From NCBI GenBank assembly GCA_950295325.1, contig OX485806.1, forward strand, positions 46,371,169-46,435,168: a stretch of 64,000 bases of DNA, given 5' to 3'. This document shows, piece after piece, positions 1-64,000 of the stretch (positions are counted from its first letter, which is position 1; each line of letters starts with the position of its first letter). Below the pieces are notes generated by a model, which had not been told where the DNA came from, searched no databases, and saw only the letters and a list, made by a program, of their open reading frames with translations. The position numbers and the translations under genes were made by a program. Source of the DNA: Polytrichum commune (taxonomy: Eukaryota; Streptophyta; Polytrichopsida; Polytrichales; Polytrichaceae).

Positions 1-1074
1 CTCTCTTTACCCCTCCACTACTTCATTAATTAACACTCCAACACCTACCCTAATTAATCCCTTCTCTAATCACTACTTAATATCCCAGCCTCCCCTGGTC
101 CATTAGCTCTGCATCTTAAAGTGTATCGGCACTGCCATCCACTAAGCCCCCTTGTCAAACTGAAGTACAAGTAATAGCTCAAATGAAACCCCTTAATCCT
201 ATGTATTCAACTCCCAGCAACAGACATGCCCTCGACCTTGCTGTAGGTTATGGGCTTCGAAGGTCCTGGCTGCGGCCTTCTCACAGCAATAACAACCTCC
301 CGACTGCACCCAACATTTTCCACCATCCAACTAATTCTCCAACTAGCAATGCACAAGCGCCTGACTTCGAGGATGGAACTGGGAGGGATCCTGAATGTGA
401 TTCCAGCAGATAAATCTGTGGCTGCAAATTCCCAGCCAGCAATGTGAATGGAAATCTCTGTCTGGAGGTATCATGCTCTGATTCAGTCTATAGAATGTGG
501 GATGATGCCATACACGCTGAATCCCTTGGAACCACCGAGGTAGTCCAAACACGCAAGCACAGCAGTGAACAAAATTCCAATTTTGTCAGCCGTAGTGTCC
601 CCTCTGCATTTCTACCCTCGCCATCTGTGCAATGAATTCGGTTAATCTCCTCACCTTAGTCTCCCGAGCCCTCCGAATTCAAACTCCCTCTATTCCCAAT
701 CCCCTTAGCATCTCAGCCTGTTAGATTTTAGACGGCCTTCACCCCTGTCTCCCGAGCACTGCTGGAATGCAGTAGCTTGCCTCTTTTTCCTTGCTCTGAG
801 CTCCTCGATTCTACTGCATCCCCTTCGGCCTTACTGGCTTGTGCCTAGATGTTGGCTCCCATCTCCTCTACACGATCGTCTTCTCACCCTCTAGTCGGAA
901 CTGCCTCAGAGCCCCGATCTCACTTCGGAGCCCCCAGCTCCCGGTGCTCGCCTAGCAGACCTGCCGCCATCTCCGAATTCCAGCAAGAGAGTTCCTCTGT
1001 CGCCGTAACTCCTTACTGTCCCAACCGAACGCCCTCTCTCCTCTAATCCCAACCTCCTGAAATTTCTAGGGGTA
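1..1074. other. non-coding flank, no gene seen
   Basis: This stretch is pyrimidine-rich on the plus strand and has only short overlapping ORFs with no recognisable protein. It is the left flank of the solo LTR and continues on the other side of it (from 2985) in a similar C/T-rich style. It could be the interior of an older retroelement, but no motif proves this. Confidence 0.4.
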
Positions 1075-2984
1075 TGTGAGCCCAAAAGGGTGCCCACATT
1101 TAGTCTTAGACCCTTGAAACGTTAGTTGATGCACTTTGAAGTAGCATGTTACTTCACAAAAATATAAAAAGAGTGAAATGTTAGTCTTAGAAGTACCATG
1201 TTGTAAGAGGCTAGGATGTGAGTTGTTATTGTGTTTTTACCTTCGGAAGGATTTGAGTGAATGAGGATAGGTAAGGAGAACTTGGATTGAGTAGTTAGTG
1301 AGTAGGCTAGTACAAATGGATGGAGACAACCAAAGTGACTCAAGAGGCAAGTGCATTCGAATTGGGATGAATGGAGGATCACATGGAGCGCACAAGTGGA
1401 CCACCTCATCATGGCCACTTAATGGGGAAGGCCCAAGGAAGAATGCAAGGTGGAGGATAAGCAAATTCTCAAAGCACCAATCAAATCACGAATTAAGCAT
1501 CGTGGTTTGAATTAAGTGGTGAGCGACGATTTGGGAAAGTAAGGGGAGAAAGTTATGGCGGCGGAAAGCGAAGGAGGCTAAGTTTGGGTTGAAGCATCCC
1601 AAGTTTGGTAAAGTGTGGTAGGTAGAAAGCCAAGGCTAGTTAAATGTTCGAATTAGGATCCTTGTTGATCATTTGAGGGAGGAAGGCTTAGAAGATAGGA
1701 TTGGCGCCTACTAAGTAGGAGGAAATCTCAAGGGCTTATCGTGAGCCTTGAGGGTGCTCACCCCCTCAAGCTTACTATATAATCCCTCATTCTTCCCTCA
1801 CTCATCCTCTCTTTCCTTTGTGCTCCAAGGCACCCCACGAGTTATAAGTGTGGGTGTGGGAAGCCATATTGGAGCACATGTGTGTGCTTAGTTTTTAGTT
1901 TGAGAGCCAAGGCTTGTTAGCCTTGAAGAGGGCTTGACCTCTTGGTAGAATTAGTGTTGACGTGAAGGATTTTAAAGTTAATTCATGATTCCAATTTGTG
2001 GTACTTTAAGTTCATGTTTTGAATACACGTGGTTGCAAGTTCCATGTTTAAGAGTTGAGCACTTGATGTTGTGATGAGTGCAAAAATATACTTGTGTGGA
2101 TTAGTTAGTCTTAGTGAAGTTAGGAAATTTTCTCTCCCCCTCTCCTCTCTAGGATTTTAGGATTTTAGGATTAGAGAAGAATTGTGTGATTAGAAAGGGG
2201 TTGTTAGTAGAATTAGGGAAATTAGGTAGGAAGATTAGTTAAGGGCTTGAATAATTAGTGAGGTAGTTGGGGATTACAACTACAAAGTTGTGGGTTCATG
2301 AAGGAGCTGGGTTCATGAAGGAGCTGGGTTTATGAAGGAGCTGGGTTTGTTTAGTTAGAAAGTAAAGAGCTGGGTTTATGAAGGACCTGGGTTTGTTTAG
2401 TTAGAAGCTAAGGAGCTGGGTTCATGAAGGAGCTGGGTTTATGAAGGAGCTGGGTTTGTTTAGTTAGAAGCTAAGGAGCTGGGTTCATGAAGGAGCTGGG
2501 TTTATGAAGGAGCTGGGTTTGTTTAGTTAGAAGCTAAGAAGCTGGGTTTATGAAGGACCTGGGTTTATGAAGGAGCTAGGTTTATGTAATTAGAAAGTAA
2601 AGAGATGGGTTCATGAAGGAGCTTAGTAGATAGCCTACCTAATTAGCTCATAGACAAGTAGTTAGTTACATTATGCTAGTTAGTGTTATGTGTGGCTTTC
2701 ACAAGTAAATGTATTTGAGATTGACTATAGAGAATAGTGTTTTTTTTAACACTTGCATCCTCTCTTTTAAAATAAACCACGTGCACAACTTAATGGAGAA
2801 TGTGGAGCACTCTCGCGATGGCAAGACAAAGGAAGCAAAGACCAAAGTTAAATCCAAGACCACTTGAAGGGTGAACCTTGCACTATGGACTCATCCAAGT
2901 CCAAATCCAATACCGCGGAGGAATGTGAGCCCAAACCCACTACTCGGACTACGGACGCTTAAGGGTGGGGGGTTTGGCCTCACA
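1075..2984 (+). mobile_element. solo LTR, about 1.9 kb, with 5-bp target duplication
   Basis: The segment begins TGTGAG and ends CTCACA, a perfect 6-bp inverted pair with the TG...CA ends of an LTR. The five bases before it (GGGTA, 1070-1074) repeat directly after it (2985-2989), as expected for a target-site duplication. A TATATAA box lies at 1776-1782, so transcription would run on the plus strand. No primer-binding site or coding sequence is attached on either side, so it is best read as a solo LTR left by LTR-LTR recombination. A minisatellite (2290-2625) lies inside it. The ends and duplication are direct observations; the LTR class is inferred. Confidence 0.75.
2290..2625 (+). repeat. 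17-bp minisatellite in 63-bp higher-order units
   Basis: The basic unit is about GAAGGAGCTGGGTTYAT (17 bp). Units are grouped with a TTTGTTTAGTTAGAAGC spacer into a 63-bp higher-order repeat; the spacer recurs at about 2397, 2460 and 2523, exactly 63 bp apart. One earlier unit is 46 bp, that is, one 17-bp unit shorter. The array sits inside the solo LTR downstream of its TATA box. Confidence 0.85.
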
Positions 2985-4509
2985 GGGTACAGTACCCCCC
3001 TCCTAATACAAACACTCTACTAACCTAGTTCGGTTAATAAAAACCCAGCCTCCCTCCTAAGCCTAAGTTCCATCCCTTCTATTGTTAACTAACTCCTAAT
3101 CTAATTCCATCACCCATCAAGTGTCAAATACTAATACTCAAACTAATAATCAATCCTAACAAAAACTTAATGCATAACTATTTTTTATGGTTTTAAATTC
3201 ATAAGTAGAAATTCAAATCCTAACATTAACAATTTTTAAGCTCAAAAGCACATGTGGGCCTTGACTTTAGGCTCACAATGCGGTGGAGTTCTATGGCACG
3301 AGCTTCCATCCAGGTGCACCGTATTGGATATGCTCGGCCGATAGGGTGTAGATGGAATTTGCATTTCATCTAACATACACAACCTACATACATGTGGAAT
3401 CCACATTTATTTGGATTCACATTTTTGAACTGGATACACATTTTTGTAACTCTTAAGTTTGGCACCTAACTTCACCTACATTTTCTCGGCCAATCAAATA
3501 TTTTGTAAGACATTGTAAGAGCCCACCAGAAGGTGTCCAAAGGCCGTCCCAAGACACCTCCAAAAATATGTAGTGTGGTCACGGATCCTCAAGTGTAGTG
3601 TGAAGCCATATGTGACCAGGCCCTCAATCAAATGCTATTTCAATGGATTTCTATTCATGCGAGTCTTCACACATGATAAAAACAAAATAAGTCAACGGTT
3701 GTGAATATTCGGAATGCCAAGGTCTTTTGATTTTGTGTTAGGCCTACCTCCCAAAGGTGGATTCTTATGTTGTTGTTTGATTTCAATTGATGACGTCAGC
3801 CCTAATTTAATATGAAACCATTTGAAACCTAGAATATAAGATCTTTGATATCAAATACATTCTTCCACGCCTTTAGGTTTCGGTTGTTCCTCGAACTAGG
3901 TTGGGTTATTATCTCCACGGGAATGGGGGCCTTTCCAACAAATTGAATTCAAACTATCTATAAATTCCACGGAAATAAACACTGCTTGTCCTAAAATTAT
4001 CCAACAAAGTCAAAATTTTCTGCTCTCCGCTCACATTACTAAGTTTCCCCCCAAAAGACTACCGAGCAACATGATCCGGAGGCAAATGGGACAAAAATAC
4101 AACAAAGCGATGATAAGGCGAAGGAGACAAAAGAAAAATTCGGGTGATCTGAAGGATTCAAAAGCAAAAAAAATGCAATCTAAAGGAAAGAAGAACACAA
4201 AAAATGTTGAGAAGAGAGGGGGGTGACAATAGAGCTTCATGGGCAAATTCTTCTTCGAAATTCGTAGTTGGCCAACTGCCAACCTAGCTACTATAACACC
4301 AGGGAAACTACTTGCATAGTTGGCTTAGGGGCTTCATGGAGTGTCGTGGGGATAGGTAAGGGCCCCGAGTAGGGGCAATAATGACACAAACGGGGGGAGT
4401 GGAAATGAGGTGGATTTGGCCCCATCAATGTTGGGGGCCGCAACAAATCCAGGGATCAAATCGCCCCAACAAAGTACACAAATTTGCTAGCCCCCGGCAA
4501 TGATGGAGT
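2985..4509. other. non-coding, nothing recognised
   Basis: No coding or RNA gene is visible. The first ~250 bases resemble the C/T-rich flank at 1-1074. The minus-strand reading frame at 4031-4282 has no family resemblance and low complexity. Confidence 0.4.
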
Positions 4510-4622
4510 GTGGGCTATGAGTAGGGGGTTGCACATCCATAGTGCAAATTAACTCGGGCAGGTATGGAATGTGGGCTATGGACAGGGGTTGCACATCCAC
4601 GGTGGAGATGAGCTCAGGTAAC
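4510..4622 (+). repeat. tandem duplication, two units of about 60 bp
   Basis: Two adjacent copies share GTGGGCTATG, then a G-run, then TTGCACATCCA and AACTCGGGCAGG / AGCTCAGGTAA. They differ at several positions, so the duplication is not recent. Confidence 0.6.
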
Positions 4623-5194
4623 TAGGATTTGGGACTTTGGCGAGGGACATGCCCAAAAATTGTCATCTCCAAACCTTTATGTTCACCATCCCTGTCATCC
4701 CCGTCCCTGTCTCCCTCGCTTTCGGTTCTTATTTCTTGCCTTCCATTTCCTTCGCCTCCATGTTGTTTTTTAAAACTCTTGTGTGCTTCACCTTGAGATC
4801 CCATCCACTCGGCAATCCTATGAGTGAGGCATGGCATTCTTGGCGGTGTGACAGAGAGTGCATGCAAGGGCCAAAGGAGTTCTAATCATGGTGGTGTTTG
4901 GAGATTGTAGGATGCATCCTCTTGTTCTAGGCAGCTCTATCAAGAGATGGGTCGCTCTTGCAGCGCAGGTTCCAACGCATTTATGAGCACATTCACTATT
5001 GCAGCGAGGTGTCAACTAATGGGATCAAATCATGGGATCCTGAAGTAATATGAGGCTTCACAAAATCTATCAAATCCAACACCTTAGAAAGATTGCACTA
5101 GTGTGAGGGGTGACCCATGTTGCTTGCATTTCTAGCAGCTGGGATTTTGCATGCAACCACCATTTTAGAGTTGCATTCGTTGGGGATGAACTGG

Positions 5195-6125
5195 GATGGA
5201 TGTGGCAAGGTTGTTAGTTTCATGAGTCAATGTTTTTTCCCTCGGTTATGGGGAAAGCGATGTGGCAAGCTTCCTTGATCTCTACATGTTCTTGATCTTC
5301 CCATAAATTGCACTCTTAGCAAGACTAAATACAAAATGAATACGATTATGATGTAGCACCGCCTCTGATTTTTGTGGTCGTGCAGAGTTATTTTCCGCTA
5401 TGTAGTCTGCATTTTGCATATCAGGCATAATTCATCGTGGTGTTCATTGTTGATGTGAACCATGTGGTAGTGACGGTGGGTTGCTCATGGGATTATTGGT
5501 TGTGTGAAGAATAGCTTATATTTGTATTTCTCCTTCACTCACATATTTCGTCGGTGTGGCCCTCGTCCAATGTAGGACTTGAATGTGCAGGCTACATGGA
5601 AGAGGAGGCTTGGGAGTAACAACAAGGAAAACAAGAACATGTGAATGTCATATGGTTGGCCATGTAATGGAAGCCAAGCCGTGGCCTTCCATTTGGCAGT
5701 GTTAAGGACGAAGTTATTTTGGAGGCTTGGTGATGTTGTTTTTTGGTGTTTTTGTTTGTCTTGGTTGAATGCACACTATTGTTGTGTTTGTCTTGGCTCA
5801 TAATTTTGGTTTCTATATGTAGTTCATTGTTGTGTTGATCCTGCAAAGCGCCCGATTCAATGCTCCTGGTTTTTCCATCATTTGTTGGCTTGGTAGTGAC
5901 ATCGTGGCTTATTAGATGTGTAGGTCTTTATGTTGTTGCTATAAAATGGCTTTGTTTTTAGATGTGGAGGGAAAACGTGTGGTTTCCAGGTACCACTCTG
6001 TTGGTTGGCTAAACTTTGTTGCCAAACCCGTTTTTTCACAATCCATGTTTATTATGAAACATAGAATTGCTCATCGTGCAGAATGTACTTAAGAAACTCA
6101 TTCTATGGTAATAAAATGTGTAAAC
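5195..6125 (+). repeat. copy 1 of a dispersed block, probably CACTA non-coding sequence
   Basis: This block is clearly homologous, in the same orientation, to 14870-15410, which lies directly downstream of the CACTA transposase remains. Shared landmarks are ATCGTGGTGTTCATTGTTGA, then CACATATTTCG, then GAATGTGCAGGCT followed by GTGGAAGAGGAGG, then GACATCGTGGCTTATT and GTACTTAAGAAACTCATTC. Its first ~100 bases also recur near 7890-7990. It is probably part of another CACTA copy, but no CACTA terminus was identified, so the assignment is inference. Confidence 0.55.
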
Positions 6126-6371
6126 ATATTTTCACAAATGATTGAAATTTGGCGCCTAATCCATTTGGCGGGGTACCCTTGTAGAGGGGGTTTGTTTATA
6201 TATTTCCGCATAATTATAATTGCCTCATGGTGTCATTGGAGATGCAATTGTTGGAGTCTGGGAAGTGCAAGGTGAGGTTGACAAAGACCTATTTGCAACC
6301 AGAGTCTTTATTGTACTATTCCAAAATGTGGTTGTGTTGTGAATTGAAGCTAAACGAATTTTTTAGAGATC

Positions 6372-6640
6372 TAACATCCCAAAAAGGGACCAATATATGA
6401 AACCTCCTTCCCACTAAGATCTTCATGTAATTTATGCTTTTGTGCAAAAACATAATCCGCCTAGGTCCTCTACAACAAAAACATGTGTTTCATTTACTAC
6501 ATTCTTGTATGGCAGCCCAAAGTTGGGCCAATATGTGACACCTTCTTCCATCTAAGTATTTTGAGTTATTTATGTTTTTTTTGCAAAAACATAATCCGCC
6601 TAGATCTTCTTTAACATCCAACTTGTGTTTGATTTATGGT
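6372..6640 (+). repeat. tandem duplication of about 135-145 bp
   Basis: Two diverged copies (about 6372-6500 and 6508-6640) share GCAAAAACATAATCCGCCTA, a preceding CTAAG-TTT-ATTTATG segment and a following TGTGTTTCATTTA / TGTGTTTGATTTA. No coding content is apparent. Confidence 0.55.
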
Positions 6641-8420
6641 GCCACCAATAAAAATGTATCGGCAAATTTGGTTTTTTAAAAAAAAAATTATGTATAATCT
6701 ATCACGATTCTAGTGGGTTCTTTGCAAGAAAAAAATGTTGTAGAGGTTGATACACACGGTTGCTTTGACTCAGTGTTTGGATGCAATGCATTGCATAATA
6801 TGAACGGGAGCATTATTTGGGCAGGCCATCTGATTGGTTGTCCACATATTATCGACACAATAGTTCATGGTGGATTGGAGTTTGGGATTCACATATTGCT
6901 GCTTAGAAGCGAGGGAGCGTCCTTCATGATGGACATCTTGCTAGTCAGGTAAGTAAGGCAAGAAATAATGTAGTATTGCAATTTGTTCTTCACAAAATAT
7001 GATGAATGAAATGCATGCATGAACACGATGGTCCTGATGATATTGAGCAACCTTTATGAACCTTTCCGTGTTTGTCCAAAGTTTTCTTTTGACTCCTCAA
7101 TCTATGCTTCACAGCTTGGGCTATTTCATCTCCATGGTCATATATGATGTTCACCAAGTGACAGAGGCAATGATGTCTTCCTACAGTTGAGCTTGATTTG
7201 TGAGGTGCATGAAAAAACCCATGCTCATTTTTTTTGGCAGTCGAGGTTTTCGTAGTCCATTATTTTTTTGTAGTAAGGTCGATTTTGCAATTTTGCATTT
7301 GTGCATGTGGGAGGAATATCTTGATAGATTGTACATCTCCACATCTTCATTAGTTCATTTTCTATAAAAGAATTGTTGTTAAAATTACTTACTAGTTATC
7401 AAAATGTGTAATTATTATGTGTTCAACAGGCTAGAAGTGCTTAGTTATGTCATTGCCTCGATTCTAACACCTATGTTTTTTTCTCACAAAGTGGGAAATT
7501 GTAACCTAGGAAATGAACACTAATGATATTATTTGAAGGATTCAAGTTGCAACTAATAGGTTGCAAGACATAGAAAGCCAACGCCCATCACTTTCCCCTT
7601 GGGATTGCCTTAATCTTCGTATGGATTTGATATTTTTATGGATTTTTTTGGGTGAAAATGTTTATTATGGGTGTTTTTGTCCTAGTGAGCAACACATACA
7701 AATACTCTTTTGTGATGTACCTATTGTCAAGGAGATATCATTGGAAAGATCTCATATCTAACCACATGTTGTAGCAACTTCAAATTTGATCAATATGCAC
7801 CCATGCACATGCACTTAGTGCATAATGATGCATGTTGCGTTTATTGTTCAATGTGAATTAACATCTAGACGCATGAAGCAATGTAGTAGTAGTAGGATGT
7901 GGCAAGGCTATTTGCTATGTTTTGTCTTTCGGTTTTGGAGAAAGCGATGTAATTGGTTTCATTGATCTCAACATGATCTCATAATTTGGTCCATTGCAGA
8001 GTGGGAACAACATCCCAACCAAATGTGATTTTGAGTAATAATGAATTTCCTCGGCTCCATGTGAAAATGAGGCCACACAGTTGAAATTATAGGTGACATC
8101 CCTTCCCTTGCGATGCCAATTTTGAAGAAACTCTACGTACTGATGTTGCACATGAACATTGTTTGGCCAATAGTGAATGCAACGGTGGAAATCATATGTC
8201 AATGGAGGATACAACAATTCGTTTGTGTAGGTCCATCACAAAAGGAGATGTAGTGAGGTGTAAGATTGAAGCACTAGAGATTTGAGTGGTTCAGAGTTGA
8301 GAAAGATATATAAACATGGAGGATGAACCTATAACTCAACTACCACAAAATTATCCACACCCCATTAAGGCAAGAGATTAAAATTGCAAAAAAGTTGAAA
8401 AATGTGCAAGTAGGAATGAA
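6641..8420. other. non-coding, nothing recognised except a short repeat
   Basis: The only structure noted is 7890-7990, which matches about 5200-5300 (GGAGAAAGCGATGT and TTGATCTC landmarks). The 79-residue frame at 6713-6952 has no recognised domain. Confidence 0.35.
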
Positions 8421-8423
8421 TTG

Positions 8424-8729
8424 TGTAGGTACAGGTGCTCGTACAATCTTTGTGAAGGTCGAAGGCGGCCCTACAAGAGTACCATAGTTGCACGGCACCT
8501 AAGGCATCGAACCAAGCATGGTGCCCAGAGAAGAAGGACATAAGTAAAAAAATTCCTACACCATGGCTGAGAGGGTGGTTTGAGGAAATGCTTATCCACT
8601 ATTTTTGATTTGCAAGTACTCTTGTGTAGAAACGTTAATTAATTTATTTATTTTTCTAAATCAAGGTGACAACTATGACTCCTCAGACAAGGAATGGGAC
8701 CAACACATTGGGAGACATGCTAAAGCACC
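8424..8729 (+). pseudogene. CACTA transposase, N-terminal remnant upstream of the LTR insertion
   Basis: The frame from 8424 to about 8542 reads CRYRCSYNLCEGRRRPY, followed by a stretch ending HLRHRTKH. This Cys/His-rich, basic stretch resembles the small zinc-binding N-terminus of many plant CACTA TNP2-type proteins. An acidic stretch (about 8664-8729, DSSDKEWDQ) follows and is cut by the LTR element starting at 8730. A similar acidic context resumes after it, at about 11100. The link to the CACTA gene rests on position and composition rather than a strong motif. Confidence 0.4.
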
Positions 8730-9699
8730 TGTCGCAACCTTTGCTAGCCCCCCTTGACCATCCTGCCAATTTTCATTCCTAGCAAAGGTTACGAGCGCTA
8801 ACCCTTGCATTCCGCCATGCTAATGGTTAGCTCCTCTCACTCCGGATCTTATAGTTCATAAGAAGGAACCAACCCTCCTACTTTGCTTTCAAGACTCACC
8901 CTTTAATCGGTAACCCATTCCTTGATGTGGACTTCCATTGATGGAAGTCCAATCCCATGTTGATCATCGCGTTGCCGGAGCAACACTACAACAACCCAAA
9001 CCATACTAGGCAACTATGGCCTCACATTGGGCCAATGCCTATGGAGGCCGTGCCGTTCGGCCTCGGGTGGGTGAGGCCACACCACCTCACCCATATAAGC
9101 CTCTAGGACTCTACGCGGGGCCCCTACCCCACCGTCAAGAAACCTTTTGTCTCTCTACCAAGAGTTGGGGCCAAGTAGACATTTTCCCTTAGCTGCTGGG
9201 CCTGGAAGCCCCTAGCAGCTTCAGACCATCATAACTTCCTTGTATGATGTCTGATAGTAACAACCAACCACTTGATCTTCATCTACGCTTCACGTACATG
9301 TTGATGTACTCCTCACTTACCCCATTCAGGCAATAATTGAGGAAGTTATGCCTCTTCGAACCTTGTCAGTCCCGGGAATCACTCCCAGGCACTGCTGTAC
9401 CAGGGTGCTGTCCCGGGACAGCGGCCCACTCAATTGGGCATAACTCTTAGCTCACACCTCCGATTGAGGTGATCTTGAGCATTCTAGAATCATCACGCCA
9501 TGAACTACGCATAGCTTATGGCCCTACCCTCGTGCCTCCTAGTCTCCGTGGGTGGGAGGCGTTCCCAACGCCCGGGGCCCTCACCCACACTAGGATCACT
9601 TGGGCCCTCTCACCAACAGCGCCACAAGTCCCGGGTTACTCCGGGGTCCCCCTTTTGCCCATGGTGTTTTGGGCACTCCTCATGGAGAGGTGCGCGACA
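8730..9699 (-). repeat. LTR copy, family A (3' LTR of the miniature element)
   Basis: About 970 bp, homologous over nearly its full length to 9889-10862, 21653-22602, 17518-18449 (inverted) and 26907-27842 (inverted). Shared landmarks include TGATCATCGCGTTGCCGGAG and TTGGGGCCAAGTAGACATTT. Confidence 0.75.
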
Positions 9700-9888
9700 A
9701 CACCTCTTGGCCTTAACGAGCAAGTGGCTGAAATAGCACTAGACGAGGGGGTTGGGATGGAAATGATGGTAAGGAATGCTTTTGCGCGTGTAGACGTCAT
9801 TCGCATGCACATCTCTAGATAGTTGCTCTTCTACTAGCATTCCAGACGGGTCACCTATGGACCATCAGATGTTTGGGCGCCAAGATTT

Positions 9889-10862
9889 TGTCGTAACCCT
9901 TACTAGCCCCCTCAACAATCTTACCCATTTTCATTCCTAGCAAAGGTTACGAGCGCTAACCCTTCGCATTTCGCCATGCTAATGATAAGCTCCTGCTACC
10001 CTGGACCTTATAGTTCATAGGAGGGGAACCAACCCTCCTACTTTGCTTTTGGGACTCACCCTTTAATTCGTAACCAATTTTTAGATGTGGACTTCCATCC
10101 ATGGAAGTCCAATCTTATGTTGATCATCACGTTGCCGGAGCAACACTATAACAATCCAAACCATATTATGCAATTATGGCCTCACATTGGGCCAAAGCCC
10201 ATGGAAGCCGTGCCTTTCAGCCTCGGGTGGGTGAGGCCACACCACCTCATCCATATAAGCCTCTAGAATTCTACGCGAGGCCCTTATCCCACTGTCAAGA
10301 AACCTTTTGTCCCTCTACCAAGAGTTGGGGCCACGTAGACATTTTCCCTTAGCCGTTGGGCCTAGAAGCCCTCGGCAGCTTCAGACCATCATAACTTCCT
10401 TGTATGATCTCTGATGCTAACAAGTGACCACTCTATCTTCATCTACGCTTCACGTCAATATTGTTGGACTCTTCATTTGCCCCATTTGGGCAAGTATTGA
10501 GGAATTTATGCCAGTTCAAACCTTGGCAGTCCCGGGAGCCACTCCCAGGCCACTGTTGTACCAGGGCATTGTCCCGGGAGAATGCCCGACTCAAATTGCC
10601 ATAAATCTTAGCTTACACCTCCGATTGAGGTGGTTTTGAGCATTCTAGAATTAACACGGCATAAGCTACCCATAGCTCATGGCCTTACCCTCGTGCCTCC
10701 TAGTGTCTGTGGGTGTGAGGCATTCTCAACGCCCGGGGCCCTCACCCACACTAGGATCACTTGGGCCCTCTCACCAACGGCGTCACAAGTCCCGAGTGTC
10801 ACTCCAGGGTCCCCCTAGTGCCCATGGTGTTTTGGGCACTCCTCATGGAGCGGTGCGCAACA
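9889..10862 (-). repeat. LTR copy, family A (5' LTR of the miniature element)
   Basis: About 974 bp, the partner of 8730-9699. On the minus strand its end, ...GGTTACGACA, is followed four bases later by TTGGCGCCC, a candidate primer-binding site. Confidence 0.7.
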
Positions 10863-11019
10863 TATTGGGTTGGGGTTAATAATATAAAGGTGCATAGAAA
10901 TGATGAAGAGATTTCTGCTTCTCAAACATGCCACTTGCTTGGCTCCGCATGTGACATGGATATGCATTCCAATTACACTTCAAGCCTAGGAACAAATTCC
11001 TCCAAGTCGGGTGACTACG

Positions 11020-14000
11020 ACACCTGAGAATCATGTGGAGATGGAGGCGCCAATGGCTATGGAGGAACCAAGGCACAAGAGGATTTTTTCGGCAGAAAAG
11101 AGAATGAGGACCCGAAAGACAACTCAATTGACTCTTCCAATGAGGATGAGTGGGATGCAACTGATGACGTATCTAGTAACGGCGAGGATCTAGAAGAGAT
11201 GTTGGGACAAATTCCTCATGATCGCATGGGATCAAATCCCAAGATTGACATTGCTACCACACTACCCTTGTATGAGGACAACATGTTGTCGATGTTGTGC
11301 CCGACTTTACTTATAGTGAATTGTTGCAAGACTCATAGAGTTTCCAACATATTCATGAACAAGCTACTTATGCTCTTGAGCATAAGCATTCTGCGCATGG
11401 GAAATTGCCTACCCAAAACAGAGTACGAGGCACGCAAAATTTTGCATGTCCCAATGGTTGTTGTTTATTTAAGTGTGATTGAAAGGACAAAGAAAAATGT
11501 CAAGTTTGTGAGCATAAGAAATATAGAATGTGCGGTATATTAAGGGTATCGACTTTGAAATTGCGTCATTTCCCACTCATTCCATGGTTGCAAAGAATGT
11601 TTAGCTCAAAAAAATTGTCCAAGTTAAACGTGTGGCATCATTTTCACAAAAGTGAAGATGGAAAGATGAGGCACATAGCTGATTTTCCACAATGGAATTT
11701 TGTGCACACAGATTTGGAACTTGAAGTGGGGAACGATATGTTTGGACGGGATCCATGGGATATCCATCTTGGACTTGCCGTATAGTCAAAGAAAACGCAG
11801 TTTCCAAAGCTTAACTTCGGTTATTGTGTTCAATTACAATTTGCCTCCATGGATGGTAACAATTTTTTTTGTAATGTTATGTCTTTTGATTCCAACAAAA
11901 TTAAGTCTAATCGGCTCAAATTTTGATGTGTTCATACAATCATTGGTAGATGAATTGCAACAACTTTGGAGTTGGGCAGGGGTTTTCACACGGGACGCCA
12001 GAACTTACATGAGGATGTCGCTCTTCAATATGAAGGTTGTTTTGATGTGGACATTACATGATTTTCCAACTTATGAACCTCAACTTCATGTTGGTTGCAG
12101 TCCATTGGGTTTTGGAGCGGCTTAAACCAAGAGAGACGATAATGACAACAAAACTGTTATTGTTTTTGCTTCGAGAAGCAATAACCAAGTTCAACCCGAT
12201 TATTTGACTATGGAATGAGAGGCATTGACCACAGTTTGGCCTGTACATGTCCACAACTTTAGTCATCATGCATGTTGTGGTTTTTTGTTCAATTCACACA
12301 CTGTTTATGAAAAACATACCCAATGTTGGATTATATCTAACGTGCTTCAAGTTTTTGTCGTAGAAGCTTCCAATTTGCCATCTATTGGATGTAATGCACA
12401 TTGAACGGAACATATTCAAAAGCTTGTTAAAATAGCTATTTGGAGCCAAAGACGTTGCATCATCACGTTGAGACATGGGAGAACAGAGAATACAAGTGCA
12501 CTTGTGGATTCAAGGAGGGCCGATAGTAGGTGGAAATTACTTTAAGCCTCCGGTGTTGTATATGCTCACCAAAGATGAACAAAAAAAATTTTAGAGCAAT
12601 TGGATGCTATATCACTACTGACGGGTTATTGCAGGCCAATGAAGAAGCACATCATGAAGAATAGAATTGGTAACATGAAGTCACATGACTTTCCTATTTT
12701 TTTCAATTTATATTTCCTTTTGTTTGAAACATTTTTTGGACTCTGGGCCTCAACATGCCATAATTTGGTTGGCCAGGTTATTCACAATGATCTGCAAAAA
12801 AATGATAAATGTCACATAATTAGAGCGTCTCCAACATTATGCAATAGAAACCATGTGCTTGATGGAGATTTGGTTTCCTCCTTCATATTCTGACATTATG
12901 GTCCATTTGCCAATCCACCTTGTTAAGCAGGTGAAGATGTGTGGACCAATTGCTAATGCTTGGTGCTATCCAATAGAGAGACATTTGAATGTTTTGACAA
13001 ATATATCCAAAATAAGGCACATCCCAAAGGTGCCATTGCGAATGCTTATATGTATGATGAAGCATTAGGATTCTGCATCGAGTACTTGAACCTGTATCCT
13101 CACACACGACAAAAAATTTGGACGAGGAGGAGGAGCTAGGCGATTGTGGAGAATTGTTGGAAGGAAAAACCTTGAACTGAGAACTAACCAACAAAAAGTG
13201 ACGAGGAATCCATTATTGGATTATTAGGAAATAAAAAACAACTAGACAACCTTGGAGGCAAGTTGTTTGTAACCCTTAGTATGAATAATATGTATCAAGC
13301 AAAGTTTGGGTGGCAGCCAACTCTAATGTTTGCATGTTGCACTCAACACTAAATTTATTTTAGTTGTTTCTGTTGGAGAGAGTAACAGGCACTTGCCGAG
13401 GAGCTTGAGGCGGAAAGGGAAACCTTCAGAAGGGATGCTGCATCAAGGGGACTTCCTCGAAGAACGCAATATCTATATCCAAAAAACTTATTGCATGATC
13501 TGTCAGACTTTGTAAAGTGGTTGCCCCAGTACACAACCCAATTGGTAAATACTTACAGTTCAAGCAACGCCGACATTGAATTACTGCGGCTATTGGCTTT
13601 CCCCTCGAGGCAAACGGAGATTTACCAACAAATGTGGGCCTATGGGAATCATTATAGGATGGAGAATGAAGGAATCGAATTTGGATTCATCATGCAAGAT
13701 TATGGCATCGCCAATATACTTGGAGCAAAGAAAGGATGGAGTGCAGGGGTGAGCATGTTAGGAGTCTTGAAAGAGATTATCATTGTAAGGTACTCGGCCC
13801 AACGGAGAGTTGAATTTTATGGATCCTGGTTCTGAATGAACATGGGCCACGGTCATCAACAAAGTTAGACCAATATGGCTTCACCATGGTATGTTACAAT
13901 GATCGAATTGCATACAACAGGGAACCGTATGTATGGCCGGCAACGGTCCGCCAGGTACTCCAGCTAGTGACCATAATTGGTTGCATATAGGATAGTGGTA

Positions 14001-14420
14001 TTGTTTGTCGCAATGTGTTGCAATATATGTAGCAATGAAGGTTTTGCTTAATTGTTCTCAAGGGATACAATGATGTGGTGGCAATTTGCAAACATGGAAT
14101 ACGTGTTATCATCCCAGATTGGCAACATCTTGGGTGGCGCGTTGTCCTTCAGAAGGAGCTGCGATCTAGGATAATATTGGATAACAATGACGAATAGATA
14201 TTGGGGATATTGAGAGAATTGATTGGCTTGCAATTGCTGGATATGAATTTAGTAGAATTATGCCCAAATTTGAGCCATGCCAAGGAAAGAGTTCCAGTAG
14301 AGATTGCCAGGTTGAATGCATTGGTCAAGGGTGAGAGACACCAAGAAGACGAACATGGAAGAGCCCGGGGAAAAAGGGGAAGGGGAAGCAACAGGAGAAG
14401 GCTTCCCCAGAGGAATTAGA
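11020..14420 (+). pseudogene. CACTA (En/Spm, TNP2-type) transposase, decayed
   Basis: Pieces in shifting plus-strand frames follow the order of a plant TNP2-type transposase. An acidic leader (about 11100-11200) precedes NCCKTHRVSN and LPKTEYEARKIL (about 11320-11440). The Transposase_21 core follows, with FPLIPWLQRMFSSKKLSK (about 11571-11623), VWHHFHKSEDGKMRHIADFP (to about 11690) and DPWDIHLGLAVDG. Then come NYNLPPWM, FDVFIQSLVDELQQLW and LWTLHDFPTY-like segments (11830-12080). The middle has KSHDFPIF (about 12680), FPPSYSDIMVHLPIHL and WCYPIERHL (12870-12985). A DUF4216-like tail has MLGVLKEIIIVRYSAQRRVEF (about 13757-13820). The reading is broken by several frameshifts and stops, so it is non-functional. 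Function in the family is cut-and-paste transposition of CACTA elements. Confidence 0.85.
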
Positions 14421-14869
14421 ACTAATCCACAATAGTGGACCAGGAAAAATTGGCTAGTGAACATCGGTGAGTAGCAGTAGACTCTATGTATGTAGCTTCC
14501 GTTATGTGGTTTTTTTGTGTTAGAATATGGGTGGTCAAGTATTGTGAGCAAAGAATTTCAAATTGGCCATTTGAAGAGGTCCTGAAATCTATTCTAAAAA
14601 CTTTTTGCAAGACTTTCTGGTTGCAGCTTGTGTGCACCGCCTTCTTAGCTGTAACGAAGCTTTCGATGACGCGTGTCGGCCAATTCTTAATCCAGAGAAT
14701 TGTGGAGTACAGTGAGGGGACCATTGCATTTGCACAACAAGGCTACACTCTTGCCCTCTTAGCAACCTAGTGCCAGATTGTGGGGGTTGTGTGCACTTCT
14801 CTATGCCAATTCTTGAATATGGTGCATTGTAACCTTTTTTTTTGTGCCAAACCAAAGCTCTTGTTCCGC

Positions 14870-15410
14870 TTTTAAGTCTGCAGTTTGCATCTCAAGCCAA
14901 TACATCGTGGTGTTCATTGTTGATGTAGTCCATGGGATCGTAACGTAGGATTACTAATGGGTTTATTCCCCGTGTGTATAAGAGCTATACTTATGGTTCT
15001 ACTTCAGTCACATATTTCGCTAGTGTGGTTATGCTCCGATGTGGGAGTTGAATGTGCAGGCTGCGTGGAAGAGGAGGTTGGGTAGCGTTCTAGCGTTCCA
15101 ATTTTTTCTCCATTTGTTGGATTTTTGGTGTGCCTTTTGGATATGAGGATCTATGTGGAAGACTTGGGTGATGCTGCCGTGGATGACATCGTAGCTTATT
15201 GAATGTACAGGTCTCCATCACATTCACAAAAAATCTTGCTTTTAGATTTCAGACGAAAATGTGTGGATGTCAAGTACCACCCAGAGTATTGGCCAAACCT
15301 TCAGACCAATCTCGCTTTTGAGAAAATTATATTTGCAAACATAGAGAGTCGGTGCTCGTGCAATAGGTACTTAAGGAACTCATTCCATGATATTGAAATG
15401 CCTTGATAAA
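14870..15410 (+). repeat. copy 2 of the dispersed block at 5195-6125
   Basis: Same landmarks and orientation as the block at 5195-6125, but shorter because the central part of that copy is missing here. It lies just 3' of the CACTA transposase remains, which suggests it is 3' non-coding sequence of that element. Confidence 0.55.
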
Positions 15411-16409
15411 TACTAAGTTATAGAAGAGTTGTTTATGTTTGTGGGATTAAGCATTACTATCATGTGAATTGTTGGTGTTGGCATTGTCTCTTTGGGTTTT
15501 TGTAATGTAGTCTTGCTTTCTCGGTGTCTATGGGAGTCCTTATTTTATTTGTCATCCTTTATGATGTGTAGGGAACATACAATGTCCGCCTCCAACATGT
15601 GGAGGAATACTCTGTTGGGAAGATTGGAAGCGGTGCCGGTGGCAGGCACGGGATTCAGACTGAGGTTGTTCAAAAATAGTTGGAGATGGTTTCCAAACTG
15701 ATTAGGGATTTGGAATTGGGGATGGCAAGAATTTTTGGTGGCATATGGTACTTTTCGGCACCGTGGTAGCTTTTTTTATGCCACTTGTAAGGGTCAAGAT
15801 TGCTTATTCAGTCATCCCAATGCACTCCACGTTGTTTATGTTCGGTATATTTTTCCATCTTGACATTTATACACTGTACATATTGTGAGGATTGTTCTTT
15901 AATCTGGCCCAGGATTCTTTTGTCAAGTGGTAGTAGTTGCAACATTACATCTATAATGTGTACAGTTTTTGAAAAAAATTGAAAAAAATTGTTGGGTATG
16001 CATTTAGTGTTGATGACACTACAAGGGTTGTTTACAATCAATATTGAGGAAGACAAAAAGTGTTGGTGACACTGAATGCAATATTTAGTGTAGCCACATT
16101 CTTGTTTGAAATAACTGTAATTCTGGCACAATGTTTAGAGCTTGAAAACCTTTGGAATGTATGTTGTAAAGTTCCTCAACAGCTTTTCACGTGTGTGTTA
16201 CATCTATGCATGAAACATTTAACCAAAGAATCCATGGCAAATTTCCATCCATGTAACCACCCACCTTGATTTCAAAGAAGCTTTTCACATCCTCTTGCTC
16301 AAGTCCACTAGTACATGTGTTAAGGGCCTGTAAGGCGCATAGTGCCTTACTCTTTGCGCATTCTGTAAACCACACTCTATAAACGAAATAAATTGAATTT
16401 GAGAGACTC
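15411..16409. other. non-coding, nothing recognised
   Basis: There is no supported gene. CACTACAAGGG at 16017 and TTTAGTG at 16003-16009 look like CACTA-type ends, but no matching partner or 3-bp target duplication was found, so no terminus is claimed. Confidence 0.3.
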
Positions 16410-16690
16410 TCGATTTCAAATAGCATTCGCAATCAAATTTGAACAACACTCGATTTCGGGTGACAGTTGAATTTGAGTGTCAGTCGATTTCTCTATGCAG
16501 TTCAATTTGAGCGACACATGTATTTGGGTGAGAGTGGAATTTGGGCGGCACTAGATTTCGGTGGCAGTTGGAATCGAGTGACAATTGATTTTGGGTGGCA
16601 GTGGAATTCGAGCGGCACCCGATGTCGGGTGACAGTTGAACTTCAATGACACTAAATTTTGGATGGCATTTGAATTTGGGTGATGACTAA
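16410..16690 (+). repeat. 34-bp degenerate minisatellite, about seven units
   Basis: Seven or more units of 33-35 bp follow the pattern GATTTCGGGTGACAGT then TGAATTTGAGTGRCACTA. Each unit is itself two diverged ~17-bp halves. The 34-bp period is not a codon multiple, so it is not coding. Confidence 0.75.
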
Positions 16691-17517
16691 ATATGACCGA
16701 CAGACGACTGTGAATTGACAATCCGGGTGACTGTTGAGTCCCATCTTCCATGTAATTCCAAATGCAACAAATCTCAATATGTGCATGAATGAATTGAGGC
16801 ACAAACACATGGTATGACATCGGGCAGCCAGCTATAAACATTTACAAAAGACATCGATGTGCAACATGTATATAAGTTATGTGATGATCAAATTTATCTA
16901 ATTGCAGAAGATAGTAAATGCATATTACTAGCTAGCTGATAGATCAACAAGTGCATGAATTTGTAATGCAAATTATGGATTCACGTGAGAATTCCCTATA
17001 AATTAAACCATGAATATTGCATAATTAGTGTACACACATAATTTTGGGGAACAATTAATTGCATGCATGTGCTTATAGAAGGATTGGGAAATTCATCAAT
17101 GAATACAAAAGTAGTTGGAAACTCGAATTACAATGACTCAAAATTGGAAATTAGTACAAAAAGAAACCCCTGCAAAATAGTGGTCAAAAGAACCGCAATG
17201 GGAAAATGACTACGGTTTTTTTTTTGCCATGATTTCTACCAGTGATGGTTTTCCATTGTCAAGCCACCCCTTGATCGCACGGGGGTGATGCCAAGTCCCA
17301 CCCAACTCAGTTTTCACTTTATTCTTTCAAGACATGGGTTTATGATTTCCATGCGCCAACTCTAGTTAGCTCGTGGGTTGCATTTTTATGAGACCGCGTT
17401 ACCACCTTGCCCTCGCTTGGACAAGCCTATGGCTAAGAGTTTTCTTAGTTTTATCCAAGCCCCCTTCAAGCCATGGTCCCCAATTATTCGGCCTACCTAA
17501 CATAGTTTTGCATGTCA
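16691..17517. other. non-coding, nothing recognised
   Basis: AT-rich sequence without a gene-like frame; it abuts the LTR copy beginning at 17518. Confidence 0.35.
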
Positions 17518-18449
17518 TGTCGCGCACCTTTCCATGAAGAATGCCCACACCACCATGGGCATAAAGGGGACTTTGGAGTGATGCCCGAGACTTGTAGCGC
17601 CATAGGTGAGAGGGCCCAAATGATGGGTGAGGGCCCCGGGGGTTGAGAATGCTTCCCACCCACGAAGACTTGAATTCACGAGGGTAAGGCCATGAGCATT
17701 GAATAGCTTATGGCATTTGGATTCTAAAGTGCTCAAAAACTTCTTATTAAGAGGTGTGAGCTAGGAAATATGGCAATTTGAGTGGGGCATTACATAGGGA
17801 GAGCGTCGTGGGACAATAATGACATGGGAGTGGCACCCGAGATTGCCAAGGTTAGAATAGTCATAACTTGCAGAATACTTGTCTCAATGAGGCAAGCAAA
17901 GGGTCCATTGGCATCCAGCAAAGAGTTGATGTTGATAGAATGGTTGCTTGATAACATCAAAAATAATACACTAAACCTATGATGGTCTAAAGTTGTTGGG
18001 GGCTTTTAGCCTCAACAACTAAGGGAAAATGTTTACTTGGCCCCAACTCAGAGTAGGGGGACAAAAGGCTACTTGATGATGGGGTAGAGGCCCTTTCCAA
18101 AGTCCTAGAGGCTTATATGGATGAGGCCGCATTGTTGACCAACCCCACTCAAAGCATACTTGGCAACTATGCTTTGGGTTGTTATAGTGTTGCTTTGGCA
18201 ACACGATGATCAACTCAAGATCGGACTTTCATGGATGAAAGTCCACATGTAGCCATTGGCTTCCTACTAAGGGGAGAGTCCCAAATGCATGGGTAGGAGG
18301 GTTGGTTACCAAACCATGAGCTTGGAGGTCCGTGGTATGAGGAGCTAACCATGCATGTGTGTGGGATGTCTCGGTTAGCACTCGTGACATTTGCTAGAGT
18401 TGTGAAGCGGTCAAGATAAGTTAAAGGAACCTAGCAAAGGTTGTGAAAT
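17518..18449 (+). mobile_element. solo LTR, family A
   Basis: About 930 bp. It starts TGTCGCGCACC and ends near CTAGCAAAGGTTGTGAAA. It is homologous in inverted orientation to 8730-9699 and 9889-10862. No primer-binding site follows and no purine tract precedes it, so it looks solitary. No target duplication was detected. Confidence 0.65.
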
Positions 18450-20125
18450 ATCTATTCCTATTTTGATATTAACCAAACACAAATACAAGATTAAGACCTC
18501 ATTTGACATTTTATGTTGCACCACTTAAGTTGAACTTTATTGCCTCAAATCAAAGAACAAATACATGTTGTAGAGGACATTGCCTCCAAGCCTAACGGAG
18601 ATTGATGTCCTCACCAATGCCTACGTATTTTTGCCTCCATGGATCCTATAATTCATTATTACATTACTTACGCTTCAATTTTTTTCCAGTCTTTGGTAAC
18701 TTGGTGGTAACTAGGGACATCTATTTCGAGGATTTGTTTCCTAAAAGTGCAGTGCATGCCAATGCCCCCGAAATAGGCAACTCACTAGCAGTGGGTTGTA
18801 AAAGAACCTTTTTTAAGGCCTAGAGTATCTACAAGCGTTGATTCCAAAACATGGCCTATTATAACAACTACACAAGCGTTGAAACAACCCTGTCTTGATA
18901 GAATGCACTCTATCACTTGTACACATTGATATAAAGGCAATCGTGTTGATAACTCTCCATGTTACTTGTAGTGATTGTTCAAATAATCTGTATTGAGTGA
19001 GGTGAGGAACATATACAATGAGCAACTTGGATGAGAGAATAAAAATTAAACCATTTAAGTAAAGGAGTGGTGTAGTAACAGGGGTGGTACGCAACCACAA
19101 GGGAGATATGAGATCATCCCTGCAGTTACCATTTAAATACCCTCATTAGCTTGCTAAACCTGATTGGGATCCCTGAGGATGAAGAACAAAGTATGAATGC
19201 AAACATCTTTCAACAAACCCATTGTGACAATCTCGGAGTTTGAGGCCCATGATTGATTCAGTAGGGACTAAGTTTGATACAACAAAGAGAAGGAAAAAAA
19301 AGTTGGAGACACTGAGGACAAAGAATGGAGTAGTTGCAATTCTTTGAGAGTGCTTCAACAAACTGCTTTGGTGCCTAAGGTTTGAGATAAACGGATATGT
19401 AATCAAATTCTGAGTGAACTAAAATTCAATTATCCAAGAAGCACTATGGGATCATCCATTTTGGATTTGCTAGGAGTCCACATCGGGTTTTGTACCCAAA
19501 ATCTATAGATTGAGTTGGTACCAAAATCTAGGGACTGAGTTGTTTTGAATTTGTTGATCGAGTTTGTGACAAAGCCTGTAGATTGAGCATGTACCAGAGA
19601 TTGAGTTCGTAACTTCTACCAAAGACTGAATTATATCTTACAGTAAATACTGAAATATTTCCTACACCAAAGATTGAATTGTCTTGTGTTGAGGACCAAG
19701 AGGTTGTCAAAGAGCAACAAGGATACCACCCTCTGAGTCTCTTGAGAAGGCCAAAAAATCCTAGAATGAGACCTGGATTGTGCATGTGCAACATGGTGTG
19801 CTGATTCGGAGTTGCAAATCTAAAAAAAACAAAAAAACGCAAAATTTTACATCCTCCATATATCATAATGCACATAAACATTGGAATGCATTAGATTGGT
19901 ACATAGGAAAGCTAAGACATGAGCGATGAGTTGGAATTTGTGAGCAACAGGCATAAAATTGGAAATTCCCATAGGTATAAGGATCATATAAGATATTTTA
20001 ACCCATATTATTTGATTATTGCCATGTTTGTGAAAAACAATCTATTGTCATGGAATACCATAACATTAATGATGAACTGATGTATTTTATTATGATGTGT
20101 TGGAAATATACTAAGCCTACTCACA
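18450..20125. other. non-coding, nothing recognised
   Basis: There are only short ORFs. 19500-19690 contains loosely repeated GATTGAGTT / GACTGAGTT phrases with ACCAAAATCT or ACCAAAGA, too degenerate to define units. Confidence 0.3.
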
Positions 20126-20129
20126 TTAG

Positions 20130-20680
20130 GATAAATCCATCTATGTTCAGATACCTATTGTTTTGAAACATTATTATGAAGACATGACCGCCATGACTAC
20201 TCATGTTCAACCTCACCGACAAGCTCCAATAGATGCATGACTTCGTTGTATGTATGCGTTGGAGCATGAATGAACTTGTTGTTCTCATAATCCAATTTGC
20301 AAAGAAACTTGAACACATAATAAAAGTGTTTGTAGGACACCTACAACATTTTCTCCCCCAAAAAACCTGATGACATTTTAGTGAAGTCCGCACATGTGTA
20401 TTGAGGGATATCTCCAATTATTACATGGTAAGACGTGTCCTCTTTGGAGATGATGTTGATGATCACTCCAAATCCTACATATGGAATGGCAATGACAACA
20501 TAGTATCCATCCATGAGTAAAGCACTCTTCCATGTGTATTTGTTATCCATTGACGATATTGTTGGATTCCAACACACCGCCATTAACATTTTGGAAGTTG
20601 GGTGGACATTAAGGTTTGGTGGCTCACAAAAATGTGGCGACGTGTAAATAGTGTTGCAATTGTTGAAAGTTCACAATGAG
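20130..20680 (-). pseudogene. SWIM-type transposase, C-terminal fragment
   Basis: Minus-strand frames match the C-terminus of the transposase at 40001-43954. Shared segments are MDGYYVV, GFGVIINI followed by SKEDTSYHVIIGDIP, and DFTKMSS, then HAPTHTYNEVMHL. The SWIM motif is damaged: the first Cys of C-x-C is Tyr (QYTCADF), and a frame change follows near 20350. The N-terminal and DDE parts are absent. No methyltransferase-like sequence lies beside it. It is a truncated relative of the large element further right. Confidence 0.75.
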
Positions 20681-20974
20681 GCACAAGTGCATCCCTCTAT
20701 GTTAAAGGATATTTTAATTTAAACCTGGTAGAATTGGGCATTAATTGCTAACCCTATTTGTTTTCCCTCCTATTCCTCCACCAAACTATGATTTTGACAC
20801 ATTTTTGGGTGACACTACCACTACTATGTCTACCATCGACTCATAGGCCCCCACACCTAATGGTGGTGAGGCCAGTCGACAACTCCCACCAATAGGGTCC
20901 AACTTTTTAGTTATTTTGACAGTCGCAACAATTGGGTTTATTTGTCTTGCCACTTGGTCGTTTGTTATCACAAT

Positions 20975-21652
20975 CGTCGTTAGTTCCCCTTAACTAAATT
21001 GGTCATTTTTTAATTCTAGCAAGGGTCACAAACGTTAAGCCTTCACATTCCGCCATGCGAATGGTTAACTCCCCATATCGCAGACCTCTTAGTTCATAAG
21101 AGGGGGACCAACCCTCCTACACTTGGATTTGGGACTCACCCTTTAATTGGCAACCAGTGGTAAGATGTGGACTTCTTCCTATGGAAGTCCAATCTTAAGT
21201 TGATCATCGCGTTGCCGGAGCAACACTATAACAACCCAAACTATACTAGACAACTATGCCCCCACAATGGGCCAATGCCCGTGGAGGCCGTGCCATTTGG
21301 CCTTGGTTGGGTTCGGCGGCCACATCGCCTCACCCATATGAGCCTCTAGGACTTTTGGCAAGGCCTCTACCCCACCGTCAAGAAACATTTTGTTTTTACC
21401 AAGAGTTGGGGCCAAGTAGACATTTTTTCTTAGCCATTGGGGCTAGAAGCCTCCAACAGCTTCAAACCATCATAACTTCATTGTATGATGTGTGATACTA
21501 ACAAGCAGCCACTCCATGGTCATTTACGCTTCATGTAGATACCAATGGATTTCTCACTTGCTCCATTCAAGCAAGTATTGATGAAGTTATGACTATTCAA
21601 ATCTTGGCAGATTCGGGAACCACTTCCAAGACATTGTTGTACCATGGCGCTA
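20975..21652 (-). mobile_element. truncated LTR, family A
   Basis: About 680 bp homologous to the first two thirds (plus-strand reading) of 8730-9699, with the GTTGATCATCGCGTTGCCGG landmark near 21200. It stops abruptly where the next copy begins (21653), so the second copy probably inserted into this one. Confidence 0.6.
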
Positions 21653-22602
21653 TGTCGCAACCCTTGTTAGTTTCCTTAACAATCTTGCCAATTTTTTTTT
21701 AAAGCAAAGGTTACGAGTGCTAACCCTTCGCATTCCGCCATGCTAATGGTTAGTTCCTCCTACCCCGGACCTTATAATTCATAGGAGGGGAACCAACCCT
21801 CCTACTTTGCTTTCGGGACTCACCCACTAATCGGTAACCCATTTCTTCGATGTGGATTTCCATCCATGGACGTCCAATCCTATGTTGATCATCGCGTTGC
21901 CGGAGCAACACTACAACAACCCGAAGCATACTAGGCAACTATGGCCTCACATTGGGCCAAAGCCCATGAAGGCCATGCCGTTCGGCCTCGGGTGGGTGAG
22001 GCCACACCACCTCACCCACATAAGCCTCTAGGACTCTACGCGGGGCCCCTACCCCACCATCAAGAAACCTCTTGTCTCTCTACCAAGAGTTGGGGCCAAG
22101 TAGACATTTTCCCTTAGCCGCTGGGCCTAGAAGCCCCTAGCAGCTTCAGACCATCATTTCTTCCTTGTATGATGTCCGATACTAACAAGCAACCACTTCA
22201 TCTTCATCTATGCTTCACGTAGATGCCGATGGACTCCTTACTTGCTCCATTTAGATAAATTTTGACGCAGTTATGCCCGTTTGAACCTTGGCAGTTCCGG
22301 GAATCACTCCCAGGCACTGTTGTATCAGGGCGCCCCACTCAAATTGCCATAACTCCTAGCTCACACCTCCGATTGAGGTGTTCTTGAGCATTCTAGAATC
22401 ACCACGCCATGAGCTACGCATAGATCATGGCCTTACCCTCGTGTCTCCTAGTCTCCGTGGGTGGGAGGCGTTCCCAACGCCCGGGCCCCTCATCCACACT
22501 ATGATCAATTGGGCCCTTTCACCAACGGTGCCACAAGTCTCGGGTGTCTTTCCGGGGTCTCCCTTGGTGTTTCGGGCACTCCTCATGGAGAGGTGTGCAA
22601 CA
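21653..22602 (-). mobile_element. LTR, family A
   Basis: About 950 bp. Plus-strand reading begins TGTCGCAACCC and ends GGTGTGCAACA. It has all the family landmarks. It lies directly against the truncated copy to its left. Confidence 0.65.
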
Positions 22603-25600
22603 TTTGTTCATGCTTTCGTGATTTTGCATTACCGAAACCAAAAAAAATGCACAATGATTGTCCTTATTTTTTAGTGTTAATATTCAATTAATAATTATTT
22701 ATGGTTACGCAATGTTATAACTATTTAATAAGTGCGTAATATTTATGTAGGTAGATTCTTCAATAAAATAAATATTTAATTCATTAAAAATAAATATTCG
22801 ATTATTTTGATTGTTTTAATTCATGCATGCTTGTATTCATAGTTACAAATTGTTATAATCATTTAAAAAATACGTAATCACAAAGCTTGGAATTTTTTTA
22901 TAAAAAATTAATTAAAATTTAAAATTTCTAAAAAAATTCATTAAATAATTATGTTAACTCATATATAAGACGTTGATGCATTGCGTAACTGTGAATAGTA
23001 ACATACACTAAGGATTAAATATCCATGATTAAGTCGATAATTCTCATAAAATTAAAGCTAAAATAAAAAAATACAAAGTTCTATTAAAAACATCAATAAT
23101 GTTTCATATAATATAGCTAAAAACTTTAGAGTTTATGAATATATGGTAAAATAAAATTTGTATGTATTTTCTAGTCTATATTTTATTAAAAAAATCAAAT
23201 ATTTTTGTAAATTTTTCTCTCAATAACTAAACAAAATGTCTCTTATCTTATTGGTTGCTATGGATGTAGCTTGCTCAAATATTTGTTGTCTAGGTCTGTT
23301 TAAATTGATGTCGATTAATGTTGGATCTTCTAATTGTTCTTTTTCACAATGTTAGTTCTTTTTTAATACGACATAAGTTGTATAAAACAAAACAAACAAC
23401 TATTATTAGAGCTACACATTAGACCCCCACATTCATGTTTTTTAGAATAGACTCTCTATTTTTAAATATTATGAATACATTCTCAATGCGTACTTAACCT
23501 TTGATTATATTTTAGGTATATGCATTTTGATCGACTTGTCTTGTCATTTTTGTAGTGAAATATTTTTATATCCATATCAAAATAAAATAAGAAAAGTCAT
23601 GTTTTATATATGGTGAGATTCGTTGTCTTCCAATTGTGAAAACGTGTTTTTGCTATATTTTTTGCTTTGTGAATTTATTGTAAAATGAAGATTGTTGTAT
23701 GTGTGTCATATCATGAATCTTTCCTGAAGCTCTCATAGATACATCCTTAAAAATCTTTTTGTTCCCACACACATATTGCATTAAGTATACAAATTAAGTA
23801 GCAATGCTACCAAGGTACCCTTTGGGTCCGTGAGTGAGTACAAAGTAAATGTACATAAAATGAAAAATATTACCATTTAATGTAGATAAAGATTCAGCTA
23901 AGCAAAGCTAAAATCTACAAATTTAGTGTCATATACAAAATTTAATCAATTAATTTTAAAAAAAATACAAATTTAAACTAATATCCAAGTTAGACTAATA
24001 CCGGAAAAAAAATGAAAAAATGAAAAAATAGCAAGGGGCCACTTGCCCCCTTGCCAACTAGATGGCGGAAAATTAGAAAGAATTTGAAGGACTTCCATCG
24101 GAGCCACCTCGGTAAGAGGGGTGCAACCTCAACCAAGAAAACCCCTAAGCCCAAAATTTGGGAGGGGGGATTTGAAAGAATGGAACCGGTGGCGGAGGGC
24201 TCCGATCTTTTTGTAAGATGATTTAAAAACCCCCTCTCCCCACATTGCAAAGCCTTTTCTTTCTCCAACATTGGGGCAAAGCCCTACCTCAATGTAATTT
24301 CGTAACAAAACCTCTCCGTCTCCACAACATTTGGACAAAACCCTACCTCCATATAGTTAGGCATAAAACCCATATCTATTTGAAAAATGAGAACAAAGTT
24401 TTATTTTCTTTGTAATTTAGCTTGACAAAGACCTTTTCCTACCTTCTCTTAGTTGGAATGTTTGTTTGTTCACATACAAAGTTTCTTATTTTCTTACTTT
24501 AAGGCATTATAGACCTTGGCAGCTGATGACATAAATGATTAGCTGCCTACCCTCAATTAAGAATTTATTATCCTTGTTAGAGCTATTTTGTAGTTAGCCA
24601 TATCCATTTGTAATTTGTAATTTGGTTGAGATAGCAAAGAACTATGAATTTTCAAAATTATAGTATAAAATAAGGTGTTTATTTGTGTAGCAGCTATTGG
24701 ATTAGACTTGTTGTAAGACAAAAACTTCAATCTAAAAAATTATATTTTTCCAAATAAAGGTCTTCTCTAAATTTCTAAAGCCCTTTAAAATGTAAGATTT
24801 GGTTAAGTTAGAGACAAGATATTAGATATATAGTTTGCAATTACAACTGCCTAGGTGTCAAAAATTAATGTTGGAGTGTTGAGGTGAATAGATAGACCTA
24901 TTTGATATTTTCCTTCATAAAAAACTTTATTATATTTCTAGATTTGTGTTTTATGATGGATTTGATTGAAATATGAATTAAGGAGATTTGTTTTTTGAAG
25001 TTGAATTTGCTCTAGACTTGCAACTCACTGTTTGCACTCAGTGAGGCACTTGAATCCATCTCAGTCTATCTTCCTAAGCACATATTGTTCTCTAATAGAT
25101 CTCCTATATAACTTTCCAAAGGTGTGTAAAAAACCCCAATCCGAGTATTGTTTGTGGTAGTAACTTTGAACACTATAAATGTTTTGCATGTGGTGAAACC
25201 GGATAATGACCGGCACGACCACTCTGCATGTTGTTGGTGGAAATGTGAGATTAATAACCCATGAATCTATTATTATGTTATTGGTCCCATAGATTGGGAG
25301 TTATGGTTCCAATCCATGTTGAATATATAATTGGTTAAACCTCCACATCATCCGTCACCCTAGTCCCATTTAATTGCATTTTGTAGTCCATCCAGTATAA
25401 CACACTTAACTATAAAAACATAAAAAAACATATCGTAAATTTTTCTTGGCGAGATAATCCGAAACAGAATCCTAATTCGGTAGGGTGACACAACCATTTG
25501 GACTGTCATAGTCCGAAGGGTTTGGGTTGTCACTCGACCTACAAGGGACCTGAATGAGGTATTAGGAGGTTATGAGCTAAAGGGTGCACCAACCACGTAA

Positions 25601-26190
25601 GGGGTAATGCCTAATGCATGAATGTAATAAGATAGGATATATGAACAAATTGATTAAGTAAAAAAAATTACATTAAAAGTCAAACCTAAGCCAAGTCCTT
25701 TCTTTTAGGAGATCTAAACACAACTACATAAAAAAATAAGAAGAAATTGAACAGTCGATCAAACTGTCATTATTTCATGAATAGAACTAGGGGTGGTATG
25801 AGTCACATCGATTGGTATGTATTGGTTAGCCATCTCAATTCATAAGTTAGGATTGCCCTGGATCCAAGGTTGGTTCATTTGCGCTTAGACTAGGTCGTAG
25901 GTCTAGGTTAGAACTAGGTGAAAAAATGATTAATAGGTTTTAGAGACAAAATAATAAAAACCAAGGCCTAGCTTTCAAAAATGCTACAAATGCAAATTCA
26001 ATCCCCCTCCAAAAATCTAATTATCCACCTTATATACCTACCATCCCGGTCGGGCAAGGTTCAGCTTGAGCACTTGCAAGTGCATGCCACCCTTATCGAA
26101 GGACTTGTGTGGCACTTCTAGGCTCCTTTAGAGGGGGGTGGTTCAAAAACGCCACACTTTGCATCATGAGAAACTAGAATTTTTGTGTTG
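22603..26190. other. long AT-rich region without recognised genes
   Basis: 22650-25000 is very AT-rich, with only short frames. 23990-24340 has a slightly more GC-rich stretch with two overlapping minus-strand frames that match nothing known. 25440-26190 lies downstream of the gag-like ORF on the minus strand and may be retroelement interior, but no protease or reverse transcriptase motif was seen. Confidence 0.35.
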
Positions 26191-26523
26191 TCAAACCCTT
26201 TTTTCTTTGCCCCACTTGAGTTCTTGATTCATAGAATCCATGATCTCAAACATTTTAAGTTGGAATTTAAATCCAACATCACCACTTTCTAAGTTTTTGA
26301 GTGCATTTGATAGTCTAGCCCCCGAATTTATTTTGAGACTCGGGGTATCATTTTGAAAAGAATTCTCTACTTCCTCCCACATTCCACCATCATCCCCACC
26401 ATTGTCATTAGAATTAATGGCGGTGTCGAAATCCTCATGGACATGATTCTTGTTCCGTTTTGAGCGTCGCAACTTTTTTGAATCCCCGAACTCACCATCG
26501 TCACCCGCATGTCTGGTAGCCAT
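26191..26523 (-). CDS. gag-like N-terminal ORF of an LTR retrotransposon
   Basis: This 110-residue frame starts about 50 bases after a candidate primer-binding site and next to an LTR end, the expected place for gag. It opens with a basic KKLRRSKRNKNH patch (about residues 16-27), followed by acidic/glycine-rich sequence (DNGGDDGG) and a helical-looking tail (about residues 75-105). No zinc knuckle, protease or reverse transcriptase follows, so the element is truncated. The gag assignment rests on position and composition, not on a strong motif. The likely role would be capsid formation of a retroelement. Confidence 0.5.
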   Translation of the reverse strand: MATRHAGDDGEFGDSKKLRRSKRNKNHVHEDFDTAINSNDNGGDDGGMWEEVENSFQNDTPSLKINSGARLSNALKNLESGDVGFKFQLKMFEIMDSMNQELKWGKEKRV

Positions 26524-26557
26524 CTCTCACTAAAAATGCTAGCTCGAAAGCTGAAAC

Positions 26558-26572
26558 CATACTATGATACCA
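26558..26572 (-). other. candidate primer-binding site
   Basis: On the minus strand the LTR end ...GGTTGCAACA is followed by a 2-base gap and then TGGTATCATAGTATGG. This is close to the TGGTATCAGAGC primer-binding site that pairs with plant initiator tRNA-Met. It sets the LTR orientation as minus. Confidence 0.6.
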
Positions 26573-26574
26573 TG

Positions 26575-26906
26575 TGTTGCAACCCTTGCTAGTGTCCCTT
26601 AACTTATCTTGACTACTTCCCAATGTAGCAAGTGTCGGGAGCTTAACATGCACATTCCACACATGTGCATGGTTAGCTCCCCATACCGAGGACCTCCAAG
26701 CTCATGGCTTGGTAATTAACCCTCTTACACAAACATTGGGGATTCTCTCCTTAGTATGTAGCTAATGGTTGGATGTGGACTTCCATGCATGGAAATCCAC
26801 TATTGGGTTGATCATCGCGTTTTCGAAGCAACACGATAACAACCCAGAACATAGTTGCTAAGTATGCTCCGGGTGGGGTCGATCAGCAACGTCCCCTCAC
26901 CCATAT
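26575..26906 (-). mobile_element. partial LTR next to the gag-like ORF
   Basis: About 330 bp, homologous to the plus-strand start of 8730-9699. Read on the minus strand it is the 3' part of an LTR ending ...CTAGCAAGGGTTGCAACA, followed by the primer-binding site and gag. Its other side is replaced by an inverted copy starting at 26907, producing ~300-bp inverted arms. Confidence 0.6.
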
Positions 26907-27842
26907 TATCGCGCACCTCTCCATGAGGAGTTCCCTCAACACCATGGGCACAAGAGGGACCCCGGAGTGACACCCGGGACTTGTGGCGCCATTCGTGAGA
27001 GGGCCCAAATACTCTTAGTGTGGGTGAAGGCCCCGGGCGTTGAGAACGCCTCTCACCCACGGAGACTAAGAGTCGTGAGGGTAAGGCCATAAGCTACTCA
27101 TAGCTCATGGCGGCGGAATTCTAGAATGCTAAGGAACACCTCAATCGGAGGTGCGAGCTAAGAGATATGGCAATTTGAGTGGGGCGATGTCCCGGGACAA
27201 CACCCTGGGACAGCAGTGACCTGGGAGTGGCGCCCGGGATTGCCAAGGTTTGAAGAGCCATAACTTCCTCAATACTTGCCCGAATGGGGCAAGTGAGGAG
27301 TCCATCAGCATCTACACAAAGAGCAAATGACAATAGAGTGCTCGCTTGATAGCATCAGACATTATATGTAGAAGTTATGGTGGTCTGAAGCTGCTGGGGG
27401 GGTTCTGGCCCCAGCGGCTAAGGGAAAATGTCTACTTGGACCCAACCCTTGTCAAGAGACAAAAGGATACTTGACAGTGGGGTAGGGGCCCCGCCCAAAG
27501 TCCTAGAGGTTTGTATGGGTGAGGCAGCTTAGCCGACCGACCTCCCCGGAGCATACTTTGCAATGTGCTCCGGGTAGTTGTAGTGTTGTTTTGGCAACAC
27601 AATGATCAACTCAAGAGTGGACTTCCATGGATGAAAGTTCACCTTAGCCATTGGCTACCTACTAAGGGGAGAGTCCCGAATGCATGTGTAAGAGGGTTTG
27701 GTGACCAAGCTATGAGCTTAAAGGTCCGCAGTTTTGGGAGCTAACCATGCATGTGCGTGGGATGTGCAGGTTAGCGCTCGTGGCACTTGCTAGGTTGGAA
27801 AACGGTCAATCTAAGTTTAAGAAAACTAGCAAGGGTTGCAAT
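26907..27842 (+). mobile_element. LTR copy, family A, head-to-head with the previous one
   Basis: About 935 bp in the opposite orientation to 26575-26906, starting TATCGCGCACC and ending CTAGCAAGGGTTGCAATA. Its last ~290 bp are the reverse complement of 26575-26870, so the pair superficially looks like a 1.27-kb element with long terminal inverted repeats. Confidence 0.6.
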
Positions 27843-28052
27843 ACAAAAGTTGTTTTAAGGGTGCAAAAAATAGGGAGTCTTAAGTGAAAAAACTAAAAAA
27901 AAATTAGGGAAAGTAACCTAGGGCTTAATCCTTGTTAAGGGGCAAAAGTGGTTTAGAGTGAGGGTTGTTTTTGAATTAAATGGGGTTTAAGGTTTAGGGT
28001 TTCGGGGTTAAGTGGCGAGAGGGGTCCGGAGAGTTTCCAGAGTGCCTCGCCA

Positions 28053-28087
<35 letters not shown>

Positions 28088-29930
28088 AGCTGTGGAGTGT
28101 GTGGCCAGAGCGAGGCGGAAACGCAGACAACTTGGGATTCAAGATACAGGGAATTGGGTTGCAGTTGAGAGATTGGCACAAGGCAGCACATGGTTCTTAC
28201 TTCCGTTCCGAACAAGAGGTTCGGAGGAACCAGAAGTGGAGCCTGCAACCAGAGAGTTATTGCTCCACTGGGAGCCTCATTTTCGGCTAAAATGAGTCAT
28301 TTGCAGCCCTCGGAGGATGAAGAAAAATTAATTGTTGTGGCCAGGGAGGCTGCTGACCTCTTGGCTGGAAGCAGACACTCACGTTAGAATGGACATCTCC
28401 GAATCCGGGCGGAGGGAAGAATTTCAGGCAATGTAAGCAGCGGAAGGAGAGGAGGAATTCGGCGAATGCATCAGAGGGGGAGTTCGTAGCATTGTAGAGT
28501 TGCCGCGCATTGAGAGCTGATGCATTCATCTACCTGGGTTCATACACCAGCAGAGTGGAAGGGAGGAGTTGGCTACCAGAGATTTACCGTACAAGCTGGA
28601 CATTGATGAGGGGAATGGCACTCAATTATGTGGTTGGGATTCAACTATTCGATGAAGAGAGGAAGGGGAACGAGTTGTGTTGACGGAATTGAGGTGTTGG
28701 CCACAATGCCGGAGACGGCATACTGAGGTAGACTTTCTCTAAGCCTGCGAGATTCAAGGCTGATGGTTGGCTTGAGATGAAACTTGGCTGCCAGATGGGC
28801 GAGGCCGCTAAACGGAGATTTTGATCGGTGGTAGCTCCTAGACCTCTGGTTAATGGTCAGTATTCGGCGGCATTGAATTCCCACCTGGGAGGATAGATAC
28901 GTGAGTTGAGAAGAAACGCATTGAGCTGTGCAGTAAGGCCGCAGGTGTTATGGCCTGTGGCTGCTAATTCCAGGGCTTGGGACGAGTTATAACGCAGTGC
29001 GGCCGGATGGAAGGGGGTCCAGCAGAGTTGGAGGTTAATCGAAATTGAAGGTCAAGCCGAAAGCATGTTGATTCGAGACTGGAGTAAGGAGCTGGAGGAT
29101 GGTGGAAGTAGGCAGTGTGTAGTTAGTGGTTGAATTGATTAGATGATTTATAGTGAGAAGGGTGGCCAAGCCTAACTGTTAATTAGATGTTGGTGTAAAC
29201 CCAACTTAGGTTAGTGTACTGTGATAGGGTTTAGGGCTTAAGGGTGGCATGTTGAAGAATTAATGAGTGAGTGTGTGTAGTAAAGTTCACTAGGAAGAAA
29301 AGCATTTCTAAATGCTTGTAACGTGGATCATTTGAGTAAAGCTATGTGTGTGACATCTATATTGTGGAGCATTGGGTGCCGAGTTACCATGGCTAAGTAA
29401 GGCCAATCAAGTACATGTAAGCCATAGGCTTCCACCCAGACTACGACGCACAAGGGTGGAGGTTTAGGGCTCAGATATGGGTGGTATGGATTAAGGTTCA
29501 TAATATGATTTGTTATGTGCTAGCATTAAAATACATAGATCTAAAATTGCTCATTTTCATCATTGAATACTTAGTTATATTTTATATGTGGTTTGGTGAG
29601 GATCAAAGAACAAACATTATAAACACACATATTCTAAGGATATTGATCTATAGCTTCAAATATTAATAACAATATTAAATATTTTCATTTAGTGTTATTT
29701 ACAATTTGGAATTACATTTTTATATTTATTTGTATGAACATTGTGGTGGTCATTCAATATTATGTCATTGTTTGATAAATATAATTTTTTGACTTAATTG
29801 ATTGAATCTTATTTCTCAACAATTTCAACGTCCTTTGCATAGTGATGTCTATAGGTGCTACATTAAATGTTAACATGGCATTATTTGTCATTCCTTACAA
29901 ATTCAGTGGAGATTACAAATTTATAGTTGT
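27843..29930. other. non-coding, moderately GC-rich, no gene recognised
   Basis: 28000-29200 is less AT-rich than its surroundings and has overlapping short plus-strand frames without a recognisable domain. The stretch 29400-29480 (GACTACGACGCACAAGGGTGGAGG) resembles the end of the solo LTR near 2945-2975, so it may be an old relative of that retroelement. Confidence 0.35.
28056..28085 (+). repeat. (TC)15 microsatellite
   Basis: A pure dinucleotide run of about 30 bp. Confidence 0.95.
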
Positions 29931-29939
29931 GCAATTACT

Positions 29940-30060
29940 GGGGAGTGCTATCATGTGAGCGGTGAGCAGTGAGCAATGAGCAATGAGCAGTGACATGTGA
30001 GTGGTGAGGAGGGAAAGGATGTTGGTTTTACACACACTTGTATCCTATAACTGTGGATTT
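29940..30060 (+). repeat. left terminal repeat of the outer element
   Basis: It starts GGGGAGTGCTATCATGTGAG, continues with reiterated GTGAGCRGTGAGCAATGAG motifs, and then has ACACACTTGTATCCTA. It closely matches the left end of the inner element (33351-33475) and, inverted, its right end (44145-44268). The matching right end of this outer element was not found. Confidence 0.7.
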
Positions 30061-30499
30061 TTGACATGAAGTATATGAACACTATCCGTGAAAATATAAA
30101 GGGGGATGGAAAAAATTATCTTTATTTTATAAATCTACATTAGTTTGATTATGTGCAAATGCTTAGGTTGTTTCTTAAATTCAAAAGTCAATAGAAGCGG
30201 CCAACACGTTGTTAAATAAATGCTATGCCAGTAGAGGCACCTTAATGGATAAATGATCTCACTTATAAAAAACTTGAAATCCATGAAAACCAAGTTAGTT
30301 TAAAATTTTGAAAACAAAACCCATTTATTGCAATCATCTAACAATCTCCACATTGCATCCAACAAAACTGGTAATTTTTTCAAAATTCTCAAAATCAAAC
30401 CAATTGTCAAATCAAATCAATTATCATATCAAATCAATTATCAAATCAAATTAATTATCAAATCAAATAAAAAAACAACACCAAAACAAATATATTCAT

Positions 30500-33085
30500 A
30501 TACTATGGTCTTTTGTTGCCTCTAGAAAGAATAAAATCTTCAATTGTGACAAAAACCTCCTTGTTCTCGTACGAGGTATGGGTGTGGACATGGATGTTTG
30601 TGCAATAGCAATAGTCTCTGCATATACAAGAAATGCCATTGCTTTCGGAGGGGAGTCTAATGACTCCATCAACTCTGCACTGCAAACACCAATTATCATA
30701 TGAGTGAGAAATGATAAAGAAATGCCAATGAAAAAATGAAAACATTAAAAGAAAATCCAAGGAGAAACTCACGTACTCAAACGAGTTTTTCTAGCCACCT
30801 TTCTGACAAGTTCTTCATCATCCTCCATGACTATGGATTGTGTTGGTGTTTGCAATCTAAAACGTTAAGCAGGCAATGCACAAAGTGGAGCGAGAATGGT
30901 ATTGAAGATTCGGGAGTCTACTTCATATGCAACAAGGTGTCGACCACTCTTCGAACACGCATAAACAGAAGCACCTACAAACACTATTGAAATAGATTTC
31001 AATATATTAGACTCTAAAATAAATTTGAACAAATGCACATAATCGTGTTACAGTTAAGAAAATGAACTTGTTGATGCAGTTACATCCACAACTACTCCGC
31101 CAGGCTTAGTTAATGATTCGATAAACATTTGATGTATGTCTCGATGTTTTTCTTGAGCACCCCGCCACGGCACTGAACCATCCATTAATTGGTCTTTCTC
31201 TGATGTGTAGTTGAAGATAATATCATCATCCTTGACACTAACACCTTCTTTGATGAGGACTTCATCTTGTTAAATAAAATGGCCATGTTACCTTTTTTGG
31301 CTCGGCGGTAAAAAAATATGCAAAAAAATTTTGACTACAAAACCAACAACATTATGGATATTAGTATACGAGTGTTTCTCACGCCAACATTAATTTTTTC
31401 ATGTAAGAAATTTGAAATAATAATCATCTACACATACCTTTGCAAATGCATCCACACCTGAGTATTGATGCATGGAGTTGATGTCTCACCAATCTCTAAT
31501 GAAATTAAATTCGTAAATTGCTGCAAATTTTTGAACATTTTTGGATTCTGACACGAATAAGAGAATGTGTGCATCATCGTGAAGAAAATGGAATGCAAAT
31601 TCCAAAATTGTTTTTATTTCATCACTATCGTGTTTATTCCATTCTGGAATAACAGATGGTGAGACAAGAGGCACGGGAAGTCCTTCAGACAAATCTGCGA
31701 TCAACAAATCGAATCCTCTGTGTGGACATATATCGTTTGAAATTTGTGTTGTACGCACATCATCAAACTGCACTCGCAAACAATAAAACAACATTAGGAA
31801 AAATGATAGCAATCTTATGTGATGATAACAAACTAACAATTAAATATAATTATTAAATCATCAAAGAAAGAATGTAGATGCTCACTTGTTTTACAAAGTC
31901 GTGAGTGAATTGATATCAATCCCAGGATAGAGGTATTTTCCAACAACACTTGAACCAACGATGAAGAAGGCCTTGCAGGTTATTGAACCACAATCAGGAC
32001 TTCTTGTGAGAAGAAGAAAACTTTGTCTACGTTGATAGGTGTAGATATACATGTTGCATCATTGGTGGTTAGATTTGAAGGTGTATGTGGAATATCAACC
32101 TTCTTACCCTTTTTACGTTTTCGGTTGTATGACCACATTTTTTTGCATGGGTTGGAAATCAATATTATTGGTTTCAATTTATCTTGCGATGCATCAAGGG
32201 GCGTACTTCCGATCATAGCCTTACGCTCAGCCTCTTCTTTTGCTGGATAGAAAGCAGCAGACCAATCCACAAACCAAGGACATTCTTGGAGAACATGAAA
32301 ATCTCAAAGTTTCAATTGTGCGGGAGTGTAAATGCAATTTTTGTGGATTTTTTCTATCCAAGCATTTAAGAAAACATGCAAAGAGAGAAATTCTATTGTT
32401 TTTTTTACGAACAATTTCCTTCGCAGATATCTGTATTGAACAATCACACATACTTAGTCTTTGCATTGCAACTAGCAAAATTGTAATGAAGATATTTAAC
32501 AATTTAAATGCGGTTTTAAAGTTCAAATTACATGTATAAAACTCTCTTCATAGCTATCTCTCCGAAAGGAAAGTCCAAAAGCTTGATGCCCTTAAAGAAT
32601 GGAGGTACTGCACGTATTAAAGTGAAGAATGCTTTATCCCAAAGCATAATACGCCATTTCTCAACATAATCAAAGGCCTTCAATATATCATTCCTCCAAT
32701 GCACTTTACCCAATTCTTTGTCAATATTCTCGAATTTTTTTACAACCTCCTCCTCCAACTACACAATGAAAAAAATATTAACATATATAAAATTAATATA
32801 TAAAAATGATAATCGCATTAAGTAATTAAGCATCTACATGTGACATGAAATTGAAATATTATAAAATACCTGAGCCCACACAGATGCTCGAGCAAGAAAT
32901 GAATCCAATTTTTTTTCCTTTACTGGAGAATGTGGGAAATGATTCGCTGCACGCAACATTGGGCTAGGATTCCACCACCTCAACCACCGCATCTTATATG
33001 TGCCATGAACTGCTGATGTAGCAATTTTTAGCAATTTTTTTAATGTCATCTCCGGTTCTGGATTGGAGTTCCAATGGGTATTGAC
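30500..33085 (-). pseudogene. ParB/N4-N6 methyltransferase-like gene, outer copy, 3' half
   Basis: Minus-strand exons align one for one with the inner copy. 33085-32870 ends RASVWAQ at a CAG/GTATTT donor. 32758-32532 contains EKWRIMLWDKAFF. About 32350-31980 holds a linker with KRKKGKK. About 31770-31440 has FDLLIADLSEGLPVP, then FAFHFLHDDAHILLFV. About 31262-31078 has VPWRGAQEK, then ESLTKPGGVVVDVTAST. About 30975-30780 has SGRHLVAYEVDS. About 30690-30500 has VYAETIAIAQTSM. The order (DPPY-position segment, then an FxGxG-like motif I) is that of a beta-class N4/N6 amino-methyltransferase, which would transfer methyl from S-adenosylmethionine to DNA adenine or cytosine. In-frame TGA at 32304 and 31486 replace Trp kept in the inner copy. 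The 5' exons lie at 44376-45558, beyond an inserted element. Confidence 0.65.
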
Positions 33086-33340
33086 CTGGATAAGTATTCA
33101 AATGATGAATATGTATGAAATTTATAAAATTAATGTATGAAATAATGAAAATATGAAGAAAAAAAAATTTAATCATACAAGAACTTAAGTACAAATAAAT
33201 TCAAGTATCTAAGAATCAAAGATGTAAGTATGCAAAAAGTTAAGCACATAAAAAAATAAAAAATAAAAAAATTTAAGTATATATAAAATCAAGCATGCAA
33301 AGTTCAAGTATGCAAGACCTAAATATGCAAATAATAAGTA

Positions 33341-33350
33341 TGTTACAATC
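33341..33350 (+). repeat. target-site duplication, left
   Basis: TGTTACAATC directly precedes the inner element. The same ten bases follow its right end at 44269-44278. Confidence 0.8.
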
Positions 33351-33475
33351 GGAGAGTGTTATCATGTGAGCGGTGAGTAATGAGCGGTGAGTGATGAGTA
33401 GTAACTTGTATACGGTGAGTGATGAAAGATTTTTGGAAATACACGCACTAGTACCCTACATCCGTGGTATTTTAG
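33351..33475 (+). repeat. left terminal repeat of the inner element
   Basis: It starts GGAGAGTGTTATCATGTGAG, then has GAGCGGTGAG/GTGATGAGTAG reiterations, then ACACGCACTAGTACCCTA and CCGTGG. The same order occurs at 29940-30060 and, inverted, at 44145-44268. Confidence 0.75.
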
Positions 33476-34905
33476 CATAAATAATAGCTTAAGGGTTTGA
33501 AAAAAAAAATAATATTGTTGTTGGATTCAACATCCAATTGTAATATCAATGCAAGCACCTTCCAAATATTGCTTTGAACTATATTTCTAAAATTTATGTA
33601 AGTTTGAGAAATGAATTGATGGAGGTAATTAAGTTTTAGGATATAGGGTTCAGGAATAAGAGGAAATTGCTTACACAATTCAATGTTCACTAATGGTGGT
33701 AATTTAAAATGATGAATCCGAACTTTGTCACACATCCAACCAAATAATATCCAATCCAATCATATCCAATCCAATCAAACACATAGTGGATGGTATTGAC
33801 AACTACCTAAATGTCCCTAAACTAATTTAGCTTAATCATTTAGATCATCGCATTGAATCGCCTCATCATCTACATACGGGTTACGAGCAATTCGTGCAGA
33901 CATACGGCGAGGTGTTGGCGTCATTGATCTTGCCATGATTTGAGCAACATTTTCAGCATATACTGGCAAACCATATTTGGAGATGAAGTCATGTTGTTCT
34001 TTTTTCTGCGAAATAAAATCACAAGTGTTAGAGTTCTAGTGCACACATACCAGACATTGGAGGCCAAGTTAGCAAACAATATGGAAAAATAAAAAACTTA
34101 CGTACTCAATCGATTTTTTCTCGCAACCTTCTTAACATGCTCTTCATCGGAAATTGATGGAGGCATTATGTGGCATAAATCCACCTACACTAGTAGTTAG
34201 TAGTGGATCACTTAATGGGGATAGAATGGCATCAAACAATGTAGAATCTTCCTCGTATGCAACTAGATGGCGGCCACTATTTCTGCAAGCATGAATAGAT
34301 GCACCTGCCAATGAAATGTTGCAATGTCAGTTAATTTGCAAAAACCATTGACAACACTATAGTGACTTCATTAAAACACATTGAGAGATGATATAATAGG
34401 TCCTTGAGTAAGAGATAAACCAACCTGTAGATGTGTAAGCATCGAGAACAACCGATGCGGGGGTTGTTAAAGCCTCTATTAAGATTTGCATAGATTTTGA
34501 GTCCTTCTCCCTACCACCTCTCCATGGCACTTTTCCGTTCATGAGTTGAGTGCTCACCGATGTAAGATTGAAAAACACATCCAAGGCCTCCACATCCACC
34601 TCAGTATTTCCGTTTATTTTTTGAAAAACAAACTCCGACTTGGGAGTAGAACGAAGAAACAACATGATGCGGAAACGACGAGTCTATAAATCACAAGAAA
34701 TTTTTTACCGGAGGAATCGATTGCAAAATTGAGGAGAACATTGCAATATAATGAAAAAATAGAAATCAAAGTAATAAATAATAAAGTTTAATGTATACCG
34801 CCAATGACCCCGGGTACGCAATTTCCATATTATACGCAAGGGGCATCGTATTAAAAACGGCTTAGAGGACGGCTTTTGTAAAAATTATATCAAATTAAAA
34901 TGATT

Positions 34906-35042
34906 AAAAAGTTGGGTGAAAACCAAATTAAATAAACTGAGATGAAAAAAAAATTGGGTAAAAACCAAATTAAATAAAATGAGATGAAAAAAAAGTTGGA
35001 TGAAGACCATATTAAATAAATGAGATGAAAAAAAATTGGGTT
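34906..35042 (+). repeat. tandem repeat, about 46-47 bp, three units
   Basis: The units contain GTTGGGTGAAAACCA, AATTAAATAAA and TGAGATGAAAAAAA, repeated three times with minor changes. Confidence 0.7.
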
Positions 35043-35398
35043 GCATATTTATTAAAAAAAACTCCAACGTATATAAACAATTGAAACACCTAGTTTTTTA
35101 ACCTTGTAGAGCGTCTAAGAGGGGTATTCAATGTAGATGTCGGATTAATATTCACAAATGATAGAGGGTTCTTTCAAGGTTTCCCTCTTTTGGAAGGAGT
35201 TGTGGCAATTACAGGTGTAACATATTTTTTCTCCCTATCTCTACCTCCACTACATGAGCCTCTACGCTTCATCTCACAATCCATGTGTTTGTTTAAGTGA
35301 AGAATGACCCTCCCAAACGAGCACAAGCACGCTCCAAAGCGACAACACAAAGGCTCCAAAACCGAACACAAAAGCTTCAAAACGAATATATAGAAGCC

Positions 35399-35424
35399 TC
35401 AAACCCTAAGCCCTAACCCTAAAC
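35399..35424 (+). repeat. short interstitial telomere-like motif
   Basis: It reads AAACCCTAAGCCCTAACCCTAAA: three variants of the plant telomere unit CCCTAAA. Such short boxes are also common near plant transcription starts (telo-box), and the frame at 35290 starts ~110 bp downstream on the minus strand. Confidence 0.6.
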
Positions 35425-38400
35425 CGGGAACCCATGATATTTTGAAATACCCCATCATATCCTTGAGTAGTCGGGGCACCATATGATGTATATGGTCTTA
35501 AAAATACATACCTCAACTGTATCCTAACACAAATCATTAATTTTCTATCCCAACAGTTAGACCAGTAAGTTGCCTATACATGATTTTAAAAAATCCACAC
35601 GAATATTTGCCTCCAATTAGAACTATAAGCCACGAATAGTTGCCTCCCATTAAAATTATAAGTCATTCACAATGTTAAAATTTTATTTAAAAGTCGAAAA
35701 AGTTGGGTAGTTTGACCTATGGTACATGTATTAAAAAAATCATATAATTAGGTTTTTAATGCAATTATATGCTTCAAAATATATTCATATCCTATATATA
35801 ATTACATTTTTTGATTCCTTGTTAGAAGGGCTACAAGGGTTTCCTACATTAAAACAGATTGTATCACTCAATATTGGACTAAAACGCATTATAAGTGATT
35901 ATGATCAGGACCATATAATACGGGAGTTGCGTACGTGGGTCAACGACGTGTCAAATGGATAACACAAAGGCAACTTGTTGAAGCCCCACCAATTTTTTCG
36001 CAATACAAAATCACAAGAGGCTACGAATATCCTTACATCGTCTCTAACATCTTTCTTCTTAGGGACAAACTAAAGCAAAGGGCCATCATCGGTGAGATAT
36101 GCACATGCAAATTCAAATAGAGCCTCAATGTTTTTTCTCTTGTGGTCGTTCGAAGGTGGGATTAGATATGGAGGAGATGAAACGTTAGGTACAGGTAAAC
36201 CTTCTAGAAAATCTACATTAATAAGATCAAAACTTCCAAAACTACAATCCTCTGAAGAAACCCTCCTCTTGCGTCCAGAACCCACCTATCAAAAGAACCA
36301 AAAAACAATAATTACACTCAAGTCCAAAGCATGTTGCAAAATCAACACCATATTTTATAAAATAAAAATAAATTCAGTATTCAATATACTGACCTTAGTC
36401 ACAAATTCAAATGTTTTCAACATTAACGGATTCACATGACCATCATTCTCCATCAATATTTGTATTGAAATTTTCTCCAACATCACTGAAGAAATTGGCC
36501 TAGAAGGTGAAGCACCATTGACAATGGTTTTTGACACATGTTGAGATCGTAGTGATCTCGAAATGGGACAAAACTTAGGTCCATCATTGCCTTGAGTGCT
36601 AGTTGTAGATGTTGAGGGACTAGGATTGCGTGCCATAATACCAGTTTGAGATGAAGGTGTTGGATTAGCCTCATCCACCTTTAAGCCACGCTTATGTCTA
36701 GTTTTTCCCTCCGATTTGACTACTTTCACCACACACACATCCTCATTGTTTATCATGTCAATATCATCAGGAGGCAAACCTATTAGACATGATTGTTTCA
36801 TGAGCTCCTCCTCCTCACTTGAACAAAATATAAGAGGACACTCAATGAACCATGGATAAGATTGCAAAGTGGCATAATCCCATATTCTTATCTGGGTTGC
36901 CGTAAAAATGCAAAGGTCACTAGATTTGTCAGCCCATGAAGAGAAACAACTTGGAATGGAGCCCAAGGAGATGGCGTTTGAAGCCAATAACTCGTTTTTT
37001 ATGTACCTTTGACACAAAATAACAAGTTAATTAAAGTTAGTAAATTAATTATTTCAAGGCAAACTTCAAGCATGCGATGAAATAATTGAAGTTATAAAAC
37101 AAAAAAATATAGAGTACTTGAATACCACTCGTTTGATAGCAATGCCTCCACCAAAAATTTTACCGAGTAGACCTAGATTTTGGCAATGCACTCATGCCAC
37201 CAAAAAAATGCCGGATTGCTTTTGTTCAAAGCATAATGCGCCATTTCTCAATGTACTAAGTAGGCCTAAGTATAGGTGCGCTCCAAAGAATCTTGACATT
37301 CATTTCTTTTTCCATATTATCAAATTGTTTCACAAAATCATCTTCCAACTGCAAAATGACACATATGCATCACGACCATTGACCAAATCATAAAACATTA
37401 AAGTTTTGAAATGAAAACACATAGACATTTAAGGATGAGGGAAAACCTGGGCCCAGAATGACGCTTTGATCAATTATTTTTCAAGTTTTTTTTCATTAAT
37501 ATCTCCCAATGGGAAGCGCAGAGATTCACGGGACATATCGCTAGAATTCTACCACCTCAACCATTTGATTTTGAAGATTAATTTCACTGGAGCAGTTGCA
37601 ATCATTTGTAATTTTTATAGGATCATGGTATGCTCGGAGTGATCTCCAAAATGTTTATTGATTTGTGAAATGGAAGGTGAAAATAGTAAAAAAATTCTCA
37701 TATAGAATGTCGAAATAAATGCTATATAGAAAAACATAATAACTTACCTCATCCAAAAAGTTGAACCCATTGGCTGGATTTGCGACAGCGAGAAGTTTTT
37801 CAAAAAAAATTCACGAATTGATAATATTTTATTTTTTTGCATTCCGCATGACATCCTAAATACCTTTTGTTGTCCTTGATTGAAATGGGATTTTCTCATT
37901 GTATTTACGAGGTGCATTTTCAGTCATAGAGGCTATCTTATGCTATATAAACAAAAAATAAGAATTAGTTTAAGGTTCATTAGTAAAAATATCTTCAATA
38001 ACAAGGCTTAACATGAATTAAAATACCTACCTTATATAGAAATTGACTAAAGACTAGAAACATACATGTTCACATCATGCATAGCATTTAGAAAAAAGGC
38101 CACCGAACCAGTTGATTCAAGTACGATACAATCAACAGAGTAATGTCACTCTCTATCTTCTTTATGCAGCCTATCGATATGGCGGCGCCAAGCTGTCACC
38201 CAATGGTTACCCTTCCAAACAAAAAACATTTTACCACAAAAACTTTCATAATCTTTGTAATTCTTGAGGATTTCCTCAAATGATTTATTGGAAGATTGTC
38301 AGTACTCTCCCCAAGTATCTGCATCCCGAATATCCATAGTATTTTCATCTTTGTCATATGGAGATACGTATAATACCCTATCACCCTCCCTATAACCATT

Positions 38401-39495
38401 CACAAATTCATTCTCCAAAAGTTAGACATCGATTTCCAAGATTGAACTCACAACAGGCAACGGTATTAACCGACAAAGAAAGATTGAAAATCTTAGCTTT
38501 GAAAACGGCTTCATATGAAGTCCTCCAATCAAATAATTGAAGTTGGTATTTTGCAAATCTCGCATATGATACAAAGTCTCTTCCACATTCAACAAATCAT
38601 AAGGCAGTGGAGGACCGCTATCGTCATCTCCACCATCCTGAAATACAAATTACAAATAAAATAAAATAAACATACAACTATTAAAAAAAAAAACATTCAA
38701 TCCAACTGAATAAACATTATTCGTCAACAAACAACCACTCACAACAAAAAGCTAAGCCCTCAACCTTTTAGAAATCCTTCTAGCTTCAATTTCAACCTTT
38801 AAGCTTCTTCATTGAAAGTCTTTGATGCACTACAAACCCATCAAGTAAATCACACAACAACTTCCAAGCATACATATCAAAGCAAGATACAAGTAATGAA
38901 GATAAACAAGTGCAAGAAGAAAGACAAAAATAAGACATGAAGAGGCAAGAAGAAAACCCTAAAATTCCAAAAAACCTAGTCTCGGACCCGGAACTCACTT
39001 TGTTAAAATTTTGATGTTTTTTCTTGCTTCTTCATTTGTTGTTTTTGTGGACATTAATGTCTCATTCTCAGCACCTTATGAAAGCAAGGGCTAGATGAAG
39101 GTGATGAAATCCGTGCCCTCAACCTTTAAGAAACATTTGAAGCATTCAAATTCAATCTTCTTACCTTAAGCTTTTGAACCGCGGTGGAGTTGCCCCCTCC
39201 ATCAATTTCCATGCTCCCTCTTCCTTCTTCTATCAAGCGTCTTCTTACTTCATCTTCTATACCATCTCCTCCTTCTTCATCTTCATTCAAGTCTTCCCCT
39301 TCATCCTCGGCTTCAGAAGAATATTCTTGGTGTCCGTAATTCTTTCCGTATTGGTTTCGCCTCCAATGTAAAATGTTGAGCCGAGCCTATCGAAGTATCT
39401 TCGTCTCCGGGCTTAAACAATATAGTTCTCGATGTCAAAAATGCCTCTCCCTCATAGACCCTACTCAAATTTTTGCCCATTCTTGATCTCGCCAA

Positions 39496-40000
39496 TGTTT
39501 TTATGGTGGAGTATTTAAAACCACCCCTCTTTCTCTTCTGCTTGTTGGTGTCGCATAATCATGTTCTTGCATTTACAACTTTAAAAATATTTTAGGTCTC
39601 TGCATGCGCTTTTTGCATAACCTAAAAACTCTGCTTCACTTTGAAGTTGTAAGAAGTTTGAAAAATATCATAACTCATTATGTCTTGTTCTTCTTTGGGA
39701 TTTAGGGTTTATTAATGGCCCACCACCATCATCTTTGAATCCCAAACATTAAGATATTGAATTTTATTTGGAAGCTAGAAATACGCTATTAAAATATATT
39801 CCTTGCATTGATCATTGTCTATCCAATGTAAGCAACAACTGGCATTATTTTTTTTACACCTACCAACCCATGTGCATCATCTATTTCAATAGACATTCAT
39901 CTAATATATTTTTCAAATCCACAAATTAAAATTTTTAACACACAATATAAGTAGGTCATGGTTTCCATAGTGTGATATACATTGCATCCACACATTCTTC
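39496..40000. other. divergent intergenic region of the inner element
   Basis: This lies between the start of the minus-strand methyltransferase-like gene and the plus-strand transposase, so it would hold both promoters. Plain AT-rich sequence is seen; no clear TATA box was assigned. Confidence 0.4.
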
Positions 40001-40130
40001 ATGGCTACCATCCGTGCTCATGGATCCTTTGTATCCTTCAATTTGCCTCTTGAGGGTGATGGTTGTGTGGTTGTTTTAGAAGATTTGCTTGGTTTGAGAT
40101 TCAACCTCCAAATAGGAACCATTTATGTAG
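40001..40130 (+). repeat. first copy of a duplicated transposase 5' segment
   Basis: The frame from ATG 40001 reads MATIRAHGSFVSFN, then VVVLEDLLGLRFNLQIGTIY. The same protein start recurs from ATG 40357 (MATIRAHGSFVPF) with a small deletion and in-frame stops. The second copy runs into the rest of the transposase frame, so the 5' end was tandemly duplicated with ~356-bp spacing. Confidence 0.65.
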
Positions 40131-40356
40131 AATTTCCCATTTATGTAGATTATTTTTAGGATCTCGTTTAGGATTCTATGTCTTGCTTGTAAATATTCTC
40201 TGAATACTATTATGATTTGTCTCCTTTTGTATTATTAGATGCTATGGTATCACATGTTTTCATTTCCATCCATTATTATATTATACATCATTCAATACAA
40301 AAGGGACATTGATCCAATATTATTGTGAGGTGTTGTTTATCTATTCTTTGTTCTTC

Positions 40357-43300
40357 ATGGCTACCATTAGAGCTCACGGATCTTTTGTTCCCTTCAAGAT
40401 GATGGTCATGTGGTTGTCTCGGAGGATTTGTTTAGTTTGAAATTCAACCTCTAGATAGGAACCATATATTTAGAGAAGGAGATGTACTTTGCAGATGGAG
40501 AGGTGTGTGAAACAATTTTGGTTCAAAAAAATAGAACTGAGGTTGGTTTTATGTGGATCTTAGGACCTGGTTCATTTAGAGTGATAGGTCTTTTTGAGTC
40601 TCAGATGCAAACTTCAACTGTTATATTGACAAACGAATCCGGTACATCCATAGTTCAAATTCCCTATGTTGCACCTGTTAAATTAGAATCCACTGATGAT
40701 AATGTGTTAGTTCTATAAGATTTAGAAGATGACCTTTGTGCATCTGTTGATCTTTCAAACACATCACCGTTTTCATTTAAAAGTGTTCATTCCACTTCTT
40801 CACAACTTTCTATACATGTAGCCAAATCCCCATGCGGTCCTATGTATAGGAGGTTGGTTCCTCAAATCTTACCTTCTCAACGTCCTCCACTACACCCTTC
40901 ACCTTCATCTGTAGGGTCTACTATCGTTGATGCCTTAAAGCTTACAAAGTCAAGAAAAAAATCAAAGTCAAATATCGCATCCATTGATTTTGACAATATA
41001 GATGTTCGTGATGTCAAGTACTTACCATCTTTTTTTAATGCCGACGTTTTGTTTCTCTTGCCCCCTGTGGCACTTAAAGTTCCAAGTACGTATGGCCACT
41101 CAATGGACGACATGAATAAGATGTGCGATGGTCACCTTTGGTGCACCACCAAAACCACGAATATCCAAAATGATTTTGGATTATCCTTCTGGCGGTCTAC
41201 TTGTGCAGGTCATCTCTAATGTCCTAATGACTATTGTGATTACATGCATCGCAATGGGGGTCTCCGAAACAACACCGAATGGGTTGGTTCAACTCCTCTC
41301 CCATTTGTTGTGGGGAATATTTCCCCTATTAGGTCCACTATTGAGTGTAAGGTATGTCGTTCTACACCTGTGTGCATTTCTTTGTGTCATGCTCGAATAA
41401 TATACATCCACTCCACATCTGTTGGTATGTCCAGGGTTTGCATTCATCTTGGTGTACATGATCATCCTGTGGCCAATGGCACATGCTGTGAATCATTGGA
41501 CATGGCATACCAGTGCGTTGCAAATGAAGTATTGAAAACACCCACAGTAAAAAACTTCAGCCATAGTTATGGCAGCGAGCAAACAATTTCTGGCCGATTA
41601 CCTTCTCAAATCTCCCGCTAGTGGCGAAAACCATCACTTGGTTGGTTCATCTCTAGAGGTGGTCATGGACAAGTTCAGCACTCTTGCGTCCCCAAATTGT
41701 CGTAATTTTGTATCTGGATCAAAACGTTTTTTGCATAGTAGAATGGAAACTATGGATAGTATTATGGCACATAAAGACTACTTTGCTTTTAAGTTCGTCC
41801 ACTGTAGTCAGTTCCCAGGGCAATCAAAAGATAAATTGTTTATTTTCAAGATGTCTGTAGACCTACCAGGTAGTGGTGTGGAACTTGTGAAGAAGATGCA
41901 AGTCGGGGGGGAGGATATGGAGAATTTTTGGATTATGTTTGACCATATCAAACGTTTGAAAGATTGGACGATAATGGTTTGCCCTGTATACAACAGTCGA
42001 TACTGTAAAGTGTTAACCATTGCGTGCTGTGATATGCAATATAAAAATGATGCACCACAATTTCTTTTTTGGGAAAATTTGAATTATGTCACGGCAAAAA
42101 ATGGTGTATCAAACGTAAACTTCAAAGGGTTTATGGCTGATAGTGTTCAAGCTAATTGGAATGCGGTGAGGACAATTTATGGGGATGGTGACCCAAGTCT
42201 CCCCATGGTTGCATGTGAGCGTACATGTCTTTTCTATTGATCTACGAGCTTGGATAAGGTGACCCAAAAGTATATCAAACCATCCTTGCAATTTCAACAC
42301 AAGCAAATATGCAAGGATTACAAAGACGCGAAAATAATGGACGACGCCGAGACTAAGTATCATGTGATTCGTTCTTGGTGGTTGTCATCCGGAGCTGCCT
42401 CGGACGAAGGCATCCTTGGCCTTTCAAAGTAGTTGGATTTTTGGCACTTTCATTACAGACAATGGGGTGGTCATATGTTATTTGTAAGTACATATCAAAA
42501 TTCATTATTCAATGTCATTCAATTTTTTTCCACTATTATATATATCTTATGTTTATTTTATCCTCATATTTGTTTCTTGTTCATAGGATATGACAATAGA
42601 AGAAATTGAGGAAATGCCAACTTGCAATTTTGCAGAGACTGTACACAACAAATGGCTCCAATAGTCCGGTAACAAGATGACTTATTTATATGAAGCTATA
42701 GTGGACGACATGATCCGTGCCTATATGCAAATTGCAAATTACTGGACATGGTTGAAAGGGGAGTCTAATGGTAAAGGTCATGGTTCGGCATCTTTGAAAC
42801 TCAAAGCGGCTACGAGATGTGGAGATCCAAAAATGTTGGTTGATGCCATGAAGGCTTACCCAGAGACAGAAGACATCAACACTAGAGATTGTACATTGGA
42901 AGGGTTAGAGCTCTTTGGTTCCACCAAACGCAAATTCAACCTACCACCGAATTTTGATTGTGACTCTCATCGACCCGACAAAGTGAATTATTCCATTTTT
43001 TGTCCCAACACCCGAGCAATTCGTCAACGCATAGAGGAATTATTGATCTCTGCAATTCATGGTATGGCTCATACCACGTCCGTGTTAGAGACTGATTGTC
43101 TTGCTTCTAAGTGGCACATTGCAAGATTACCACCCAACTCAGCCAAACGATGTTGAGCACTGCAAGCCATTACAGGGACTATGTGCAATGCCAAAGTCGA
43201 GACTGGAAAACATGGCACACCTACTCCAACATACAAAGGACTCATGAAGGAATTTCACTCTCTCAACAATGTGGAATATGAATTTTGGTTTTGCCTTGAT

Positions 43301-43954
43301 GACATTAAGCGTTGTGTGAGTGGTAGTAAGAAGAAATATGTGTTAGATTGGCCTATAGTGCCCAACACGTGGCCGGTGAAAATAGGTACCAATCTATCGA
43401 GAGAGGAGATTTTGGCACTTGAAGATGTTGGATTTCAACTACAGCAGAAGGAGGCATTGTCCCCTCGTCGTAGGTTTTCAACAATCACAACTCTCCCCAT
43501 CCCTCGCTTTTATTTTCGTATGCCACCAAACCCGGACGCCCACCCTACATTCAAGTTTGGGAAGACAGTGCGTCGTAATCCAACAGCACCGCTGGCGGAT
43601 CACAAAAACAAATGGGAGAGCGTCGGACTCATGGAAGGTTACTATGTGGTTGGAGTCACTGCCATTCCATATCCGGGCTTTGGAGTGATAATCAACATTT
43701 TTTCCAAGCAGGATATCACATACCATGTCACAATTGGCGACATCCCCCATTGCACGTGTCCAGACTTCACAAAAATGTCCTCTCAAGCATTGGGAAAGAA
43801 AAGGATATGGATGTATTGCAAACATCTTTATTATGTGTTAAGATTTTTGTGCAAGGTGGATTATGATAGTGATAAGTTCATTCATGCACCTACATATACG
43901 TACAATGAGGTTATGTGTTTAGTTGAACTTGCTGGTGTTGTAGAATATGAGTAG
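40357..43954 (+). pseudogene. SWIM-domain (Mutator-like) transposase of the inner element
   Basis: One frame runs from about 40482 to 41550. It includes a Cys/His-rich segment (about 41220-41490: CPNDYCDYMHRNGG, later CKVCRSTPV and HLGVHDHPV) that looks zinc-binding. A +1 frameshift near 41560 leads to a frame with FIFKMSVDLPGS, LTIACCDMQ and KGFMADSVQANWNAV, the last a candidate DDE-site Asp at 42139-42141. A GT-AG intron (42484-42586) keeps phase 0. The C-terminus has a SWIM zinc finger, C-x-C-x19-C-x-H (Cys at 43751 and 43757, Cys 43817, His 43823), and the frame ends at 43954. In-frame stops at 40716, 41217, 42238, 42430, 42662 and 43154 disable it. Known SWIM transposases bind terminal repeats and catalyse excision and integration in the nucleus. 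Confidence 0.8.
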
Positions 43955-44144
43955 TTGTGCAAATGTTGGTTGTAACTACATGTATAAGGATGTCAATAAA
44001 TGACATGTATTGGTTTGAATTATTATAATAAAAATGAACAATAGATTGAAAGTGTTTTAAATGATCCTTTCACTTGTGCTTCACTTAAATACTGGCAATT
44101 TACAATTGAAAATATGCAATTAATTTGTCAAAAATTTGATTATG

Positions 44145-44268
44145 TACCCTAAACCCGTGTGTCTTTACTAAATTTGGATTCATTGCTCATATGTTACTGC
44201 TCATTGGTCATGTGTTACTGCTCACTGCTCACCGCTCACTGCTCATCGCTCATAAGATAGTTTCCCTT
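44145..44268 (-). repeat. right terminal repeat of the inner element
   Basis: On the minus strand it starts AAGGGAAACTATCTTATGAG, runs through GCGATGAGCAGTGAGCGGTG and similar reiterations, then has AGACACACGGGTTTAGGGTA. It is the inverted counterpart of 33351-33475. Confidence 0.7.
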
Positions 44269-44278
44269 TGTTACAATC
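44269..44278 (+). repeat. target-site duplication, right
   Basis: TGTTACAATC, identical to 33341-33350. Confidence 0.8.
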
Positions 44279-44375
44279 TAATATTACAACAACCAAGAAT
44301 CAAGTTTGCAAACATTTAAATATGTAATATTCAAACATGCAAAAAATCAAGTATGCAAATATTATAATAAATAAC

Positions 44376-45558
44376 TCATAATGAAATATAATATAAATTA
44401 AAATTAAAATTAACCTCTGCCAAAAATTCCATTCCGTTTCTTGGATCTGCAACTGCGAGCAATTTCTCAAATTCTCTGGTTATGATACTTTTGATGATTT
44501 TTGTATGTGTCTTTGATATTACCTCTCCCAATCCTTGTTCTGACCTTTCCACGGAAGGTGTAGTCTCATTATAAATCCTACATGCCTCGTCAATAGCCAC
44601 AACAACTTCAAGCTGCATGCACAAATACATAATGAGTCCTTAACTTTCAAAATAAATATGAAAACAAATATACAAAAATGAAATGGGGGTTTGAAATTGG
44701 ACCTTGTACAAGAATCCTACAAAGGCATCAATTATTAAAGCATACCAAGTCGAATTAGCATTTTTTTTCTCACTCTTTTTGTAATCAATAGTTGAAATCA
44801 ATGATTTGAAATCCTCAAGAGGTAGAAGATCAAAATCACGAATGTGATGAAGTTTGTGGACAAGATTGGTCTTCACAGTCATTTTCAGTGGACCTAGGGA
44901 AAAAAATGTTAATCAAAATTTTAAAATTCAAAAACCAAAACAACTTGCAAAAAATGGATATGGATTTTATACATGTTCACATCATGCATTGCTTCAAGAA
45001 GTACTCCAACATTGCCAAATGCATTCAAGCATATGCAATCAACTGCATAATGTCATTCTCGATCCTCTGCATGAAAACGCTCTATATGTCGTCGCCATGT
45101 AATCACTCGATGATTTCCTTCCCAAACAAAAAACATTTTGTTTTGCAAATTGACATATTCATCATCATCAGCATTAAGTTTTTGTTCAAATGAGGCATTA
45201 GCTGCACGCCAATGAACATTCCAAGTTGCTTCCATTTCAACATTCAATTCAAATTGATTGCCATTTTGATAAAAAATTGTTACATAGAGAACCCTATTGC
45301 CTTCTCTGTAGCCATTGATGAATTCACTCTCCAATAATTGCACGTCAACCTCAAGCACATGTCGAACAATAGCCAATGAAACCAAACGACATATAGAATT
45401 GGAAATCCTAGACTTCCCTAATGGTTTAATGCGCAAGTTGCTAATCATAGAATTGAAGTCGGTTTTTTGTGGTTTTAGATCCCATTGACAATCTTTTCAA
45501 CATCCTTCAATAATTCAACATTTATATCATCATTAACGTGATCACTGGCACTACAATC
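44376..45558 (-). pseudogene. ParB/N4-N6 methyltransferase-like gene, outer copy, 5' half
   Basis: Three minus-strand exons match the early exons of the inner copy. 45558-44973 has NGYREGNRVLYVTIFYQNG, then NKMFFVWEGNHRVITWRRHI. 44891-44704 has LEDFKSLISTIDYKK and WYALIIDAFVGFLYK at a GT donor. About 44610-44410 has RSEQGLGEVISKTHTKIIKS, then FEKLLAVADPRNGMEFLAE. The GNHR motif is intact here, while the inner copy has GNHW. An in-frame TGA at 45053 falls in DRE-stop-HYAVD. The first exon expected from the inner copy (MARSRMGK-type) is missing; TCACAC-rich sequence starts instead. The remaining exons continue at 33085-30500, across the inserted element. Confidence 0.65.
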
Positions 45559-45619
45559 CTGAATCCAAAAACAATTGCAAATTATTAATAAAATATGTAT
45601 TCTCATTTATAATCTCACA

Positions 45620-46950
45620 CATTCATGCACACACATTCTCATTCTCATTCCATATATACACTCTCACACATAGACACTCACATACACACATATATATATT
45701 ATCACTTACATTCACATAAACATTATCACACATATAGACAAACCACACACACATACACATATTATCACTCACACTCACATATACACTTAACTAAACATAC
45801 ACATACATACATATTCAAACACACTATCACTATCACTCACATTCACATATACTCTCTCATACATATATATAAATCACACACACATACATATTATCACTCA
45901 CTTACACTTACATACACACTTACCTAAACATGCACATACATACATATCACACACACATTATCATTCATATTCATGTACTCTCTCATACATATACAATCTC
46001 ATACATACACACATATTATTACTCACACTCACATTCACACTCTTACACACTTACACTCTCATACTCACACATATATAAATGTGCACACACATTTTCACAC
46101 ACACACACATTTTCATTCATACAAATATACACATACCTTTGTCAATGCATTTGGTGAAGACATTAGATTACACATTCCAAACCCTAACCTTTGGATTATT
46201 TTTCATATCCACACTAACAATCTTATCATTACACTCACATATATATTCACACACACACACACACACACATTTTCATTCATACAAATATACAAATATACAC
46301 ACATACATTTGTCAATGCATTTGGTGAAGACATTAGGTTACACATTCCAAATCCTAACCTTTGGATTATTTCTCATCTTCACACTAACACTCTTATCATT
46401 ACACTCACACATATATTCACACACACACACACACATTTCTATTCACACAAATATATAAACATACCTTTGTCATTGGATTTGGTGAAGACATGGGGTTGCA
46501 TACTCCAAGTTCCTCGTTTTTTATTTATCTTTTATATCCACACTAGTACTCTCATACTCATACACACATTCTCATTTATTCCCTCACACATTTATAGTAA
46601 ACCCTAATATTGCAAATATTGGGTTCCACACTCTAAGTTCCTCACTTTTGGCTTGTCTCTCATATCCACACTTACACTTCCATTCTCACACTCACAACTA
46701 CATTCTCACTCCCACCCACATACACATTCTTACTCACATTCTTACACTAACACACACATTGTCAAATATTCTCATTCACACTTTCACACTCTCATCCTCA
46801 CATACATACATTGTCATTCACACTCTCAATCACATTCTCATTCATACTTTCACATACTCACTCACACTTATACACACTCACATTCACACACACATTCTCA
46901 CTCTCATACTCAAACACTTATATAAAATCCTAAAACTATTCATATATTGT
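45620..46950 (+). repeat. TCACAC/TACACA-rich simple-sequence domain
   Basis: About 1.3 kb of imperfect CA- and TCACAC-rich sequence with strong strand asymmetry (C/A/T on plus, almost no G). Long frames encoding Thr-His repeats are composition artefacts. A longer unit is embedded three times (about 46138, 46308 and 46465): TTTGTCAATGCATTTGGTGA, then AGACATTAG and ACCTTTGGATTATTT. Confidence 0.85.
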
Positions 46951-46984
46951 ATGAACACAAATTTGCGAATTTCTTAGAATTTTT

Positions 46985-49600
46985 TGGAAGTTTGGGCATT
47001 CGTTATAAAACTTTTTAGGAAAGGGGATCAATATATTCTTTTAAGTGGCATCTCGGATCCGAGATGCCACTTTCAAAATGATAATCGATCCCCCTTACCC
47101 ATAAGGTTTTATAACCAACTAAAAAAAATCCCTAATTATTGAGCTGATGTGGGAGGGCAAATTTCTCAATTTTGTGGAATTGTTTTGAACAAACTATGAA
47201 ACTTTCCAGGCAAGGGAGATCATTTGTCCTTTTGAAAGGGGCATCTCGGATCCGAGATGCCACAATATAAAAAGGAAAAACATCTACCTCCCATAAAAGT
47301 TTAAAAACAATTCGAAGAAATTTCAAAAAAATCACACAATCCAAAACTATTGATATATTGTATGAACACAATTTTTGGAATTTGTTGCAAATTATTTAGA
47401 TTTTTTTGGAATTTTCAAGCATTAATTATAAAACTTTATGGGAAGGGGGATCAGTATATTTTCTAAAGTGGCATCTCAGATCCGAGATGCCACTTTCAAA
47501 ATGATAATCGATCCCCCTTGCCCATAAGGTTTCATAACCAACTAAAAAAAATCCATAATTATTGAGCTGATGTGGGAGGACAAATTTCTGAATTTTGTGG
47601 AATTGTTTTGAACAAACTATGAAACTTTCTGCGCAAGGGAGATCATTTGTCCTTTTGAAAGGGGCATCTTGGATCCAAGATGCCACATTATAAAAAGAAA
47701 AAACATCTACCTCCCATAAAAATTTACAAGCAATTCGAAGAAATTCCAAAAAACTCGTACAATCCAAAACTATTGATATATTGTATGAACACAATTTTCG
47801 GAATTTATTGCAAATTTTTTAGAATTTGTTTGGAATTTTCGGGCATTAGTTATGAAACTTTATGGGAAGGGGCATCAATATATTCTTTTAAGTGGCATGT
47901 CGCATCCGAGATGCCACTTTCAAAATGATAATCGATCCCCCTTTCCCATAAGGCTTCATAACCAACTAAAAAACATCCATAATTATTGAGCTGATGTGGG
48001 AGGACAAATTTCTAAATTTTGTGGAATTGTTTTGAACAAACTATGAAACTTTCCGGGCAAGGGAGATCATTTGTCATTTTGAAAGGGGCATCTCGGATCC
48101 GAGATGCCACATTATAAAAAGATAAAACATCTACCTCCTATAAAAAGTTACAAGCAATTCGAAGAAATTCCAAAAAACTCGCACAATCCAAAACTATTGA
48201 TATATTGTATGAACACAATTTTCGGAATTTATTGCAAATTTTTTAGAATTTGTTTGGAATTTTTGGGCATTAGTTATGAAACTTTATGGGAAGGGGCATC
48301 AATATATTCTTTTAAGTGGCATGTCGCATCCGAGATGCCAATTTCAAAATGATAATCGATCCCCCTTGCCCATAAGGTTTCATAACCAATTAGAAGAAAT
48401 CTATAATTATTGAGCTGATGTGGGAGGACACATTTCTGAATTTTATGGAATTGTTTTGAACAAACTATGAAAGTTTCCGGGCAAGGGAGATGATTTGTCC
48501 TTTTGAAAGGGGCATCTCGGATCCGCGATGCCACATTATAAAATGAAAACACATCTACCTCCCATAAAAGTTTACAAACAATTCGAAGAAATTCCAAAAA
48601 AAATCACACAATCCAAAACTATTGATATATTGCATGAACAGAATTTTTGGAATTTGTTGCAAATTATTTAGATTTTTTTGAAATTTCCGGGCATTAGTTC
48701 TGAAATTTTATGGGAAGGGGGATCAATATATTTTTTAAAGTGGCATCTCGGATCCGAGATGCCACTTTCAAAATGATAATCGATCCCCCTTGCCGATAAG
48801 GTTTCCTAACCAACTAAAAAAAATCCATCATTATTGAGCTGATGTGGGAGGACAAAATTCTGAATTTTGTGGAATTGTTTTGAACAAACTATGAAACTTT
48901 CTGGGCAAGGAAGATGACTTGTCCTTTTGAAAGGGGCATCTCGGATCCGAGATGCCAAATTATAGAAAAAAAAAACATCTACCTCCCATAAAAGTTTACA
49001 AACAATTCAAAGAAATTTCAAAAAAATCCAAAAAACTTCCAGAGAACTCACACAATCCAAAACTATTGATATATTGTATGAACACAATTTTTGGAAGTTT
49101 TTGCAAATTATTTACAATTATTTGGAATTTTCGTGCATTAGTTATGAAACTTTCTGGGAAGGGGGATCAATATATTTTCTAAAGTGGCATCTCGGATCCG
49201 AGATGCCACTTTCAAAATGATAATCGATCCCCTTTGCCCATAATGTTTCATAACCAACTAAGAAAAAACAATAATTATTGAGTTGATGTGGGAGGACAAA
49301 AGTCTGAATTTTGTGGAATTGTTTTGAACAAACTATGAAACTTTCCGGGCAAGGGAGATCATTTGTCCTTTTGAAAGGGGCATCTCGGATCCGAGATGCC
49401 ATATTATAAAAAGAAAAACATCTACCTCCCATAAAAGTTTACAAACAATTCGAAGAAATTTCAAAAAAATCACACAATCCAAAACTATTGATATATTGTA
49501 TGAACACAATTTTTGGAAGTTTTTGCAAATTAATTAGAATTATTTGGACTTTTCGGGCATTAGTTATGAAACTTTCTAGGAGGGGGGGATCAATATTCCC
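46985..49600 (+). repeat. tandem array of ~424-bp units with paired palindromes
   Basis: Six units and a partial seventh. Each contains palindrome A (starts 47047, 47470, 47894, 48318, 48742, 49186) and palindrome B (47240, 47663, 48087, 48511, 48935, 49379). Spacing is 423-424 bp, and 444 bp for the last unit. The consensus half-site is GGCATCTCGGA followed by its reverse complement, centred on a GGATCC site. Around A the symmetry extends to 32 bp (AAAGTGG...CCACTTT) and imperfectly to about 50-bp arms. B has diverged arms of similar sequence, so A and B probably derive from one hairpin. Some copies have mismatches (47894, 48318, 48511). Confidence 0.9.
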
Positions 49601-49619
49601 CTTCCAAATTCTTATTCAA

Positions 49620-52600
49620 CTTGAGGATGTCATCATATATTTAAAAGTCCCTCTAAGAACAATCATTGGTAAAAACGTAAAAAACCTCGTGTGAGAAAAA
49701 ATGAAATGGATTTTATTTAAGATACATAATTTTTATTTTTTTAGGATATAAGATAACATCCTCTTGATGTAAATTTGGAAATTATATAGTTTACCGTATG
49801 GTTTTAGTTGTGGCATTTTATTATTTATATTTAAAATAATATAAATAAAAAATATATTTGATTTATTTATAGGTTCAACACAAATAATCTACCATTAGTT
49901 TTTTTGTATAAAAAATAGGCAAAATGTATGTGGACATGTGGATGATTTTTTTGAGATGGTAGCTTTTGAATGAGAAGTACAATTATCCAGGAATGAAAAT
50001 GTTAATTGGTTTATTTAGGATTTTTAAGGTGTTCAAGAACCATATGCAGGATATTAAGGTGGTAAAAACTATTTTTTGGATGTCATGCATTAGACAAGCA
50101 TGGAAGAGGCAATCTTAGGATTTTGAAAGGGGTTGTTGAGCTCAATTTGTCATTTCCATTTGTAGGTTTTTGTTTAACCTCTAGTCGGCGACCGCAATTT
50201 CTTTAGACAGAGCACTTGCTCATTTTGTTTCGATTTTGGAGCCTTTGTTTTTGTGATTCAAAGGTTGAACATTTATTCATTGTTTGAACTTCATGATGTC
50301 TGTGCAAGAATTTTTTGGTTGTGTTCAAGGTGTTGGAATTTTCAAATCCTTTGTATGTGTTAACACTTGAAGGTTAATTACAATGTAATGTTGAAGTTCA
50401 ATCCTTAAGTATATATTTCAGAATGTATATTAAAGTTGAAGGTGTAATGTCTTTGTTGTTGTTGATTTGTTATGTATATTGGAGTTGAAATTTATCTATG
50501 TCGATGTTAATTTACTACTATATATATTGTTGCTATGCTAGTTAGATGCTAACATTTATAGTAAGATGGTTGTACGTGTGTTATATACATAGTAATATTT
50601 GCAAAGTGTAATGTATGCATAATGTATGTGCGCATTATCCACACAAAATTTCTACTACTTATAAATAAGACAAAGTGATTATAATTATGTGATTCTAAAA
50701 TTTACATATAATGATAGGGTGTTAGAAAATACCATCCAATAGAAATTTAACTACTTATAGAGTGGAAAATATTCAACGAAAGAAGGTAAATACCCCCTAT
50801 TAAATGGGGGGTTTTCGCATGTGTAGACATAAATTAAATGTAAATGCTCCAGGGAAAGCCCTATTAGTTGAGTGTTTAATGGATCAAGAATTTAATTGAA
50901 TACATTTTTAAGGCATGTCTATCTCATCTTGTATTCATTTGAGGGAAACATTACATTTATTTTAAACTTAATTTTTTAATTTTATCTTGTTTTATACAAA
51001 TTTTAGACAATTATGTGTTTAATATATCTACTTGCATATTAATTGCACCAACTTCTAAAATATGTAGATTTTTCTTGATTTTTTTGTCAACCTAAATTAC
51101 TTGGCTTTGTAGATCAATGTGTTTTTCAAATGTTTACAAATTTTTCCTCTACAAAATTCAAATTTAATATATAATTTTGAATTATTTTCACTTAAACCTA
51201 TACAAGGTAAGGGGGTTGTGAACTTGACCGTGCTTGCGCCATGCATGTATTTTTACATGACAAAATTGAAAGGGGCTACAAAAAATTGTAAAGATGATGA
51301 CAATTGGAAGTGAAATGACAGAGCATAAAACACAATGTATCCATATTTCATGGGATATATCTAAATATGAAGGCTCTAATTGACAATGGAAAAAATGATA
51401 AGGATTTCAATTGTGTTTCACTTGAATTGTACGTGCTCAAGCATCTAAATAGTTTGAATTTTGGGCTTCGGTATTGTTGGCATATGTTGAGAGGGATATC
51501 ACATTGGACAAAACTTTGTAATGATTTGGTGAGAATTTTTTAATGCCTTAGCATGAAGGGTTTGTTGATGCTTTGGGTGTTCAAAAATATTCTACAATGG
51601 AAAGCGAGGTTGTAGAACACTCATTACTTAGAGCTTTGATGCACAATGATGCTTCATGGGCAATTAAAAAAACACACCATCTAGCCCTCCAATTTTTCTC
51701 CTTTTTTTTCACCTTTGCCTTCCTACAAGAAACCAACACATGCATCCACCTACTCTTCATGTACACAAACACCACCCTTGATAACATTCAAACAACCAAA
51801 TACAATGAGTTTGTATGGTAAAAACATAAACTATTACCCTCCCACTCCTCAATAAGAGTCACATTCTTAATGAACGTCCACACTCACCTTGGAAGCCCTC
51901 ATGAAAACACAATCAACCCATGGATATACTCGTGCCTCTACACCACAAATCTTGTTGACGCCTTGCCAAACTTTGACCTCACATCCTTGTCATCACCACC
52001 ACCTCTACCCCAAAAAACACACACCACACCACCCAAAAATTGTGCCTACAATTCATTGAATTCACATTATGCCAAGATCATGATCCCACCCCCAACATCC
52101 AACAAAACAATTACCAACCTTTGGTGGATTCACTGAAAAAAAGTTGAATGGTATGTAACACTCATTATTTTTACAGCATGCTTCTAAAAGGCATACACAT
52201 GAACAACATCACGAACTTCTTCGAACAATGCTACATGCCTTTAATGCCCATACATGCATATGTGCAACAAATCCACCTAATAGCTATCAAATAACCTACA
52301 CTACTTATGCTTAAAAATTTGGAAAACCATCAGCCACTAGTATTTTCCAACATTCAATCTCTTGATATTTTGGGGGATTTTTGAGGATGAGGTGAATGAG
52401 AGAGGATCATTAGAATGTCAAGAGGCCAACATTAAGCTTTTTGGGGGAGACCATTCATTTACAAATGAGATCCAAGACCTTGATTGTTGGGTTAAAAAAC
52501 AACAACATGAGATTTGGCCATAGCCATAGTCAAACAACAATTTTCAATCAAGTTTTGACATGAACCCAAGTATGTTTTAGTTTACGTAGTTAAAATCATA

Positions 52601-55069
52601 TTATTGATGAGTAATAGAACCAACGTTACTTCAACATGTACAAACAATACCAAATTATTATGAGATCATATGCATTATTTTATTATTAAATTATTTTATA
52701 TTTTTAAGAGTCGGCTTCATTTTTTGTTAGTAAAAATTGAATTTCAAGTGCCAAAATATGTTAGAAATTGCTCGTGTGTTGTGTTCAATGAGTGCTGAAG
52801 AATTTCAATCAATTTGGTTGTAATGGTTGATGTAATTGCACGCTTCAAGAATTGTGTTTCATAGCTTATTTTGCAGTTGGATGAGCTCTATTTGTTGCCA
52901 AACAACCATGATTTATAATTCAAACAAACATGAAAATGGACCAATGGACATATATAGTGGTTGACATTTTGATTTTGGGCAGTCATACAATCCTAAAATT
53001 CATGATTCGATAGTCAAACATTTAGACAATTAAACAATTTATGACATTTGAATCTTGCGGCTTGTTGTTGCATTGGTGGGTGACAACTGCAATAAAATCA
53101 AAGGTTGGCCATGGTGTTTTAAATAAGGCTAATAATAAGCCTTTACCCCATTTGCTTGTTGTATGATGGGTGATCATGCCCTCATAGCTCGGATAAAATG
53201 CCTATATGACCAAATTCTAATGGTGGCCAAGCTATTTAACCATTGTAGTCTATAGCCATGCGAGGTTTGGGGTAGGTCTACTAACTTTGATTTGTTTGCT
53301 ATCATGCTACTTTGAATTCTTATAACACAAATTCTATGCGAATTTTTGTAAGGACCCCCCCCACACACACCTATAATTGTTTTTGTTGAGCAAAAAAACA
53401 ACATACAATCATAATCAATTGACATTCATTTGACATTCATTTGAAGTTTTTGAAGAACATATATTTCAAGGATCTTTGACATCCCAAATATGGCCACATT
53501 TATAGGTTCCTATCGGTAATAATATGACATGAGCTCAAAAATGCTTTTAGATCACTCCTATGCCTTTATTTATTTATTTATTTGAATTTATCCCTACGTT
53601 CAATCCCCTACAAGGCATTTAAACTCAAATGTCACATAAAATGAGTCAAAAATTCAATTCCAAGCCAAATTATCATAGTTTTTGGAGCTCATGTGAATGT
53701 TTTATTCAATATCAAATTGAAGATTCTTCATTTTTATAGAACAAAATACAGGTTCTTTCCATCAAATTGATATTGGGCATAACATAGTTACTAATTAAAA
53801 AGGCTGCAGTCAAATATATTTTAGATATGTGTATTTTTGGTATTTATTTTTAAATCCAAATTCAATTGTTCCCTAATCAAATATAAGTGTTTGACTAAAC
53901 TTAATAATAGAATTAGGCTTTCTTACTTTGTGGGGTTCAAATTTGTAGATTGTTCATTATGATTTATAGGATTTTGTAACTTTTGACAATTACGTTTATT
54001 GTAAGATGTTTATTTTTCAATACTATATATTTTTCATTGGTTCTTGATTTTTTTACTTGATGTTGTTTTGTAGTTTATTTTTTATTTTTAATAGGTTAGA
54101 TTGTTTTCTAAATGTTTTTGATGAATTCTCATGTTGTTGTTGAGCTAGGATGACATATGTCCAAATTAATTACCTTACTAATGCTCCCCATCCATGGCCT
54201 TTGAGCTCTCATGGAGTTTCCGTGTGAGGGGTGGACATTTGTGCAATGTGTACCTTTTCCTTGTGTTGTCACATTCACATGGTGTAATTTATCACCTCTC
54301 AAAATTGTGCAATGGATTAATGTAAAATGCTATACAAGGTCCAATTTTGTTTTTTTGAGTGCATACGTTGCCACATATTTTTTTCCAACGGTTTAAATAA
54401 ATGTGCTCAATGTGCCATCTAATATCCACTCAATGCTTCCGCCCCAACACCATGACATGAGATTCTTAGATAATTTATTAATAGAATGTTCATCGAAAAC
54501 AAAATATTTTCAAATGAATCCTAAAACATATAGTAGGGATTTTTTTGCCATGTGTAGTAATTCGACTGTCATATAGAACTTCATGACTGTGACCTCCTAC
54601 TACTAGTTGCAGTGCCACGAACCCCTTTCTAACATCAACTTGCTAATGCTAACTTACAATCATGGAAGTAATTTGTAAATTATATGTTATGGCGGCTTCT
54701 CATGGGATATGCCAATATAAGAGCCCGACCGACAAAAGAATGTGACCAATCTTTTTTTTATCTTGTTAAAGAGGGACCTTTTACATACTTAATGTCAATG
54801 AAAATGCCTTACTAACTTCCTCAACACATGTGCAAGTACACCTATAACATTTGTTAAATAATACAAGCATTTAGAATCCAAACAATTGCATTCCCCCCAT
54901 TCCACAATGTAAAATATATTTGGAACCCAAGTGAATGACAGACTCATCATTAGAATGCTTTGGAAGCTGTACAATTGATGTTGTTCAATTGTTAACTTCA
55001 TGGCTAAATGAATTTTAAAAATTTCTCAGAATCGTCTGTCTTGTTGGCGGGGACAACAGGGGTCCAAGC
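49620..55069. other. AT-rich intergenic region, no gene recognised
   Basis: About 5.4 kb with only short frames. 51573-52136 has two frames with common amino acid composition but no recognisable domain. No terminal repeats, tRNA-like sequence or retroelement motif was noted. Confidence 0.45.
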
Positions 55070-57136
55070 TACTCCTAGATATATAGATATGTTTATCTAC
55101 TTATTCTACAATGGACGAGAGATGGGTATGCGGATGATGATTCGCTTTATTTCCTCGTTGCTGTCCTGTTCGTGATGGAGGAGAATTTTGAGCTGTTCAG
55201 GAGAGGAAGAGGCTGGAAACCCTAGATGTCGCAACAAGGAAACATCTTGGTTATGGTATGTCCGAGAGCTATCTCCACATCTTCACCGAGAGAGGCCACA
55301 TCCATCTCTTTGCGCAGATTTGCCCTCCCTGTGAGAAATCTTCAGTAATTGTCCCTGGATGCTTGGACTGGCAATTCCCACCTATCACGCTAAAGGCACA
55401 CACCCCGAAGCTGGTAAGCAAAACTCCCCAAATACCAAACCCACCCTCCTACCGTCTCGATTATGGCTTGACTGCTCATCGCAACCCTCGGCAATGTTGG
55501 ATTGGGTCGGGCCCAGGGTCTTTTCTCCACTGAAGTCTTGATGCGAGAAGGAGAGGGGCCGTGTAGGTTCTTCGAATTTAGGCCTTACTGGCAGTGCGAA
55601 CTCTGTGCTCGGGGCATATCAGGGAGTATTCTTTTTGGAAAATGGCGTGAGCTGTAGTTGCGAGGATAGGGTTAAGAAGTGTTGAAAGAGTCTTTTATGG
55701 TTGTTCGAGAATTGGTCTTGGTGTACTCATTTGGTCGTTTAGGTGCCATTCTGCCACTATAGGGATATGGTATTTCTATAACTTCCAAGTCGATAGGACC
55801 CTTATGTTCTCGTCGTGGAAGGTCACCAGTTAGGATGCCGGATTTCGGATTGGCGACGGTGCGCATGGTGTTTTTTGTTCTCCGGAGTAGGAATGGGGAT
55901 TCCCGTAGCTGGGCTTGCACTTCTATTGAATATATGTCTTTTCTGCCAGGTCATCTTCCAGGACGTGTGTGTGGTTATTGAAACTAAGCATTGGCAGGAC
56001 ATGCGCGTGTAGGGTTACTAGTGTCTTGATGTGAGGGCGTGAGGAAAAGTGGCCTACGGATGAATACAGGAAAGCGGAATGGCTGACGTTTGTTTGGTAG
56101 TCTTCATGTGTTTAGGAGAGTAGTGCGGTAGTAGGCTTTTCTAAGTTTTTGAATTCAGGTCTTCCTGGCAGCTCGAATTTTGTGCTAGTCTGCCCTTAAA
56201 AACTTGTTTGAATTGTTGGTGGTAGCGCGTGTGGGCAGGAGGTGCGAGGTCAGGGCTCATCGTGTCGTAATAAGTACGGCTGGCGAACATATTGGGTTGG
56301 GTGCTACGTCTAGTATTGAAGCCGAAGGGATTTATGTCTAGACTACGATACAAAAGGTCAAGACAGCTGTACAGACTCTCTGTCTAAGAAGTTTGGAAGA
56401 GTTGCTTGATTTGAGGAGGATATTCTACGGGACGGAAAATATACTACTTTGCAGTGGTGTACCTGTGATAACAGATGCATTGCCGTGGTAGATTATAATG
56501 AGTTTGCAAGAAATGGGCTACTTAAATTACAAGGAAAATACATTTTGCTCTTTATATTGTGATGATGGGAGCACTGCAGGGTTTTCTAGTTCTATGAATT
56601 TATGTCTCCATGGCAAAGTTCATGTTGTCATGGTATGTGCTCCAGGAAGTGTGGTTGTTTGAAATGTGCAATAGGGAGGGTAGGGTCAGAGCTGTCATGA
56701 ATGTGGCTGGCGAATGCCTGGGATGGGTGCTCGTTCCCTTGGAGACCACCTGTCTCGAGGATTGAAGCTGGAGGGGGTTTTATGTCTCGAATGCGGTGGA
56801 GCGCACACTGGATTCGCTCTGTTTTTGCACATTAGGTGTTCCTTTAAACAACACCCATTCTCATTTGCCACCGGAAGAACCGGGCATTTGTATGAATTTT
56901 CTAAGCATGTAAATAATGTGTTCTCTTGATGGACTTGGATGTTTTCAGGGTGAGATGGGCGTGGAATGTATCTTTGAGTAGTCTATGCTTTTTCAAGAAC
57001 AGTTTGTTTTGAAAGAATTGTTTTGGAAAGTCTCAGCAGAATATTCTTTATCTTCTGGCCCTGTATCCCCTCTTCAGTCTTATAGTCTGATCTCTGACAA
57101 AAGTTTATTTTGGTTTTAATGGTGGGTAACTAGAAT
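55070..57136 (+). promoter_or_regulatory. probable promoter, 5' UTR exon and first intron of the zinc-ribbon gene
   Basis: Sequence becomes more GC-balanced at 55050-55560. The coding ATG at 57137 lies three bases after a CTAG acceptor (57130-57133), suggesting an upstream 5' UTR exon. Its position is not fixed; 55150-55550 is the likeliest place. The short frames here (for example 55258-55533) match nothing and are not proposed as coding. Confidence 0.4.
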
Positions 57137-60100
57137 ATGGCGGCGAAGGTTATTTTTGTCAACCAGAATGATAAGGCACAAAGTTTCAAGGTGAATCTTT
57201 TCGGATCTGGTCGGAATCGCGTCAAAGTTGCCAATGTCCTCGCAGTTTTCAAAGCCTCTGTGGCCATTATGGGAGATGGCAGCATTATGGAAGCTGATGA
57301 TGATGGTTTAAGCATGGACACTTTCAATTCTGGAGCCACATATACCATAACCTGTCTACCACAAGGTTGTTTTCATACCCCGCAATTGTATATCACTGTT
57401 AAGTATTTAGTGGTGAGAAGCTGCAGAGATTCTCGGACTATAACAGGATGCTGGATTTCACCTATACATCTTGTCCTACAAGATAGGCGGTTCTTAGCAA
57501 TGACTGCTTCTTGTCTTAATATTATAAAGTGAATGCTCTCGGATGATCAAGATAATTACGCTCTGGACTTTTGAGTTCAAAGGCATCCAGTTAAAAGCCT
57601 GGTCAGCTCAAAGATGGCTATACTTTTAATGTGTTGCAGAAGGAGAAACTAATTACTATTTGTAAATGAGCAGACCCTCACTTAGCTGTGCAAGGTTTTC
57701 AGAGGCCATCAGAATCATCTGAAGATTGTAAGGTCCTTGATTGACCACCTTTATATTAGTTGCAGAGCCAAATTCACAGGACTAACAACAATGGCAGTTT
57801 TACACCGCAACATTAACTTGTAGTACAGTGCAGGTGGGGGGCCTTCTATCAAAATTCATTGCCCCATGATAAAATTGAGTTGAGGATTGAGAACTTTACT
57901 ATTTGATGTAGTGTTCAAATTCTGACTTAGCTGTGCTAACAAGGACATCATTTTTATCTGGCAATTATGAATCTTTTGTGACCTCCTGATGACCTACAGA
58001 GACAAGCTTACAGCAGCTGATGTATTGTAATGGCATTATTTGATGTCTGTGAAATTGGAGTTGTGTAATCTCTACACTGCATGAGAACACTTTGAGCTCA
58101 AATCCATGCATTACAGCTGTCTCTTGAAACTTGGAAAATTGTAATATCTATTCAACGCACATTGTGCTGGAAGTAACTAGGAGAAGAATATTGACCTTGA
58201 TATGAGAACTCAGATATTGGACAACTGATTGTTTCTGCCAAGTTCCCCAGCTGGCTGGAATCAGTACAAGGGGATACTGATAATACCTCCAATGTTGATG
58301 TTATTTTCTCAGAGCAGCAAGCAATGCATACAGTAGCTGAGGAGCCACCTGTAATTATGCCATTGCAGACTTGGGGAGCTAATCCAGGAGGTAATTCCTC
58401 TCTATTTGTTTGGTTCTGTTGTGTACCATGTTCATTAGTGTGAGATTCCGGAGTTGAAAAGCACATTAGGTTATGCAGAAATTGGAATAAATATGCCCAA
58501 TCAAAACGTGTTTCTCATTCCACTCTCTGTACATTTCTTCAAATTATATTAGAGGAAAGTGTCAGACATGCAAAAATTCACCAAGTCATACTGGGTCATT
58601 GTTTTTGTTGGCATTGAATGGAAGAAGATATCTACACTGGTATGTGCAATTATGTTGACCTTGTGAATAGGTTGAATCTTTACCTATGCAAATTACCTTG
58701 GGTCAAAACCAACCACAGTTGAAAAGTATTTCATGTATTCTGTTACTGTGGTAATAAATTTACAAAATAGTGTGCAATCTTGATAAATTATTGTGGGTCA
58801 ACCTAATCGCACATTGCAGTCTAGCTGTGAGGGGAACATAACACCATTCATAACTTTTGGTGTTGATGACATCAATAAAACATCAAAGCAGTTGTAGGGA
58901 TGGAAAATTGGTGGAAAATTCCAATTAGGAAATAAAAGTTGTTTGGACACTTGAATTGTAGCACTACACTATTTGTCCACTTGAAATATTATTTTGAATA
59001 TTATTCAATTTTCCAATTGGCTTGAGGAATGCAACCAAAGCCAAGGTGGTGGGTGAGGAGCAATGAATATTGTCTCAATCGATCATTGTTTTAACAACTT
59101 ATCAGGTTCACAGATTCAGGTGCAGCAAGCACTTCCTTGGAAGAGAAGGTCACAAATACTCACAGTATCAACCCATGGAAAAGATGTAGTGTAGACTATA
59201 ATATTTCCCCCCCTTCTTTAACTTTATTAACCCATTTACACTCACGGATGTATAGATGTAAGGTGCCTCTACCTCACAAATTATTGGATGAGGTTTGCTA
59301 CCTGTTAAGGAGAAATACATGGCAATTCTGAAGGTTTTTGCATGGGTCTGATCAAATCATTTTGTATTCATCTTAAAGATGACAAACTTTTCTATTTAAT
59401 TCTACATGCCTTATAGCAATGCCTAGATACATAAATCACGAAGCTGTATATGAACTTGAAATTGATTATGAAAAGCTCCTAAGGTAGTGGTTCAGTTTCA
59501 GTAAATGTATATGTGCCGACTGGACCATTCAACTACAGCACTTCAATGCGTAGGGCAGATTCATAGGTATTCTTTGACTTGTTTTTGGACTTGCAATCTG
59601 GTTGTGTCACAAGGGTATCCATTTCATCAAATGTTGAGGTCTATACAGGATATGGTATTCATCTCGTGATTTCACATTCTTATACTGCCAGAAGTCTTTG
59701 TCTCAAACAAGTCTCTGATGTCTTGGTGCACTGAAGTGTCTAACAATATTTGTAGGTGATGGGCACCTTGGAAATGTTTCTGAACAGAGATCAATGAATA
59801 AGGCAATGTGCTCGGAATTCTATAATGAAGCATAACTAATACACACATTGTTCATCCCTGATCAAGAGAACAAGAATTGTTCTTAGAACATCTTGAGAAA
59901 AAGTATTTCTCAATCGATTGTAACCAAGTTTGCAGCGGTATTGCAGAAGTACGGTCAATTGCAAATCCGAATATAAATGCACCCAAGGAAAAGCGTAAGG
60001 GGAAAAAGAGAGGTTACGCAGGGCTGCCCATCATGGTCTGTGACCAAGGGGGTCTAGAAACAGTGGAGCCCTCATCGTCTCATGTTGGTCAGCTCTAGTT

Positions 60101-61937
60101 GCCCTCACTTTGGCAATACTGATTTATTGAGCTTCATCTCTCTAACAATTTGCACTACTGGATACAGTATATATAATGAAGCAATGTAAGTCTTGGAGCT
60201 TCTTTATCTAGCTTCACAGTCATACCCAGTGCTGTCTTGTTTCTAGACACGCCCGGCTTGGTAATTTATGTTTCCTTCTAAATCTATCTGAATCCAGACA
60301 AAACAAAATGAGAATTTTGTTTTATTTGCACACAGGTGCTATACAAGCAGCTCAGCACAGTACAGGCCATCATCCTCATGAAGTTGGTGACCTTGTGGGG
60401 TTTCTTCAAGGCCCCTCAGGACAAGGTTTTTAACGAACTCTGCCTGATTACTTGGAAGATGGAATCTTGTTTGTTGGTCTTTGCAAGTGAAGGTGTTGTC
60501 ATATCTGCAGATTAGATATGTCCTAGTGAGTTTTGGTTTCATCAGCATGCTATACATGAATATGGGTCTGGTTTGTCTTGATTGTAGGCTCTGGATTATC
60601 GAAGGGGGAAAGTCCTCCTCCTGAAGGAGACAGTGAAGAAGATGTAGCTGGCAGTACCCCGTGCATAGACAATGGGAAGGCTTCAAGGGGACATACCAGA
60701 TGTGTGAAGTGTGGTCATAGCAAAAATCCCTCTGCAAAGCTTCAATGTACACACTGTGGTGCTTACTTGCGGGACCAGACTAAAGCTCGCGTTGCTCAAA
60801 GATGGGCTATGCTAAAGGAAAAGGCTAAAAGAGAGGGTCGTTTGGGAGACAAGGTATGAGCCCCAGTGGTTGAAAGTCCTGAGCTTTTCGCATAACTACA
60901 GAAGTGGCATTGAAGTAGTGTTATCCTGGTTATTAGTATGAAGTGTGGATGTTTTACTCATCGAATGTAATGATTGTTAATTTACTGTCATTCCATTATT
61001 TAACCCAAGTAGTCACCACTGCTTATCTGAAAGTGGAACTGACTATATTCATTGGAGTTCCAGTAGCAGAATTTAACCAGCTGTTGTCATACTCACCTTG
61101 CAGTTCATTGTGTGAATACGTAACAATCTAGATTCTTACATTGCAGGAATCAGGCGTGTACTGCATATATATTTACCCATTGTCAATGTCAATGTGCTCT
61201 TTTAGACATGTGATGAAAATGGCCATTCTCAGCAGCTATATATGTTGGAAATTGCTCTGAGCTTGTGTTTAAGGACTTGGTTTCACCTGGAAATTTGTTT
61301 CATCTAGTTAAGGTTGTTCTTGGTTATTGGTTTGACAGTCCATAACTGCCTTCACATAGATAGATATACACGGTCAGTCTGTTTTCCTCTGCTGTGTTTT
61401 GTTGGAGTAAAAAATGCATGTGCGGCCATTTTGGTGGTTATGACTTGAGTTAACATTCAGGTTAATAAGGGCATTGCTGTAAAATTGTTAAAGATCTAAC
61501 AATCTCTTTATGGATACAAGGTGATCATAAAACCTCAATTCCACAGTCTTTATCTCACTCTAATGCACCAGATTCCTTGGCTAGGGAAATTACACAGGGG
61601 TTGTTGTTCTTGCTTGTACTCTTGCTTTAACAATGTCCATCTGGTACGCATGCAGGCATGGCAAAGAAGGAAGAAATATGCCTTTGACAAGCTCACTGAT
61701 CTCACACTACTGGACCTGGAGAACACATATTTTGCACTCTTCATTTCCCGTCGCAATCGTGAGGGTGATAAATTTTCGTATGATGGATGGTATTCTGAGG
61801 GGGCTGGCAAGGAATTCGTGACCACTGGAGATGTAGAGGCCATCTGGAAAAGCTTCGTGAAAAAGCACCACAAGAGGAAGTTGTGCATTGCTCATGGGTG
61901 TGATGTTGCAGGAGAGCTTGAGGCGGGTCCAAGTTGA
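57137..61937 (+). CDS. zinc-ribbon nuclear-type protein of unknown function, six coding exons, 381 aa
   Basis: Proposed exons are 57137-57365, 58214-58390, 59114-59164, 59947-60087, 60588-60853 and 61656-61937, each with AG/GT borders. Junction phases are 1, 1, 1, 1 and 0, and the sum is 1146 nt, an exact codon multiple. The N-terminus is a compact domain starting MAAKVIFVNQNDKAQSFKV (residues 1-76). Residues 77-200 are low-complexity, with a basic patch KEKRKGKKRG (about 166-175) that could be a nuclear signal. Residues 237-258 form a zinc ribbon, C-x2-C (238, 241) and C-x2-C (253, 256), followed by a basic helix rich in Arg and Lys. Residues 289-381 form a conserved-looking C-terminal domain (LLDLENTYFALFISRR, then DGWYSEGAGKEFVTTGDVEA and IWKSFVKKHHKRK). 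I do not recognise the family. Exons 1, 5 and 6 are firm; exons 2-4 rest mainly on phase and open frame. No stop or frameshift, so it is probably a working host gene. Confidence 0.7.
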
Positions 61938-64000
61938 TTTATTTGGATAGATAAATTGTGGCTCTCTTTATCTTCCACCCTACATGTTGATGAGAAATAC
62001 TGGAAGCTGAATGTTCCACAACCCCTGCTTCCATGGTCTTTTGCATCTTCATAAAGCTAAAAGTACATCTCCATGACTAGTCTTGTGCATTAGGTCATCC
62101 TTGTTTTTTTTGGGGTGAAAGTAATGTTATTAGTGCCATACTGAGATTCTGGTCCTAAAAGTGTGGTGCCTGAAGATTGGTCTGATTGATAACATCTGTT
62201 GAGTTGTCCAAGTAAGATACGGTACTCATTGTGTGAATATCTACCATAAAAGGTGATCTGGTATCCATTCCTGGTAAACATTATGCAGTTGCAAAGAAAT
62301 GACTGAGGCTGTAAGAATGTAATGGATGTGAGGGGAGAATGACCAAGTATTGTGGCATAAAAGAGATGGATTTTGAATTACTGGATTATTATTAGTGTTA
62401 CTCAGTCAACTGAACCTGGTTGTTTGATGTGTTTTGTAATGGTAAGCATGCATGGATGTGTCTGGTACCAGTTTTATCTACTTGTGTCTAAGAGGCCTAC
62501 TCTGGGCCTCCAAGCAGAAAATAGTGTGTTTGAGCGGAATACTCTCAGTTTTAGCTAATCATGTCAAAAGTGACCCTATTTAAAAATCAACTTATTCATC
62601 AAGTACACTATCTGATTAAGTCAAAGACCTCAATGTTATTGAAATTTCAGTTCAAATTTGCAGGATGGATCCCTGTGGATGCAAACACATGTGGTTTATT
62701 TTGATTATCATTGTCGAGTGTGAGTATATATTTTCTTTCCCTGACATACAATTCAATGAGTATACATTGTTTATATAATTATATGTTTGAACGTATATTG
62801 AGTGTGAGTATATATTTACTTTCAAACATATAATTATATAAAATATGGTCTCTGAACTTGGTGAAGCCTGTATAAATTGTGTGTGTGGCTGTATATTGAG
62901 ACCCCACATCCTCAAAGCATTCAGCTCTGAAGAGGTTCAAGCAGGAATGCTTCCCTTGCATAATTTGGAAGGGAAAGCTCATTATCATTGCTTCAATCTG
63001 GTATCAGGTATTTGAAGAGTAACATGGGTTATGTGGTATCACCAAGGGTTTTATCCACCAAAAGGCTTTAGTATCCAAGAGATGGAGATCAATTGTTAAC
63101 TGTGCCTGCCTTTAATGTGGGGTAGGGTTTTGGGGTGAGCATGTATTGCAGAATAGCCACCGGGACCCATAATATGCAATCTGGATAAGGTAGATTGTTT
63201 ACTTTTTCCAATGAGGGTACTCCTCCTAGGATATTGAAATATGTGATTAGGGCGGGATGGTTAGCAAATCTATATCGAGGCCATATACACAATCCCCATA
63301 AGTTTTGGAGCTTATATGAAGATTCATAGTTCTTTGTCAAAGTGAAGATTCTTGTGCATATTAAGTGGGTGTATGCCAACCCCCCCCCCCCCCAGTGTCC
63401 AAATTATGTTCACTGTTGAACTTAGAATGGTTAACACATTCTTTACATAGTCCAATCTCTTTTGACCAGATGTTTTTTTGGTGTTTCTTCTTGGATGAAC
63501 ATGTAACCACACACCATTAAATATAGATGTTTGAGCAAGATAAGTAAACGAGTTAGGTGCATCCACCTTAAATGATGTGCTAATGTGGTAGTTTCCTTGC
63601 CACTATATTGATGTTTTAGATCTTTATTGATTTGGTGTACATTGTCTTGGTATTTGGTGTCATGTATACTCCTAGCTTGGAGCCGTGCCATCCCAACCAG
63701 TTACACCCGTCCATATGAATCAATGTCCTTCGCCACTATGAGTATTCCTGGCATGTAGCACCCATGTGAATGTAGTTGGGAAAAACCTTCTGAATTTTTT
63801 CTTTTTTCCTTTCATGGCCGAGACTTGGACCTTTTTTTTTATAATTCCTTGATCACGACTTTTGCAAGGAAAATACGAAGGTTCTCACTGCAATGAAAGC
63901 TTGTAACTGAAGATCCCTTGTAAATTGCAACCACAAAAAATGGAGACTCTGTGATTTTAGGTTCGTGAATGTGATAGTGCTTCCAAAGCTCTTTCTCTAG
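61938..64000. other. 3' flank of the zinc-ribbon gene, no other gene recognised
   Basis: This includes the 3' UTR directly after the stop. The rest has only short frames. A run of about 14 C at 63380-63393 is the only notable feature. Confidence 0.45.

Follow-up and report, generated by a model that had tools for sequence, protein, structure and literature searches.

The interval 33351-44268 of the window (the whole 64,000-nucleotide stretch of Polytrichum commune that was analysed) is a terminal-inverted-repeat DNA transposon, carrying a SWIM-like transposase gene on the forward strand and an N6/N4-methyltransferase-like gene on the reverse strand. Its most probable explanation, which we hold with reasonable confidence, is a two-module, Mutator-like family of land-plant DNA transposons in which the left protein would be an accessory factor in the manner of VANC. 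The right module consists of a two-exon DDE/SWIM-type transposase gene and the right end. The left one is a gene of several exons in divergent orientation; in the best copy its product, of about 1,240 residues, has first a ParB-like region and then a beta-class amino-methyltransferase fold. These modules have been exchanged between lineages; the combinations differ from lineage to lineage, and in the window element (W) the join falls where the transposase gene starts. It is this exchangeability of the halves that is the new point of the analysis.

The 10-bp flanking duplication, the inverted ends and the two divergent genes that an earlier note had described are all present, with both genes broken. 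The duplication, TGTTACAATC (left copy 33341-33350, right copy 44269-44278), encloses a left end with an array of TGAGYRR heptamers (33351-33480) and a right end (44161-44268), and within these lie 46-nt terminal inverted repeats of 80% complementarity (33360-33405 and 44214-44259). There are six heptamers in the first 150 bp, seven in the last 150 bp and 0.13 per 150 bp in the element interior. With the left 300 bp as a genome query there were 66 matches, the best 40 of 318 candidates being scored. By an eye count, 21 other matches run to the end, starting at query positions 7-16, and 17 of the 21 begin at positions 10-11, the first base past the duplication; matches that do not reach the end start at position 27 or beyond. 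Since 21 other matches begin at or near the same base, the left boundary is not due to chance. The right end has at least 40 matches in the genome (best 40 of 753 candidates scored).

On the reverse strand, the methyltransferase-like gene comprises a C-terminal exon with an LPVYAENVA-type motif (33835-34035, from the reading frame and comparison with the F model), the exons of the SAM-binding type motif I, here DAYTST|GAS (34101-34683), a motif-IV exon that reads VDFLEG here and has a stop further along (35938-36285), a central exon with at least 150 genome matches (36358-37026; best 150 of 936 candidates scored), the region of exons 2-3 (37444-38054), a ParB-like exon, so called by motif only (38149-38691), and N-terminal reading frames assigned from their likeness to lineage M (39129-39558). 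An insertion of about 1.1 kb (34808-35938) lies within the gene and is lacking in the relatives G and M. On the forward strand, a remnant of the 5' end of a first transposase (39995-40131) is retained at the module junction (40122-40177), where an M/G-type left module ends and an A-type right module begins. It is followed by an A-type transposase exon 1, decayed and with D1 and D2 (40351-42429), and by exon 2, with a SWIM-like CxC...CxH and internal stops (42578-43951). Stops in its transposase frames and in its motif-IV exon make this chimeric copy a dead one.

What kind of protein does the left gene encode? The Pfam profile PF01555 (N6_N4_Mtase; cut-off 26.7 bits) scores 32.4 and 29.9 bits on the 577-aa exons of the D-type copies L008 and L009, and 23.1 bits, under the cut-off, on the entire spliced F protein. 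There was no Pfam methyltransferase match in the exons of lineages A and K or of the window, whose assignment follows only from homology to the better D copies. Motif I, compared with D-x-F-x-G-x-G, reads DLFVGTG in C, DLSVGTG in D, DFSVGTG in F, DLTCSTG in A, DWQCGVG in K and DAYAST|GAS in M. Motif IV in the form (D/N/S)PP(Y/F/W) is found at none of the 24 loci read, 13 of them from one clade; PP is missing from all of them, and at 23 the aromatic residue is replaced by D, E or Q, copy D reading DIPYG. Since motif IV is without PP and, save in one copy, without the aromatic residue, the left protein is probably no ordinary methylase, and "methyltransferase" would describe the ancestry of the gene, any activity being putative. 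The methyltransferase-like identity proposed earlier therefore stands on the D-type copies that exceed the profile cut-off, but with a catalytic motif that is non-canonical at 24/24 loci. For ParBc, Pfam gave no match in three lineages up to an E-value of 10, and the sole resemblance is the motif (D/E)GNHR, which we take to be ParB-like and which is kept in 6/6 rows. DUF1985 was absent among the Pfam matches. PDB profile searches returned nothing relevant for the transposase, the ParB-like region (weak matches to unrelated proteins only) or the methyltransferase region. For the methyltransferase-like exon, tblastn against phage records gave no match, and scans of viral and prokaryote contigs found no close relatives. 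Methyltransferase matches in PHROGs were weak (best E 5e-4).

On this evidence, the left protein is unlikely to be a working DNA methyltransferase that, with its unusual motif IV, puts 6mA or 4mC on element DNA and thereby controls the transposase or blocks host marks. Such an enzyme would fit with the fold scoring above the Pfam cut-off, with the nearly canonical motif I of C and D and with the DIPYG of D; against it stand the missing PP and the acidic or amide residues at the aromatic position, and the rotifer N4CMT is described as inactive once the catalytic Ser and Tyr of its SPPY are changed to Ala (PMC8885841).

Mutator-like elements (MULEs) are defined by a D-D-E core with a C-x2-H between the second D and the E. 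In the present transposase, D534 and D600 are invariant in 5/5 alignment rows, a C-x2-H follows the second D in A, F and K (altered in D and in the window), and exon 2 has an NLAExVH motif similar to the E motif of in-genome MULEs. The CxC...CxH of the SWIM transposase proposed in the earlier note can be seen by eye, but Pfam SWIM stays below its cut-off (13.0-13.7 against 19.6 bits). Together, these motifs may point to a Mutator-type transposase. Duplications found by script in seven of eight complete elements tested are of MULE-like length, 8-12 bp as compared with a criterion of 8-11 bp: 10 bp in W, D, G and H, 12 in B (where two bases belong to the element end), 9 in N and 8 in M, with none in A. 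Terminal inverted repeats agree as well, with the exception of lineage K, where one was looked for and not found. On the other hand, Pfam MULE (PF10551) had no match in single transposase proteins, and none of the 150 genome matches listed (best 150 of 271 candidates) lay, by eye, near the 93 transposase loci; nor did hhalign against eight in-genome MULE proteins give a significant match, its single segment, itself not significant, covering the second D and the C-x2-H. These blanks would suit a transposase from a separate, undescribed superfamily outside Mutator, which is nevertheless improbable in view of the duplications, the inverted ends and the series of motifs. Mutator membership is thus likely; with Pfam MULE unmatched, what speaks for it is the structure of the ends, the length of the duplications and the pattern of motifs, and the original assignment holds to that extent. 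In viral contigs, a scan with the transposase alignment found no match.

The evidence for exchange comes from comparing elements half by half, with the outermost 200 bp on the left excluded. A single transposase group, at 84-97% DNA identity, is combined with four left halves that have almost no alignable DNA among them, and the left half of the window element occurs with three transposase groups. Between A and D, the right halves are 87.9% identical over 4,550 bp and 0 of 7,860 bp can be aligned on the left; W and A are 88.5% identical on the right and have nothing alignable on the left; A and Q are 92.6% identical on the right and align over 228 of 6,401 bp on the left. The pattern is reversed between W and G (left 93.5%, right 69.8%) and between W and M (left 85.1%, right 76.7%). 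At the window junction there are two transposase 5' ends, the remnant at 39995-40131 being nearer to M and the stretch 40351-40474 nearer to A. These contrasts rule out a fixed gene pair without exchange, and the pair reported within one element is accordingly real, but no fixed unit. Could the left halves instead be one orthologous gene that has diverged very fast in place? Within clade A the left gene does outpace the transposase, but this alternative is very unlikely, since the left halves of A and D are unalignable in their introns and intergenic DNA too, next to a right-end stretch that is 95.7% identical over 752 bp, and since W and G are so similar on the left in spite of their distant right halves. 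A 976-bp stretch at 94.4% that the left stretches of A and K have in common counts against the two-module explanation, which does not account for it.

The two modules lie within a single pair of ends flanked by duplications of 8-12 bp, and the pairing is kept genome-wide and in a deeply diverged lineage. A divergent upstream methyltransferase-like match is present at 78 of 93 scored transposase loci (71 A-type, 7 D-type), at a median distance of 9.5 kb (range 6.2-29.1 kb). Three other gene arrangements, serving as controls, occurred at 0, 1 and 1 of the 93 loci, and 200 random placements, in which the lengths of two contigs were approximate, gave a mean of 0.56 paired loci and a maximum of 3, so that chance adjacency is ruled out. 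The inputs were 142 A-type motif-I-exon loci, 17 D-type loci and all 93 transposase rows, leaving out second rows of the same locus and, from the D-type list, A-type rows already counted and secondary exon rows. Family sizes are lower bounds, since only the best-scoring part of the candidates was scored: 76 of 1,417 in the D-type source scan, 150 of 1,002 for the A-type motif-I exon, 93 of 3,355 for the transposase and 150 of 936 for the central exon. Of the 15 unpaired transposase loci, the two examined, P and Q, do carry the methyltransferase-like gene. Lineage K, with a transposase only 43-45% identical, has the same divergent gene order. Elements C, D, F, I, J and K were taken from methyltransferase matches, G and H from left-end matches, and M and N from loci having both; having been chosen through the gene or the left end, these ten provide no independent test of whether the gene is carried. 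A and B were picked from right-end matches. Transposase copies are thus not consistently devoid of the partner; as proposed, the methyltransferase-like gene resides in the element as its second gene and is no captured fragment. Capture of a host gene fragment hitch-hiking in one burst, in the style of Pack-MULEs, is known for Mutator-like elements (PMC6446971) and would agree with the kinase gene of one sub-lineage, but it is rejected as scarcely credible on the pairing, on the layout of lineage K and on the distribution of PF01555, in which all eight matches on large contigs are in D-type copies, the small contigs C10 and C12 accounting for the remaining three of 11.

The two genes differ in tempo, as estimated from different sets of copies. 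The dN/dS of the transposase has a median of 0.21 over 45 pairs, with 0.10-0.16 between clade A and D/F, and that of the methyltransferase-like exons a median of 0.76 over 91 pairs (range 0.39-4.57), excluding pairs that share no more than 150 codons, each of which involves L029. The latter value is close to the expectation under relaxed constraint and counts against the preferred explanation. It is based on 13 chosen loci, mostly with open frames, together with A and B; L029 is without the motif-IV exon and L023 without the motif-IV residues. In this set 13 of 15 copies are stop-free, a biased figure, as open frames were favoured in the choice. For the A-type motif-I exon, 50 of the 62 best-scoring rows are stop-free by an eye count, and most lower rows have a stop. 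Only copy F is fully open (a manually predicted model of 1,239 aa, made without transcripts); crude transfer of its exons gives four internal stops in C and one in D. G and H have transposed although nothing in them matches the ParB-like exon stretch, which also counts against the preferred explanation.

Why would a transposon carry such a protein? The transposase would act on the heptamer-array ends, and the left protein most likely binds element DNA and, by analogy with VANC in VANDAL elements, serves as an accessory factor that counters silencing of the element or tunes how it is expressed; swapping the left module would let the element alter the specificity of that factor. More tentatively, in a proposal that we find plausible and a little short of probable, the pseudo-methyltransferase with its ParB-like region would make up an exchangeable cassette for sequence-specific anti-silencing or DNA guiding; this accessory half would be swapped wholesale between lineages, next to a transposase half that is conserved. 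A close parallel is with the VANDAL (Hiun) elements of Arabidopsis, which are Mutator-type, as the present family probably is, and also have a conserved transposase, a fast-evolving accessory gene and tandem repeats in non-coding DNA; there, VANC is variable, with targets in tandem repeats, and the transposase VANA is much more conserved (PMC5735166). However, VANC has DUF1985/DUF287 where the present left protein has a methyltransferase fold, anti-silencing has been demonstrated for VANC and would be shared by the present family only by analogy, and the available text of PMC5735166 describes no whole-module exchange.

Other mobile elements provide partial likenesses, as far as the available texts go. 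Fungal DNA transposons with TET/JBP dioxygenases have a DNA-modification gene as a second gene that is passed between transposon lineages (Kojima 2025, PMC12730594), but differ in the enzyme, in their fungal hosts and in the superfamilies concerned (KDZ, hAT, EnSpm and others); MuDR comes up there briefly, in connection with VANDAL and SET elements. Retrotransposons of dinoflagellates and charophytes also encode their own methyltransferase-type protein; these are C5 DNA methyltransferases shown to be active (PMC5890265), in contrast to an amino-methyltransferase fold with an altered catalytic motif in a DNA transposon. In oomycetes, MuDR and Harbinger elements carry, as their second gene, one that encodes a chromatin-modifying protein (PMC12730594, PMC6446971), but these SET genes are of the histone methyltransferase family and do not concern DNA. 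The N4 methyltransferases of Marchantia, a bryophyte, and of bdelloid rotifers are bacterial-type amino-methyltransferases in eukaryotes, but SPPY is intact in the rotifer enzyme, and neither is described as transposon-borne in the text available (PMC8885841). Fungal DNA transposons with their own DNA-modification genes and VANDAL elements with anti-silencing genes are thus already known; a search of open-access papers turned up no report of a plant DNA transposase whose resident partner gene has an amino-methyltransferase fold. Exchange of accessory modules between lineages offers a testable route by which elements could evade family-specific silencing, and with several natural left/right combinations in one genome, it could be tested whether the accessory half decides which elements become methylated.

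The window element is itself nested inside the methyltransferase-like gene of an older relative. The 5' part of that gene, with the ParB-like exon, exon 2 and the first half of the exon 3 region, lies on the reverse strand to the right of the insertion (44343-45469), and the 3' part, from the second half of the exon 3 region to motif I, on the same strand to its left (30772-33088), followed by the older element's left end (29940-30061; 75% to that of the window element). The second gene copy and matching terminal repeat pointed out in the earlier note thus exist, but belong to an interrupted relative; a separate intact element is ruled out by the gene pieces on both sides of the insertion. As side observations, the genome has light-harvesting genes, the mark of a photosynthetic eukaryote, and one sub-lineage of the family additionally carries a kinase gene.

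The transposon W spans 33351-44268 with two divergent genes inside and is bounded by two copies of TGTTACAATC (33341-33350 and 44269-44278); the 10-bp flanking duplication, inverted ends and divergent genes described in the earlier note are all present. Both genes of W, transposase and methyltransferase-like, are broken. Its ends are inverted arrays of the heptamer TGAGYRR, with six in the left 150 bp and seven in the right 150 bp, and an interior density of 0.13 per 150 bp. The same enrichment is found in all seven other elements tested (left 4-13, right 5-9, interior 0.02-0.23). When the left 300 bp were searched against the genome (408 Mb, 64 contigs), 21 other matches among those listed ran to the end, and 17 of these started at query position 10-11, directly inside the duplication. 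End structure and duplication length agree with the description of Mutator elements in excerpts from PMC6446971, which gives target duplications of 8-11 bp. The Mutator-type assignment drew no backing from Pfam MULE, which was unmatched in the family's transposase in protein and genome profile searches (best 150 of 271 genome candidates). The transposase profile was also not significantly similar to eight MULE proteins of the same genome, the single aligned segment being the second D plus C-x2-H.

Is the methyltransferase-like gene a resident of this family or a captured gene? The genome was searched with that gene and with a transposase exon, for which 93 loci were scored out of 3,355 candidates. 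At 78 of the 93 loci a divergent methyltransferase-like match lies upstream, on the opposite strand and no more than 30 kb away (median 9.5 kb). The three other arrangements occur 0, 1 and 1 times, and over 200 trials of random placement the pairings averaged 0.56 and never exceeded 3. Two of the 15 unpaired loci were inspected and both carry the gene: at one, its 3' part and the left end were not found within the 10 kb fetched, and the other has a left module (the half with the methyltransferase-like gene) of a kind missed by the queries used. Both genes sit within one pair of ends, complete elements with 8-12 bp duplications being found in seven of eight cases tested. Lineage K, deeply diverged (transposase 43-45% identical), keeps the same divergent gene order; a terminal repeat was looked for in K and not found. 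Against residency, the complete elements G and H have no match to the stretch holding the ParB-like exon. The pairing, the random control, the complete elements and the layout of K together rule out a captured gene, and on this sequence evidence the methyltransferase-like gene is the resident second gene of the transposon family, as the earlier note had proposed.

That note had also pointed to a second copy of the gene next to matching repeats. The copy and a left-end-like repeat (29940-30061) exist, but they are those of an older relative interrupted by W. Pieces of this related, more diverged gene lie in order on both sides: to the right at 45469-45056, 44876-44700 and 44609-44343, and to the left at 33088-32867, 32447-32094, 31755-31414, 31242-31060 and 30993-30772. 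W separates the third piece into two halves. To the right of the older element, the rest of the window yielded no transposase belonging to it. A tandem array at 46926-49596, right of the older element, has units of about 425 bp, 88-90% alike, with palindromic GGCATCTCGGATCCGAGATGCC-type blocks. A diverged transposase exon-2 fragment at 20200-20652 (minus strand, 55% amino acid identity) is the remnant of another relative.

The transposase gene has two exons on the plus strand, open over 742 and 455 aa in an A-type copy; the methyltransferase-like gene is multi-exon, on the minus strand. A manual, transcript-free prediction for its best copy, F (C5:16.86 Mb), yields six exons that join at GT-AG sites and stay open through 1,239 aa; when the exons were crudely carried over to copies C and D, four internal stops appeared in C and one in D. 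Pfam N6_N4_Mtase matches the 577-aa exon of D and F (32.4 and 29.9 bits, cut-off 26.7), but not the complete spliced F protein (23.1 bits) or the gene pieces of the window, A and K, whose membership comes through homology. An upstream exon conserves a (D/E)GNHR motif resembling ParB proteins; the likeness lies in this motif, and neither Pfam nor PDB profiles support the ParB assignment. The small contigs C10 and C12 of the same assembly (G000), probably bacterial contamination or a symbiont, also match N6_N4_Mtase strongly (98.5 and 68 bits) and have long open frames.

Pairwise DNA alignment of the modules of ten elements, with the outermost 200 bp at the left end excluded, gives a reticulate picture at the sequence level. 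Where they align, the right modules (transposase and right end) of A, B, D, F, W, N and Q show 84-97% identity, except for N-Q (78.9% over only 128 aligned bp). Four left modules (A/B, D/F, W/N and Q) occur with this group and have little or no alignable DNA in common: 228 bp for A-Q and 361 for B-Q, of 6,401 bp, and 0 for every other cross pair. The left modules of M and G match that of W/N at 85-94% identity, whereas their right modules reach only 70-81% against W/N and 71% against one another. Since A and D agree at 95.7% across 752 bp of their right-end stretches, fast protein evolution is ruled out as the sole cause of the left/right contrast. The module junction in W lies at about 40122-40177. 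Two successive transposase 5' ends are present there, the first (39995-40131) more like M and the second (40351-40474) more like A. The left stretches of A and K have 976 bp in common at 94.4%, possibly a later insertion shared by both, and are otherwise unalignable. Elements I and K (L014+L016 and L013+L018) carry a long minisatellite of TSLHTQNKPKCLIRTHVLEHIKEASDPRPHSQ repeats past the 5' end of the methyltransferase-like gene, in K between that gene and the transposase; A and B have different tandem repeats within the left half.

What might the left protein do? Motif IV could be read at 24 loci (12 elements, 11 short A-type loci and Q; 13 of the 24 are clade A). PP occurs at none of them, and a single proline is kept at 23 (the window copy has none); position four holds D, E or Q at 23 loci and Y in copy D. 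Motif I varies from DLFVGTG (C) to DLTCSTG (A). An active enzyme with an unusual motif IV seems unlikely. Judged from these motifs, the protein is perhaps a methyltransferase by fold, not by function. In clade A, median dN/dS is 0.76 for two methyltransferase exons (91 pairs, range 0.39-4.57), whereas the transposase exon has 0.21 (45 pairs, 10 copies); for the transposase of clade A versus D/F it is 0.10-0.16. The A-type motif-I exon is stop-free in 50 of the best 62 rows and, by eye, has a stop in most lower rows. Stop-free frames in many copies together with high dN/dS indicate a left gene kept open but fast-evolving, and constraint on it may be relaxed. We propose a DNA-binding accessory role: the ParB-like and methyltransferase-like parts of the left protein would bind element DNA, and the protein would shield the element from silencing or set its expression, and exchange of left modules would alter its specificity. 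VANDAL elements, as far as excerpts from PMC5735166 describe them, are a close parallel, with a conserved transposase, a fast accessory gene and repeat arrays in non-coding DNA. Excerpts from PMC12730594 and PMC5890265 give precedents for mobile elements with DNA- or histone-modifying genes. The word "methyltransferase" is absent from the main text of PMC6446971 and PMC13317346, and no description of the transposase and methyltransferase-like pair was found in the open-access literature.

The D-type left module (C, D and F) also holds a protein-kinase-like gene (L009:5384-6493, at C5:16.869 Mb; also L007 and L008), which scores 24.7 bits against PF07714 (cut-off 23.1) and under the cut-off against PF00069; tblastn found it in none of ten other elements tested. 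By eye, each of the best 14 genomic kinase-like loci (E up to 8e-21) has a D-type methyltransferase-like match no more than about 6 kb away. A separate, highly repeated family (L052:4288-6411, C7:23.05 Mb, minus strand) has a 708-aa open frame that is kinase-like and shares about 28% identity with the kinase of the transposon; many of the copies listed have frames of 708 aa with no stop inside the match. Elsewhere on C5 (1751760-1846160), 14 light-harvesting genes with identical Pfam score are clustered in 95 kb.
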